From Methylobacterium sp. FF17 (GTDB lineage Bacteria > Pseudomonadota > Alphaproteobacteria > Rhizobiales > Beijerinckiaceae): DNA of 64,000 bases. The stretch covers positions 372,001 through 436,000 of the forward strand of contig NZ_CP107532.1 of the NCBI RefSeq assembly GCF_025813715.1. Direction: 5' to 3'. Shown here in pieces: positions 1-64,000 of the stretch; the stretch's first letter is position 1, and each line of letters opens with the position of its first letter. The notes below the pieces were generated by a model that was not told the origin of the DNA, did not search any database, and saw only the letters and a list, made by a program, of their open reading frames with translations. Position numbers and translations under genes: made by a program.

Positions 1-100
1 GACCCCGACGTTCGGCCCCGGCGAAGAGGGCGCGGGCGACGCGGTTGGCGCCGAGGCCCAGGGCGACGGCGTCGCGCGGAACGGTGATCGTGATGCTCAC
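1..100 (-). CDS. fdsB: NAD-dependent formate dehydrogenase beta (flavoprotein) subunit, N-terminal fragment
   Basis: Only the first 33 codons lie in the window; the gene continues past base 1. The reading frame opens with GTG at 100-98, which overlaps the TGA stop of fdsG (99-97), the usual translational coupling of fdsG and fdsB. The visible peptide begins MSITITVPRDAVALG and is consistent with the thioredoxin-like start of an FdsB/NuoF-type subunit. In the FDS complex this subunit carries FMN and NAD+ sites and passes electrons from formate to NAD+. The identity rests mainly on position after fdsG, because no cofactor motif is visible in this fragment. Confidence 0.75.
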   Translation of the reverse strand, partial: MSITITVPRDAVALGLGANRVARALFAGAERRG

Positions 101-570
101 GACTTCATCTCCGTCAGGGCGGCTTGCAGGGAGTCCGCGGTGAGGCGGGCGATGGGCTCATCGTCCACGAGGGCGCCCGGGCCGTTGGCGCAGAGGCCGA
201 GGCAGTAGACCGGCTCGACCGTCACGGCGCCGTCGGCGGTGGTGCCGTGCCACTCCACCCCGAGGCGGGACAGGATCTCGGCATGAAGCGCGTCGGACCC
301 CATCGCCTGGCAAGCCTCGGCCCGGCAGAGCTTGACCTGATGGCGACCCGAAGGTGCGCGGCGGAAGTCGTGATAGAAGGTGATGCAGCCGTGAACTTCG
401 GCGCGAGACAGGTTGAGGGCGTCCGCGATCAGCGGCACGGCCCCCTCGTCGACGTAGCCGAAGGTCTCCTGCAGGGCATGGAGGATAGGCAGGGTCGCTC
501 CCTCCAGGTGAATGTGTTCGGCGATGATCCCGGCGGCGCGTGGCTCGCTCCAGGGCTCGTTCGGCACCAT
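97..570 (-). CDS. fdsG: NAD-dependent formate dehydrogenase gamma subunit (NuoE-like 2Fe-2S protein)
   Basis: This 157-residue protein belongs to the NuoE/FdsG family of thioredoxin-like [2Fe-2S] subunits. The four cluster ligands are visible as C-x4-C (CRAEAC) and C-x3-C (CLGLC), together with the N-terminal helical region (LPILHALQETFGYV). It forms part of the cytoplasmic FDS complex that oxidises formate to CO2 with reduction of NAD+. I chose ATG 570 because GTAGGAACA lies just upstream; longer in-frame starts (ATG 600 and others) have no such ribosome site and add a non-conserved leader. The gene overlaps fdsB and follows a LysR regulator on the same strand. In Methylobacterium this set corresponds to the molybdenum-type formate dehydrogenase used in one-carbon metabolism (family knowledge). 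Confidence 0.9.
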   Translation of the reverse strand: MVPNEPWSEPRAAGIIAEHIHLEGATLPILHALQETFGYVDEGAVPLIADALNLSRAEVHGCITFYHDFRRAPSGRHQVKLCRAEACQAMGSDALHAEILSRLGVEWHGTTADGAVTVEPVYCLGLCANGPGALVDDEPIARLTADSLQAALTEMKS

Positions 571-736
571 TGTTCCTACCCAGACTGATCTTGTTCTCAT
601 TCCAGTGTGGTATATCACCAGATAGCGATCAATCGTGCAGATCGGTTGGACGACAACGGAATTTTGTTGAGCGAGCGTTCCGCAACGCAAAATCGTTGGT
701 CAACCGCCTTCTTTTTTGAAGCGGCTTCAAATTTTT
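571..736 (-). promoter_or_regulatory. Upstream region of the fds operon
   Basis: This 166-base gap between the LysR gene and fdsG should hold the fds promoter. A short dyad TGGT-N5-ACCA (608-620) is the kind of site a LysR protein could use, but it is short. On the minus strand there is GGAAC (681-677) followed 18 bases later by CGTT (658-655); that spacing is longer than the usual 16-17 of EcfG promoters, so I do not call one. The region is richer in A and T than the flanking genes. Confidence 0.35.
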
Positions 737-1645
737 CTAAAGAGCATCGATGGTCTGACCGATGCTCGCGGCCACACTCCGCGCCTCCACGATGAGACCC
801 GCGCAGAGCGGAGTCATCGGTTCACGCTCCGGCACCACCAACCCGACGAGGTGGCTGACGTCCGGTTCCACGATCGGCACCGCCCGCACCCGGTCACTGA
901 GCCGGAAGGTGTCAGCGAGGACCGCCGGCATGATGCTCGCCCATTTCGCCGTGCGCACATGGGTGAGCAGCACGATCATCGAGTTCGATTCGAGGAGCGG
1001 CGCGGATTCGGTGCCGGCATGCAGCAGCTGCCGGTCGATGATGCGCCGGTTCTGCATGTCCGGGGTCAGGAGGCAGAGTGGCAGGCTCGCGACTTCGTCC
1101 CAGGTCACGGCATCGCGCTCGCCGAACAGACCGTCCACGGCGGTGAGCAGCCGATAGCGCTCGCGGTAGAGCGGGACTGCCGTCAGCCGACCAAGGGGCT
1201 CGTTCTCCAGATAGGTGATGCCGGCATCGATCTCGAGGTCGGCGATGAGGCGGCCGATCTCTCCGGAGGTTGTGGATTGCACCGAGAACCGCACGTTCGG
1301 ATGGCGCGCGCGAAACGGCGTTGTCAGCGCCGCAACGATGGGTGTCGCAGTCGGAATGGCGGCGAGCCGCAGGGTGCCGGAGAGGCCGCGCCTCAGGCTC
1401 GACACCTCCTCGCGCATGGCTCGTGCGTCTCCGACGATGCGGCGCGCCCATTCGAGGACGCGTTCACCCTCGGGGGTGAAGCCCTGGAAGCGCGAGCCGC
1501 GCTGGACCAGAAGCACGCCGAGCCGGTCCTCGAGCTGCTTCACGCCGGCTGAAAGCGTCTGCTGCGAGACGTTGCAGGCCTGGGCCGCCCGTCCGAAGTG
1601 TCGCTCGCGCGCCAGGGCAAGGATGAATTCGAGTCGATCGATCAC
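737..1645 (-). CDS. LysR-family transcriptional regulator, probable regulator of the fds operon
   Basis: This 302-residue protein has an N-terminal winged helix-turn-helix (about residues 1-60; FGRAAQACNVSQQTLSAGVK is the recognition region) followed by a periplasmic-binding-type effector domain, the normal LysR size and layout. The start is GTG 1645, giving MIDRLEFILALARERHF; upstream extension to codon 2053 lacks family similarity. It lies directly upstream of fdsG on the same strand. In other bacteria a LysR regulator (FdsR) next to fds genes responds to formate or one-carbon status, so this role is inferred from context. The effector ligand cannot be read from the sequence. Confidence 0.85.
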   Translation of the reverse strand: MIDRLEFILALARERHFGRAAQACNVSQQTLSAGVKQLEDRLGVLLVQRGSRFQGFTPEGERVLEWARRIVGDARAMREEVSSLRRGLSGTLRLAAIPTATPIVAALTTPFRARHPNVRFSVQSTTSGEIGRLIADLEIDAGITYLENEPLGRLTAVPLYRERYRLLTAVDGLFGERDAVTWDEVASLPLCLLTPDMQNRRIIDRQLLHAGTESAPLLESNSMIVLLTHVRTAKWASIMPAVLADTFRLSDRVRAVPIVEPDVSHLVGLVVPEREPMTPLCAGLIVEARSVAASIGQTIDAL

Positions 1646-1958
1646 GCATGGGCCTCGGATGTGCGGGACGTCCGAATCCGGTGTTCCACTGGCGTATGGA
1701 ATACCTGGGGACGTCGGCGCAGCGACTGCGACATTTGGATAGAGTGTCAACGGGCCGAATCGAGACCACGAAGGTGCTTGATGCGACGCTGTTGCGGTTG
1801 CACACCTCCCGCCCTTGTGGTCTGACACGCGCATCGGCCAGACGTGGGTACAATTCCGCGAACGGCCCGCGATCCGCGAAATGCACTTGCGATTTAGTCC
1901 AAACCCAGCAAGACGCGCGGCATCGTCGATCACCATCACGGGGAGCCAAGAGAGGCAC
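1646..1958. promoter_or_regulatory. Divergent promoter region between the LysR gene and the cox operon
   Basis: These 313 bases hold no convincing gene. They separate the minus-strand regulator from plus-strand coxB and should carry both promoters. A perfect TTGACA hexamer reads on the minus strand at 1750-1745 and is a candidate -35 element for the regulator, but no good -10 hexamer stands at the right distance. coxB has an AGAGG ribosome site just before its ATG. I see no long inverted repeat. Confidence 0.35.
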
Positions 1959-2798
1959 ATGCGGACGACGCAGGCGCAACACCGGTCATCATGGGGGCTT
2001 GCCGCGCTCGGCGCGTTCCTCGTCTCAACGTCGTCGGCGCTCGCCGCCGGCATCGGCCAGCCCGTGCCATGGCAGATGGACCGTCAGGTCGGTGTCACCG
2101 AGAACGCACGGGATATCCACGCGTTCGAGCACGGCATGCACTGGCTGTCGTTCGGCATCTCGCTGTTCGTGCTCGGGCTGATCCTCTACTGCGTGTTCCG
2201 CTTCTCCGAGAAGGCGAACCCGAAGCCCTCGAAGACCACGCACAACACCATGATCGAGGTGGCCTGGACGATCGTCCCGGTCCTGATCCTCGTGGCGGTG
2301 GCGATCCCCTCGTTCCGCCTGCTGCGCACGCAGCTGTCCGATCCGAAGGCCGACGTGCTGGTCAAGGTCATCGGCCACGCCTGGTACTGGTCCTACGAGT
2401 ACCCCGCCGTGGAGAATGGCGGCGGATTCACGTTCGACGCCAACCTCGACGAGGACAAGCAGCCCAAGCTGCTCGGCACCGACAACGACATGGTCGTTCC
2501 GGTGAACAAGATCGTGAAGGTCCAGGTGACCGCCGCGGACGTGATGCATTCCTGGGCGGTGCCGTCCTTCGGCTTCAAGATCGACGCCGTGCCGGGCCGA
2601 CTGAACCAGTTCTGGTTCAAGGCCGACCGCGAGGGCACCTATCACGGCCAGTGCTCGGAGCTCTGCGGCTCCCGCCACGCCTACATGCCGATCACGGTCC
2701 AGGTCGTGAGCGAGGAAGCCTACGCCAAGTGGCTCGTCGAGGGTAAGACCAAGTTCGCCCGCATCGACGGCCCCTCGAAGTTCGCCGACGCCCGGTAA
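1959..2798 (+). CDS. coxB: Cytochrome c oxidase subunit II (CuA subunit)
   Basis: This 279-residue subunit receives electrons from cytochrome c at its CuA centre and passes them to subunit I. It has a signal peptide ending near ALAA (about residue 30), two membrane segments (about 58-80 and 93-117) and a periplasmic cupredoxin domain. All CuA ligands are present: H197, C232, E234, C236, H240 and M243, in the motif [12 protein letters not shown], and the aromatic stretch AWYWSYEYP is conserved. ATG 1959 is preceded by AGAGG; a longer frame starting at 1815 adds an unrelated leader before the signal peptide. It heads the cox operon. The length is normal for alphaproteobacterial aa3 oxidases. 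Confidence 0.97.
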
Positions 2799-2884
2799 GG
2801 GCGTGCAACCCGGAGGCGGGCCCTCGCGGCGCCCGCCCCACCCATCGCGATGATCACGAGAAACCTGGACTAAGGTCTGCATCC

Positions 2885-4516
2885 ATGGCGAACGCCGCTG
2901 CACATACGGGGCATCACGATGCCCACGACCATCACATGCCGTCCTTCTTCGCCCGCTGGTTCCTGTCGACGAACCACAAGGACATTGGCACCCTCTACCT
3001 GCTGTTCGCCTTCTGCGCGGGCATCATGGGCGCGTTCCTCTCCTTCGGTATCCGTATGGAGATGGAGCAGCCCGGCCTGCAGTACTTCGCCAATCCCGGC
3101 ACCTACAACGTGTTCGTGACCGGCCACGGCCTCATCATGGTGTTCTTCATGGTGATGCCGGCCCTGATCGGCGGCTTCGGCAACTGGTTCGTGCCCCTCA
3201 TGATCGGCGCGCCCGACATGGCGTTCCCGCGCATGAACAACGTGTCGTTCTGGCTGACGGTGGCGGGCTTCCTCAGCCTCGTCTGCTCGCTCTTCGTGGA
3301 AGGCGCGCCCGGTTCCAGCGGCGCCGGCACCGGCTGGACCGTGTATCCGCCGCTCTCCAGCGCCGGCCATCCCGGCCCCGCCGTCGACTTCGCGATCTTC
3401 GCCCTGCACCTCTCGGGTGCCGGCTCGATCCTCGGCGCGATCAACTTCATCACCACCATCCTGAACATGCGCGCGCCGGGCATGACCCTGCACAAGATGC
3501 CGCTGTTCGCCTGGTCGATGCTGGTGACCGCGTTCCTGCTGCTCCTGTCGCTCCCGGTGCTCGCCGGCGCGATCACGATGCTGCTCACCGACCGCAACTT
3601 CGGCACGACCTTCTTCGACCCGGCCGGCGGTGGTGACCCGGTGCTCTACCAGCACCTGTTCTGGTTCTTCGGTCACCCCGAAGTGTACATCATGATCCTG
3701 CCGGCCTTCGGCATCGTCTCGCACATCATCTCGACCTTCTCGAAGAAGCCCGTCTTCGGCTACCTCGCCATGGCCTACGCCATGGTCGCGATCGGCGTGG
3801 TCGGCTTCGTCGTGTGGGCCCACCACATGTACACGGTCGGCCTGAGCCTGCAGACGCAGTCCTACTTCGTGTTCGCCACGATGGTGATCGCAGTGCCGAC
3901 CGGCGTGAAGATCTTCTCCTGGATCGCGACGATGTGGGGCGGCTCCATCCGCTTCACCGCCGCCATGCACTGGGCGGTCGGCTTCATCTTCCTGTTCACG
4001 GTCGGCGGCGTCACCGGCGTCGTGCTCGCGAACTCGGCGATCGATAAGTACCTGCACGACACCTACTACGTGGTGGCGCACTTCCACTACGTGCTCTCGC
4101 TCGGTGCCGTGTTCATCATCTTCGCCGGTGTCTACTACTGGTTCCCGAAGATGACCGGCCACATCATCCCGGAATGGGCCGGCAAGCTGCACTTCTGGCT
4201 CGCCTTCATCGGTGCGAACGTGCTGTTCTTCCCGATGCACTTCCTCGGGCTCGCCGGCATGCCGCGTCGCTACGCCGACTACCCGGAGGCCTTCGCCGGC
4301 TGGCACAAGGTCTCGACCTGGGGCGGCCACATCTTCGCGCTGGGCATGGTGGTGTTCTTCATCGGCGTGGTGCTGGCCTTCCGCTCCAGCCGACGCGCCG
4401 CTGACAACCCGTGGGGTGAGGGTGCGACCACCCTCGAGTGGACCCTGTCCTCGCCCCCGCCCTTCCACCAGTTCGAAACGCTGCCCCGCATCGTCGACGA
4501 GCCGGGCCACCACTGA
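2885..4516 (+). CDS. coxA: Cytochrome c oxidase subunit I, aa3 type
   Basis: This 543-residue catalytic subunit reduces O2 at the haem a3-CuB site and pumps protons; it is an inner-membrane protein with twelve predicted segments. Ligands can be read directly: H81 (TGHG, haem a), H264 and Y268 in GHPEVY (CuB and cross-linked tyrosine), H313/H314 (CuB), H399 (haem a3) and H401 (haem a). Glutamate E266 in GHPEVY marks an A1-type oxidase with a D-channel glutamate. The histidine-rich N-terminus (HHDAHDHH) is common in rhizobial CoxA. It follows coxB by 86 bases and precedes ctaB across a strong hairpin. The family identity is certain. Confidence 0.98.
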
Positions 4517-4539
4517 GCCGCAACACCACGATTCGGATT

Positions 4540-4571
4540 GCGAGGACCGCGCGAGCGGTCCTCGCTCTTTC
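4540..4571 (+). terminator. Hairpin terminator or attenuator between coxA and ctaB
   Basis: A perfect 11-base-pair stem (4540-4550 with 4555-4565) closes a GCGA tetraloop and is followed by TCTTTCCC. It looks like an intrinsic terminator with a short T tract. Because ctaB and later cox genes continue on the same strand, it may partly end coxBA mRNA so that the two main subunits are made in excess of the assembly factors, or it may protect the 3' end after processing. Confidence 0.65.
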
Positions 4572-4682
4572 CCGGAGGCCCCGGCCAAGCTTTCACAGCT
4601 GGGTCTGGACCTCCCGCAAAGGGCGGCGCCCGACGGCGCGATCCGAAGCCCGAACCGGACACGAGAACCGTATCAGGAACCC

Positions 4683-5633
4683 ATGACGAGCCTGTCGAAC
4701 AGCCTATCCGCTGGCGCCGAGCCGCAAGTTCTGTCGCCGGTCGGCGGCGAGGTTTCGGACTTCTTCGCCCTGCTGAAGCCCCGCGTGATGGTGCTGGTCA
4801 TCTTCACGGCGCTCGTCGGCATGGTGGTCTCGAACGTCCATATCCAGCCGGTGGTCGGCTCCATCTCGCTCCTCATGATCGCGGTGGGCGCCGGTGCGTC
4901 CGGGTGCCTCAACATGTGGTGGGATGCCGATATCGACGCGGTGATGACGCGTACCGCCAAGCGCCCGATTCCGGACGGCCGCATCCGGCCGGACGAGGCC
5001 CTCACCTTCGGCATCGTGCTGTCGGTGGGTTCGGTGCTGGTGCTCGGCCTCGCCTCGAACTGGCTCGCCGCCGGGCTCCTCGCCTTCACCATCGTGTTCT
5101 ACGCGGTGGTCTACTCGATGTGGCTGAAGCGGGCGACGCCGCAGAACATCGTCATCGGCGGCGCCGCCGGCGCCCTCCCCCCGATGGTCGGCCAGGCCGC
5201 CGTCACCGGCAGCCTCGGCATCGAATCGCTCGTGCTGTTCATGATCATCTTCATCTGGACGCCGCCGCACTTCTGGGCCCTGGCCCTGATCAAGTCGGCC
5301 GATTACGCCAAGGCCGGCATTCCGATGATGCCGAACGTGGCGGGTCCCGATTCGACCCGGCGCCAGATCATCGCCTACTCGGCCCTGCTCTTCCCCGTCG
5401 GCCTCACTCCCGTCTTCCTCGGCTTCGGTGGCTGGCTCTACGCCGTGACGGCCTTCGTCGGGGGCCTCGCCATGCTGGCCTTCAGCGTCCACGTCTACCG
5501 CAACCGTGAGGGCGAGCCCGAGCGCAAGGCAGCCATGGGCATGTTCGGCTTCTCGATCCTGCACCTGTTCCTGATGTTCGCCGCCCTGCTCGCCGAGCAG
5601 AGCCTCGGTCTGTTCCGCGCGGTGACCCTGTGA
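4683..5633 (+). CDS. ctaB: Protohaem IX farnesyltransferase (haem O synthase)
   Basis: This 316-residue UbiA-family membrane enzyme attaches a farnesyl group to haem B to form haem O, the precursor of haem A for CoxA. The prenyl-diphosphate binding motif is visible near residue 80 ([13 protein letters not shown] followed by KRPIPDGRI) and the second conserved region near LKRATPQN. Several hydrophobic segments fill the rest. ATG 4683 has AGGA eight bases upstream; the open frame extends further 5' but into the coxA region, where it is only a shadow. It ends in a TGA overlapped by the GTG of the next small gene. Haem A synthase (ctaA) is not in this window. Confidence 0.95.
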
Positions 5634-5794
5634 GCGAGCGTCCCGTGCAGCCGCGCCCGCTGACGCCGGAGGAATCCCAGCGCCGGCGCAAGCGCTCGAT
5701 CGCCATCGCGGCCGTGCTGTTCGCGCTGGTCACCATCTTCTACGTGCTGACGATCGCCAAGCTCGGACCTCAGGTCCTCAGCCGCCCGATCTGA
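5630..5794 (+). CDS. Small single-pass membrane protein, CoxF-like
   Basis: This 54-residue frame starts with GTG 5630, which overlaps the TGA stop of ctaB, and ends at TGA 5792-5794. It reads [20 protein letters not shown], then a hydrophobic helix ([20 protein letters not shown]) and a short tail. Small one-helix proteins occupy this slot between ctaB and ctaG in many rhizobia and are usually called CoxF; their role is probably in oxidase assembly, but it is not settled. The coupling to ctaB and the clean basic-then-hydrophobic layout support a real gene although it is short. Confidence 0.75.
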
Positions 5795-5819
5795 CCGCAC
5801 CGCGTCGCGACGGAGCCCC

Positions 5820-6443
5820 ATGACCGACCGCAGAGACGACAAGCCCCAGCGCCCCAAGGCGAAGACGAGCAACGCCGGCGTTACGGCCTTCGCCTGCGCG
5901 GGCCTCGCCTTCGGCATGACCGGCCTCGCCTTCGCGTCGGTGCCGCTCTACGACATGTTCTGCAAGGCGACCGGGTTCGACGGCACGCCGCGCAAGGGCC
6001 TTGCGCCGACGGCAGCGGCCACCGACGATCGCATGCTGGTCCGGTTCGACACCAACGTCGCGACGAGCCTGCCCTGGCGCTTTCAGGCCGAATCGCCCCA
6101 GGTCGAGGCGCGACTCGGTGAGACCAAGACGGTGTTCTTCCGCGTCCGGAACACCGGCACGACGCCGTCCACCGGCATCGCCACCTTCAACGTGCAGCCC
6201 GGCCTGATGGGCGGGTTCTTCGTGAAGGTGGAGTGCTTCTGCTTCAACGAGCAGACGCTGCAGCCGGGTGAGACCATGGATTTCCCGGTTGTGTTCTACA
6301 TCGATCCGGACGTGCGCAAGGATTCGAACACCGCGCACCTCTCCGAGATGACCTTGTCCTACACCTACTTCGCCTCGAAGAACGGCCAGCCCACGGCCGC
6401 GCTTGCGACAACGGGCGGCACGGGGACGAAGTCGAATTTTTGA
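5820..6443 (+). CDS. ctaG: Cytochrome c oxidase assembly protein CtaG/Cox11 (CuB insertion)
   Basis: This 207-residue protein is of the Cox11 family, which delivers copper to the CuB site of subunit I. It has one N-terminal membrane helix (about residues 19-45, including the conserved LYDMFCKATGF just after it) and a periplasmic immunoglobulin-like domain. The essential copper-binding CFCF motif is present at residues 139-142, within VECFCFNEQTL, and the conserved YTYF lies near the C-terminus. GGAG stands just before ATG 5820. It is the fifth gene of the cox operon. Confidence 0.96.
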   Translation: MTDRRDDKPQRPKAKTSNAGVTAFACAGLAFGMTGLAFASVPLYDMFCKATGFDGTPRKGLAPTAAATDDRMLVRFDTNVATSLPWRFQAESPQVEARLGETKTVFFRVRNTGTTPSTGIATFNVQPGLMGGFFVKVECFCFNEQTLQPGETMDFPVVFYIDPDVRKDSNTAHLSEMTLSYTYFASKNGQPTAALATTGGTGTKSNF

Positions 6444-6578
6444 CGGAGCAAGCGTGACAACAGCGCGCGACCCTGGGTAAGGGTTCGGCACAACAATCCG
6501 GGGCAACCCGGTCCAGATCGGCATTCAGTGGATCGCGGGCCGGCAATGGCCTGAGGTCTGGGGCAGGAGAAGAGTTAG

Positions 6579-7436
6579 ATGGCCGAGGCAGGCGCCAAAA
6601 ATCACGACTTCCACATTCTGGCCCCGAGTCCGTGGCCGCTGATCGGCGCGTTTTCGGGCTTCCTGATGGCGTTCGGCGCCGTGTTCTGGATGAAGAGCCT
6701 GCAGATCGGCACGCTCACCCCCGGCCCCTACATCTTCGGCGCGGGCACCATCGGCGTCCTCTACGTGATGTTCGCCTGGTGGAAAGATGTCGTCCACGAG
6801 GCCGAGAGCGGCGACCACACCCGCGTGGTGCAGCTTCACCACCGCTACGGCATGATCATGTTCATCGCCTCCGAGGTGATGTTCTTCGTGGCGTGGTTCT
6901 GGGCCTACTTCGAGGCCGCCCTCTACACCGCCGACCCGATCCAGGCCTCGCGCCTCGACTTCACGGGCGGGACGTGGCCGCCGAAGGGCATCGAGGCCTT
7001 CGATCCCTGGCACCTGCCGCTCCTCAACACGCTGATCCTGCTCACCTCGGGCACGACCATCACCTGGGCGCACCACGCGCTCCTGCACGATGACCGCAAG
7101 GGCCTGAAATACGGCCTCTGGCTCACGATCATCCTCGGCGTGCTCTTCTCCGCCTGCCAGGCCTACGAATACGCCCACGCGCATTTCGGCTTCTCGGGCA
7201 GCATCTACGCCTCGACCTTCTTCATGGCGACGGGCTTCCACGGCTTCCACGTCATCATCGGCACGATCTTCCTCGCGATCTGCCTCTACCGCGCCTATCT
7301 CGGCCAGTTCACCGTGCGTCAGCACCTCGGCTTCGAGTTCGCCGCCTGGTACTGGCACTTCGTCGACGTGGTCTGGCTGTTCCTGTTCGCCTCGATCTAC
7401 GTCTGGGGCGCCGGGGTCGGTCACGGCGCGCACTGA
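6579..7436 (+). CDS. coxC: Cytochrome c oxidase subunit III
   Basis: This 285-residue subunit has seven predicted membrane segments and matches the CoxC family throughout, with conserved stretches such as [25 protein letters not shown] and [10 protein letters not shown], and ends with [13 protein letters not shown]. It stabilises subunit I and is thought to hold lipids near the oxygen channel. AGGAGAAG lies before ATG 6579. A 135-base gap after ctaG holds nothing I can name. A strong terminator follows at 7467-7491, so coxC probably ends the main cox transcript. Confidence 0.97.
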
Positions 7437-7466
7437 GCGCGGGTCCGGTCGCCGACCGATCTCGAG

Positions 7467-7491
7467 AAGGGCGGCGCGAGCCGCCCTTTTT
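7467..7491 (+). terminator. Rho-independent terminator after coxC
   Basis: The stem AAGGGCGGC (7467-7475) pairs with GCCGCCCTT (7480-7488) around a GCGA loop and runs into TTTTT. This is a classic intrinsic terminator 31 bases past the coxC stop. Confidence 0.88.
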
Positions 7492-7571
7492 CATGTCCGG
7501 CGCGTGTGGAGCGCCTCTTGGGTTCCCATATCGTGCGGGCCGGCGCGTCGTCGGCCGAGGAGTTTTCCATC

Positions 7572-7940
7572 TTGGACGTATCGCGGCCGACACCTTCGCC
7601 CGTCTCCGCCGGCCTGCGCGGCCGCTGCCCACGCTGCGGCGAGGGGCACATGTTCGATGGCTTTCTGACGTTCCGCCCGTCCTGCGAGGTCTGCGGTCTC
7701 GATTACGAGAGCTTCAACTCCGGGGACGGACCGGCCTTCTTCGTGATGTCGATCGTCGGCATCATCGTGGTCGGCCTCGCGCTCTGGATGGAGATCACCT
7801 ACGAGCCACCGATCTGGGTCCACGCCCTCGTCGCCGGAACCCTCTCGATCGGCCTCAGCCTCCTGCTGGTGCGGCCCCTGAAGGGAATCCTCGCGGCGCT
7901 GCAATTCACCAACAAGGCCGAGCAGGGGCGCTTCCGCTAG
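7572..7940 (+). CDS. DUF983-family membrane protein with zinc ribbon
   Basis: This small protein of about 122 residues has an N-terminal zinc-ribbon-like pair of motifs (RCPRCG and CEVCG) followed by two hydrophobic helices. DUF983 genes commonly sit between coxC and SURF1 in alphaproteobacteria, so a part in oxidase maturation is likely, but no activity is established. I chose TTG 7572 because GAGGAG lies nine bases upstream; an in-frame GTG at 7506 would add 22 residues but has no ribosome site and begins close to the preceding terminator. Its TAG stop overlaps the GTG start of the SURF1 gene. Confidence 0.8.
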   Translation: MDVSRPTPSPVSAGLRGRCPRCGEGHMFDGFLTFRPSCEVCGLDYESFNSGDGPAFFVMSIVGIIVVGLALWMEITYEPPIWVHALVAGTLSIGLSLLLVRPLKGILAALQFTNKAEQGRFR

Positions 7941-8710
7941 TGACCGCGATCCGACCCGGTGCCTGGCGCGGACTGATCGCGCCGGGCCTCGTCTCCCTGC
8001 TCTGCCTCGCCATCCTGCTCGGGCTCGGAACCTGGCAACTCGGCCGCAAGTCCGAGAAGGAGGCGCTGATCGCGCGCATCCTGGCGCGCTCGAAGGTCGA
8101 GCCCCCGGCCCCCCTCCCCGCACCGGAAACCTGGCATCCCGAGCGCGACGAGTTCCGGCGCGTACGCGTGGCCGGCAGCTTTCAGCACGAGGCGGAGACC
8201 CTGGTTCACGGGCTCGCCGCCGGCGAGGTGCCGGGCCGGGCCCTGCAGGGCTACTACATCCTCACCCCGTTCCGGCTCGAGGATGGCGGCACTGTCCTGA
8301 TCAACCGTGGCTTCGTGCCGACGGAACGCAAGGCGCCCGCCAACCGCTCCGCCGGGCAGGTCGCCGGACCGACGACGGTGACCGGGATCCTGCGGGGCTC
8401 CGAGCTCCGGACCATGTTCGTGCCGGCGCCGGATCCCGTGCGCAACGAGTGGTTCAACCGCGACATCGCCGGTATCAGCGCGAGCCGGGGCCTCGCCGAC
8501 CCGCGTCCCTACCTCGTCGAGGCGGATGCGACCCCGAACCCCGGCGGCTGGCCGAAAGGCGGACAGCTGCGGGTCGACCTGCCGAACAATCATCTCCAGT
8601 ACGCCTTCACCTGGTTCGGTATCGCCGCGTGCCTCCTCGGGGTCTTCGGGGTGTTCGCGTGGCGGCGGCTTCATGACGAACCGGAGCCCGCCGTCTCCGC
8701 GCGATCGTGA
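7940..8710 (+). CDS. SURF1-family cytochrome oxidase assembly protein
   Basis: This 256-residue protein has the SURF1 layout: one membrane helix at each end (about residues 10-30 and 225-245) and a periplasmic domain between them. The family motifs GTWQLGRK near the N-terminus, GGTVLINRGFVP in the middle and NNHLQYAFTWFG before the last helix are clear. SURF1 helps insert haem a into CoxA. GTG 7940 overlaps the stop of the DUF983 gene by one base, so the two are translationally coupled. The cox block ends here. Confidence 0.93.
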   Translation: MTAIRPGAWRGLIAPGLVSLLCLAILLGLGTWQLGRKSEKEALIARILARSKVEPPAPLPAPETWHPERDEFRRVRVAGSFQHEAETLVHGLAAGEVPGRALQGYYILTPFRLEDGGTVLINRGFVPTERKAPANRSAGQVAGPTTVTGILRGSELRTMFVPAPDPVRNEWFNRDIAGISASRGLADPRPYLVEADATPNPGGWPKGGQLRVDLPNNHLQYAFTWFGIAACLLGVFGVFAWRRLHDEPEPAVSARS

Positions 8711-8793
8711 AAGCCCTGGTCCGGACCCGGACTTGCGGGCGGGGGGGATCGGCGTAGGCTCTTGCCTCGCGGTCACCTCCCGGAGTGGGCACC

Positions 8794-9207
8794 ATGCGCA
8801 CGGTCCTCCTGTTCCTCGCATGCCTCGTCGCAACGGATGCGCGGGCTGCGGACGAGGCTGCCCGGGACGCGGCCCGCGCGACGGTGGAGCGACAGATCGA
8901 GGCGTTCCGCCGCGACGATGCGGCGACCGCCTACGCCCAGGCCGCACCGCAGATCCAGAGCCTGTTCCCGTCTCCGGAAACCTTCCTCGCCATGGTCCGG
9001 CAGGGCTATGGCGCGGTCTATCGCGCCCGCCGCTTCAGCGTGGACCGGATCGAGGAGGCCGGCGACGACGGACTCGCCCTCGGCGTGACGATCCAGGACG
9101 AGGCCGGTGCCGATTGGGCCGCCCTCTACAGCCTGCAGAAGCAGCCGGACGGTGCCTGGCGCATCACCGGGTGCCGCCTCGTGAAGGCGCCGGGAAGCAA
9201 CACCTGA
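8794..9207 (+). CDS. Secreted DUF4864-type protein
   Basis: This 137-residue protein begins with a cleavable signal peptide (MRTVLLFLACLVATDARA) and continues as a small alpha-beta domain of the NTF2-like kind annotated as DUF4864, recognised by VERQIEAFRRDD near the start and DGAWRITGCRLV at the end. Its function is unknown. GGAG stands eight bases before ATG 8794; a GTG three codons earlier is a poorer choice. It lies alone between the SURF1 gene and thrC. Confidence 0.75.
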   Translation: MRTVLLFLACLVATDARAADEAARDAARATVERQIEAFRRDDAATAYAQAAPQIQSLFPSPETFLAMVRQGYGAVYRARRFSVDRIEEAGDDGLALGVTIQDEAGADWAALYSLQKQPDGAWRITGCRLVKAPGSNT

Positions 9208-9273
9208 CCCGCATGACGGCTTTCGACACGCCCGCCGACATCGTGTAGACGGGGCGCCTTCCCGGAGGCCCCC

Positions 9274-10686
9274 TTGCTTCACGTCTCGACCCGCGGCGCT
9301 GCGGCGCCCCTCAGCTTTTCCGATGCCCTCCTCGCCGGGCTTGCCCGCGACGGCGGTCTCTACGTGCCCGAGACCTGGCCGCAGATCACCAAGCCGGCGA
9401 TCGCGGATCTCGCGGGCGTGCGCTACGCCGATGCCGCCAAGACCGTGCTGCGGCCCCTCATCGACGGGGAGATCGCGGACGCGGACCTCGATACGATGAT
9501 CGAGGATGCCTACGCGACGTTCCGGCATCCGGCGGTCTGCCCACTGACGCAACTCGACGACAACCTGTTCCTCCTCGAACTCTTCCACGGCCCGACGCTC
9601 GCCTTCAAGGATGTGGCGATGCAGCTCCTCGGGCGCCTGATGGACCACGTGCTCCGGGCGCGCGGCGCGCGGGCGACCATCGTCGGCGCGACCTCCGGCG
9701 ACACCGGCAGCGCGGCGGTGGAAGCCTTCCGGGGCCTCGATCAGGTGGACATCTTCATCCTGTTCCCGGAGGGGCGCGTCTCCGAGGTGCAGCGCCGGCA
9801 GATGACCTCGGTGGGGGCGCACAACGTCCACGCCATCGCCATCGACGGCAATTTCGACGATTGCCAGAACATCGTCAAAGCCCTGTTCCAGCACGCGGAT
9901 TTCGCCGACGACGTGCGCCTGTCCGGCGTCAATTCCATCAACTGGGCCCGCGTCGCCGCCCAGGCGGTCTATTACTTCACCTCCGCTGTAGCGCTCGGCG
10001 CGCCGCACCGTCCGGTTTCGTTCGCGGTGCCGACGGGCAATTTCGGCGACATCCTCGCGGGCTGGGTCGCCAAGCGCATGGGCCTGCCCATCGAGCGCCT
10101 GATGATCGGCACCAACGCCAACGACATCCTGGCGCGGACCCTGGAGCACGGGTCCTACGAGGTGCGCGGCGTGCAGCCGACCACCTCCCCGTCCATGGAC
10201 ATCCAGATCTCCTCGAATTTCGAGCGGCTGCTGTTCGAGGCCCTGGGGCGTGATTCGTCGAGCCTCGGCCGTCTCATGGCCGGGCTGAAGCAGTCCGGCG
10301 GCTTCCACCTCGATCCAGGGGTCCTCGCCACGGTGCGTTCGGAGTTCGACGCCACCGCCGTTTCCGAGCCCGAGGTGGTCGCCGAGATCGCCCGCACCCA
10401 CGCCGAGACCGGTCACGTCATCGATCCGCACAGCGCGATCGGCGTCCACGCGGCGCGCAAGCTTCTGCTGCAGGACCCGCGCACGCCCGTGGTGGCGCTG
10501 GCCACTGCGCATGCCGCCAAGTTCCCGGACGCGGTGGCCAAGGCGATCGGCGGACGGCGCCCCGAACTGCCGCCGCACCTCGCCGACCTCATTGACCGCA
10601 AGGAAGAGTTCTCGCGCGTCGCCAACGATCAGGCGGCGGTCGAGGCCTTCATCCGCGAGCGCGCCCGCATCACGAAGGGAGCCTGA
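9274..10686 (+). CDS. thrC: Threonine synthase
   Basis: This 470-residue enzyme converts O-phospho-L-homoserine to L-threonine with pyridoxal phosphate. The cofactor lysine is K112 in LAFKDVAMQLLG, and the phosphate-binding glycine-rich loop reads VPTGNFGDI. Its length and N-terminal LSFSDALLAGLARDGGLYVP match the longer bacterial and fungal class. The start is TTG 9274, with GGAGG seven bases upstream and no better in-frame start. It is followed six bases later by an M16 peptidase gene, an arrangement seen in other Rhizobiales. Confidence 0.96.
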   Translation: MLHVSTRGAAAPLSFSDALLAGLARDGGLYVPETWPQITKPAIADLAGVRYADAAKTVLRPLIDGEIADADLDTMIEDAYATFRHPAVCPLTQLDDNLFLLELFHGPTLAFKDVAMQLLGRLMDHVLRARGARATIVGATSGDTGSAAVEAFRGLDQVDIFILFPEGRVSEVQRRQMTSVGAHNVHAIAIDGNFDDCQNIVKALFQHADFADDVRLSGVNSINWARVAAQAVYYFTSAVALGAPHRPVSFAVPTGNFGDILAGWVAKRMGLPIERLMIGTNANDILARTLEHGSYEVRGVQPTTSPSMDIQISSNFERLLFEALGRDSSSLGRLMAGLKQSGGFHLDPGVLATVRSEFDATAVSEPEVVAEIARTHAETGHVIDPHSAIGVHAARKLLLQDPRTPVVALATAHAAKFPDAVAKAIGGRRPELPPHLADLIDRKEEFSRVANDQAAVEAFIRERARITKGA

Positions 10687-10692
10687 GCGCTC

Positions 10693-11988
10693 ATGAACCA
10701 GCACTTCGCCACGCATGGCGCCTCGCCCGACCTGAAGATCACCAAGCTCGCGAACGGGGTCACGGTCGTCACGGAGGCGATGCCGGGCGTGGCCACCGCC
10801 ACACTGGGGGTCTGGGTCGGCGCGGGCTCGCGCCACGAGCGCGCGGATGAGAGCGGCCTGAGCCACCTCATCGAGCACATGGCGTTCAAGGGAACGAAGA
10901 CCCGCACGGCCCGTCGCATCGCCGAGGACATCGAGAATGTCGGTGGCGACATCAACGCGGCCACCAGCGCGGAAGGCACGAGCTACACCGCCCGGGTCCT
11001 CGGCGAGGATGCGGGGGTCGCCCTCGACGTCATCGGCGACATCCTGACGGGTTCGGTGTTCGATGCCGGCGAACTCGCCCGGGAGAAGAGCGTGATCCTG
11101 CAGGAACACGCGGCCATCGAAGACACCCCCGACGACGTCGTCTACGAGGCCTTCACCGAGGCGGCCTTTCCGAACCAGCCGATGGGCCGGCCGATCATCG
11201 GCACGCCGGAGACGATCAAGAGCTTCGACCGGACGGCCATCGAGGCCTACATCGCCCGCGAATACACGCCGGACCGCATCGTGCTCGCCGCCGCCGGGGC
11301 GATCGGACACGATGCGATCGTGGAATCCGCCGAGCGCTACTTCGGAGGCTTGGCGCCGACGCGCCCGCCCGAAGCCGTGGCGGGAATCTATGGCGGCGGC
11401 GAGAAGCGGCTGCCGAAGAAGCTCGAACAGGCCAACGTCGTCCTCGGCCTGCCCGGGTTGTCGTTCCGCGACGAGAACTACTATGCCCTGCACCTGTTCG
11501 CGCAGGTGCTCGGGGGCGGGCTGACCTCCCGGCTCTGGCACGAGGTGCGCGAGACGCGCGGCCTCGCCTACGAGATCCAGTCCTTCCACTGGTCCTTCTA
11601 CGATTGTGGCTTGTTCGGCATCGGCGCCGGCACCTCCGGCGGCGACCTCGTCGAGCTCATGGACGTGACCCTGGACGCCACCATCCGGACGGCGGCGGAT
11701 GCCGACACGGCCGAGGTCGCTCGCGCGAAGGCACAGTTGAAGGTCGCGCTGCTCTCCGCCCTGGAGACGCCGGGGGGCCGCATCGAGCGCAACGCCCGCC
11801 AGATCCTCGCCTGGGGCCGGGTCATCCCCGCCAGCGAGGTGATCGCGAAGGTCGATGCGGTCACGGTGGAGGACGTCCGGGCCGCCGGCAAGCGCCTGCT
11901 CGCCGGGGCCCCGACCTTGGCGGCGATCGGCCCGATCAAGAAGCTACCGGGCCTCGAGCGGATCGCCGCCACCCTGCGGGCGGCCTGA
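10693..11988 (+). CDS. M16-family zinc peptidase (mitochondrial processing peptidase-like)
   Basis: This 431-residue protein carries the inverted zinc motif HxxEH at residues 58-62 (SHLIEHMAFKGT) and a downstream glutamate-rich helix (VILQEHAAIEDTPDD), the full active site of M16B peptidases related to mitochondrial processing peptidase and PqqF. It likely cleaves short or unstructured peptides in the cytoplasm; the true substrate is unknown. The C-terminal half is the second M16 lobe with the R/Y motif region (LTSRLWHEVRETRGLAY). It starts six bases after thrC and probably shares its transcript. Confidence 0.92.
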   Translation: MNQHFATHGASPDLKITKLANGVTVVTEAMPGVATATLGVWVGAGSRHERADESGLSHLIEHMAFKGTKTRTARRIAEDIENVGGDINAATSAEGTSYTARVLGEDAGVALDVIGDILTGSVFDAGELAREKSVILQEHAAIEDTPDDVVYEAFTEAAFPNQPMGRPIIGTPETIKSFDRTAIEAYIAREYTPDRIVLAAAGAIGHDAIVESAERYFGGLAPTRPPEAVAGIYGGGEKRLPKKLEQANVVLGLPGLSFRDENYYALHLFAQVLGGGLTSRLWHEVRETRGLAYEIQSFHWSFYDCGLFGIGAGTSGGDLVELMDVTLDATIRTAADADTAEVARAKAQLKVALLSALETPGGRIERNARQILAWGRVIPASEVIAKVDAVTVEDVRAAGKRLLAGAPTLAAIGPIKKLPGLERIAATLRAA

Positions 11989-12196
11989 TCCGGCGGCGCA
12001 CGGCTTGTTTTGGCCGCAAAGGGGGGCGATCGAAGCGGCTCGGTGTCACGGTTGAGAAACGGTGAACGTCCTCGCGCATGGCGCCTGTCCGCCTTGCCCG
12101 CGGAGGAACCCACCGATACGACTGGGCCGACAAGCTCGGCCTTATCTCATCGCCCGATTCCTCGATCACGCCCCGCTTGGCCGGAACACTCGCCCG

Positions 12197-15094
12197 TTGC
12201 GTAGAATCGCCCCCGTCATCGCCGCCATTCTGCCGGCCTTCGTCGCGGCCCTGCTGAGCGCCCTGCTCGTCAGCGCGCCGGCCCGGGCCGTCGAGGCGGT
12301 CCGGGTCACCGTCGACGCACCGGCGATCGACTTGACGCCGATGATCGAGCGCTATCGTTCGGACGGCGACCTCATCCAGATCTCCACGGCACCGGGTAAG
12401 GACGGGATCGTGCGCCGCATCGTGGTGAAAGCCCGCGATACCGGCGCGCGGCCGGACTGGATGGTCTTCGCGCTGACCAACGACACCGACGAGCAGGTGG
12501 ACCGGGTCCTCGTCGCCCCGCATTTCCGTTTTGTCGGCTCGGGCGTGATCTGGCCGGATCTCGGCGGCTCGCGCATCGCGGCGATCACCGCGAGCCAGGG
12601 TATCCGCCCGGAGCGCGACGAGAACCCGGAATCTGATCAGTTCGTCATCACCCTCGATCCCGGTGCCACCGTCACCTACGTGGCGGAGTTGCGCGGGCCC
12701 AACATTCCGCAGGTCTACCTGTGGGACCAGGAAGCCTACCGCAAGAAATCCACCGGCCTGACCCTGTACAAGGGTATCATCATCGGCATCGCCGGCCTGC
12801 TCGCCCTGTTCCTGACGATCATCTTCGTCGTGAAGGGTGCGATCATCTTCCCCGCCGCCGCCTCCCTGGCCTGGGCGGTGCTGGCCTACGCGTGCATCGA
12901 TTTCGGCTTCCTGCAGCGCGTGTTTCCCATCACCGAGGTGGCCGAGCGGGTCTATCGCGCCTCCACCGAGGCAGTGCTCGGCGCGACCCTCCTCGTGTTC
13001 CTGTTCGCCTATCTCAACCTCAGCCGCTGGCACGTGCGCTACAGCCACGTCGCGGTGATCTGGCTCCTGTTCCTTGCCTGCCTCGTCGGGCTCGCGGTGT
13101 TCGATCCGCCCGTGGCGGCGGGGGTGGCGCGCATCTCCATCGCGGCGGTGGCCGGCGTCGGACTGCTGCTCATCGTCTATCTCGCCGCCCATAACGGCTA
13201 CGACCGGGCGATCCTGCTGGTGCCGACCTGGTGCCTGCTCCTGGTCTGGGTGGTGGCGGCCGGCTTCGCGATCACGGGGCAGATCGGCAGCGACCTCGTG
13301 CAGCCAGCCCTCATCGGCGGCCTCGTGTTGATCGTGATGCTCATCGGCTTCACGGTGATGCAGCATGCATTCGCCGGCGGTGGCCTGACCTACGCCCTTG
13401 TCTCCGACACCGAGCGCCGGGCCCTGGCACTGACGGGCGCGGGCGACGTGGTCTTCGACTGGGACGTGCCGGGCGACCGGGTCTTCGCCGGCCAGGAGAT
13501 CGAGGGCCAGCTCGGCCTGAAGCGCGGCAGCCTGGAGGGGCCGGCGGCGAACTGGCTCAGCCTCGTCCATCCCTTCGACGTGGACCGCTACTCGGCGGCC
13601 CTCGACACGGTGATCGAGGAGCGGCGGGGCCGCATCGTCCACGATTTCCGCCTGCGCTCCACGGTGGGGCCCTATTACTGGTACCGTCTCAAGGCCCGCC
13701 CGGTGATCGGTTCGGACGGCGAGGTGATCCGCGTCGTCGGCACGATCAGCGACGTCACCGAAGTGAAGACCGCCGAGGAGCGACTGCTCCACGACGCGGT
13801 GCATGACAGCCTCACCGGCCTGCCGAACCGCGAACTCTTCTACGACCGCCTCGACGCCGCCCTCGCCTTTGCGAGCCAGGACCTGCGGCTGAAGCCGACC
13901 ACGATCGTCCTCGACATCGACCGGTTCAAGGCCATCAACGAGGCGATCGGCCTCTCGGCGGGCGATTCGATCCTGCTCACCCTCTCGCGTCGCCTCGGAC
14001 GCCTGTTGCGGCCACAGGACACCCTGTCCCGCGTCGCCGGCGACGAGTTCGCGCTGATCCTGCTCTCCGAGCGCGAACCCGACCGCATCCTCGCCTTCGC
14101 GGAAATGATCCGCAAAGCCATCGCGACGCCCATCACCTACGCGGATCGCGAGATCTTCCTCACCGTCTCCGTGGGCATCGCCCTGCACGAGGGCGGCGCG
14201 AACTTGAAGCGGGAAGAGGTGTTCAAGAACGCCGAGATGGCGATGATCCAGGCCAAGCGCGGCGGCGGCGACCGCACCGAGGTGTTCCGCGCCACCATGC
14301 GCAATGAGCGTAGCGACCGCCTCATGCTGGAGGCGGACCTGCGCCGCGCCCTGGAGCGCAACGAGATGAAGGTGCTGTTCCAGCCCATCGTCCGGCTGGA
14401 GGACCGCACCGTGGCGGGCTTCGAGACCCTGCTGCGCTGGGACCATCCCAAGCTCGGCCGCATCACCCCAGCGACCTTCCTGCCCATCGCGGAGGAGAGC
14501 GGCTTCATCGTCAACCTCGGCATCTTCGCCCTGGAGCGCACGGCCCTCGAACTGGCCGCCTGGCAGCGTTCGCTCGACGTCGATCCGCCGATCTTTGCCT
14601 CCGTCAACGTCTCGTCGCGACAGCTCCTGCGCCACGACCTCCTGCACGACGTGAAGACGATCCTCGCCCGTTCCGGCGTCATCCCCGGCTCACTGAAGCT
14701 CGAGATGACCGAGAGCCTGGTGATGGAGAACCCGGAATACGCGGCCCAGATGCTCCATCGCATCCACGATCTCGGGGCCGGCCTCTCGCTCGACGATTTC
14801 GGCACCGGCTATTCCGCCCTCTCCTACCTCCAGCGCTTCCCCTTCGATACGATCAAGATCGATCAGTCCTTCGTCCGTCAGATTACGACCGGCCAGACGG
14901 CCATCCTGCGGTCCATCGTCAAGATGGCTCAGGAACTCGGTCTGGCGATCATCGCCGAGGGCGCGGAAACCGAAGCTGATACGCAGGCCCTGTTCGAATT
15001 GGGCTGCGAATACGCGCAGGGCTTCGCCTTCGGCGAGCCGATGTCGATGCTGCAGGCACGCCAATTGTTGGGAGCGGCGACGGAAGCCGCTTGA
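12197..15094 (+). CDS. Membrane PAS-GGDEF-EAL protein (cyclic-di-GMP turnover)
   Basis: From the N-terminus this 965-residue protein has a signal peptide (ending SAPARA near residue 31), an extracytoplasmic beta-rich domain to about 190, seven or eight membrane helices (190-395, resembling 7TM-DISM receptors), a PAS fold (about 407-530), GGDEF (about 536-700) and EAL (about 708-960). The cyclase signature reads AGDEF (614-618) rather than GGDEF, and the phosphodiesterase signature ETL (E743) rather than EAL. Other EAL residues remain: the TES glutamate, DDFGTGYS and KIDQSF. Phosphodiesterase activity is therefore likely; cyclase activity is uncertain. I chose TTG 12197 because it gives a clean signal peptide; GTG 12062 would add 45 residues with no such feature, so the start is uncertain. 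Confidence 0.88.
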   Translation: MRRIAPVIAAILPAFVAALLSALLVSAPARAVEAVRVTVDAPAIDLTPMIERYRSDGDLIQISTAPGKDGIVRRIVVKARDTGARPDWMVFALTNDTDEQVDRVLVAPHFRFVGSGVIWPDLGGSRIAAITASQGIRPERDENPESDQFVITLDPGATVTYVAELRGPNIPQVYLWDQEAYRKKSTGLTLYKGIIIGIAGLLALFLTIIFVVKGAIIFPAAASLAWAVLAYACIDFGFLQRVFPITEVAERVYRASTEAVLGATLLVFLFAYLNLSRWHVRYSHVAVIWLLFLACLVGLAVFDPPVAAGVARISIAAVAGVGLLLIVYLAAHNGYDRAILLVPTWCLLLVWVVAAGFAITGQIGSDLVQPALIGGLVLIVMLIGFTVMQHAFAGGGLTYALVSDTERRALALTGAGDVVFDWDVPGDRVFAGQEIEGQLGLKRGSLEGPAANWLSLVHPFDVDRYSAALDTVIEERRGRIVHDFRLRSTVGPYYWYRLKARPVIGSDGEVIRVVGTISDVTEVKTAEERLLHDAVHDSLTGLPNRELFYDRLDAALAFASQDLRLKPTTIVLDIDRFKAINEAIGLSAGDSILLTLSRRLGRLLRPQDTLSRVAGDEFALILLSEREPDRILAFAEMIRKAIATPITYADREIFLTVSVGIALHEGGANLKREEVFKNAEMAMIQAKRGGGDRTEVFRATMRNERSDRLMLEADLRRALERNEMKVLFQPIVRLEDRTVAGFETLLRWDHPKLGRITPATFLPIAEESGFIVNLGIFALERTALELAAWQRSLDVDPPIFASVNVSSRQLLRHDLLHDVKTILARSGVIPGSLKLEMTESLVMENPEYAAQMLHRIHDLGAGLSLDDFGTGYSALSYLQRFPFDTIKIDQSFVRQITTGQTAILRSIVKMAQELGLAIIAEGAETEADTQALFELGCEYAQGFAFGEPMSMLQARQLLGAATEAA

Positions 15095-15135
15095 ATTACG
15101 CGCCTCAACGGATCCGGGCCATCGGCGCGGTCTGG

Positions 15136-15150
15136 TTAAACCTCCCTTAA
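15136..15150 (+). promoter_or_regulatory. CtrA-type binding site TTAA-N7-TTAA
   Basis: An exact TTAA-N7-TTAA (halves at 15136-15139 and 15147-15150) followed by CC lies 77 bases before the next gene's ATG. This is the full consensus of the cell-cycle regulator CtrA in alphaproteobacteria. TTAA is rare in this GC-rich DNA, so two copies at exactly this spacing are unlikely to be chance. Confidence 0.65.
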
Positions 15151-15226
15151 CCATAATCCGCCATCGTCAAGTCCGGAACAGGTGCGGGCGGCAGAGCGCG
15201 ACCGCCTTCCGGCAGGAGATGGCGTG

Positions 15227-15577
15227 ATGGCGCAGGCTGCGTTGCGGATCGTGGACGACGAGATCGATACCCGCCTCGTCCGGCGCCTGATGGGTCGCCC
15301 GCTCCGCGTGGTCGCCGAACCCGTCTCCGACGTATCCGATGCCGAACCCACCGCCGCTACCGAGGTCGCGAAGGCCGCACCCGCCGGAGAGGTGTCCCGC
15401 CTGCGGGCGGAACTGATGGTCATGAAGGCCGTCCTCGGCGCCGAGCGCCGCGAGGCCGAGCGCCTGCGCGCATGCCTGACCCGCATGGACGAGGCCGCGC
15501 CCCTGACCCCCGAGGCGCGCGCCGTGCGTGACCGCTGGGCCGCCCTGGTCGACACGCTCCTCGACGCCCCGCGCTGA
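15227..15577 (+). CDS. Hypothetical protein with a coiled-coil segment
   Basis: This 116-residue protein has no family I recognise. It begins MAQAALRIVDDEIDTRL, has an alanine- and valine-rich middle, then a charged helical stretch (about residues 55-90, EVSRLRAELMVMKAVLGAER) that should form a coiled coil, and a short C-terminal helix. ATG 15227 is well placed behind CAGGAG; a longer frame from 15182 is not needed. A CtrA-type site upstream suggests cell-cycle-dependent transcription. It has no signal peptide or membrane helix and is followed 61 bases later by the ferredoxin-reductase-like gene. Confidence 0.7.
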   Translation: MAQAALRIVDDEIDTRLVRRLMGRPLRVVAEPVSDVSDAEPTAATEVAKAAPAGEVSRLRAELMVMKAVLGAERREAERLRACLTRMDEAAPLTPEARAVRDRWAALVDTLLDAPR

Positions 15578-15638
15578 CCCGCAGGGGACGAGGCACGATC
15601 CGACGCTTCCCCTTATCTTCTCGAAACGAAGGACGACC

Positions 15639-16583
15639 ATGAGCGCCCGCTGCTCGCTCGTCGTCAACGGCAAGTCCGTGCGCGTGTCCACCGGCGACAC
15701 GCCGCTGGAGGCCGCCCTTGCCGATGGGATGATCGCCCCCGCCCCCGGTCTCAACGGTCAGGGGGCCGGTCCGGCCCCGCGCCGGGCGCAGACCCGCGCG
15801 CATCGCAGCGAATCGGTGAAGCTGTCGCTCCCGCGCGCCAGCGGAATCGAAGCGCCGCGTCCCCTGGTGCTGCCGACGCGGCCCGTCGCCGCGCAGAAGC
15901 GCACCGGCACCGTCACCGAGATCAGCTCGCTCGGGCCGCACACCGTGCAGGTCGTCGTGACGATCACGCGCCGGCTCGCCCTCGAACCCGGTCACCAGGT
16001 GGTCGCCACCTTCGAGGGGTTCGAGCCGGTGACCCTGAGCCCGACCCTGCGGGTCGATGGATCCGCCGAACTCAACGAACTCGTCTTCCACCTGCGCCTG
16101 GCGCACGACGGCACCGGCCTCGGCCATGCCTTCGGCGAGTCGATCGACCTCGATCATCCGGTCAAGCTGAAGGGGCCCGTCGGCCGGGGCTTCTATCGGC
16201 CGGGCAGCGGACGCCTCGTCCTCGTGGCCGCCGAGACCGGCTTCGCGCCGATCTGGTCGATCGCCCGGGCGGCCCGCTACATCGATCCCGCCCGTGAGAT
16301 GACCGTGATGGTCGGCGCGCGCGATCCCCTCGACCTCTACATGCGCCCGGCCCTCGACTGGCTGCGCGCCACGGGCGTGACCCGGATCGTCGTGGTCTCG
16401 GACCGCATGCGCCAGCGTCCACCCGAGGTCCGACCCGGCCCGCTGACCGCGCACCTGCCCTCCCTGCGCAGCACGGACGTGGTGCACGTGGCCGGCGATG
16501 CCTCCACGGTCGGGGCCGTCGAGGTGCTGGCGGCCGCGACCGGCGCCCGCTGCTATCCCGTGCTGCTCGATACGGGGATCTGA
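15639..16583 (+). CDS. Ferredoxin-reductase-like protein with a cysteine-less ferredoxin-like N-terminus
   Basis: This 314-residue protein resembles flavin oxygenase reductases. Residues 1-35 look like the start of a plant-type ferredoxin (SARCSLVVNGKSVRV... LEAALADGM) but lack the four cluster cysteines. Residues about 85-180 match the FAD-binding beta-barrel, and about 185-310 the NAD-binding lobe, with the loop AAETGFAPIWSIARAA. The usual flavin motif RxYS is not visible; FHLRLAHDG stands roughly in its place. It may be a reductase with an altered cofactor, or an inactive relative. ATG 15639 follows AAGGACGACC. A strong bidirectional hairpin comes directly after. Confidence 0.65.
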   Translation: MSARCSLVVNGKSVRVSTGDTPLEAALADGMIAPAPGLNGQGAGPAPRRAQTRAHRSESVKLSLPRASGIEAPRPLVLPTRPVAAQKRTGTVTEISSLGPHTVQVVVTITRRLALEPGHQVVATFEGFEPVTLSPTLRVDGSAELNELVFHLRLAHDGTGLGHAFGESIDLDHPVKLKGPVGRGFYRPGSGRLVLVAAETGFAPIWSIARAARYIDPAREMTVMVGARDPLDLYMRPALDWLRATGVTRIVVVSDRMRQRPPEVRPGPLTAHLPSLRSTDVVHVAGDASTVGAVEVLAAATGARCYPVLLDTGI

Positions 16584-16599
16584 ACGCCTGCCGGAATGG

Positions 16600-16636
16600 A
16601 AAGAGGCGCGTCTCCGGTCGGGAGACGCGCCTCTTT
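16600..16636. terminator. Bidirectional intrinsic terminator
   Basis: A perfect 16-base-pair stem (16600-16615 with 16621-16636) with a five-base loop starts with AAAG and ends with CTTT, so it can stop transcription from both sides. It lies between the plus-strand reductase-like gene (ends 16583) and minus-strand glgP (ends 16690). Confidence 0.85.
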
Positions 16637-16689
16637 CATGTGCGTACGGCGCGAAGCCCGGCCGCGGAGGCGACCGGGCCCGCGGGGAC

Positions 16690-19224
<2,535 letters not shown>

Positions 19225-19931
19225 GTCTCAGGTCCCCCCCTTTCTCGACCGTGGGACATGGTCACGAAATCCGGAACGGCAACCCCGAAAGTCCGCTCCA
19301 GTCTAGCGATCCTGTCCATCCTTCGGTCCAGCTCACTACAATCGCGCGCATTCATCATTTCTGAACAATGCGACAAGATCATCAAACACTTGCTGGTACT
19401 TCCTCCTTTTGGGGGAAGAACAGCAGACGGTCTCGCGCTCGGGGGCTGCCCCCTCACGGTTCCGCAAGGGGTTCAACCTGTACCGGGTTGCTTGCCCGGG
19501 CCTGCCGGCTGGATCGATCCCGACCTGATGAAGACGGAATTTCCATCCGCGTCGCCGATGCTCCCAGCCAATGCGTCCAGGAATAAGACCACATGACGTT
19601 CGAATATTGTCTGAACGCCCGAGCCGATGGGTGCTCCACCGCCTGAAAAGCCAATTGCCGGTGCGTGCTCACGTGCCAGACGAGGCTGATCTTTTCTCGT
19701 CTCATGGGGCAAAGCCACGGACCGGATCCGGGGACCGAGAGTCTGTTCACGGGCCACACCGCCGAACTTGTGTGCGACGCAGCAGAGCGTTGCACGCGCT
19801 GTGTGCACAATCCACGGATGTGGCCATTTTAAGGGCGACGATGGCCTTTCCCGTCCCAAAGGCATTCCAGGGGCGTGGGCGGGCGCGGCGAAATAAACAG
19901 TCTGAACGTGGCTTGAATTGTGCGATGCAAC
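19225..19931. other. Long non-coding stretch between glgP and glgA
   Basis: About 700 bases here hold no gene I can support. Short frames exist on both strands but lack ribosome sites, known motifs and the codon pattern of the neighbours. The base composition is less GC-rich than the genes, as expected of a regulatory region. It should include the glgP promoter. A small hairpin GCCTTT...AAAGGC lies at 19844-19863. A small RNA cannot be excluded. Confidence 0.4.
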
Positions 19932-19956
19932 GGAACTGCTAAGGATTTAGGGCGTT
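19932..19956 (+). promoter_or_regulatory. EcfG-type (general stress sigma factor) promoter of glgA
   Basis: GGAAC (19932-19936), exactly 16 bases, then CGTT (19953-19956): the consensus for EcfG-type sigma factors of the PhyR-NepR-EcfG stress response in Alphaproteobacteria. Transcription would begin near 19963, which is 61 bases before the preferred glgA start and just after an upstream ATG at 19958 that therefore cannot be the start. Confidence 0.7.
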
Positions 19957-20023
19957 AATGATGTCGACGTCGATGTTGGGCTGCCGTCCGTCTCCGCCCA
20001 TTGCACGACGTGGGGACATGTAC

Positions 20024-21529
20024 ATGAGTCCGGCGGATCTGACCGACCACGTCGACACGCACCACCCCCTTCGATCCCGCTCCCATCTCAAGCCCCGCAT
20101 CCTCTTCGCCACCCCCGAGATGTCCGACTTCGTGAAGACCGGCGGTCTTGGCGAGGTGGCAGGCTCCCTCCCGCGGGCGCTGCGCAGGCATTACGATGTC
20201 CGGGTCATCATTCCCGGTTACCGTCGGGTCGTCGAGCGGTTCGACCACATCCCCGTCATCGCCCAGTTGCCCGGAAGGGCCGGCGTCCCACCCTGTGACC
20301 TCGGCCTCGTCGAGACGAGCGACGGCCTGCAGGTCTACGTGATCCTGAGCGCCGAGCTCTATCAGCGCGACGGGACCCCGTACGGGAACGCGCAGGGCGA
20401 TTTCGGCGATAACGACATCCGCTTCGCCCGCCTGAGCCTTGCTGCCGCAGAGATCGCGCGCGGGATCGATCCGGCCTGGGCCGCCGACCTGCTGCACCTG
20501 AACGATTGGCAGGCGGCCCTCGCGCCGGCCTATCTCGCCTGGAGCGGTCTACGGATCCCCAGCATCCTCACGGTGCACAACCTCGCCTATCAGGGTGTCT
20601 TCCCCCGCGAATCGCTCGGCCGCCTCGGCGTCCCCGAGGATGCGTTCCAGATGGACGGCGTCGAGTTCTATGGGCAGATCTCCTTCCTCAAGGCGGGGCT
20701 CTATTACGCGTCCCACGTAACGACGGTGAGCGAGACCTACGCCCGGGAGATCACCACCCCCGAATCCGGCTGCGGTCTCGACGGGCTGCTGCGCACGCGC
20801 GCGGCCCAGGGACGCCTCGCCGGCATTCTGAACGGCATCGACGAGAGCTGGGATCCCCGCACCGACCCGCACCTCTCCGCCCGCTTCGAGATCGACGACT
20901 GGAAGGGTAAGCGGGCCAATGCCGAGACCGTGCGCCGCCGCTTCGGCCTCGCCGTCTCGCGCGGGCCGCTCTTCGCGATCGTGTCGCGCCTCGTCCATCA
21001 GAAGGGCATCGATCTCAGCATCAATGCCGCCGAATCGATCGTCGCCGAGGGTGGACAACTGGTTGTGATCGGCCAGGGTGAGAGCCGCTTCGAAGGCGCG
21101 CTTCGCGACCTCGCCCGGCGCCACCCGGCCTCGGTGGGCGTCCATGTCGGTTTCGAGGAGGCGGATGCCCGCCGGATGTTCGCTGGCAGCGACTTCCTGC
21201 TGATGCCCTCGCGGTTCGAGCCCTGCGGTCTCGCCCAGATGTACGCCCAGCGCTTCGGCTCGCTGCCGATCGTCCACGGCACCGGCGGGCTCGCCGACAC
21301 GGTCGAGGACGGTGTGACGGGCTTCACCTTCGGCGAGGCGTCTCCGCGGGGCTTCGCGACGGCGATCCGCCGGGCGATGGACACCTTCGCCCAGAAGAAG
21401 CGCCTGAACGCCATGCGCCGCCACGCGATGTCGCGGTCCTTCGGGTGGGACAAGGCGGCCCTGGACTACGTCTCCCTCTACACCCGCGCTATCGGCAACA
21501 CTCCCGGCCTGCGCCTGCGCGCCGCCTGA
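20024..21529 (+). CDS. glgA: Glycogen synthase (GT5)
   Basis: This protein of about 501 residues adds glucose from a sugar nucleotide, normally ADP-glucose, to the non-reducing end of alpha-glucan. The nucleotide-binding KTGGLG is at residue 38 (FVKTGGLGEVAG) and the C-terminal lobe keeps SRLVHQKG and SRFEPCGLAQMYA. I place the start at ATG 20024, seven bases after GGGGA and downstream of the EcfG promoter; ATG 20018 is nearly as good. It converges on glgB and diverges from glgP. No glgC lies in the window, so the donor must be made by a gene elsewhere. Confidence 0.95.
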   Translation: MSPADLTDHVDTHHPLRSRSHLKPRILFATPEMSDFVKTGGLGEVAGSLPRALRRHYDVRVIIPGYRRVVERFDHIPVIAQLPGRAGVPPCDLGLVETSDGLQVYVILSAELYQRDGTPYGNAQGDFGDNDIRFARLSLAAAEIARGIDPAWAADLLHLNDWQAALAPAYLAWSGLRIPSILTVHNLAYQGVFPRESLGRLGVPEDAFQMDGVEFYGQISFLKAGLYYASHVTTVSETYAREITTPESGCGLDGLLRTRAAQGRLAGILNGIDESWDPRTDPHLSARFEIDDWKGKRANAETVRRRFGLAVSRGPLFAIVSRLVHQKGIDLSINAAESIVAEGGQLVVIGQGESRFEGALRDLARRHPASVGVHVGFEEADARRMFAGSDFLLMPSRFEPCGLAQMYAQRFGSLPIVHGTGGLADTVEDGVTGFTFGEASPRGFATAIRRAMDTFAQKKRLNAMRRHAMSRSFGWDKAALDYVSLYTRAIGNTPGLRLRAA

Positions 21530-21552
21530 ACGGGATCTCGATCGCAGGACGA

Positions 21553-21586
21553 AAGAAGCCGGCGGGGCATCCCTCGCCGGCTTCTT
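21553..21586. terminator. Hairpin terminator between convergent glgA and glgB
   Basis: The 12-base-pair perfect stem AAGAAGCCGGCG / CGCCGGCTTCTT (21553-21564 with 21575-21586) encloses a ten-base loop. It lies 23 bases past the glgA stop and about 95 bases past the glgB stop on the other strand, so it can serve both. The T run (TTCTTCGT) is modest. Confidence 0.7.
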
Positions 21587-21635
21587 CGTATTTGCAAGGC
21601 TGTCTCGCAGGTCCGCCGTAAAACCACCGGGCCTT

Positions 21636-21665
21636 GCGCCCCCTTTCGCGATGGAAAGGAGGCGC
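21636..21665. terminator. Second hairpin downstream of glgB
   Basis: GCGCCCCCTTTC (21636-21647) pairs with GAAAGGAGGCGC (21654-21665) with one mismatch and a six-base loop. It lies just beyond the glgB stop. No U tract follows on either strand, so it may be a 3' stabilising structure rather than a terminator. Confidence 0.35.
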
Positions 21666-21679
21666 GAGGCGGCGTTGTA

Positions 21680-23983
21680 TCAGTCTTCCCGCACGAAGAT
21701 CGTGGTTGCCAGCGGCGGGATCGTCAGCGCGATCGAGTAGGGCTGGCCGTGGCTCGGCGTTTCTTCGGCGCGGACGCCGCCCATATTGCCCACGTTCGAG
21801 CCGCCGTAGCGTTCGGCATCCGAGTTGATCGCCTCGCGATAGAAGCCGGGCGCGGGGACACCCACGCGGTAGCCCTCGCGCGGGACGGGTGTGAAGTTCG
21901 AGACCACGACGGCGAGTTCACCCGCCTCGCGGCCCTTGCGGGCCCAGGCGATGACCGAATTGTCCTGGTCGTCCGAAACCAGCCACTGGAACCCGCCGGC
22001 CTCGGTGTCGCGCGCATGCAGGGCCGGCGTCGCCTTGTAGAGATGGTTCAGGTCGCGGATCAGATCCTTGACGCCCTGGTGCATCCCGTCATCGAGCAGG
22101 TGCCAATCGAGGCTCTGGTTGTGGTTCCACTCCTTCTCCTGGCCGAACTCGCAGCCCATGAAGAGCAGCTTCTTGCCGGGATGCCCCCACATGAACCCGT
22201 AATACGCCCTGAGATTCGCGAACTTCTGCCAGCGGTCGCCCGGCATCTTGCCGAGCAGCGAGCCCTTCCCGTGCACCACTTCGTCATGGGACAGCGGCAG
22301 GATGAAGTTCTCCGAGAAGGCGTAGAGCAGGCCGAAGGTGAGGTCGTGGTGGTGGTAGCGCCGGTGGATCGTCTCCTTCGAGACGAAGTTCAGGGTGTCG
22401 TGCATCCACCCCATGTTCCACTTGAAGCCGAACCCGAGGCCGCCCGTGTAGGTCGGGTGCGAGACGCCGGGCCAGGAGGTCGACTCCTCCGCCACCGTGA
22501 GCGTGCCCGGCGCGTGCGCGTAGGTCGCCTCGTTGGTCTTGCGCAGGAATTCGATGGCGTCGAGGTTCTCGTTGCCGCCGTAACGGTTCGGGATCCACTC
22601 GCCCTGCCGGCGCGAATAGTCGAGGTAGAGCATCGAGGCGACGGCATCCACGCGCAGGCCGTCGAGGTGGTAGTGCTCCAGCCAGAATCGCGCGTTGGCG
22701 GCGAGGAAGCTCGACACCTCCGTGCGGCCGAAATTGTAGATGTAGGTGCCCCAATCCTGGTGGAAGCCCTGGCGCGGGTCGGCATGCTCGTAGAGATGCG
22801 TGCCGTCGAACTGGCCGAGGCCGTGCGCGTCGAGGGGGAAGTGACCCGGCACCCAGTCCAGCATCACGCCGATGCCGGCCGCGTGGGCCGCGTCCACGAA
22901 GGCGGCGAAGTCGTCCGGCGTCCCGAAGCGGCTGGTCGGCGCGAACAGCGAGACCGGCTGGTAGCCCCATGAACCGTCGAACGGAAACTCCGTGATCGGC
23001 AGCATTTCGATGTGGGTGAAGCCCATCTCCTTGACGTAGGGGATCAGGCGCTCGCTCAGCTCCCGGTAGGTCAGGTAACGGTTGCCCTCCTCGGCCACGC
23101 GGGCCCAGGAGCCGAGATGGACCTCGTAGATCGAGATCGGGACGTGGCGCGGATCCTTCGCGCCCCGCGTCTCCATCCACTGCGCGTCGTTCCAGGCGGG
23201 ATCGTTCGTGCCCTGCAGGACGGAGGCCGTCTCCGGCGGCTTCTGCGCCGCGAAGGCGACCGGATCGGCCTTGAGCGGCAGCACGGAGCCGTCGGCCCCA
23301 CGGATCTCGTACTTGTAGTGGGCCCCGGCCTTCAGCCCGGGGATGAACAGCTCCCAGACGCCGCCATTCTGCCAGAGGCGCATGGGGTGGCGCCGGCCAT
23401 CCCAGTTGTTGAAATCGCCCACCACGCTGACCCGGCGGGCGTTCGGTGCCCAGACCGCGAAGCGGAATCCCTCGATCCCGTCGACGTTGCGGGCCTGCGC
23501 CCCGAGGATGCGGTAGGTGACGTTGCTGCCGACCTCACGCAGGTTGTCGATGTCCTCCTGGCGCAGGGACGAGCCGAAACCGTAGGGGTCGTGGCGCGAG
23601 CGCTCGGTGCCGTCCCAGGCCTCGACGGCGAGCTCGTAGAGCGGGCGCCCCTGACTCGGCACGCGGGCGACGAAGAAGCCGTCCGGATGCTTGCGTTCGA
23701 AGGCGATACGCTGTCCGCCCACCAGAAGGCTCGCGGCCTTCGCCTCCGGCAGGACGGCACGGACCTCCCAGAGATCCGGTCCCACCTGATGGGGACCGAG
23801 GACCGAGAAGGGATCGCCGTGGTTCGCCGCCATGATGGCCGCGACGGCATCGGGGTGGAGCGACGCCGTCTCGGACGCCGCACCCTGCGGCGCCCGGGTG
23901 GCACCGGGCGCAACGTCCGCCGATCCGGAGGCGCCCGACGCGAGTCCGGTCCTGCTCGCGAACGTCTCGTCGATGCCCATCAT
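21680..23983 (-). CDS. glgB: 1,4-alpha-glucan branching enzyme
   Basis: This 767-residue GH13_9 enzyme makes alpha-1,6 branches in glycogen. In order it has an N1 domain ([11 protein letters not shown]), a CBM48 module ([20 protein letters not shown]), the catalytic barrel and a C-terminal beta domain. The catalytic aspartate is in GLRVDAVAS (near residue 446), the acid glutamate in VAEEST (near 497), and the third acid in [13 protein letters not shown] (near 565). Its ATG follows the treS TGA with no gap (TGA-ATG-ATG), with AAAGG upstream inside treS, so translation is coupled. The first 45 residues are alanine-rich and variable. Confidence 0.96.
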
Positions 23984-27241
<3,258 letters not shown>

Positions 27242-27413
27242 CGCGTCGTTGCCTCATACGTCGAGTTCAAGGGCGTTTTCGGAGTTTCCGCAACGACCTC
27301 CCGGAAGAGGCGTCCGCGCATGCCGTCCACGTTGGGGATAGGCGCCGACACTGAGGCGACACCGCGACGATCGTTGCCGATCGCCGGGTTTTTTGCTGAC
27401 ACGGGCACGCGCC

Positions 27414-30794
<3,381 letters not shown>

Positions 30795-30879
30795 GCGTGC
30801 TCCATTCCAGTCGTTCATGTGTCGGACGCGGGTCCGGGGCGGCCCGCGTCGCACCGATCCCGGACAGCGGGATCGTCGC

Positions 30880-30904
30880 GGGGGAGGCTCACCCCTCCCC
30901 CTTT
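30880..30904. terminator. Hairpin between malQ-treY and glgE
   Basis: GGGGGAGG (30880-30887) pairs with CCTCCCCC (30894-30901) and is followed by TTT on the plus strand. Genes here run on the minus strand, where no T run follows the stem, so this is more likely a processing or attenuation structure in the treY-glgE intergenic mRNA than a true terminator. Confidence 0.35.
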
Positions 30905-30953
30905 GGTCGTCAGTGCCGCTGTGCCTCGCGGGGTGGCGAGGCGGCAGGCGGCG

Positions 30954-33900
30954 TCAGCGGGTCCGCTTCAGGACGACGTAGGGCAGACGCGCGAAGGCCC
31001 GTCCCAGTTCGATCCGTCCATCCTCGGTGACAACCTCGTCGCCCGTCACGAGATCGGTCCAGGCCGTCCCGGGCGTCACCGGGAGACTCGTTCCCACGTA
31101 GGCCTCGCTCGACCAGACCGCATCGCCGACGAACCCGGCGACGAGGCGCGGCACGGCCACCACGAGATCGCCCTCGCCCGTCGTCGCATCCGAACGTGTG
31201 AATGCGATGACATGCGCCGCCTTCGGACCCGTCGCGGGCAGCGCCTGATAATCGGCGTCGGCATAGAAGGTCGGGCGCGCCGCGCGGTCGGCGAGCAGCC
31301 GTGCGAGGGTCGCCTGCTTCACGCGGCCGTCGGGCCAATGCGCCAGCAGGTCGACGGCCGGAGCCCCCTCCTCCAGGGCGCGGGTCAGCGCCGGGTAGTC
31401 CACCGGACGGCGGTTGTCGGGATCGACGAAGGAGAAGTCCCAGAACTCGGTGCCCTGGTAGGTGTCCGGCAGGCCCGGCAGGGTCGCCTTCAGCACGGTC
31501 CGGCCGAGGCCCGCGATCATGCCAAGATGGGCGAGCCGCTTCGCGAAGGGGCGCAACTGCGCCAGGAACGCCGAACCCGGCGCGACCAGCTTGGCGAAGA
31601 GCGCGTGCACGGCGCCTTCGTAGGCCTCGTCCACGTTGACCCAGCTCGACCGGCGCTTCGATTCCCGCAGCGCCTTCTCCGCATAGGCGTCGAGGCGCTT
31701 GCGGAAATCCTCGATCGCGGCCGGCTCGTCCCGCTCCAGCAACTCCAGCGGCCAGGCACCGAGGATGGCCTGGAAGAACATCCACTGGTCGTTGGCGTCG
31801 GGGGCCGGCTCCTTGTCGATGGCGGTGAGATGGGGCGTCGCCAGGGCGGTCCATGTGTCCCAGGCCTCGGCCCAGGCCTCGGGTATCTCCGAGAGGGCGA
31901 GGAGGCGCGAACGGGCATCCTCGCCACGCTTGGTGTCGTGGGTCGCCGTAGTGATCATGGCGTTCGGCCAGTCGCGGGCGCGGGCCGCCTGGAGCGCGTG
32001 GAAATGCTCCGCGTCGAGGCCGTACTCGCCCGGATCGCCGCCGACCTCGTTCAGGGCCAGGAGTTCGGCGAACCGGTAGAACAGCGTGTCCTCCAGGCTC
32101 TTGGCCATCACGGGACCGGTCAGCTGCTGGAAGCGGCGGCGGAAGCGCAGGATCACCTCCGGATCGGGCCGGCCCGATCCGGTCACGTCGATGCGCCCGA
32201 GCATGGCGTCGGCGGCGAAATCATGCACCGAGCGGTCCGGCAGGGCGCTCCAGCGCTTGGCCTTCTTCACCGCCGTCTCGATGAGGCGGATGTCCTCATC
32301 CTCCACATCGCTCTCGTCGAGATCCCCCGGCAGGTAGCTGCGATAGGTCGGGAAGCGCGCGATGATCTCGATCAGCGCCCGGCGGATGGCATTGACCGAG
32401 AAGTCGCGGGTGCGCCGGTCCGCATCCGCCACCGCTTTCAGGTCGGAGGTCATCACCTCGAGTTCGGAGGCGAAGCTGATCTCCAGGATCTCGGCCTTGG
32501 CGGCGCGGAGCATGAACTTGTAGGGCTCATCGAACTGTGTGCGGCTCTCGTAGAGCTTGCGCACCTCCGCCCGCTTGCCCTGATCCACCAGGATGCCGTC
32601 GAGGTGGTTGAGCACGTCGTAGCCGGTGGTGCCCGCCACCGGCCAGGGCCGCAGGCGCTCGCCGGGCTCGAGGATCTTCTCCACCACCACGTAGAAGCCC
32701 GGCCCGATGGCGGCCTGCAACGCGCGGGCGTAGCCGAGGGGGTCGGCGAGACCGTCGATATGGTCGATGCGCAGGCCGTCGATCCGTCCCGCCTCGATGT
32801 GGCGGAAGATGGTCTCGTGCGAGCGCTGGAACACGTCAGACTTCTCGACGCGCAGGCCCGCGAGCCCGTTCACGTCGAAGAAGCGCCGGTAGTTGATGTC
32901 GCTCGCCGCGATTCGCCAATGGGCGAGGCGGTAGGATTGCTGCTCGAGCAGACGGTGCAGCGGGCCGAAGCTGTCGGCATGGCCCTTGGCGCCGTTGAGC
33001 AGCCGGAGCGTGCGCCCGATCGCCGCCGCGATGGCGGGGGACGCCGCCACCGCCTCCACGAGACGGCCCTTCAAATCCTCGGCCTCAGCCGGGAAACCGC
33101 GCCGCCGCTCGTCGCTGGTGTCCTCGCCCATCGTACGCAGCCGCTCGGAGATGCCGAGCACCTCGAGGGCGGCGGCATCGTCGATCTCGCCGAGCGCCGC
33201 CAGCGAACGGTTGAGGATGGTCGGGTATTGCAGCGGACAGATCGGGAATTCGTGCTCGTAGTGCCAGACGCTGAAGGCGCCCTTCGCGGCATCGAACTTG
33301 AGCTCCAGCGTGCCCTTCTCCAGGGCTTCGCCGTAGCGATCGCCGAGGAAGGGCACCACGAGCTTGCTATTGGCCCCGAGCCGCGACCAATCGATGTCGA
33401 AGGCCTCGGCCGAGGGCGAGAGACCGCCCCATTCGAGCACCGAGAGCCACCACGGGTTGTCGGCGCCGCCGACGCCCATGTGGTTGGGCACGATGTCGAG
33501 GAGGAACTTCAGGCCGGCGCCGTGCAGCGCGTCGGAGAAGCGGATGAAGCCCTCCTCGCCGCCGAGCTCCGGGTTGATCGTGGCGTGGTCGACGATGTCG
33601 TAGCCGTGGGTCGAGCCGGGGCGCGCCTTCTGGATCGGCGACGCGTAGACGTGGCTGATGCCGAGCTTGGCCAAGTACGGAACGATCCGCTCTGCATCCG
33701 CGAAGGTGAAGTCCTTGTGGAACTGCAGGCGGTAGGTCGCACGCGGCGGAGGCGAGGCGAGGCGCGCGGCGCCCGAGCGGGGACCGCGATCCTCGGCGGC
33801 CAGCGAGGCTGCGAGCTTGGCGAGCGGGCCACCGGGGGCGGCAATGCTCTCGAGGGTCCGGTCGAGCTTGCGGCGCCAGTTGGGGTAGCCCTCCGTCGAG

Positions 33901-35855
33901 CCGGGGACGTTCGCCTGCGACAATTCCGAGACCACGTCCTCGTACTGGACCGCCGTCAGCATGGACGGGGCCCGGCCGAGGTAGCGCGCGGCGGCCTCCA
34001 GGGGCGCCGCTTCCGGCGGGTCGTAGCTCGGCAGCAACTGCTCGGAGGCCAGCGCCTCCGTCAAGCGCGCGCGCTCCTCGACGCGCTCGCGGCGCTCGGC
34101 TTCGGCCCGCTCGGAATCGTAGAGGCCCAGCGCCTGGCGGGTGTCGGTGTCGACCCCGCGCCACCAGCCCATGAAGGTCGGCAGGTCGTGCGTGGTGATG
34201 GCGGTGAGCGCGTCGCGGGGATAAGCGCCCGGCGGCTTGAAGCGGGCGCCCTGCTCGCGCTCGAAGGCGAGGATGCGGTAGCTCAGGATGCCCGCCTGCA
34301 TCAGCGCATCGGAGAAGCCCTCGGGCGCCGTGCCGAGATCCTCGGCGATGACGAGGCACTTCGCGCGGTGGCTTTCCAGGCGCAGCACCGCGAGCATCGG
34401 CTCGAAGGGCATCGCCACGTAGGCGCCTTCCTTGGCCGAGCGGCCCACCGGGATCAGGAACAGGCGGGCGAGCTGGAAGGCGTGATCGATGCGGATCGCG
34501 CCGGCATGGCGCATGTTCGCCACCACCAGCGCCCGGAAGGCCGCGAGCCCGTCCCGTTCCATTTCCAGGGGATGGAAGGCCGGCAATCCCCAATCCTGGC
34601 CCTTCGGCGCCAGCAGGTCCGGCGGGGCGCCGATGGAGACACCGTTGGCGAAGCGCTCCGGGTGCGACCAGATCTCGGACCCGCCGCGGTCGGCACCCAC
34701 CGCGAGGTCGCGGTAGAGGCCGAGGCGCATGCCGGTCCCGAGCGCCGTGCTGGACGCGTCCTCGAGCTGCCGGTCGGCGAGGTACTGAAGCCAGATGTGG
34801 TAGGTCACCGCCTCGGCATGTGCCTTGGCGAAGGCCTGGACGGCCGGGGTGCCGTTGCGGCGCATGTCCTCCGGCCAGTCGCCGAGCCATTGCGCCCCTT
34901 GGACCTGGAAGTGCTCGGCTAGGGCTTCGAAGGTGCCATGGGCTTCGAGGTCCGCGCCCCCAACGGTCCGGAAGTCGGAGAAGCCCGCATCGGCGCCCTC
35001 GCGGGCGGCGGATTTCTGCCAGAGTTCCCGCAGCACCGGCGAGAGCACGCCCCAGATGCCGGCATGATCCACGAGCTTGGCCTCGCGCAGGGCCTCGACC
35101 CGGTCCGCCATCGAGGCGAGCAGCGCCTCGGCCTTCGACCCTGCGAAGCCCGGCAGCACGCCGGGCTCAATGAACAGGGTCTCGAGGAACAGTCGCGAGG
35201 ACGGCGAATAGGGCGAGATCTTGGTCCGGTCGGTGGCGAACAGGGCGTGGACAGGGCTCAGGCCGAGGAACGAGGCGCCGCGCAGGCCCGCGTCATGCGC
35301 CGCCCGCCCGGCATCCACGTAGGAGCCGATCCCGAGGTTGTGCGGCGAACGCAGGCCGTAGAGCTGCGCGGCCAGACCCCAGTCGCGGGCCCCCTCATCC
35401 GCATAGGCACGCGGACGCCAGCAGCGCTGCGGCGCCGCGATCACCCAGGCCTCCGCCCGGTGCTCGCCGAGGCTGACGGTCAGGCTGTGATAGCCCGGCG
35501 TCAGGGGCGGCAACTCGAAGGTCTTGCCGGAGACGGCGACCCGACCCTCGCGATGGAGCCCGCGCTCGTCCACGAGGCGCCAGGACAGCGTGCCGGTGGC
35601 ACCCGGGATCTGGATCGGGACGGTGATCGCGCGCCGCGCCTCGGCCGGCAGCAGGGGCGGGATCAGGCCGCTGCGCACCGCCTCGACCTCCGCGAGGCTG
35701 CGCGCGATGTCCGCGTCGGTTTCCACCGGGAAGCCCAGGGCCGAAATCATGCCGCGCCGCACGTCGAGATCGGTATCGACCCGCTGCCCGAAGGCGTCGG
35801 TGTAGCCGGCGGCGACACCGAGAAGGTCGGCGAGGCGTTCGAGGTCGCGGCTCAT
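30954..35855 (-). CDS. malQ-treY: Fusion of 4-alpha-glucanotransferase (MalQ) and malto-oligosyltrehalose synthase (TreY)
   Basis: One uninterrupted 1633-residue frame contains two complete enzymes. Residues 1 to about 690 are GH77 amylomaltase with nucleophile in AIRIDHAF (near 455), acid in VIAEDLG (near 502) and TTHDLPTFMGWW (near 555). Residues about 700-1633 are GH13_26 TreY, which turns the reducing end of a maltodextrin into a trehalosyl unit: YRLQFHKDFTF at its start, nucleophile in GLRIDHIDG (near 1028), acid in VVEKILEP (near 1055) and ATHDTKRGEDAR (near 1305). ATG 35855 overlaps the treZ TGA (TGATG). In pseudomonads treZ, malQ and treY are separate neighbours, so the fusion joins adjacent genes. 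No stop or frameshift separates the halves. Confidence 0.94.
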   Translation of the reverse strand: MSRDLERLADLLGVAAGYTDAFGQRVDTDLDVRRGMISALGFPVETDADIARSLAEVEAVRSGLIPPLLPAEARRAITVPIQIPGATGTLSWRLVDERGLHREGRVAVSGKTFELPPLTPGYHSLTVSLGEHRAEAWVIAAPQRCWRPRAYADEGARDWGLAAQLYGLRSPHNLGIGSYVDAGRAAHDAGLRGASFLGLSPVHALFATDRTKISPYSPSSRLFLETLFIEPGVLPGFAGSKAEALLASMADRVEALREAKLVDHAGIWGVLSPVLRELWQKSAAREGADAGFSDFRTVGGADLEAHGTFEALAEHFQVQGAQWLGDWPEDMRRNGTPAVQAFAKAHAEAVTYHIWLQYLADRQLEDASSTALGTGMRLGLYRDLAVGADRGGSEIWSHPERFANGVSIGAPPDLLAPKGQDWGLPAFHPLEMERDGLAAFRALVVANMRHAGAIRIDHAFQLARLFLIPVGRSAKEGAYVAMPFEPMLAVLRLESHRAKCLVIAEDLGTAPEGFSDALMQAGILSYRILAFEREQGARFKPPGAYPRDALTAITTHDLPTFMGWWRGVDTDTRQALGLYDSERAEAERRERVEERARLTEALASEQLLPSYDPPEAAPLEAAARYLGRAPSMLTAVQYEDVVSELSQANVPGSTEGYPNWRRKLDRTLESIAAPGGPLAKLAASLAAEDRGPRSGAARLASPPPRATYRLQFHKDFTFADAERIVPYLAKLGISHVYASPIQKARPGSTHGYDIVDHATINPELGGEEGFIRFSDALHGAGLKFLLDIVPNHMGVGGADNPWWLSVLEWGGLSPSAEAFDIDWSRLGANSKLVVPFLGDRYGEALEKGTLELKFDAAKGAFSVWHYEHEFPICPLQYPTILNRSLAALGEIDDAAALEVLGISERLRTMGEDTSDERRRGFPAEAEDLKGRLVEAVAASPAIAAAIGRTLRLLNGAKGHADSFGPLHRLLEQQSYRLAHWRIAASDINYRRFFDVNGLAGLRVEKSDVFQRSHETIFRHIEAGRIDGLRIDHIDGLADPLGYARALQAAIGPGFYVVVEKILEPGERLRPWPVAGTTGYDVLNHLDGILVDQGKRAEVRKLYESRTQFDEPYKFMLRAAKAEILEISFASELEVMTSDLKAVADADRRTRDFSVNAIRRALIEIIARFPTYRSYLPGDLDESDVEDEDIRLIETAVKKAKRWSALPDRSVHDFAADAMLGRIDVTGSGRPDPEVILRFRRRFQQLTGPVMAKSLEDTLFYRFAELLALNEVGGDPGEYGLDAEHFHALQAARARDWPNAMITTATHDTKRGEDARSRLLALSEIPEAWAEAWDTWTALATPHLTAIDKEPAPDANDQWMFFQAILGAWPLELLERDEPAAIEDFRKRLDAYAEKALRESKRRSSWVNVDEAYEGAVHALFAKLVAPGSAFLAQLRPFAKRLAHLGMIAGLGRTVLKATLPGLPDTYQGTEFWDFSFVDPDNRRPVDYPALTRALEEGAPAVDLLAHWPDGRVKQATLARLLADRAARPTFYADADYQALPATGPKAAHVIAFTRSDATTGEGDLVVAVPRLVAGFVGDAVWSSEAYVGTSLPVTPGTAWTDLVTGDEVVTEDGRIELGRAFARLPYVVLKRTR

Positions 35856-37657
35856 CAGTTCACACCCGTCAGGAAGACACCCGTCCAGGACGGGAGTTCG
35901 ATCGATCCGTCGGCCGATCCGTTCGACCACACCACCTGGCCGGTGCCGCGCTCCGCCGTGAAGTCGTCGGTGCCCACGTTGGCGACGAAGCGCAGCCAGC
36001 CGCCCTCGTAGGACCAGGTACAATCTACCACGTCCGGGCGTGGCTGGATCGCCTTCGCGCCGAGGTAGCGGGTCTTGGTCAGCGGCACGACGGTCTGATG
36101 CCGGATCTGGAGCAGATTGCGCGTATCGGCCCAGACGGAGCGGTGCGGCGCGGCCGCGGCCTCGGCCCAGTCGATGCGCGAATCCGTGAAGGTCTTCTCC
36201 GCGGTCGGATCGGGGATCACGGAGGTGTCGTCGGCGAACGCCGCGAAGCTCTTGAACTCGCGGCGCCGCCCCTCGCGCACCGCCTTGTTCAGGTCCTCGT
36301 CCGGCGCGAAATCCACGAAGAAGAGGAACGGCGCGGAGGCCGACCATTCCTCGCCCATCCACAGCATGGGGATCTGGGGGCTCAGCAGCAATCCGGCCCG
36401 GGCCAGCCCCAGCTTGGCGGGGTCGGCGAGCGCGCTCAGGCGCTCACCCAGGGCCCGGTTGCCGACCTGATCGTGGTTCTGCAGGAAGGTGACGAAGGCC
36501 GAGGGCGGCAGGTGGGCGGAGGGCTCGCCGCGCGGGTGATTGTCGAGGGTCGGGAAGGGCTCGCCCTGATAGGCGAAGCCCTCCGACAGGCAGCGGGCGA
36601 GATGCGCGACGGGCTTGTCGGCGAAGCTCGCGTAGTAGCCGGCATCCTCGCCCGTCAGCAGCACGTGCCAGCAATGGTGCAGGTCGTCCGCCCACTGGGC
36701 GTTGTGCTGGATCGCCGCGCCCTGCGCGTCCCGCTCCAGCCAGCGGGCCTGATTGGCCTCGTTCTCCAGGACGAGGTGGATGTGGCGGCCGGGCAGGCGG
36801 GCCCGGATCGTCTCGGCCAGTTCGCCGAGGAAGTGCTTGGGGGAATCGTCCAGGATCGCATGGACCGCGTCGAAGCGGATGCCGTCGAAGTGGAACTCCT
36901 CCAGCCAATAGAGCGAATTCTCGATGAAGAAGTCGCGAACGACCGGCCCGCTGGTCTCTCCGTCGAAGTTGATGCCCGCGCCCCAGGGCGTCTGGTGACG
37001 CTCGGTGAAGAAGGTCTTGGCGTAGGCGTTGAGATAGTTCCCGGCCGGGCCAAAGTGGTTGTAGACGGCGTCGAGGAACACCATCAGTCCGAGGCCATGC
37101 GCGGTGTCGATGAGGTGCTTCAGATCCTCGGGGCGGCCGTACACGCCATCCGGCGCGTAGGGCAGCACGCCGTCGTAACCCCAGTTGCGCGTGCCCTTGA
37201 AGTCGGCGAGCGGCAGGAGCTCGATCGCGGTGACGCCGAGGTCGCGCAGGTCCTCGAGCTTGCCTTCGAGCGCCGCATAGGTGCCCTCCGGCGTCGCGGT
37301 GCCGACGTGGAGTTCGTAGAGCACCACCTCTTCCCACGGGCGCCCGGTCCAGGCCGTATCGGACCACGCGTAGGCGCCGGGGTCGACGACTTCGCTCAGG
37401 CCCGAAACGTCGTCCGGCTGGAAGCGCGAGGCCGGGTCGGGCACCACGAGGTCGCCGTCGATGCGGTAACCATAGCGCGCGCCGCCCTTGACGCCAGGCA
37501 CCGTGACCCGGCGCCAGCCCTCGCCGACCTCCGGAATCGGGTGGTCGGTCCCGTCGAGCACCAGGGCGACCCGCTCGGCCGTCGGTGCCCAGAGGGCGAA
37601 CCGGACTCCGTCCTTCGTGACTTCACTGCCGAAGGCCATGCTATGGGCGCGCCGCAT
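35855..37657 (-). CDS. treZ: Malto-oligosyltrehalose trehalohydrolase
   Basis: This 600-residue GH13_10 enzyme cuts trehalose from the trehalosyl-maltodextrin made by TreY. It has an N-terminal CBM48-like domain (GVRFALWAPTAERVALVLDG) and a barrel with nucleophile in GIRFDAVHAI (near 262), acid in LENEAN (near 295) and LQNHDQVGNRALGERLS (near 394), the last typical of TreZ. I chose ATG 37657; ATG 37639 is possible. The open frame continues far upstream but without family similarity. Its stop overlaps the malQ-treY start, so the two trehalose-forming enzymes are translationally coupled. Confidence 0.95.
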   Translation of the reverse strand: MRRAHSMAFGSEVTKDGVRFALWAPTAERVALVLDGTDHPIPEVGEGWRRVTVPGVKGGARYGYRIDGDLVVPDPASRFQPDDVSGLSEVVDPGAYAWSDTAWTGRPWEEVVLYELHVGTATPEGTYAALEGKLEDLRDLGVTAIELLPLADFKGTRNWGYDGVLPYAPDGVYGRPEDLKHLIDTAHGLGLMVFLDAVYNHFGPAGNYLNAYAKTFFTERHQTPWGAGINFDGETSGPVVRDFFIENSLYWLEEFHFDGIRFDAVHAILDDSPKHFLGELAETIRARLPGRHIHLVLENEANQARWLERDAQGAAIQHNAQWADDLHHCWHVLLTGEDAGYYASFADKPVAHLARCLSEGFAYQGEPFPTLDNHPRGEPSAHLPPSAFVTFLQNHDQVGNRALGERLSALADPAKLGLARAGLLLSPQIPMLWMGEEWSASAPFLFFVDFAPDEDLNKAVREGRRREFKSFAAFADDTSVIPDPTAEKTFTDSRIDWAEAAAAPHRSVWADTRNLLQIRHQTVVPLTKTRYLGAKAIQPRPDVVDCTWSYEGGWLRFVANVGTDDFTAERGTGQVVWSNGSADGSIELPSWTGVFLTGVN

Positions 37658-37887
37658 CAGGCCACCATCTTCCGTGTCTCGAGTTCGCCAGGGTGTCGTC
37701 TGCGTCCGCCGCACCTTCCAGAAGCCCGCGCGCCCGCCGTTGTTCCCTGGATCGTCACTGCCGAGGTAAGGCGTGGCTTGGATGCGACAACCGCTGCGCG
37801 AGAGAGTTTTGTGCAGCGCACGGCCACGCGGGTTCCGGGCCGTGCCGGGACACACCGCCCGTACCCCCCCAGCGCGGGCGACCGGCC

Positions 37888-39987
37888 TCAGCGCGTATAG
37901 GCGGAGGCGGGCCGGGCGCGCAGGACGTAGATGGAGCGCGCCTCGAGCCGCACCCCCGCGCCGGCCGGGAACAGGGCCTGGCCCGCCGGCACCGCTCCGG
38001 TCGGCCGGGTCGTGTCGAACACGAGCGTCCAGGGACCGCCGACCACCGGCGCGAGGGTGAAGTCGCAGGGCGTGTCCGCCGCGTTCAGCAGGATGAGCAA
38101 CCGGTCGGCCTGCGGCAGGTCGTTGCCGATCTGCATGCCGAAGACCTGACGCTCGCCGTCGCCCCAATCGTCCTGGCCCATCTCGGTGCCGCCCGGCGCC
38201 AGCCAGTGCACGTCGCGCAGTGACCCCTCCCCCACGGGTGCCCCGGTGAGGTAGTCGCGGCGGCGCAGGGCGGGCTGCTCGCGCCGCAGCCGGGTCAGGT
38301 TGCCGACGAAGGTGGTGAGCGCCGGATCGGGGTCGGTTTCCCAATCCATCCAGCTCGCAGTGTTGTCCTGCGCGTAGGCGTTGTTGTTGCCGCCCTGGCT
38401 GCGCGAGCGCTCGTCGCCCATCAGCAGCATTGGCACGCCCTGCGCCAGGAACACCGTCGCGAGGAGGTTGCGCTTCTGCCGGGCGCGCAGGCCGAGGATG
38501 GCCGGATCGTCGGTCTCGCCCTCGACGCCGTAATTGCGCGAGAGATTGTGGCCGTGGCCGTCGCGGTTGTCCTCGCCATTGGCGAGGTTGTGCTTCTCCT
38601 CATAGGCGACGACGTCCGCGAGGGTGAAGCCGTCATGCGAGCCGGCAAAGTTGATGCTGGAAAGGGGCCAGCGCCCCGAGGCCGCGAAGATCTCGCGGGA
38701 TCCGGACAGCCCCTGCGTCACCTTCGCGAGCGTGCCGCGATCGCCGCGCCAGAACCCCCGGATGCTGTCGCGGAACTGGTCGTTCCACTCGCTCCATCCG
38801 CGCGGATAGCCGCCGAGCTGGTAGCCGCCGGGACCGATGTCCCAGGGTTCGGCGATCAGCTTCACGTGGGCCAGGACCGGATCCTGCGCCACCGCCTGGA
38901 AGAAGGCTGCCTTCGGGCTGAAATCGTGTGGATTGCGGCCGAGGCTGCTTGCTAGGTCGAAGCGGAAGCCCGCGACCCCGTAGGCCGTCACCCAGTGGCG
39001 CAGGGAGTCCAGGACCATCTGCATCACGCGCGGATGGTCGAGGTCGAGGGTGTTGCCGCAGCCGGTGCAGTCGAACTCCTGACGCGGGTTGCCAGGGTCG
39101 AGCTTGTAGTAGCTGGCGTTGTCCACGCCCCGGAACGAGAGGGTCGGGCCGGTGTGATCGGCCTCCGCCGTATGGTTGTAGACGACGTCGAGGATGACCT
39201 CGATCTCGGCGGCGGCGAGTTCGCGGATCGCCGCGCGCAGGCCTCCGATGCCGGCGGGCCCGCGGTAGCGTGGGTCGGCGGCGAAGTAGTTCAGGGGCGA
39301 GTAGCCCCAGAAATTGACCAGCCCCTTGTCCACCAGGAAGCGGTCATCCGCGAAGGACTGGATCGGGAGCAGCTCGATCGCGGTCACGCCGAGCTTCAGC
39401 AGGTGCTCGATGATCGCCGGATGGGCGAGGGCCGCGTAGGTCCCGCGCGCGGCCTCCGGGACGTCCGGATGCACCTGCGTCAGCGCCTTCACATGCGCCT
39501 CGTAGATCACGGTCTGCGCGAGCGGACGGCGCACGGGGGGCACGGCGAGGTCGGGCAGCTCCGGCGGCGCGACGATGCCGCGCGGCATGAAGGCGGCGCT
39601 GTCGCGCCGGTCGATCTGGTCAGCGCGCTGGAGGCCCCGGCGGTGCCCGTACAGGGAGTCGTGCCAGCGGATGCGCCCCTGCACGTCCCGCGCATAGGGG
39701 TCGAGCAGGAGTTTGGCCGGGTTGAAGCGGTGGCCGTGCGCCGGGTCCCAGGGGCCGTAGACGCGGTAGCCGTAGAGCTGGCCGGGAAAGACGCCCCGCA
39801 GGTAGCCGTGCCAGACGTCGTCAGTCCGGCAGGGGAGGCGGATGCGGCGGGTCTCGTGCCGCTCGCCGGGCTCGAACAGGCAGAGGTCGACCGCCGTGGC
39901 GTTCTGCGAGAACAGGGCGAAGTTGACGCCGCGACCGTCGAAATGCGCGCCGAGCGGCGCCGGCACGCCGTCCTCGACGCCGATCAT
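37888..39987 (-). CDS. glgX: Glycogen debranching enzyme (isoamylase type)
   Basis: This 699-residue GH13_11 enzyme hydrolyses alpha-1,6 branches, giving linear chains for MalQ-TreY. It starts with a CBM48 domain (GVNFALFSQNATAVDLCLF) and has catalytic residues in GFRFDLASSLG (near 342), IAEPWDIGPGG (near 376) and SHDGFTLADVVAY (near 451), plus the family marker KHNLANGEDNRDG. ATG 39987 has GGA five bases upstream; an in-frame TTG at 40005 would add six residues. It is separated from treZ by 230 bases holding no gene that I can support, so treZ may have its own promoter. Confidence 0.95.
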   Translation of the reverse strand: MIGVEDGVPAPLGAHFDGRGVNFALFSQNATAVDLCLFEPGERHETRRIRLPCRTDDVWHGYLRGVFPGQLYGYRVYGPWDPAHGHRFNPAKLLLDPYARDVQGRIRWHDSLYGHRRGLQRADQIDRRDSAAFMPRGIVAPPELPDLAVPPVRRPLAQTVIYEAHVKALTQVHPDVPEAARGTYAALAHPAIIEHLLKLGVTAIELLPIQSFADDRFLVDKGLVNFWGYSPLNYFAADPRYRGPAGIGGLRAAIRELAAAEIEVILDVVYNHTAEADHTGPTLSFRGVDNASYYKLDPGNPRQEFDCTGCGNTLDLDHPRVMQMVLDSLRHWVTAYGVAGFRFDLASSLGRNPHDFSPKAAFFQAVAQDPVLAHVKLIAEPWDIGPGGYQLGGYPRGWSEWNDQFRDSIRGFWRGDRGTLAKVTQGLSGSREIFAASGRWPLSSINFAGSHDGFTLADVVAYEEKHNLANGEDNRDGHGHNLSRNYGVEGETDDPAILGLRARQKRNLLATVFLAQGVPMLLMGDERSRSQGGNNNAYAQDNTASWMDWETDPDPALTTFVGNLTRLRREQPALRRRDYLTGAPVGEGSLRDVHWLAPGGTEMGQDDWGDGERQVFGMQIGNDLPQADRLLILLNAADTPCDFTLAPVVGGPWTLVFDTTRPTGAVPAGQALFPAGAGVRLEARSIYVLRARPASAYTR

Positions 39988-40054
39988 GTTGTCCGATGCG
40001 ATCAAGGAGTGAGGCCGTCCCGGGTTTTAGGCGCCGAGGGACGGCGCCCGAGGA

Positions 40055-41476
40055 TCATTCCGCAGCGGCTGCGGCGCGGGGCGGCTCACGCTCGATCGTC
40101 CGGAAGTTCTCGAGTTCCGACATGAAATTGCGTGCCCACCAGTCGACATCCTCGCGCGTCATGCGGTCGACCATCGGCTTCCAGCGCTCGAGGCGCTCCC
40201 CGCGCGGCATATAGAGTGCGGTGCGGATCGCCTCCGCCACCTCGAAACGGTCGTAGGGATTCACCAGCAGGGCCTCGGGCAATTGCCGGGCCGCCCCCGC
40301 GAACTTCGACAATACGAGGACGCCCGGATCCTCGTCGGACTGGGCGACCACGAACTCCTTGGCGACGAGGTTCATGCCGTCGCGCATGGGCGTGACGAGC
40401 CCGACCCGCGCCGCACGGTAGAGGCCCGCCAGGACAGGGCGCGGATAGGCCTTGGTGACGTACTGAATCGGGGTCCAGTTCGGTTCGCCGAGCGTCCCGT
40501 TAATGTGCCCGACCGTCTCGTTCACCTCGCGGCTGAGTTCCTCGTATTCCGGAACCTCCGTGCGCGATTTCGGCGTGATCTGGAGATAGACGACGTTGCT
40601 GCGCTGGTCCGGATTGGACGCGAAGAAGCGGTCCACCGCCTCCATCCGCTCCGGAACGCCCTTCGAGTAGTCGAGGCGGTCGACGCCGATGAGGAGCTTG
40701 CGCGTGCGCAGGCCGGCCATAGTCTCGCGGACGGTCCGGTTCGAGCCGGCATTCTCCGCCGCCTCCTTGAAGCCGGCGACATCGATGCCGATCGGGAAGC
40801 TGCGGATGCGCGTGCGCCGGCCGTCGACCATCAGCGACCCGCCACCGAGCGGGATCGCGCGCAGCTCGTCGATGAGGTTGCGGGTGAGGTTGTGCACGTC
40901 CGGATCGGTCTGAAGCCCGATCAGGTCGTAATCCGCGATGCCGCGCAGGAGGTCGTTGCTCGCGGGCAGCGTATTGAACACGTCCGCGGCCGGCCAGGGG
41001 ATGTGGTGGAAGTAGCCGATCGGGTTCGCGATCCCGAGGCCGCGCAGTTCCGAGGCCAGCGGCAGCAGATGGTAGTCGTGAACCCAGATGATGTCGTCGG
41101 GCTCGACGAGGTTGGCCAGTGCCCGCGCGAAGATGCGGTTCACGCGCTGGTACCCGGCATAGTCGGAGCGCGAGAAGGCCCCGAGCCCGAGCCGATAATG
41201 CATGATCGGCCAGAGTGCCCGGTTGGCGAATCCGCTGTAATATTCCCGGTGATCCTGGGGTGACAGATCCACCACGGCGTAATTGACTCGGCCCCGATCG
41301 ATCAGGGTCGGCTCCGTCGAGGGCTCCTCGACGACGTTGCCGCTCCAGCCGAACCAGAGTCCCTCATAGGCCGTGAAGGCCTCCTTGACGGCGACGGCGA
41401 GCCCGCCGGCCGCCACGGCCTTGCCCCCTTCCTCAGGGATAGCAACGCGGTTCGATACGATGACGAGACGTGCCAC
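40055..41476 (-). CDS. otsA: Trehalose-6-phosphate synthase
   Basis: This 473-residue GT20 enzyme joins glucose 6-phosphate and a UDP/ADP-glucose to form trehalose 6-phosphate. Family signatures are present: LVIVSNRVA at the start, [24 protein letters not shown] and [18 protein letters not shown] 41476 is chosen because GGAG lies eight bases upstream; GTG 41497 would add seven residues. The alanine-rich tail (PPRAAAAAE) is not conserved. No trehalose-6-phosphate phosphatase (otsB) adjoins it, which is unusual because otsA and otsB are often paired. A near-consensus EcfG promoter precedes it. Confidence 0.95.
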
Positions 41477-41543
41477 GAAGCCGGCTCCGGTCCTCACGGG
41501 TCTCGCGCCGGAGCGACGCTCGACCAGAATGATACAGGTGGTG

Positions 41544-41568
41544 AACGCGCGGAAGCCGAGCGCGATCC
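41544..41568 (-). promoter_or_regulatory. Near-consensus EcfG-type promoter of otsA
   Basis: Read on the minus strand, GGATC (41568-41564) is followed after exactly 16 bases by CGTT (41547-41544). The -10 and spacing match the EcfG consensus; the -35 has one mismatch (GGATC for GGAAC). The predicted transcript start is about 60 bases before the chosen otsA start. Confidence 0.4.
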
Positions 41569-41742
41569 GTGCTCCCAGCCAAGCGCGTTCGGCATCCCTG
41601 GGTCAAGGGCTGTTTCTCCCGGCTGCACGGCAATGATTCCGGTTACGGGTCGCATCGGCTCCGGATCGGCACGGTTTCGCATCCTTGCGGTCGACGCGGA
41701 CCGTGGATGCTGTGGATGCGGCCGGGTCCATTCGGAACGCGC

Positions 41743-41768
41743 GGAACCCTGTCTCTCCCGACGCTGTT
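41743..41768 (+). promoter_or_regulatory. EcfG-type promoter of the membrane-protein cluster
   Basis: GGAAC (41743-41747), 17 bases, then TGTT (41765-41768), one base away from the CGTT consensus. It lies about 50 bases before the GTG start at 41823, a natural leader length. Confidence 0.5.
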
Positions 41769-41822
41769 GAAACGTCGCAACTGCTTGTGTCTTCCCAAGA
41801 ACCCGTGTCGAGGAGTGTCGCC

Positions 41823-42299
41823 GTGACCGCTAATCAATCCCCAGGCCCGACCGGCGCGGAGCCGGCGAACCCGCAGGCCGACTGGCGGGCCCTGCGCGGC
41901 GATGTCGAGGGGATCGCGGACGTGGCCGCAGAGCGCGGCCGCAGCTTCGTCGATGCCGCGCGTGCGCATGCCACCGACTACGTCGACCAGCGCAAGGGCG
42001 ACGCCGCCCGCTCGGTCACCGATCTCGCAAAGTCCGTGCGCGAGTCGAGCAAGACCTTCGAGGCGCAGCCGAACATCCGCGCGTTCTTCGACAGCGCCGC
42101 TGACGGCCTGGAGCACCTCGGCACCTCCATCGAGGAGCGCAGCTTCTCGGAGTTCTACGAGGATGCCGAGGCGTTCGCGCGCCGCGCGCCCGTCGCGGTC
42201 GCCGTCGCCACGTTCCTGACCGGGTTCGTGGTAGCACGCTTCATCAAGTCGACGAGCGTGCAACCGCTGAACGACACCTATTCCGACCATCGCCTCTGA
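41823..42299 (+). CDS. Hypothetical membrane-anchored protein of a stress-type cluster
   Basis: This 158-residue protein is mostly amphipathic helix rich in alanine, arginine and acidic residues, with one hydrophobic helix near the C-terminus (VAVAVATFLTGFVVARFI, about residues 125-143). It resembles its neighbour at 43160 in layout but not clearly in sequence; no named domain is certain. GTG 41823 is preceded by GAGGAG at a good distance. It is the first of four same-strand genes with YqjE-, DUF3618- and ElaB-like products. A role in envelope or membrane stress is inferred from this context. Confidence 0.7.
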   Translation: MTANQSPGPTGAEPANPQADWRALRGDVEGIADVAAERGRSFVDAARAHATDYVDQRKGDAARSVTDLAKSVRESSKTFEAQPNIRAFFDSAADGLEHLGTSIEERSFSEFYEDAEAFARRAPVAVAVATFLTGFVVARFIKSTSVQPLNDTYSDHRL

Positions 42300-42308
42300 G
42301 GTGCCGGC

Positions 42309-42704
42309 ATGACCACCGGTCCGCAATCCAGCATCCAGGGCCTGATCGGCGATGCCCTGCGGGAAACCAACGAACTCGCGCGGAAAGAGATCGCCCTCTT
42401 CCGCAATGAGATGACGAGCAATGTCCGAGCCCTGTTCATCGGGCTCGGCCTCCTCGTCGGCGCCGCCGTGTTCGGCGTCGTAGCCCTCTTCGTCCTCGTG
42501 GATGCCCTGGTGAAGTGGCTGGCCACCGTGGTGCATTCCGAGGCCCTGGCCGCCCTGATCGTCGGCGGCGTGCTCCTCGTGGTCGCCGTGGTCCTGGCGC
42601 TGATCGGCCGGAATGCCATGTCGCTGTCGACGCTGGCCCCGGTGCGGACCTCGCGCCAGGTCCGTGAGGACGCCCGTACGTTGTCTGAGAGGGTGTCGGG
42701 ATGA
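42309..42704 (+). CDS. YqjE-like / holin superfamily III membrane protein
   Basis: This 131-residue protein has a charged N-terminal helix (IGDALRETNELARKEIALFRNE) and two membrane helices (about residues 41-65 and 76-98), the layout of the PF07332 'phage holin family' to which E. coli YqjE belongs. The holin name comes from distant similarity only; there is no phage context here, so a lysis role is unlikely. Its last codons overlap the ATG of the next gene (ATGA), so the two are translationally coupled. Confidence 0.85.
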   Translation: MTTGPQSSIQGLIGDALRETNELARKEIALFRNEMTSNVRALFIGLGLLVGAAVFGVVALFVLVDALVKWLATVVHSEALAALIVGGVLLVVAVVLALIGRNAMSLSTLAPVRTSRQVREDARTLSERVSG

Positions 42705-43093
42705 CCGAGTCGCTGAACGAGCTTGAGAAGGATATCGAGGCGAGCCGGGCCCGCCTCGATCAGACCATCGACCAGATCCAGGAACGGCTTTCGGTCTCTA
42801 GCATCGTGGACGAGATGCTCGGCAATGCCCGGCGCACGCCCTTGAGCGGGGCGTATGACGGGGCGCTCGAAGCGGTCCGGCGCAATCCGGTCCCGGTGCT
42901 GCTGATCGCGGCGGGCGTGGGCTGGCTCATTCACCGCATGACGAAGGACGGGTCCGACCCGGCCGCGCGTCGCCGCGCCCGGCTCGCGGTGGACGGCCTT
43001 CCGGTGACGAAGACCGGCGCGGACCGCATCTATGACCCCGACCTCCCGACCCAGCATCCGGTCAAGGATTTGTCCGCCACGACGCAGATCTGA
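42701..43093 (+). CDS. DUF3618 protein
   Basis: This 130-residue protein begins with the family signature LEKDIEASRARLDQTIDQIQERLS, then has a short linker and a single hydrophobic segment (NPVPVLLIAAGVGWLIHRM, about residues 67-85), followed by a polar tail. DUF3618 proteins often accompany YqjE- and YqjD-like genes in alphaproteobacteria; their function is unknown, with an envelope role suspected. The start ATG overlaps the preceding stop. Confidence 0.88.
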   Translation: MTESLNELEKDIEASRARLDQTIDQIQERLSVSSIVDEMLGNARRTPLSGAYDGALEAVRRNPVPVLLIAAGVGWLIHRMTKDGSDPAARRRARLAVDGLPVTKTGADRIYDPDLPTQHPVKDLSATTQI

Positions 43094-43159
43094 GCCCGAC
43101 TCCATCCGAGACCGGTCCCCCGGCCTCCCGAAACCATCGCCGATCCTCAGGAGTGACCC

Positions 43160-43870
43160 ATGAGTTCCACCCAGAAGCCGGGCGACGAGCATCGCTCCCT
43201 CCCCGACGACATCGCGCTCGCCGCCGGTATGCCGCGCGGCAGCCAGACGGAGGGGTCGCTGCACGACGTCCCGAGCCCGGGCACCTACACCGCCGCGCAC
43301 CACACCACCGGCACCCAGACCCACAGCATCCGGAACGAGGGCGGCTCCGACGCCTCCGTGCAGGCGCGGGTCGGGGATCTGAAGGATCGGGCCACGGAAG
43401 CCGCGAACGATGTGCGCGACCGCGTCTCGGAGACGGCGCAGGACCTGCGTCAGCGCGCCACCAGCGCCTATGACGATGCGCGCGACTGGGCGTCCGATAC
43501 CCACGCGACCGGACGGCGCCACCTCAGCGACCTCGGCGAGCGCGGCAATGCCCGCCTGCGGGACGGCCGCTCGGCGGTCGAGGACTTCGTGTCGGAGAAC
43601 CCGCTGCTGGTCGGCGTCGTCGGCCTCGCGGCCGGCCTCCTCATCGGCGCCCTGCTGCCGCGCACCCGCACCGAGGACCAGAATGTCGGTCCCTGGGCCG
43701 ACGAGGTCCGTGACCAGGGCCTGCGTTACGCCCGCGACTTCACCGATCGCGGCCGTGAGTTCGTCTCGACGGCCCTCGATCCGGAGAACCTGAACGCCGC
43801 CGTGCAGCGCGCGAGCGGCCAGGAGCAGCCGGCACCCCAGCCCGAGGCGCCCGCGGCCCGTCCGCACTGA
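43160..43870 (+). CDS. ElaB/YqjD-like amphipathic membrane-anchored protein
   Basis: This 236-residue protein has a disordered start, a long amphipathic helical region with repeated RVxDLKDRATEAANDVRDRV-type heptads or hendecads (about residues 70-130), a hydrophobic helix (NPLLVGVVGLAAGLLIGALL, about 149-168) and a charged, proline-rich tail. ElaB and YqjD of E. coli have the same order (amphipathic helix then C-terminal anchor) and are induced in stationary phase; YqjD binds ribosomes. The tail after the anchor is longer here. CAGGAG precedes ATG 43160. It closes the cluster, with a hairpin following. Confidence 0.78.
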   Translation: MSSTQKPGDEHRSLPDDIALAAGMPRGSQTEGSLHDVPSPGTYTAAHHTTGTQTHSIRNEGGSDASVQARVGDLKDRATEAANDVRDRVSETAQDLRQRATSAYDDARDWASDTHATGRRHLSDLGERGNARLRDGRSAVEDFVSENPLLVGVVGLAAGLLIGALLPRTRTEDQNVGPWADEVRDQGLRYARDFTDRGREFVSTALDPENLNAAVQRASGQEQPAPQPEAPAARPH

Positions 43871-43903
43871 CGCTTCGATCGACCTTCATCGACGGCACGA
43901 GAC

Positions 43904-43932
43904 AGGGGGTGGCACCGAAAGGGCCGCCCCCT
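43904..43932 (+). terminator. Probable terminator after the membrane-protein cluster
   Basis: AGGGGGTGGC (43904-43913) pairs with GCCGCCCCCT (43923-43932) using one G-U pair, with flanking GAGAC and GTCTC also complementary. Only a weak pyrimidine run (CTTCGTCTC) follows. It lies 34 bases past the stop at 43870. Confidence 0.5.
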
Positions 43933-44016
43933 CTTCGTCTCGGCCTCCGCTTCGCATCGCCAGCGCCGCGCCCCGACCTCTCGACGCGTTTCCGCCTAGC
44001 CGCTATCGGAGGGCGC

Positions 44017-44568
44017 ATGAAGATTGCCGATTGCGAGATCCTCATCCTGCCCGGCTATGCCGGTTCCGAGGACGAACACTGGCAGGCCCGCTGGGCCGAG
44101 CGCCTCTCCACGGGCCGGATCGTCGAGCAGGACGACTGGCACCACCCCGATGCCGAGGCGTGGCGCGACCGCATCGTCGCGGCGGTGGAGGCGGCCACCC
44201 GCCCCGTGGTGATCATCGCCCACAGCCTCGGTGTGGTGGCGGCCGTCCAGGCGGCCCCGCGCTTCCCCGCCGGGACCGTGCGGGGCGCCCTGCTCGTCGC
44301 GTTTCCGGATGTCGAGACCACGCCGAACCTGCCGTCGCGGGTCACCGCCTTCGCGCCCGTCCCCCGCGATCCCCTGCCCTTCCCGGCCCTCCTCGTCGCC
44401 AGCCGCAACGATCCCTATTGCAGCTACGAACGGGCGGAGGATTTCGCCTATGCCTGGGGCGCGGTGGTGGTGGATGCCGGCGAATCCGGCCACATCAACG
44501 TGGCGAGCGGCCACGGCCCCTGGCCGGAGGGACTGATGCGTCTCGCCGGTTTCATGAAGACGCTCTGA
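44017..44568 (+). CDS. RBBP9/YdeN-family alpha/beta hydrolase
   Basis: This 183-residue protein is a small serine hydrolase. The catalytic serine is S70 in the elbow AHSLG, the aspartate lies in ASRNDPYCS, and the histidine is in ESGHINVASGHGPWPEG, a very characteristic end motif of the RBBP9 family. The N-terminal ILILPGYAGSEDEHWQ is also typical. Natural substrates of bacterial members are unknown. ATG 44017 follows GGAGGGCGC; the frame's longer upstream part is not needed. It converges on ycjF. Confidence 0.9.
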   Translation: MKIADCEILILPGYAGSEDEHWQARWAERLSTGRIVEQDDWHHPDAEAWRDRIVAAVEAATRPVVIIAHSLGVVAAVQAAPRFPAGTVRGALLVAFPDVETTPNLPSRVTAFAPVPRDPLPFPALLVASRNDPYCSYERAEDFAYAWGAVVVDAGESGHINVASGHGPWPEGLMRLAGFMKTL

Positions 44569-44581
44569 GGCCGGCTCCGGG

Positions 44582-45604
44582 TCAGGCTTTCGCGTCGTCC
44601 CCGAGCGGCTTCAACAACTCGCCGGCCACATCGCCGAGGCGCGGGGGAGCTTCCCGGACGAACGGCAGGGGCCGGCACACCGCCATGGCGGCGAGGCCGA
44701 AGCGCGCGGTCATCAGCCCGTTCAGCACGCCTTCCCCGAGCTTGGCCGAGACCCGCGCGGCGATGCCGAGACCGAGCACCTGCTGGATCATGCTCTCGCC
44801 CACCGCCATGCCGCCGGTGACCGTGAGATGCGCGAAGGCCGAGCGGGCCAGCCGCAGGAAGCCGAGAAAGCCGGGACGCCCGCCATAGATCGTCGCGATC
44901 CGGCGCAGCAGGCGCACGGCGGCGAAGACCACGAAGGCGACGTCCACGATGGCGCGGGGGCTCAGCGCGGTCACGGCCGAGACCTGCTTGGCGGCCGACG
45001 CGATGGCGTTGCGGGCCTGCCGGTCGAGGGGCGCCAGCAATTCGTGCTCCGCGAGCCCGATGCGGTCGTCCACATCGAGGATCGCGTCGCCCAGGGTATC
45101 GAGGCGGGTGCGGCCCGCCGCGAGGGCCGAACGGTCGGCGTAGAGGGTGGTCAATTCCCGCACCACGCCCTGCGCGGCGGAGTGATCGCGGGTCGTGATC
45201 GCCTCCATCGCCTTGCCCCGGATCCGTTCGATCTGGCGTTCCCGCCAGATGCCGGACAATTCGCGGGCGACGAGCGCGAGGAATGCCACGGTCGCGATGG
45301 CGAGGAGGACCAGCGCCACGGCCCCGAGCCAGGGCGCGGCGCTGAACAGGTCGGCGATCAGCCGCTCCACCGAGAGCCCGACCCCGAGGGTGACGAGGCC
45401 GCCCAGCGCGACGAGGAGCAGGCTGAGCCAGGGCGCGCGCGCCTTCGGCGCCACCGGCACGGCGACCCCGTCGGCGGCCTCCACGATCTCGAAGGGCTCG
45501 TCCACCATCCGCACCTGCGAGGGCGGCGGCGCCGCGCCCTCGGGGCTGTCCTGCGGCGCGGCGGGCGGGATGCGGAAGGCGCGGGGGCGGTTCGTCGAAC
45601 TCAT
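44582..45604 (-). CDS. ycjF: YcjF/TIGR01620-family membrane protein (DUF697)
   Basis: This 340-residue protein has a proline-rich N-terminus, two membrane helices (about residues 60-82 and 90-114) and a C-terminal domain of the DUF697 type (SAFAHLTVTGGMAVGESMIQQVLG). It is the usual partner of the GTPase YcjX, 22 bases upstream on the same strand. In E. coli the pair lies in the phage-shock (Psp) regulon, and a membrane-stress function is suspected but not proved. The length is normal for the family. Confidence 0.9.
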   Translation of the reverse strand: MSSTNRPRAFRIPPAAPQDSPEGAAPPPSQVRMVDEPFEIVEAADGVAVPVAPKARAPWLSLLLVALGGLVTLGVGLSVERLIADLFSAAPWLGAVALVLLAIATVAFLALVARELSGIWRERQIERIRGKAMEAITTRDHSAAQGVVRELTTLYADRSALAAGRTRLDTLGDAILDVDDRIGLAEHELLAPLDRQARNAIASAAKQVSAVTALSPRAIVDVAFVVFAAVRLLRRIATIYGGRPGFLGFLRLARSAFAHLTVTGGMAVGESMIQQVLGLGIAARVSAKLGEGVLNGLMTARFGLAAMAVCRPLPFVREAPPRLGDVAGELLKPLGDDAKA

Positions 45605-45626
45605 GGGGAGAGCTTCCTCACGGGCC

Positions 45627-47066
45627 TCAGGCGAGCTTGTCGCCGATGAGGAACTGCATGGCGCGGTCGAGGCGGATCTGCGGCAGGTCGCCGGGGCGGC
45701 CCAGGGCGTCGGGCTTCACCAGAGGCGGTCGAAAGCGCGGAAAGCGCAGGGAGCCGGGCGGCACCGCGCCCTCCAGGACGGATTCGGGGCGCTGCGGCAA
45801 CTCGCCGGGGAATATCGCGGCCTCGCTGAGGCCGTCGAAGACCTCGTCGCCCACGGCCTCGCCGGCCTCGGGCGTGCCCGACACCGCCCGCAGGACTTCG
45901 CCGCCGTCGTGGATCGTGGTCTCCCGCGTCGCCCGCACGGAGGCCAGCGCCACGGTGCCGACCCGGGCGCCGGCGGCCTCCGTCCGGCGCATGGCCCGGG
46001 AGACGAGGAGGCGCAGCAGGGCGTCGAGCCGGTCGTGGCTGGTCTGGTGCAGGTGATCCGCCTTGGTCGCGGCGAAGAGGATGCGCTCGGCCCGGGGCGC
46101 GAACAGGCGAGACAGGATCGTATTGCGCCCGATGCGGAAGCTGAGGAGCACGGAATCCAGCGCCTCCTCCAGCTCGGCCAGCGCCGCCGGACCCGCATCA
46201 ACGGCGGCGAGCACGTCCACCAGCACGATCTGGCGGTCGACCCGCTGGAAGTGGTTGCGGAAGAACGGCTCAACCACCTTGGCCTTGTAGGCCTCGAACC
46301 GGCGCTCCATCAGGCCGGCGAGGCTGTCCGGCGCCAGGACCTCCGGCAGGTTGTCGAGGGGCGCGAAGGTCAGGGCCGGCGAGCCCGCGAGATCGCCGGG
46401 CATCAGGAAGCGACCCGGCGGGGTCGTGGCCACCGCCTCCGGCCCGGCCCGGAGCGCCGAGAGATAGGTCTTGAATGCGGTGCTCGCCCGTTCCGCCACC
46501 ACCTCGTCCAGGGCCCCCTGCGGATCCAGGGCCTTCAGGGTCTCCAGCCAGGGGGCCGCCATGGCGCCGCGCCCGCTGCGCCGGGTGCCCGCGATGGTGG
46601 CGCGGGACCAGGCGGTGTAGCTCTGCTCGATCAGCGCAAGGTCGAGGAGCCACTCCCCGGGGTAATCCACCACGTCGAGCATCAGCGTGCCCGGTCCCGA
46701 GCGCCAGCCGCCCGCGCGCTCGTACTCGATGGCAAGGCGGAACTGGCTGATCCGGTCGGTGGAGCGCGGCCAGGCACGCGCGTCCGTCAGCGCGGACAGG
46801 TGCTCTTCGTAGGGAAAGCGCGGGATGTCGTCGTCCGGCTGCGGCACCAGCCGGGCGCGGCGCAGGCGGCCTTCGTGGGCGGGCGCGAAGGCCGGCAGGG
46901 CATGCGCCTCCACGAGGTGATGGATCAGGGCCGTGGTGAACACGGTCTTGCCCGAGCGCGCGAGGCCGGTGACTCCGAGGCGCAGGGTCGGCTGGATCAG
47001 GAGGTCGCTCGACGCCTCGGCGAAAGCCTTGACCGCGGAACCCGCGCGCGCGGCGAAGCTGTTCAT
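45627..47066 (-). CDS. ycjX: YcjX-family GTP-binding protein
   Basis: This 479-residue protein has a P-loop at residues 34-41 (GLARSGKT), a Walker B-like DVVDYPGEWLLDL segment and a specificity motif TKADHLHQ, matching the YcjX family (DUF463). Start ATG 47066 has AGG five bases upstream; the frame continues 27 codons 5' without similarity. It is followed by ycjF and preceded by an unrecognised gene 109 bases upstream on the same strand. It is likely cytoplasmic and peripheral, working with membrane-bound YcjF. Confidence 0.92.
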   Translation of the reverse strand: MNSFAARAGSAVKAFAEASSDLLIQPTLRLGVTGLARSGKTVFTTALIHHLVEAHALPAFAPAHEGRLRRARLVPQPDDDIPRFPYEEHLSALTDARAWPRSTDRISQFRLAIEYERAGGWRSGPGTLMLDVVDYPGEWLLDLALIEQSYTAWSRATIAGTRRSGRGAMAAPWLETLKALDPQGALDEVVAERASTAFKTYLSALRAGPEAVATTPPGRFLMPGDLAGSPALTFAPLDNLPEVLAPDSLAGLMERRFEAYKAKVVEPFFRNHFQRVDRQIVLVDVLAAVDAGPAALAELEEALDSVLLSFRIGRNTILSRLFAPRAERILFAATKADHLHQTSHDRLDALLRLLVSRAMRRTEAAGARVGTVALASVRATRETTIHDGGEVLRAVSGTPEAGEAVGDEVFDGLSEAAIFPGELPQRPESVLEGAVPPGSLRFPRFRPPLVKPDALGRPGDLPQIRLDRAMQFLIGDKLA

Positions 47067-47175
47067 GGCAACCTGTTTGACGATGGGCTGAGGGCTGGGC
47101 GGAAGGTCCGGGCGGGTGTCGCTGAGGTGGCGCCCCGAATGCGCCACCGCAAGGCTTCTGGCGCGGCGGCGAGGC

Positions 47176-48483
47176 TCAGGGCGCCGGTGTCCCGAGGGCG
47201 GCGAGCGTCGTGGCGTCGAGGCGGGCGATCGCCGCCTCGACCAGGGCCGGCCCGGCGCGCAGGCTCCCGAGTTCGACGCTCGACATCGCGAGCATGACCG
47301 CGCGCAGGTTCGGCGACGGGCGTCCCTCGGCGTCGAAGAGCTTCAGGTCGTCCTCGACCTTGAGGCCGACGCTCGCGGCGATGCGCCCGGCGTAGTTGCG
47401 GATCCGCGTCTCGTCATTGGCGCAGAGGGGCGCCGGAACGCTGAGGTCGAGGAGCGGCAGGCCGGCGACCAGCGCCGGCAGGGCGGCCGATTCGGCGACG
47501 AAGCGCTCCTGCAGGCCGCCCCCCGAGGCGGTCCGTGCGCGCGGAGCGTCCCTCCGGGTCGCGGCGGCCCCGCCGAGGACTGCCGTCGGCTCGACGAGCA
47601 GGACCGAGGGTTTGGCAATGATCGTGGACGGTTTCACGAGGAGTTCGGAGGGACGCACCAGGAGGTGGCCCCTGCCCGGCGCGGCCGCCGCCTTCGTCCG
47701 ACCGCCGGGCGGCACCCGCGCTGGGTTCGACGCCAGCTTGGGCGCGCTCTCGGCAGCCGTCTTCGGTGGGGCCGCCGCGCGGGGCGGATGGCCGCCCATC
47801 CGGGCGAGGGGTGACCAGGGCTGGATGCGCAGCGCCCCCCCGCGCGACGCGACGGCGGCACGGGGCGCGCCGCCACGCGGGTTGCGCGCAAGGAAGCGGG
47901 CCCGCAGGGTCCGGCCGATGCCGCGCGGGGCCAGATCCGTCGAGACCGCCGGGGCGCGGACACGGGCCGGCAGGGCCGTACCGCCGACCCGGCACTCCGC
48001 CGGCGCCCAGCGCCGCACGATCGCCAGCGCGGTGCGGCGTCCATACTCACGATAGTAGCGCCGCAGCAGCTGCGCCGCCGCATCGGCCCCGTCGGCGGCC
48101 GTAGCGAAGCCCGTATGGCCCTCGGCATCGCCGCCGATCTCGCCGTTCCAGCGTGCGCGCTTGATGCACCAGTAATTGTTCAGCTTGACGCAGCGCGCCA
48201 CGAAGGCCGGATCGACCAACGCGTAGCGCGCCACGAGCGCAAGCGACGCGGGCCGCAGGGATTCACCCGCCTGGATGCGCCAGTTCGAGACTGCCCGCGC
48301 CTCCGGCTGGAAGGTTGGGAAGACGGGGGCCACGGCCTCCCGGGACGGCCAGGCCGCGCCGAGGGCCCGGAACTCGGGACGGATCTCCCGGGCCGGGCCT
48401 TCGAGGCGCGGCACCAGGGTCGCCAGGACGAGGAGCGTGGTCAGGAGCACGGGATCTGCAAAGCTTGCCGGGGACCAGGGCAA
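47176..48483 (-). CDS. Unrecognised secreted or anchored protein with a short lysozyme-neighbour-like motif
   Basis: This protein of about 435 residues starts with a hydrophobic stretch (about 13-26, LLTTLLVLATLV) that may be a signal peptide or anchor. Residues about 98-165 (FVARCVKLNNYWCIKRARW... GFATAADGADAAAQLLRRYY... AIVRRWAPAE) resemble a domain found in phage virion 'structural protein P5' entries; I make this match from memory and it is weak. A proline-, alanine- and arginine-rich linker follows, then a helical C-terminus. The start is uncertain: TTG 48483 or GTG 48450. It lies just upstream of ycjX on the same strand. Confidence 0.55.
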   Translation of the reverse strand: MPWSPASFADPVLLTTLLVLATLVPRLEGPAREIRPEFRALGAAWPSREAVAPVFPTFQPEARAVSNWRIQAGESLRPASLALVARYALVDPAFVARCVKLNNYWCIKRARWNGEIGGDAEGHTGFATAADGADAAAQLLRRYYREYGRRTALAIVRRWAPAECRVGGTALPARVRAPAVSTDLAPRGIGRTLRARFLARNPRGGAPRAAVASRGGALRIQPWSPLARMGGHPPRAAAPPKTAAESAPKLASNPARVPPGGRTKAAAAPGRGHLLVRPSELLVKPSTIIAKPSVLLVEPTAVLGGAAATRRDAPRARTASGGGLQERFVAESAALPALVAGLPLLDLSVPAPLCANDETRIRNYAGRIAASVGLKVEDDLKLFDAEGRPSPNLRAVMLAMSSVELGSLRAGPALVEAAIARLDATTLAALGTPAP

Positions 48484-48534
48484 CGACCCGCGCCGGGGAA
48501 GGGTTCAATCCGCCCCGGGGCACGGGTGTTCGCG

Positions 48535-49053
48535 TCAATCCTCGAGTTCGAGGTCGCGCGGCGCGAGGAAGCGCTCCAGGCGCCCGCTGCCGGCCGCGAC
48601 CGCGTGCCAGCCCTCGCCCTCGAAGTCGATCACCGCGATCGCGGCGGTCGGAAACTCGACGGTGAGGCGCTTGCGCCCGGTCCGGTCGCCCGAACCCGCG
48701 AGCCGAAGCGCCAGATCCTGGAAGCCCGGATTGTGCCCGATCATCAGCAGGCTCGACGCCGAATCGGGTGTCGCCTGCACGACCGCCAGAAGCGCGGCCT
48801 CCGGCGCCTCGTAGATCGCCTCCACGATCTCCGGATCCGGCCCCTTCAGGGCGACCTGCACGGCCTCCCAGGTCTGGCGCGTCCGCAGGGAGGGCGAGAC
48901 CGCCACGGCGTCCGGCCGCAGGCCTTCCGCCGCCAGGTACTCCCCGATCCGGGGTGCCACCCGCCGCCCACGGGCATTCAGGGGCCGCTCGAGGTCGGCG
49001 ACACCCGCCGGGCGATCGGATTTGGCATGGCGCAGGAGGATGAGACGACGCAT
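48535..49053 (-). CDS. SixA-type histidine phosphatase
   Basis: This 172-residue protein is a small histidine-phosphatase-superfamily member. The phosphohistidine motif is LLRHAKS near residues 5-11 and the second active-site histidine is in MIGHNPGFQDL. SixA in E. coli removes phosphate from phosphohistidine domains such as PtsO/NPr; whether this protein does so is unknown, although an Hpt protein is encoded 8 kb away. ATG 49053 follows GAAGG. The 236 bases upstream, to the moxR stop, hold no gene I can support. Confidence 0.88.
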   Translation of the reverse strand: MRRLILLRHAKSDRPAGVADLERPLNARGRRVAPRIGEYLAAEGLRPDAVAVSPSLRTRQTWEAVQVALKGPDPEIVEAIYEAPEAALLAVVQATPDSASSLLMIGHNPGFQDLALRLAGSGDRTGRKRLTVEFPTAAIAVIDFEGEGWHAVAAGSGRLERFLAPRDLELED

Positions 49054-49289
49054 GGGCCTTCGGACTTTCTCGCCGGCGGTGTCGGACGGTGACGCGGCCA
49101 CGATGCGGCCGCGCCGGAAGCGATCTCACCGGAAACGCAAGGCGTTTTCATGGACACCGGCCACGGGAGCCGGGACGGCGGGGGCCGGGCTGCCGAGGCA
49201 TCGATCCCCGGCAGGTGATGGGGTGCGGCGCACGTCCATCTGGTCACGCGGCAGCGCGTGGCCAGGGGCGCTGCGCGGTTCGGCGGAGC

Positions 49290-50141
<852 letters not shown>

Positions 50142-50274
50142 GAAGGGGCTCGCGGGGTTCGGGACAGGCCCCAGGGGTTAAGCCGCGTCCCGCCCGCCCG
50201 CAAGGCGTCGAGCCGGCCTGTCCTCGGCCAAGCCCTATCCAGCTCCGCTCGGAGCGTATTCCCTAGCGCCTTCC

Positions 50275-50925
50275 CTACAGTGTCTTCCCGTCGTGCCAGA
50301 CGCAGTTCGAGGCCAGGATGCCGAGGTTCACGTCGGATTTCTGGGGCTGCGGCAGGGTCTTGCCGTCCATGGCGAGGTCGATCTTGATCTCGACCTGGCC
50401 CTTCTGCTCGTTCTGGCGACGGGAGAAGTAGCAGTATTGCTGGAAGGGCTGGTCCTCGTTGGCGCGGAAGTTCCAGCCGGTGACGATCTGGCCGTCCATG
50501 TAGGGCACCTGCTTGAACACCGTGAAGGTGGTGTTGACCGGTGCCTTCGAGGCCGGCGCGGCGTCGTTGCCGAGCTGCGCCTTGGTGGGCGTCGGCGCCC
50601 CGCCTGCCTTGGGCAGTGCGCCTTCGAGCTTGAGCACGTTGTCGGTGAGCGTGACCTCACCCTTGGTCTTCAGGGTGACGTCCGACAGGGCCGCCTGCAT
50701 GGCGGCGGCGATCTTCTCGGCGGCCGAGTCGAACTGGTTCATGTAGGCGTAGCCGTAGGAGGCCGCCCCGACGCCCATGCCGGCCAGCAGCAGGAAGGCG
50801 CCGGCCCCGAGGGATCGGAACAGGAAGGCGCGGGCGGCGACGATCCGCGCCTCCGCGCGGAGGCGGCCGTTCACGCTCTGGGCGAGGACGACGTTCTCGG
50901 GCGTGCCGGGCGTGTGGATGCTCAT
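50275..50925 (-). CDS. Unrecognised single-pass membrane protein (partner of the upstream gene)
   Basis: This 216-residue protein has an N-terminal cytoplasmic part, one membrane helix (about residues 38-62, SLGAGAFLLLAGMGVGAASY) and an extracytoplasmic domain of about 150 residues. Two cysteines in that domain (QQYCYFSRR and SNCVWHDG) could form a disulphide. I recognise no family. Its ATG overlaps the TGA of the gene upstream (ATGA), so the two are coupled and probably act together. It is followed on the same strand by moxR. Confidence 0.7.
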   Translation of the reverse strand: MSIHTPGTPENVVLAQSVNGRLRAEARIVAARAFLFRSLGAGAFLLLAGMGVGAASYGYAYMNQFDSAAEKIAAAMQAALSDVTLKTKGEVTLTDNVLKLEGALPKAGGAPTPTKAQLGNDAAPASKAPVNTTFTVFKQVPYMDGQIVTGWNFRANEDQPFQQYCYFSRRQNEQKGQVEIKIDLAMDGKTLPQPQKSDVNLGILASNCVWHDGKTL

Positions 50926-52178
50926 GCGCCGGCTCCCGCGCCGACGGCCTGGGCCGGGGCGCGCCGGTCGATCGGGATCACCGCGCCGCCGGGCGGTGCC
51001 GCCTGCGCCGCGGGCGCGACGCCGGGTGCGACGGGTGCCGCCGCCGGCTCATCGGGTGCGGTGCGGGCCTGGTTCAAGGCCATCTCCGCGCGCAGTGCGC
51101 CGGTGATCGAATCCAGCATGTAGGGGGTCGCCGCCGGGTCGACGGTGGCGCCGAGGTCGTCCTCGTCCATGAAGGTCGAGCGCACCGAGACGGCGCAGAG
51201 CGCCAGGATCGTGGAGGCGAAGGCCGCGCAGAGGGCCGGCACGAACACGAAGATGCGCAGGAAGGCATGGACCTGGGCCTCGCTCACGTCGATCGGATCG
51301 ACGCCGTAGACCATGGCGGTGAAGGAATGCAGCTGCGAGCGGTTGACCGCGTTGCGATAGGTCTGCTCCGCATCGGCGACCTTGCGCTCGGCCGCGCCCC
51401 GGTCGAGCTCACCCCGGGCCTTGCGGGCCTCCTCGAGAAGCTTCGTCACCCCGCCCCGGTCCGTGCCGGCCTTGGCGACGCTGGCGTTCAGGGTAGCGGT
51501 GCGCGGGTCGGTGACGCACTTCATGTTCGAGTAGCGCTGCCCCCGGCTGTTGGTGCCGTAGACGCGCTCGCAGCGCTGCGGCGGCAGGCCGGCGAGCTGG
51601 CTCGCGTTCTCGGCCGCGCGCTTCTCGATCTGGTCGAGTTCGGTGGTGTATTGCGCGACGCGGGCATCCGCGGCGGAGATGCGGTTGTCGATGGTGCCGC
51701 GATCGGCCTGGGCGTCCTTCAGGGCGGTCTTGGCCTTGGCGGCGTCCATGAGGCGGGGATGGAACATCATCTCGCCGAGCTGCGACACCGACTTCGTGGT
51801 CACGCCCGCCGCGAAGATGATGCCGATCACCGCCAGCATGCGGATGACGTAGGAGCGCTGCGTCCGCGCCAGGATGCCGAGCGGCACGCGGCAGAGTTCC
51901 ACCGCCGCGTAGACCAGCGGCGCCAGCAGCATGAAGTAGAACGCCTTCGAATCGCCGTCGCTGTAGACCCCGGCGAACAGCCAGGCGCCCCACAGGGAGG
52001 CGCCGATGACCATGAACTCGACGAGGTAGGCGATGCCGACATAGCCCCACTTGATGCGGTAGCCCTTCTCGACGTCACGCTCGTGGACCCACCGGTCGGT
52101 TTCCCGGCGCCAGTCTCGGGCTTCCCGCTGCACGTCCCGGTTGGGCGGCGTCTTTCGCATGGTGTACTCATGTCTCAT
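50922..52178 (-). CDS. Unrecognised multi-pass membrane protein with a central coiled coil
   Basis: This 418-residue protein has three membrane helices (about residues 45-70, 79-102 and 110-131), a long charged helical region (about 140-285) likely to form a coiled coil, a fourth helix (about 305-331) and a proline- and alanine-rich tail. The middle contains a cysteine pair (PPQRCERVYGTN and NMKCVTDP) that may lie outside the membrane. No known family is evident to me. ATG 52178 and ATG 52160 are both possible starts; neither has a strong ribosome site. It is the first gene of a coupled pair. Confidence 0.7.
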   Translation of the reverse strand: MRHEYTMRKTPPNRDVQREARDWRRETDRWVHERDVEKGYRIKWGYVGIAYLVEFMVIGASLWGAWLFAGVYSDGDSKAFYFMLLAPLVYAAVELCRVPLGILARTQRSYVIRMLAVIGIIFAAGVTTKSVSQLGEMMFHPRLMDAAKAKTALKDAQADRGTIDNRISAADARVAQYTTELDQIEKRAAENASQLAGLPPQRCERVYGTNSRGQRYSNMKCVTDPRTATLNASVAKAGTDRGGVTKLLEEARKARGELDRGAAERKVADAEQTYRNAVNRSQLHSFTAMVYGVDPIDVSEAQVHAFLRIFVFVPALCAAFASTILALCAVSVRSTFMDEDDLGATVDPAATPYMLDSITGALRAEMALNQARTAPDEPAAAPVAPGVAPAAQAAPPGGAVIPIDRRAPAQAVGAGAGA

Positions 52179-52430
52179 GACGCGACGCGGCGCGCTTAAC
52201 GGACCATCAACATATTGCCTATGCGCATATTGTGCCGTTTTTGCGCCGCGTCGCCGTGCTTAGCAGCACGGTCTCCCTGTCCCAATGGTCGCAACCGGCG
52301 GATTTCGCAATTCCGCGTGTGAACGTGGTTGCGCCGGGACGGCGCCAGCGCCCATGGTCGCTGGCAGGACCGCCACCGTGACCCCGCGTCGTGGCGTCCC
52401 ACCCGCGATCCCAGGAGCTTGCCCGAACCG
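52179..52430. promoter_or_regulatory. Divergent regulatory region with repeats
   Basis: Between the membrane-protein pair and the antiporter gene lie a near-CtrA site TTAA-N7-TCAA (52196-52210), a direct repeat CATATTG (52211-52217 and 52226-52232, period 15) and, between the repeats, the perfect palindrome TATGCGCATA (52220-52229). This AT-rich patch stands out and could bind a regulator for one or both genes. Confidence 0.4.
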
Positions 52431-54275
52431 ATGACGGACGTTCACGCCGGCTCCTACAAGGAAGCGATCCTGTTCCTCGTCACCGCGGGCGTGGTGGTGC
52501 CGTTGTTCCATCGCCTGCGCATCAGTCCGGTGCTGGGTTTCATCGGGGCGGGCGCCCTCCTCGGTCCCTTCGGGCTCGGGCGCTTCGCGGAGGGCCATCA
52601 CTGGGTCTCGACCTTCACCATCGCCAACCGGGCGGAGATCGCGCATCTCGCCGAGTTCGGCGTGATCTTCCTGATGTTCATGATCGGCGTCGAACTGTCC
52701 TGGGAGCGCCTGCGCACCCTGCGGCGCCTCGTCTTCGGGCTCGGCTCGATCCAGGTGCTCGCCTCCTCTGTCGTCATCGCCGTCATCCTGATCGCCCTGT
52801 CGGTACCGATGGCCGCCGCCGCCATCGTCGGTCTCGCGCTGGCCCTCTCGTCCACCGCCATCGTGCTGCCGGTGCTCGCCGACCAGAAGCGCCTGAACAC
52901 CCCCTCCGGGCGCGCCAGCTTCGCGGTGCTGCTGTTCCAGGACCTCGCGGTCGCCCCCGTGCTCTTCGCCATCGCGGTGCTGGGCCGCAGCGATGCGGGC
53001 CACGTGGGCGGCGCCCTGGCGCTGGCCCTGGCGCAGGCTGCGGTCGCCATCGTGGTAATCGTGGTGGTCGGGCGCCTCGCCCTGCGGCCCCTGTTCCAGC
53101 TCGTCGCCCGCACGCGCTCGCCCGAACTCTTCATGGCGGCCTGCCTCCTCGTCATCATCGGCACCGCCGTCACCGCCGCCGCCGCCGGCCTTTCGATGAC
53201 GCTGGGCGCCTTCGTCGCCGGCCTGCTGCTGGCCGAAACCGAGTATCGCCGGGCCATCGAGGCGACGATCGACCCCTTCAAGGGGCTCCTGCTCGGCGTC
53301 TTCTTCGTCTCGGTGGGCATGAACCTCGACCCGGCGCAGCTGATGTCGGCCCCGGGCGCCGTGCTGGGCCTCGCCGCCGCGCTCATCCTGATCAAGGGCG
53401 CGGTGATCGTCGCCGCCGCCCGCTTCCTGAAGCTCTCGAAGGCGGTGGCGATCGAGGCGGCGCTGCTGCTCGGCCCCGGCGGCGAGTTCGCCTTCGTGCT
53501 GATCGGCGGGGCGCTCGCCGGTGGGCTGGTGCCCGAGGAGGTGGGACAGGCCGCTCTCATCGTCACCACCGTGACGATGATCGCGATTCCCGCGCTCGCC
53601 GTCCTCGCGCGGCGCCTCGGCAAGCGCATGAGCGCCGCGCAGCTCGGCCGTGCCCGGGCGGAGCCGGCACCCGACCGGCAGCAGAATCGCGTCATCATCG
53701 CGGGCTACGGCCGGGTCGGTCGCCTCGTCGGCGAGATGCTGGCGCGGCACAAGATCCCCTACCTCGCCCTCGACGCGGATGCCGCCCGCGTCTCCGAGCA
53801 TCGCCGCCTCGGCAACCCGGTCTATTTCGGGGATTCGGCCAATCCGGAACTGCTGCGGCGCTGCGACATCGCCCATGCCCGCGCCCTCGTCGTGACCCTG
53901 GACAACCCGCGTGCCGTTGAGGCCGTGGTGGAGGCCGCGCGGGCCGAGCGGGCCGACATCACCATCGTGGCCCGCGCCCGCGACGCGCGCCATGCCACCG
54001 CCCTCTACGAGATGGGCGTCGACGATGCCGTGCCGGAGACCATCGAGGCCTCCCTCCAGCTCTCGGAGGCGGTGCTGGTCGATGTGGGCGTGCCGATGGG
54101 CCTCGTGATCGCCTCGATCCACGAGCGTCGGGACGAGTACCGGGCGATGCTGCGCCGGAAGGAGAGCGAGGTCCGTCCGGCCTTCCGGGCACGGCGCACC
54201 GTGGGCAAGGGCGCGGAGCCGCGCGAGGGCGCGTCGCCGAAGGACGAGGCCAAGCCGGTGGTCAAGAGCGCCTGA
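52431..54275 (+). CDS. Kef-type cation:proton antiporter with a TrkA-N regulatory domain
   Basis: This 614-residue protein has about twelve membrane helices of the CPA2 family (about residues 5-390), including the conserved LGPGGEFAFVLIG region, followed by a cytoplasmic nucleotide-binding TrkA-N (RCK) domain starting near residue 420 with VIIAGYGRVGRLVGEML. It likely exports K+ in exchange for H+, gated by ligands on the RCK domain, as in KefB and KefC. ATG 52431 follows CCAGGAG at a rather long distance. The lysine- and proline-rich C-terminal tail is not conserved. It converges on the gene at 54297. Confidence 0.9.
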   Translation: MTDVHAGSYKEAILFLVTAGVVVPLFHRLRISPVLGFIGAGALLGPFGLGRFAEGHHWVSTFTIANRAEIAHLAEFGVIFLMFMIGVELSWERLRTLRRLVFGLGSIQVLASSVVIAVILIALSVPMAAAAIVGLALALSSTAIVLPVLADQKRLNTPSGRASFAVLLFQDLAVAPVLFAIAVLGRSDAGHVGGALALALAQAAVAIVVIVVVGRLALRPLFQLVARTRSPELFMAACLLVIIGTAVTAAAAGLSMTLGAFVAGLLLAETEYRRAIEATIDPFKGLLLGVFFVSVGMNLDPAQLMSAPGAVLGLAAALILIKGAVIVAAARFLKLSKAVAIEAALLLGPGGEFAFVLIGGALAGGLVPEEVGQAALIVTTVTMIAIPALAVLARRLGKRMSAAQLGRARAEPAPDRQQNRVIIAGYGRVGRLVGEMLARHKIPYLALDADAARVSEHRRLGNPVYFGDSANPELLRRCDIAHARALVVTLDNPRAVEAVVEAARAERADITIVARARDARHATALYEMGVDDAVPETIEASLQLSEAVLVDVGVPMGLVIASIHERRDEYRAMLRRKESEVRPAFRARRTVGKGAEPREGASPKDEAKPVVKSA

Positions 54276-54296
54276 GAGCGACGGGTCCGGCGCGAT

Positions 54297-54791
54297 TCAG
54301 AGCAGACGGCCCTGGCCGCGCGCCGGCATCCGGGGGGATGGCAGCGGGTTCGGCGTGGCGGGCACGGTCTTGCGCGCAGGCGGCCGGACCGCGTCGGGCG
54401 GTTTGGGCGGCCTCGGGCTGGCGCGCCGGGGCTGCGGGCGGGCGTCGGGGCCGGTGCCCGGTGCGTAGCTGCAGCGGTAGATGATCTCGTCGGGCGGCCC
54501 GAGGCCGGTGTCGAGGGGGATCGCGACGGTGTCCTCGTGGAAGCGCCACTTGCGCGTTCCCTTGTCCCAGTAGAGCCAGATCGTGGTCGGGTGGCCCTGC
54601 ACCGAGAAGATCGCCGCCTTCTTCGAGACGGCGCGAATCGTACGCGGCTCGTACATCCCCTTGGCACGGTAGGCCTCCCCGAAGGAGGCGGGCTGGCGCT
54701 CGATGAAGGTGTTGCGCACCACCTGAATCGTGGCACCCGGTTCGGCGAGGAACCGCTTGAAGTCGCTCAGCGAGCGCAGCACCAGCGCCAT
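54297..54791 (-). CDS. Hypothetical protein with a basic proline-rich tail
   Basis: This 164-residue protein starts MALVLRSLSDFKRFLAEPGA, has a compact middle with VVRNTFIERQ, TTIWLYWDKGTRKWRFHED and an ending near residue 115, then a tail rich in proline, arginine and alanine. I recognise no family; the compact part may be a small beta-rich domain. No signal peptide or membrane segment is visible. ATG 54791 has a GGGGTG tract upstream. It is divergent from the VWA gene and shares with it an upstream region containing a three-copy octamer. Confidence 0.65.
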   Translation of the reverse strand: MALVLRSLSDFKRFLAEPGATIQVVRNTFIERQPASFGEAYRAKGMYEPRTIRAVSKKAAIFSVQGHPTTIWLYWDKGTRKWRFHEDTVAIPLDTGLGPPDEIIYRCSYAPGTGPDARPQPRRASPRPPKPPDAVRPPARKTVPATPNPLPSPRMPARGQGRLL

Positions 54792-54889
54792 GTCGGTCAC
54801 CCCCGATGCGATCCGAAGACCTTTATTCCGATGTCCTGCCTTGAATGATGTCCTGCCCTGACTGATACGTCCTGATCTGACCTGCACGA

Positions 54890-54954
54890 CACTGTGCTGG
54901 CACGATGTTCGATCTCGATGACAAGTCCCTGTGCTGAGAACGACCAGCACAGTG
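54890..54954. promoter_or_regulatory. Three-copy CTGTGCTG element, possible operator
   Basis: CTGTGCTG occurs at 54892-54899 and 54929-54936 and inverted (CAGCACAG) at 54945-54952; the outer copies extend to a perfect 11-base inverted repeat CACTGTGCTGG / CCAGCACAGTG (54890-54900 and 54944-54954). The element lies between divergent genes 54791(-) and 55055(+). A tandem GATGTCCTGCC repeat lies just to the left (54829-54857). Confidence 0.45.
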
Positions 54955-55054
54955 GGATATCAACAGGAATCGGAAGTTATACCCAGTTCCTCGAACGGTG
55001 ACGGCTCCCGGAGCGCGACTTGACCCGGGGCGTGGCTTCCCGCGTTGTCGGACC

Positions 55055-56230
55055 ATGCTGCTCTCGTTCTTCACCGCCCTGCGCGAGGCCAAGATTCCCG
55101 TCACCCTGCGGGAGTTCCTGACGCTGCTGGAGGCCCTCGACCGCGACCTGGCGCAGAAGCGGGTGGAGGAGTTCTACCTCCTCGCTCGCACCGCCCTGGT
55201 GAAGGACGAGCGCAACCTCGACCGCTTCGACCGGGTGTTCGGCACGGTGTTCCGGGGCGTCGAGACCCTCGGCGAGGCCGCCGCCCCCAGCGCGATCCCC
55301 GAGGAATGGCTGCGCAAGCTCGCCGAGAAGTACCTGACCGAGGCCGAGAAGGCCGAGCTGCAGGCGCTCGGCTGGGACAAGCTGTTCGAGACCCTGAAGG
55401 AGCGGCTGGCCGAGCAGCGGGACCGGCACCAGGGCGGCAACAAGTGGATCGGGACCGGCGGCACCTCCCCCTTCGGCGCCTACGGCTACAACCCGGAGGG
55501 CATCCGCATCGGCCAGGACGGCAACCGCAACTACCGCGCGGTGAAGGTCTGGGACAAGCGCGAATTCAAGGACCTCGACGACACGGTGGAGCTCGGCACC
55601 CGCAACATGCGCGTGGCGCTCCGGCGCCTGCGCCGCTTCGCCCGCACGGGGGCGGCCGACGAACTCGACCTCGACGGGACCATCCGGGAGACCGCCGCCA
55701 AGGGCTACCTCGACGTGAAGCTGCGCCCCGAGCGGCGCAACGCGGTGAAGGTGCTGCTCTTCCTCGATGTCGGCGGCTCGATGGACTGGCACGTGGCGCT
55801 GGCCGAGGAGCTGTTCTCCGCCGCCCGCTCGGAGTTCAAGCACTTCGAGCACTTCTACTTCCACAACTGCCCCTACGAGCGCGTGTGGCAGGAGAACCGC
55901 CGCCGGCACGACGAGACGCTCCCGCTCCTCGACGTGCTGCGCACCTACCCGCCCGACTACCGCGTCGTCTTCGTCGGCGACGCCGCGATGAGCCCCTACG
56001 AGATCGCCATGGCGGGCGGCTCGGTGGAGCATTGGAACGAGGAGCCGGGCGAGGTCTGGCTCAACCGCATCCTAGAGCGCTTTCCGAAGGCGGTCTGGCT
56101 GAACCCGGTCCCGCCGGAGCAATGGGCCTACACGCAATCCATCGGCATGGTCCGCCGGTTGATGAACGACCGCATGTTCCCGCTCAACCTCGAAGGCATC
56201 GACGCCGGGATGCGGGCCCTGGTGCGGTGA
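55055..56230 (+). CDS. VWA-domain CoxE-like protein, probable MoxR partner
   Basis: This 391-residue protein has an N-terminal helical region (LLSFFTALREAKIPVTLREFLTL onward) and a C-terminal von Willebrand factor A domain with a metal-ion-dependent adhesion site: FLDVGGSMDW (DxGxS) near residue 240 and further conserved VFVGDAAMSPYE. It matches the CoxE-like group that pairs with MoxR ATPases to act on target complexes. ATG 55055 follows a long upstream frame; I prefer it because it begins the conserved LLSFFTALREAK. The moxR gene is 5 kb to the left on the other strand. Confidence 0.9.
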   Translation: MLLSFFTALREAKIPVTLREFLTLLEALDRDLAQKRVEEFYLLARTALVKDERNLDRFDRVFGTVFRGVETLGEAAAPSAIPEEWLRKLAEKYLTEAEKAELQALGWDKLFETLKERLAEQRDRHQGGNKWIGTGGTSPFGAYGYNPEGIRIGQDGNRNYRAVKVWDKREFKDLDDTVELGTRNMRVALRRLRRFARTGAADELDLDGTIRETAAKGYLDVKLRPERRNAVKVLLFLDVGGSMDWHVALAEELFSAARSEFKHFEHFYFHNCPYERVWQENRRRHDETLPLLDVLRTYPPDYRVVFVGDAAMSPYEIAMAGGSVEHWNEEPGEVWLNRILERFPKAVWLNPVPPEQWAYTQSIGMVRRLMNDRMFPLNLEGIDAGMRALVR

Positions 56231-56271
56231 GCGGGATCTCGCCGGCCTCTAACCCCATGGGAGTACGGTCG

Positions 56272-56724
56272 ATGCAGGACAGTAGACCGGCGGGCGGCTT
56301 CGCACCCCTCATCCCCGAACTCGACGTCCGGGACCTCGGCGCCAGCCTCGAATTCTGGGTTTCCGCCCTCGGCTTCGCCGTGGCCTATGCGCGTCCGGAA
56401 TCGGCCTTCGCCTATCTGGAGCGCGCGGGCGCGCAGGTGATGCTGAATGCGATCAACGGCAACTGGAGCACCGGGCCGCTGGACCCGCCGTTCGGACGCG
56501 GGATCAACCTCCAGATCGAGGTCGCCTCGGTCGATCCCATCCTCGAACGCCTCGCGGCGCGGGCCTGGCCGCTGTTCCGGCCCTGCCACGACGCCTGGTA
56601 TCGCCTCGGAGGGGAGGAGATCGGCTGCCGTCAGTTCCTGGTCCAGGATCCGGACGGCTACCTTCTGCGCTTCAGCCAACCCCTCGGGGCACGACCCCTC
56701 AACCCTGGCGTGCCGGCGTCGTGA
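56272..56724 (+). CDS. VOC-superfamily protein (bleomycin-resistance/glyoxalase-like)
   Basis: This 150-residue protein has the VOC fold: two beta-alpha-beta-beta-beta modules, with PELDVRDLGASLEFWVSALG in the first and FLVQDPDGYLLRFSQ in the second. It resembles BLMA-type bleomycin-binding proteins, although resistance is rarely the real role of such chromosomal genes. ATG 56272 is chosen because GGGAG lies nine bases upstream; ATG 56257 would add five residues. Its last 26 bases overlap the end of the convergent ferredoxin gene. Confidence 0.85.
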   Translation: MQDSRPAGGFAPLIPELDVRDLGASLEFWVSALGFAVAYARPESAFAYLERAGAQVMLNAINGNWSTGPLDPPFGRGINLQIEVASVDPILERLAARAWPLFRPCHDAWYRLGGEEIGCRQFLVQDPDGYLLRFSQPLGARPLNPGVPAS

Positions 56725-57019
56725 CGCTGAGGCCGTCGAGCTCGGGGGTGATGCGGATCTGGCAGCACAGGCGCGAGGTCGCGCGCACGTCGGAGGCGAA
56801 GTCGAGCATGTCCTGTTCCATCGCCTCGGCGGGGCCGACGATCCCGGCCCATTCGGCGTCCACGTAGACGTGGCAGGTCGCGCAGGCGCAGGCACCGCCG
56901 CACTCCGCATCGATGCCCGGCACGTTGTTGCGGATCGCCGCTTCCATCACGGTCGACCCCACGTCGGCCTCCACGGTCCTGGCCGTTCCGGCGTGGTCGA
57001 CGTAGGTGATCTTGGGCAT
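56699..57019 (-). CDS. [2Fe-2S] ferredoxin, adrenodoxin/Isc type
   Basis: This 106-residue ferredoxin has the C-x5-C-x2-C...C pattern of vertebrate-type ferredoxins: C40, C46, C49 and C86, in ECGGACACATCHVYV and LCCQIRI. Extra cysteines at 44 and 85 are also present. Such ferredoxins serve iron-sulphur cluster assembly or cytochromes P450; neither partner is nearby, so the role is open. The C-terminus overlaps the convergent VOC gene by 26 bases. The upstream 205 bases hold no gene I can support. Confidence 0.92.
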   Translation of the reverse strand: MPKITYVDHAGTARTVEADVGSTVMEAAIRNNVPGIDAECGGACACATCHVYVDAEWAGIVGPAEAMEQDMLDFASDVRATSRLCCQIRITPELDGLSVTTPARQG

Positions 57020-57224
57020 CGGGGGCTCCGGGCTCGTACAACAGGAGGTTGGCCGGTTGTGCGGCGCAAGACTGCCTCAGTGGGCCGGACTGCCTTGAAG
57101 GGGCAGCCTCCCGAATGCAAGCGCGCTCACCCAACGGGCGTACAATCCTGCGCTTACGCCGGAGAGGCCGCGCCGTTCCATACCCGCGACGCGAGGTCCG
57201 GACCCGGACACCGGGACCCGGACA

Positions 57225-57578
57225 TCAGGACGCGGGCGACACCACCGCCAGGGTCGCTGCCACCGCCTCCGTGAGCGCCTCTTCGGCACCCTCCCCCGGC
57301 GCGGCGCCGGCCCGCAGCGCGTCCTCGATCGCCGCAGACAGTCGCGCGATCCGCAGCGCCCCGATCCCGAGGGCGGACCCCTTCAGGGTATGGGCGAGGT
57401 CGGCACGCTCCGGGTCGGCCAGGCTCCGGTCCACGATGCCCGGTAGCAGGCGCCGGCACTGCCCGGCGAACAGGTCCAGGAGCTCGCGCGCGAGCGCCGC
57501 GTCGTCGAAGGTCTGTTGCGCCAGGTATGCCCGGTCGAGGAGCGGTGTCGCGTCCGGATCCTGCAAGCCCGTCTCCAT
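57225..57578 (-). CDS. Histidine phosphotransfer (Hpt) domain protein
   Basis: This 117-residue protein is a single Hpt domain with the phosphorylatable histidine H63 in LAHTLKGSALGIGA. Hpt proteins relay phosphate between hybrid sensor kinases and response regulators; none is encoded nearby. The C-terminal 20 residues are alanine- and valine-rich. It is divergent from the giant helical protein gene, sharing an AT-rich 291-base upstream region. If the giant gene is a GPR homologue, a phosphorelay protein beside it may be a functional link, but this is inference. Confidence 0.88.
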   Translation of the reverse strand: METGLQDPDATPLLDRAYLAQQTFDDAALARELLDLFAGQCRRLLPGIVDRSLADPERADLAHTLKGSALGIGALRIARLSAAIEDALRAGAAPGEGAEEALTEAVAATLAVVSPAS

Positions 57579-57869
57579 CCCGAAAGCGTGATGCCCCGAG
57601 CCCGTCCGCCCTGGGGCCGTCCGGACTATCCACAGCCGAGGCCGCGTCGCGTTCGCTTCCGCTTAAGCGTTGAGGCATCATGCGGAAAGACGACGGCGCG
57701 GTTCCGGCCCCAGGCTTGGTAACCATTCCGTTAAGGTTTTTTGGGCGCAGCGGCGGGCTCGGGTATCCGGGCCTCGTGCCGAAGTCTAAAGTTCCTTGGT
57801 AAATTGGTAAAAATATCCTTGCTCGCCGGGCGCGGCCGGCGATCGAGGATGCGCGTAACGAGGCGTTGC
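57579..57869. promoter_or_regulatory. Divergent promoter region of hpt and the giant protein gene
   Basis: This AT-richer region carries a perfect dyad TAAC-N6-GTTA (57720-57733), a tandem TTGGTAAATTGGTAAA (two copies of an 8-mer, 57796-57811) and a TTAA at 57663. I could not match a full CtrA site. GAGG lies seven bases before the ATG at 57870. Confidence 0.4.
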
Positions 57870-60800
57870 ATGGCCACCGAAAAGAAGCTCAAGGATCCGG
57901 CCGAGGCGGCTCTTTCGGCCATCGAGCAGGCGCTCAACCTCGACGCGTTCGCGCGCGGCGAGGACGAGGCCCGCGTCGAACCGCGCCTTCCGGACGTCGG
58001 TGACGGCGATCCCTTGCGCGATCCCAGTGGCCGTCTCGCCCCGCCCCGCCTCGACCTCGACCAGCCGCTCGCCTCGGACCTGCCGCCGCCGGACCGCAGC
58101 CGCCCCCGCCGGGAGGGTGGTCTGCTGCCGCCCGACCGTTCGATGGTCGCGAACGACGACCGCCAGAACATCGGCATCCTCCAGCAGACCCTCCGGGTCC
58201 GGCCGTCGCGCACGCCGTACCTCATCGCGGCGGGCGCCGGCGCCCTCTGGGTCGCGGGCCTCCTCGCGCTCGCCTGGATCCAGTCCGGCGGCGACCTGCG
58301 CGGCTTCTTCCACGGCCTGACGGCGATCCAGGGGGCGGTGGCCGCCACGGCCCTCGTCGGTCCCGTCGTGCTGTTCGCCATCATGGCGATGCTCGCGGTC
58401 CGCGCGCAGGAAATGCGCCTCGTCGCGCGTGCCGTCGGCGAGGTGGCGATCCGCCTCGCCGAGCCCGAGAACTTCTCCACAGACGCTGTCCTCACCATGT
58501 CGCAGACGGTGCGCCGCGAGGTCGCGGCCGTGGGCGATGGCGTCGAGCGCGCCCTGGCCCGCGCCGGTGAGCTCGAAACCCTGGTGCGCAGCGAGATCGC
58601 CACCCTGGAACGGGCCTATTCCGACAACGAGATCCGCATCCGCTCCCTGGTCGACGAACTGGTCGCCCAGCGCGAATCCATCGTCGCCAATGCCGAGCGC
58701 GTGCGCGGCGCCATCGCGGGTACCCACCAGAGCCTGACGGCGGAACTCGACGGCGCGGCCGAGCGCATCGTCTCGGCGGTCAACGGCGCGGGCGACCGGG
58801 TCACCGGCGCCCTCGACGCGCGCGGCGAGGCCATCACCACGGCGCTGGGGCAGCGCGGCGACACCATCACCGCCGCCCTCGGAGAGGCCGGCGAACGCGT
58901 GGTCGAACTGGTCTCCGGCCGGGGCGACGACCTCGTCCAGCGGCTCACCGCCACCAGCGACGGCGTGCGCGGCAGCCTCGCCGAAGTCGGTACCGCACTC
59001 ACCCAGTCCCTCGAGGCCCGCGCCGACGAGGTCACCCGCGCCTTCGAGCGCACCGGCGGCATCCTCACCACGACGCTGGCCGAGAATGCCGGTCAGGTCG
59101 CCCGCACCCTGGCGCAGACCGGCGCCGAGGTCATCGACGCCCTGAACCGCCAGGGCGGCGAGGTCCGCCAGACCTTTGAGACGTCCGCCCGTGGCCTGGA
59201 GGACGCCTTCCTGGCGCGCGGCACCGAACTGACGCAGCAATTCTCCTCCACGGGCGGCGAGATCACCGCCCGCTTCGCCGAGACCGGCGACGCCCTGCGC
59301 CTGCATTTCGCCGAGACCGGCGCCACCCTCACCCGCGAGATCGCCGCCCGGGGCGATGCCCTGCGCAGCGAACTCGAGACCGCCGGCACCGGCGTCTCCG
59401 AGCTCATCGAGACCCGCGGCCGCGAGGCCCAGGCCGGTCTGGCGCTGGCCGCCAGCGGCATCGTGGAGACTTTCGGCACCCGCGCCGCCGGCGTGCGCGA
59501 CGACCTGATCCGCTCGGTCGAGGACATCGCCAGCGGCATCGACGCGCGCGGCGGCGCCCTGGCGGAGCGCATCGAGACGGTGGCCGCCCGCCTGCACGAC
59601 ACCATCACGGTCCAGGGCACCGACGTGGCGAGCCTCATCGAGGCGCGCGGCCGCGACACCCACGCGACCCTGACCGAGACCACCGGCAGCCTCGTCGACG
59701 CCTTCGGAGCGCGCGCGGATGCGCTGCGCGAAAACCTCGTCGGTTCGGTGGAGGCCATCACCACCGAGCTCGACGCGCGCGGCGGCGTCCTGGCCGAGCG
59801 CATCGCGGCCGTGGCGGCGCGCCTCAACGAGACCCTGGCCGCCGAGGGCGGCAACGTCTCCGAGCGCATCGACGCCAGCGGCCGCGAGGCCCAGGCGGCC
59901 CTAGCTCTGGCCGCGAGCGCCATCGTGGAGACCTTCGGCAACCGGGCCGGCGCGGTGCGCGACGACCTCCTGCGCAGCGTCGAGGGCCTCGCAGCGGCCG
60001 TTGACCAGCATGGCGGCGCGCTCGCCGACCGCATCGAGACCGTTGCGGGTCGCCTGCACGAGACCATCGCGGTCCAGGGCCAGGGACTGGAATCCACCCT
60101 CGGCGCCACCGGGGACCGCGTCGGCGACCTCGTGGCCCTGCGCACCCGCGAGGCCGCCGAAACCCTCGACGGTGCCCTGAGCGCCCTCGGTCAGACCTTC
60201 GAGACCCGGGCCGCCGAGGCCGTCGCGAGCGTCCGCCGCAGCGCGGAGGAGACCACCGTGGTCCTCGGTGCCGGGACCACCGAGGCCGCGCAGGCCCTGC
60301 GCCGCGCCTCCGCCAGCGCCACCGGAGAACTGGAGGCCCGCACCGTCGAGGCCGTTCAGATCTTCGAGCGCCACGTCGCGGCCGCCTCGGGCGACCTCGC
60401 CGCCCGGACCGCTGAAGCGGCCGAACTCCTGCGCCGCGCGGCGGACGGGGCCGGCGGCTCCGTTGGAGACCGCGCCGAGGCCTCCATCGAGGCCCTGCGC
60501 CAGACCCTCGAGGCGGTCAACGCTGAACTGGCCCGTCGCGCCGACGAGGCCGCCGGCACCATCGCCCGCGCCACCGAAGGCCTCGGCGGCGATCTCGCGG
60601 CACGGGTCCGCGACCTCGAGACCACCTTCGGCGACCACGGCCGGACCCTCGGCGACCTCATCGCCGCCCAGGCCCAGGAGGCCCAGGCCCAGCTCGCCAA
60701 TACCGGCCGCGACATCGTCCTCGCCGTCACCGCGCAGGGCGCTCGGGTCAACGACGCCCTCACCCGGAGCGGGGCGACCTTCACCGACACCGCCGCCTCC

Positions 60801-63800
60801 CGCTCCGAGGCGATCGACCGCGTGCTGACCGACCGCCTCGCCACCCTGCAGGAGACCATCGCCCGCGGCGACATCCTCGCCGACCGGATCTCCCGCGACA
60901 CCACCGCCCTCAGCGAGACGGTGTCGGGGCGCCTGGAGGAGATGGACCGCGTCATCACCGTCCAGGGCCGCGCCGTGGCCGAGACCATCGCCGAGCGCAC
61001 CCGTGAGGCGCAGGACCTGGTCGAGACCCAGCTCGGCGCCCTCGAGGAGCGCTCCCTGCGTCGCTCCGCCGAGATCGGCGAGACCTTCGCCACCCTCGTC
61101 GCCCAGATCGACGGACACCTCGGCAGCCGCGCCACGGCCCTCAACGAGGCCCTGATCGTGCGTACCGCCGAGATCGCCCGGACCATGGTCGAGGGCAGCC
61201 GCGACCTCGTCTCGACCCTCGACGCCCGCGCCGACGGCATGGCCCTCGACATCGCCGCGCGCAGCGCCGGCCTCGGCGATGCCCTCGGCGAGCGCGTGGC
61301 CGAGATCGGCCGCCGCCTCGACGAGCAGACCCTCGATCTCACCCGCCGCCTGGACGAGGGTGCCGGGCGCTTCGACGCCGGCGTGATCGGCCGCCTGGAG
61401 GCGATCGGTACCGCGCTGGAAGAGCGCAGCCGTCTCATCGAGGAATCCTTCGGGGCGCAGGCCTTCGAGGCGATCCGCCTGATCGAGAGCCGGACCCGCG
61501 CGGTGGACGAGGATCTCGCCAACCGCACCCGCGAACTCGTGGACATGATCGCCGACCGCACCAGCGGCGCGAACGCGGCCCTCGACGGCCAGACCGTCGC
61601 GATCCGCGAGGCCTTCTCCTCGCGCGCCGACGAACTCGCGCGCCTCATCGACGCCCGCACGGCGGCGATGGCCACCGAACTCGACGAGAAGGGCCGTGCC
61701 GTGTTCGGCGCCCTGGGTGGCCGCATCACCGAACTCGCGCGCCTGTTCGACATCGGCAGCAACTCCCTCGGCGAAGTGCTGGAGCAGCGCAGCGAGTCGA
61801 TCCTGGCGCGCCTGCGCACCATGGTTGCGGAGGCCGAGCGCCAGCTCACCGAGGGCGAGGGCCGCCTCGGCACCACCCTCGACCGCCGCACCTCGGACAT
61901 CAGCTCCCTGCTGGACGAGGGCGTGCGCACGGTGCACCAGCTCCTCGACGACCGCACGGGCGAGATCCGCGCCCTCCTCGACACCCATGCCAGCAGCATG
62001 GGTAGCCACTTCAACGAGCGCATCGCGCCGCTGCACGAGAACCTCGACCAGCGCGGTCGCGCCCTGGTCGACACCATCGCGGCGAGCCTCGGCAGTGCCA
62101 CGGAAGCCGTCGAGGCGCGCACCCGCGCCCTGGCGAGCCTCTTCGACGAGCGCATCGACCACCTCGACGAGGTCGTGGAACGGCGCGGCGGCAGCCTCGC
62201 CGATGCGGTGGAGGCCCGGACCCGGGCCCTGGCCGAGACCTTCGACCAGCGCCTCGGCGCCCTGGACGAGGTCGTGGGCCAGCGCGGCGCCGCCCTCGTC
62301 GGGCGGGTCGAGGACCGCACCCGCGACCTGACCACCACCTTCGACCGGCAGATCGGCGTGCTCGACACGCTGGTGGACCAGCGCGGCGACCGTCTCGCCG
62401 AGAGCGTCGGCCAGCAGGCCCAGTCCCTGGTGGCGCAGCTCGACCAGCGGATCGGCACCATCGAGGAGATCGTGGAACGTCGCAGCGACGCGATGGCCGA
62501 GGCGGTGGACTCTCGCACCCGGGCGCTCGCCAGCCTGTTCGACCACCGCATCGGCCTCCTCGGCCAGCTCGTGGACGGCCGCGGCGCGCAGCTCACCGAG
62601 AGCCTCGACAGCCGCGCCGAGACCCTGGCCACCCTGTTCGACGACCGCATCGGTGCCCTCGAAGGCATCGTGGAGGGCCGCGGCACGCATCTCGCCCAGG
62701 CGCTCGATACCCGCGCCCAGGGCCTGCGCGCCCTGTTCGACGAGGTCCTGGCGGCCCTCGACGGCCTGGTCGACCGCCGCGCCGACAGCCTGACCGACCG
62801 GGTCGATGCCCGCACGCAGCGACTCATCACCCTGTTCGACGAGCGGATCGGCGCTCTCGACCAGCTCGTGGATCACCGCACCGCCACCCTGACCGACGAG
62901 GTCGATGCCCGCGCCCAGGCCCTGGTCGCCCTCGTCGACGGCCGTGTCGGTGCCCTGGACCGGATGGTAGACGACCGCGCCGGTGGCCTGCGGACCCAGG
63001 CCGAGGCCGTCAGCCAGGCCCTCGTCGCGCTGTTCGAGGAGCGCCTGCGCAGCCTCGACGGCCTCGTGGCGAACCGCTCCGAGACCCTGGCCGCCCAGGC
63101 CGAGGACCGCACCCGGACTCTCGTGACGATCTTCGAGGAGAGCCTGCGCGCCCTCGAGGCCCTGGTGGACGGCCGGGCCGGCACCCTCGCGGACCGCGTC
63201 GAGGCGCGCACCCAGTCCCTCGTCGCCGCTGTCGACGAGCGGATCCAGGGCCTCGACGCGGCCGTGGACGGCCGGGCCGACGCCCTCGCGGCCCAGGCCG
63301 CGGAGCGCACCCGCGCCCTGGTGGCGATCTTCGACGAGCGCCTGTCCGCCCTCGAGGCGCTGGTGGAAGGCCGCGCCGGCACCCTCGCCGACCGGGTCGA
63401 CGAGCGCACGCGCTCCCTCGTCTCGGTGTTCGACGACCGCCTGCGCGCCCTGGACGACGCCGTGGACAACCGCTCGGGCGCCCTCGCGGCCCAGACCGAG
63501 ACCCAGGTCCATGCGTTGGCGGGCTTCTTCGACGAGCGCCTCGGCAACCTCGAGCGCCTCGTGGACGGCCGGGTCGACACCCTCGCCGAACGCGTCGAGG
63601 CGCGCACCCAGGGGCTGGTCACCGTCTTCGACGCGCGTCTGAAGGCCCTGGACGAGACCGTCGATCACCGCGCGAGCGCGCTCGCCGAGCAGACCGAGAC
63701 CCGGGGCCGTGCCCTCGCGACGATCTTCGACGAGCGCCTGTCCGCCCTCGACAGCGTCGTGGATGCCCGTGCGGCGGCCTTCGCCCGGACGATCGAGGCC

Positions 63801-64000
63801 CAGGGCACCGCCCTCGCCGAGAGCGTGGACGGCCGCGCGGCCGCCTTCACCAACCGGATCGACAACCGGATGAAGGTGTTCGCGACGCTCGTGGCCTCGC
63901 GCGGCGACGCCCTCGCCTCCGCCTTCGATGACCGCCAGGACGCCTATGCGGCCCTGGTCGACGAGCGCACCGCCGCCATGCTGTCGGCCTTCGACGAGCG
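57870..64000 (+). CDS. Giant membrane-anchored hendecad-repeat protein, growth-pole-ring (GPR/RgsE)-like; 3' end outside the window
   Basis: The frame is open from ATG 57870 to the window edge, giving 2043 complete codons with no stop. Residues 1-115 are cytoplasmic and proline-rich, two membrane helices follow (about 115-136 and 156-180), then MRLVARAVGEVAIRLAEPE and over 1800 residues of alpha-helix built of 11-residue repeats, typically hydrophobic-x-x-R-x-x-x-L. The hendecad pattern is that of apolipoprotein-like helices. The size, N-terminal anchor and apolipoprotein-like repeats match GPR of Agrobacterium (about 2100 residues) and RgsE of Sinorhizobium, which form a ring at the growing pole. 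That identity is inference, since sequence is low in complexity. GAGG precedes the ATG. Confidence 0.85.
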   Translation, partial: MATEKKLKDPAEAALSAIEQALNLDAFARGEDEARVEPRLPDVGDGDPLRDPSGRLAPPRLDLDQPLASDLPPPDRSRPRREGGLLPPDRSMVANDDRQNIGILQQTLRVRPSRTPYLIAAGAGALWVAGLLALAWIQSGGDLRGFFHGLTAIQGAVAATALVGPVVLFAIMAMLAVRAQEMRLVARAVGEVAIRLAEPENFSTDAVLTMSQTVRREVAAVGDGVERALARAGELETLVRSEIATLERAYSDNEIRIRSLVDELVAQRESIVANAERVRGAIAGTHQSLTAELDGAAERIVSAVNGAGDRVTGALDARGEAITTALGQRGDTITAALGEAGERVVELVSGRGDDLVQRLTATSDGVRGSLAEVGTALTQSLEARADEVTRAFERTGGILTTTLAENAGQVARTLAQTGAEVIDALNRQGGEVRQTFETSARGLEDAFLARGTELTQQFSSTGGEITARFAETGDALRLHFAETGATLTREIAARGDALRSELETAGTGVSELIETRGREAQAGLALAASGIVETFGTRAAGVRDDLIRSVEDIASGIDARGGALAERIETVAARLHDTITVQGTDVASLIEARGRDTHATLTETTGSLVDAFGARADALRENLVGSVEAITTELDARGGVLAERIAAVAARLNETLAAEGGNVSERIDASGREAQAALALAASAIVETFGNRAGAVRDDLLRSVEGLAAAVDQHGGALADRIETVAGRLHETIAVQGQGLESTLGATGDRVGDLVALRTREAAETLDGALSALGQTFETRAAEAVASVRRSAEETTVVLGAGTTEAAQALRRASASATGELEARTVEAVQIFERHVAAASGDLAARTAEAAELLRRAADGAGGSVGDRAEASIEALRQTLEAVNAELARRADEAAGTIARATEGLGGDLAARVRDLETTFGDHGRTLGDLIAAQAQEAQAQLANTGRDIVLAVTAQGARVNDALTRSGATFTDTAASRSEAIDRVLTDRLATLQETIARGDILADRISRDTTALSETVSGRLEEMDRVITVQGRAVAETIAERTREAQDLVETQLGALEERSLRRSAEIGETFATLVAQIDGHLGSRATALNEALIVRTAEIARTMVEGSRDLVSTLDARADGMALDIAARSAGLGDALGERVAEIGRRLDEQTLDLTRRLDEGAGRFDAGVIGRLEAIGTALEERSRLIEESFGAQAFEAIRLIESRTRAVDEDLANRTRELVDMIADRTSGANAALDGQTVAIREAFSSRADELARLIDARTAAMATELDEKGRAVFGALGGRITELARLFDIGSNSLGEVLEQRSESILARLRTMVAEAERQLTEGEGRLGTTLDRRTSDISSLLDEGVRTVHQLLDDRTGEIRALLDTHASSMGSHFNERIAPLHENLDQRGRALVDTIAASLGSATEAVEARTRALASLFDERIDHLDEVVERRGGSLADAVEARTRALAETFDQRLGALDEVVGQRGAALVGRVEDRTRDLTTTFDRQIGVLDTLVDQRGDRLAESVGQQAQSLVAQLDQRIGTIEEIVERRSDAMAEAVDSRTRALASLFDHRIGLLGQLVDGRGAQLTESLDSRAETLATLFDDRIGALEGIVEGRGTHLAQALDTRAQGLRALFDEVLAALDGLVDRRADSLTDRVDARTQRLITLFDERIGALDQLVDHRTATLTDEVDARAQALVALVDGRVGALDRMVDDRAGGLRTQAEAVSQALVALFEERLRSLDGLVANRSETLAAQAEDRTRTLVTIFEESLRALEALVDGRAGTLADRVEARTQSLVAAVDERIQGLDAAVDGRADALAAQAAERTRALVAIFDERLSALEALVEGRAGTLADRVDERTRSLVSVFDDRLRALDDAVDNRSGALAAQTETQVHALAGFFDERLGNLERLVDGRVDTLAERVEARTQGLVTVFDARLKALDETVDHRASALAEQTETRGRALATIFDERLSALDSVVDARAAAFARTIEAQGTALAESVDGRAAAFTNRIDNRMKVFATLVASRGDALASAFDDRQDAYAALVDERTAAMLSAFDE
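59406..60098 (+). repeat. Three tandem 231-base (77-residue, seven-hendecad) repeats
   Basis: Within the giant gene three consecutive blocks of seven hendecads line up: 59406-59636, 59637-59867 and 59868-60098. Each begins with an IE/DxRG unit (IETRG, IEARG, IDASG), then LALAA/LTETT, F-G-x-R-A units (FGTRA, FGARA, FGNRA), a L-x-x-SVE unit, a DARGG-type unit, and a unit ending RLHDT, RLNET or RLHET. The blocks have equal length with no insertions. Confidence 0.8.
62175..63857 (+). repeat. Seventeen tandem 99-base (33-residue, three-hendecad) repeats
   Basis: Starting at 62175 every 99 bases begins a new unit with V (codons gtg, gtc or gta) at 62175, 62274, 62373 and on to 63759. The unit pattern is VDxRxxxLAxx-VExRTxxLVxx-FDERLxALDxL. 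No unit is longer or shorter, and the pattern continues less regularly to the window edge. Confidence 0.85.

Follow-up and report, generated by a model that had tools for sequence, protein, structure and literature searches.

A giant hendecad-repeat protein of Methylobacterium as a probable member of the GPR/RgsE growth pole ring family

The window analysed here, 64,000 nucleotides of DNA from Methylobacterium sp. FF17 (G000:C1:372001-436000), ends inside a very long gene, which raises the question of what kind of protein this gene encodes and what the protein does in the cell. The first-pass annotation had described one open frame of at least 2043 codons with two N-terminal membrane helices and near-continuous 11-residue repeats, and had proposed that it is the GPR/RgsE counterpart of a methylotroph-like bacterium. 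The frame indeed begins at ATG 57870 and stays open to the window end, and this start agrees with the conserved N-terminus in the consensus of relatives. Finishing the gene beyond base 64000, as that annotation had suggested, gave a complete coding sequence of 2760 aa (G000:C1:429870-438152). An overlapping 1119-aa frame (L004:8896-12255) was considered as a frameshifted continuation of the gene and rejected; it runs into the next gene, which encodes an MFS protein. The features of the locus within the window are as follows.

56699..57019, minus strand: ferredoxin-like protein (conserved gene order by tblastn; name given by reading the sequence)
57225..57578, minus strand: HPt-domain protein (PF01627, 3.2e-8)
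57870..63998, plus strand: putative GPR/RgsE-family gene, first 2043 of 2760 codons (open frame from ATG 57870; remainder outside the window)
58224..58394, plus strand: two predicted transmembrane helices, residues 119-137 and 157-175 (hydropathy scan)
58395..58646, plus strand: conserved juxtamembrane segment, residues 176-259 (alignment with relatives)
58647..60887, plus strand: hendecad block 1, residues 260-1006, the final unit having 10 residues (lattice, periodicity)
60888..63998, plus strand: hendecad block 2, residues 1007 to ~2215, continuing past the window (lattice, periodicity)

The overall layout consists of an N-terminal pair of predicted membrane helices, which the annotation had also read, a juxtamembrane segment, two hendecad blocks and, past base 64000, a Pro/Ala-rich linker (residues ~2530-2635) and a conserved C-terminal domain (residues 2649-2758). 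In a single comparison with a relative from an MreB-bearing genome (G009), 51 of 184 columns over residues 94-271, a range that includes the juxtamembrane segment, were identical, with an E value of 1e-12. Only three prolines occur within residues 200-2490, while residues 261-2215 contain no Cys or Trp, only 3 Lys, and 333 acidic against 227 basic residues.

From 58746 to 60857 the protein divides into exactly 64 consecutive units of 11 residues, with L, V, I or F at position 1 in 63 of the 64, so that a recount reproduced the earlier figures, and with a large hydrophobic residue at position 8 in 49. The lattice is longer than first described: block 1 comprises 69 units starting at residue 249 (L, V, I or F first in 67), and block 2 comprises 112 units starting at residue 1007 (of these, 104 have a large hydrophobic residue at position 1 and 105 have one at position 8) before becoming irregular past residue ~2215. 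One 10-residue unit between the blocks (997-1006) moves the register by one. The whole protein holds about 180 hendecads in two blocks of period 11/3, nearly continuous across about 1,950 residues, and each block by itself gives this period (3.666 for block 1 and 3.667 for block 2). At period 11/3 the spectral power of residues 196-2490 reaches 19.8, whereas 500 shuffles gave no value above 1.38 at any of the periods 11, 11/3 and 5.5. In a set of 81 measured proteins this one has the second highest spectral power, which makes it one of the most regular of them. The hydrophobic stripe is narrow, being formed by positions 1 and 8 of 11, with position 5 mostly Gly/Ala or Thr/Ala; position 4 is Arg-rich, and positions 2, 3 and 10 are rich in Asp/Glu. 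At a longer scale, block 1 contains three DNA copies spaced 231 nt (77 residues) and block 2 a 33-residue (99-nt) superrepeat, and identity between the units of block 1 is low (17% at lag 11). The Apolipoprotein A1/A4/E model PF01442 matches in 15 stretches (5.7e-85, 284 bits against a cut-off of 90).

Length differences between close orthologues are mostly multiples of 11. Specifically, when the protein is aligned with five close orthologues, each of the 15 gaps that fall within residues 260-2215 is a multiple of 11, these 15 being non-independent events (a 22-residue gap recurs in all five). Another 14 close pairs have 32 core gaps, of which 23 follow the same rule (chance 1 in 11; binomial p 1e-17). 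Outside the hendecad core, at residues 2216-2461, the same five alignments contain nine gaps that break this rule. Many further gaps appear with three orthologues at a greater distance (L015-L017), and over all eight alignments including them (residues 260-2480) 34 of 79 gaps are multiples of 11.

The C-terminal domain helps to place the protein. It is 95% identical to that of Methylobacterium sp. J-078 and 94% to that of M. goesingense, which bears out the methylotroph-like host, and 44-67% identical to the 11 other rows of the alignment; across 12 rows there are 22 invariant columns and a near-invariant GKVYTMLAHA close to the end. The same domain is common to Bartonella, Liberibacter crescens, Devosia and a Pseudochrobactrum protein. 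Matches limited to unrelated coiled-coil proteins, which the annotation had named as evidence against its own proposal, were not what was obtained. The domain has no match in the Pfam copy searched, and a fold prediction of the domain alone gave a mean pLDDT of 71. Of 248 genomes of the host family, 238 have the domain; just 3 of these show two matches, and the present genome shows one. As a rejected candidate, the coiled-coil protein ZorA of the anti-phage system Zorya reached 25.8 of 700 bits with its NCBIfam model over the first 2043 residues.

The architecture corresponds to that in print for GPR, as far as the published descriptions go (PMC8262873, PMC7327166). Agrobacterium GPR (Atu1348, 2115 aa) is reported, by its published coordinates, to carry a pair of N-terminal membrane helices, then a very long helical region of PF01442 type, and a Pro-rich stretch with ~115 residues after it, and the C-terminal domain described here has the size and place of that last segment (PMC8262873). 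The Methylobacterium protein likewise combines the N-terminal helix pair, a mostly helical body with PF01442 repeats, and a C-terminal segment of ~110 residues that comes after a Pro-rich stretch. RgsE of Sinorhizobium meliloti (SMc00190, 2089 aa) and Brucella RgsE resemble it by description, as large membrane-anchored cytoplasmic proteins of an order-wide family (PMC7327166). The Methylobacterium protein differs from GPR in its greater length and exact 11-residue lattice, whereas GPR is described with apolipoprotein-like segments and 21-residue coiled coils. With the Apolipoprotein A1/A4/E domain it shares an 11/22-residue amphipathic helix periodicity; it differs in having a membrane hairpin, a C-terminal domain, small residues at position 5 and a nonpolar stripe that appears narrow.

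Additionally, the genome fits a polar grower. The MreB equivalog TIGR00904 is absent from it at E 1e-60 and was found in 0 of the 248 genomes of the host family; three matches over the low cut-off of the broad MreB Pfam model are HSP70, FtsA and a second HSP70-type protein. The MreC match lies under its cut-off, as does the sole RodA-like frame (232.6 of 336.7 bits), which is probably FtsW because it lies 7 kb from the FtsA gene. Architecture, C-terminal domain, copy number, gene order and the absence of the MreB equivalog together support the assignment of the predicted protein as this organism's GPR/RgsE-family member, in line with the original proposal.

Gene order is conserved as well. By tblastn, the ferredoxin-like gene is kept in 65 of the 66 named loci that extend 9 kb or more upstream, and also in 14 of 15 genomes from the order's other families; the HPt-domain gene adjoins the GPR-family gene in most Methylobacterium loci covering that stretch. 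Of 74 named loci that extend 6.5 kb or more downstream, 66 have an MCE/Mla-type lipid transporter operon next to the gene; so do 11 of 15 genomes from the order's other families and 2 of 5 MreB-bearing genomes outside the order. In an MreB-bearing Parvibaculum strain the domain likewise seems to adjoin this operon.

GPR and MreB have been stated in print to be mutually exclusive, and the distribution of the domain goes against this suggestion. The domain occurs in 24 of the 25 MreB-bearing genomes of the order sample. Outside the order, 285 alphaproteobacterial genomes were sampled and 98 have the domain (93 without five weak matches of E 1e-4 to 5e-9), 91 of the 98 having MreB; in this sample the domain shows no association with MreB absence (91/7 vs 170/17, Fisher p 0.66). 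Because members occur in many MreB-bearing genomes, GPR-family membership alone is no proof of polar growth, and the family is not diagnostic of it. Helix period follows clade. Of 25 members from outside the order, which were hand-chosen among 91 with MreB and include two weak domain matches (G057, G101), 21 have a period of ~25/7; of 34 MreB-less members inside the order, hand-chosen among 185, 24 have one of ~11/3. Of 80 named loci, 73 yielded a long frame whose period could be tabulated; among these named rows, Bartonella and a Rhizobiaceae bacterium gave 3.641-3.643 and Liberibacter crescens 3.662. At least two membrane helices are predicted in 22 of 25 relatives from the class, 32 of 34 MreB-less order members and 20 of 21 MreB-bearing ones, the last being those examined of 24, with the other three incomplete.

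How might such a protein work? In our judgement the best explanation, which we hold to be highly probable, is that this Methylobacterium has it as its growth pole ring (GPR/RgsE-family) protein, a hairpin-anchored hendecad rod that confines growth to the new pole. The membrane hairpin would anchor the protein in the inner membrane, leaving the remainder in the cytoplasm. The narrow stripe at positions 1, 5 (often Gly/Ala) and 8 would allow chains to zip into a long, nearly straight, slightly right-handed rod, ~290 nm long if fully extended (1,955 residues x 0.15 nm), and at the new pole several such rods could build a ring or a basket. The C-terminal domain, tethered by the flexible linker, may dock the wall- and membrane-building machinery, and growth would thereby be confined to the new pole in a cell without MreB machinery. 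The portions of the literature covered hold no experiment on a GPR-family protein in Methylobacterium. For the relatives, the published accounts place GPR, RgsE and the RgsE of Brucella at the growing or new pole. They also report that complementation by GPR is strongly blocked when 221 or 332 residues are removed from its C-terminus (PMC8262873, PMC7327166, PMC9938171). Against the reading, GPR without its last 332 residues is described as more functional than GPR without 221, and paired polar foci form without the last 332 residues; the GPR C-terminal region is therefore dispensable for assembly (PMC8262873).

Other readings of the repeats have to be weighed against this. The 11-residue units could be apolipoprotein- or synuclein-like, lying on the membrane and binding or shaping lipid at the growth pole with no zipping into rods; the PF01442 score and the adjoining MCE/Mla-type operon in most loci favour this, and the GPR authors themselves propose a lipid role (PMC8262873). 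We consider it unlikely, given the narrow stripe with small residues at position 5 and the acidic excess with few Lys and no Trp, and the operon adjacency is unspecific, the ferredoxin-like neighbour being conserved too. A little less likely again is a general envelope or polarity organiser older than polar growth, whose main job here could be to organise lipid transport or mark the new pole. The same domain, two membrane helices and layout in most members from MreB-bearing genomes speak for it, as does the lack of association with MreB absence outside the order, but in the three Hyphomicrobiales studied the protein is reported only at the growing or new pole, and Agrobacterium and Sinorhizobium cells that lose or overexpress it are disturbed in growth and shape (PMC8262873, PMC7327166, PMC9938171).

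That the repeats are a structurally meaningless by-product of replication slippage or high-GC composition is very improbable. With DNA copies spaced 99 nt and 231 nt, repeat exchange can alter the copy number, and this alone could yield gaps in multiples of 11; against this, the periodicity is far above shuffles, block 1 is regular despite its low unit identity, and the register period recurs across many species and the register is kept among close orthologues.

With the growth pole ring reading preferred for Methylobacterium, the wider family can be considered. HfaB exceeded its cut-off in 5 of 48 domain-bearing genomes and does not identify Caulobacter. TipN is a coiled-coil membrane protein whose overexpression leads to ectopic poles. 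A 2026 paper describes TipN, the new-pole marker of Caulobacter (882 aa), as analogous to GPR (PMC13170164). Tentatively, and at somewhat less than even odds, GPR may not have originated in polar growers but belong to a single alphaproteobacterial family of membrane-anchored rods that normally coexists with MreB, in several lineages has a lipid transporter operon as its neighbour, and perhaps includes TipN. In Hyphomicrobiales the rod would have been lengthened, and a repeat unit of 25 residues, slightly left-handed at 3.57 residues per turn, would have given way to pure hendecads, slightly right-handed at 3.667. The protein is of a known kind, but its family is wider and more regular than described.

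How MreB-less rod-shaped bacteria aim wall growth at one pole is an open question, for which GPR is a proposed scaffold. The exact hendecad lattice offers a physical model of such a scaffold, with rod length, handedness and register that are testable on short fragments, and the conserved C-terminal domain is a defined piece to use as bait. The presence of the family in MreB-bearing relatives allows one to ask what role GPR had before polar growth.

The candidate gene of the GPR/RgsE family (GPR, the growth pole ring protein Atu1348 of Agrobacterium; RgsE, SMc00190 of Sinorhizobium meliloti) was previously described as a long open frame starting with the ATG at 57870 and still open at the window end, and this holds. 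The window corresponds to positions 372001–436000 of the own-genome contig (C1) within a 5.99-Mb genome, and continuation along that contig shows that the full gene spans 2760 codons and ends at C1:438152. The 64 eleven-residue units that the first-pass annotation had laid out at 58746–60857 are exact, with L, V, I or F first in 63 of 64 and Gly or Ala at position 5 in 47. The full lattice can be divided into block 1, comprising 69 units from residue 249 (L, V, I or F first in 67), and block 2, comprising 112 units that begin at residue 1007 (position 1 is a large hydrophobic in 104 units, position 8 in 105), separated by a single 10-residue unit (residues 997–1006) that shifts the register by one. 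Each block alone gives a helix period of 3.666 and 3.667, respectively, and the spectral power at 11/3 reaches 19.8, while 500 shuffles gave at most 1.38. Additionally, residues 200–2490 contain only three prolines, and DNA copies recur at 231-nt spacing (77 residues) in block 1 and mostly at 99-nt spacing (33 residues) in block 2. Beyond the lattice, the helical region becomes less regular and gives way to a Pro/Ala-rich linker and then the C-terminal domain. The two ends of the protein carry the following:

Residues 119–137 and 157–175: hydrophobic (predicted membrane) helices
Residues 2649–2758: 110-residue C-terminal domain; own copy at C1:437814–438143, also at L010:10001–10384 (a fetched locus) and in relatives

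The C-terminal domain defines the family in our searches. No Pfam model matched the last 320 residues up to E 0.1, and comparison of the domain with solved structures by sequence and fold gave no convincing relative; AlphaFold2 predicts six helices for the M. goesingense copy (mean pLDDT 71, pTM 0.59). The domain shares 44–67% identity with eleven other alignment rows and is closed in Hyphomicrobiales by a near-invariant GKVYTMLAHA, while related ends also occur elsewhere in Alphaproteobacteria. Among the best 80 of at least 593 confirmed places in a contig scan, the nearest matches are from Methylobacterium (92–95% identity); other Methylobacterium, Methylorubrum, Microvirga, Chelatococcus and Bosea come next. 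Protein searches yielded 30 and 488 proteins with the domain (120 of the 488 listed), and the matches listed include carriers from Bartonella, Liberibacter crescens, Candidatus Tokpelaia, Pseudochrobactrum, Nitratireductor and Devosia.

Agrobacterium GPR has 2115 residues: two membrane helices near the N-terminus, PF01442-type sequence over about 1,588 residues, and a Pro-rich region (1890–2000) that leaves about 115 residues at the end (PMC8262873). RgsE is its 2089-residue homologue (PMC7327166), and the Brucella RgsE is located at the new pole (PMC9938171). Removal of the last 221 residues abolished GPR function, and removal of 332 residues kept somewhat more function, with polar foci still forming (PMC8262873). 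Our protein, which scores 284 bits to PF01442, has the published GPR layout. As proposed earlier, it is probably the counterpart of GPR/RgsE, a putative orthology supported by architecture, shared C-terminal domain and copy number, with Atu1348 and SMc00190 compared through their descriptions.

The own genome gave no match to the MreB equivalog TIGR00904 at E 1e-60, and its MreC match is below cut-off. The broad MreB model PF06723, which also matches in 12 of 14 control genomes, exceeded its cut-off at three places (53, 51 and 28 bits); these were rejected as MreB, being an HSP70 (936 bits to PF00012), FtsA and a second HSP70-type protein. The one RodA-like frame scores below the cut-off for RodA and is 7 kb away from the FtsA gene; it is therefore probably FtsW. 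Of 248 genomes from this family, 238 carry the C-terminal domain and none has a TIGR00904 match.

An earlier study reported four Rhizobiales species with MreB and without Rgs homologues, suggested mutual exclusion, and noted that two other orders contain distantly related homologues of RgsE; its RgsE search was limited to proteins within 50% of 2089 residues (PMC7327166). For the domain-defined family in our samples, mutual exclusion does not hold. Among 219 genomes of the order, 209 carry the domain and 25 carry MreB, with both in 24 of these 25. In the class sample (289 genomes, 4 of the own family and 285 outside the order), the domain occurs in 102; outside the order, MreB accompanies 91 of 98 domain-bearing genomes (five of the 98 domain matches being weak) versus 170 of 187 domain-less ones (Fisher p 0.66). 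A hydropathy scan found two N-terminal membrane helices in 22 of 25 members that we chose from those 91, and the N-terminal segment of one member (genome G009) aligns to our protein at E 1e-12 in a single comparison. We call G009 Parvibaculum-like, since similar proteins of its length bear that name. Members of 2000–2491 residues, with periods of 3.567–3.625, were also observed in five MreB-bearing genomes outside the order (G281, G263, G037, G106 and G101, the last with a weak domain match); therefore, a very long protein does not by itself go with polar growth.

The helix period, taken as the best value between 3.40 and 3.80 over the helical core, was measured in 81 members (each against 40 shuffles) and also in 73 named relatives. 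Outside the order, it is below 3.595 in 21 of 25 members and at least 3.65 in none, and five (L127, L129, L135, L136 and L197) show autocorrelation at 25 residues together with its harmonics at 50 and 75. Within the order, values of at least 3.65 occur in 24 of 34 members without MreB versus 6 of 21 with MreB, and Methylobacterium and Bosea members lie at 3.656–3.666. A relaxed alpha helix has about 3.6–3.65 residues per turn; 25/7 (3.571) and 11/3 (3.667) lie on opposite sides of this value, and supercoil handedness should therefore differ between the two kinds of member. The period classes require 11 changes on the tree versus 38.5 in shuffles, and are partly mixed along the chain, the two halves agreeing in 38 of 50 long members. 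Across four independent pairs, a coupling of period to MreB loss could not be demonstrated.

Length changes follow the lattice among close relatives. All 15 gaps that fall within the lattice in alignments to five close orthologues, which are not independent events, are multiples of 11 (22, 33, 66, 77 and 198), as are 23 of 32 gaps in 14 other close pairs (binomial p 1e-17); three more distant orthologues have many gaps that are not. This pattern shows modular growth. Selection on register would be consistent with it but is not proven by it, because repeat exchange alone could produce such gaps.

The gene lies among the following features:

Window 57225–57578 (−): HPt protein, upstream neighbour
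Upstream neighbour: ferredoxin-like protein
Downstream neighbour: DUF1489 protein
L004:9769–10881 (−) (L004, fetched locus): CheZ-like protein, downstream; 21.3 bits, below the Pfam cut-off of 30.7
Downstream: MFS transporter
L004:12316–16166, outside the window: downstream operon of MlaE (with STAS domain), ATPase (named MlaF-like from sequence and place), MlaD/MCE and ABC_trans_aux lipoprotein

Of the 74 named loci having at least 6.5 kb downstream, 66 have the MlaE-MlaF-MlaD set close to the gene (28 oriented as the gene, 38 opposite). The set is likewise close to it in 11 of 15 genomes from the order's other families, and in 2 of the 5 genomes outside the order that carry MreB. The ferredoxin-like gene shows equal conservation inside the order (65 of 66 named loci, 14 of 15 other-family genomes) but was not found in those five genomes outside, so the link to a lipid transporter is suggestive only. 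The MCE/Mla-type operon stays adjacent despite a block inversion between Methylobacterium and Microvirga/Bosea (loci L009–L088). CheZ-like and HPt proteins flank the gene in Methylobacterium, with CheZ-like matches also near it in many other named loci. Separately, window 50922–52178 (−) holds a 418-residue frame with hydrophobic stretches by eye and no Pfam match.

Among the open-access papers searched, those listed on GPR/RgsE contain no mention of hendecads, 11-residue or 11-mer repeats or mlaE, and one paper, on Gram-positive proteins, has hendecads together with polar growth. TipN has been termed analogous to GPR (PMC13170164, 2026), and TipN passages in PMC10127582 say nothing of homology between the two.

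The protein combines a predicted membrane hairpin, exact hendecads, a linker and a conserved C-terminal domain, in a genome without an MreB equivalog. In the scaffold model that we propose, whose main rival is apolipoprotein-like binding of lipid, parallel chains would pair via the narrow stripe that positions 1, 5 and 8 form. The product would be an almost straight rod with a slight right-handed twist, up to about 290 nm long and so comparable with the published 200-nm ring. Such rods may build the scaffold of the growth pole, where the C-terminal domain would recruit wall and membrane synthesis.
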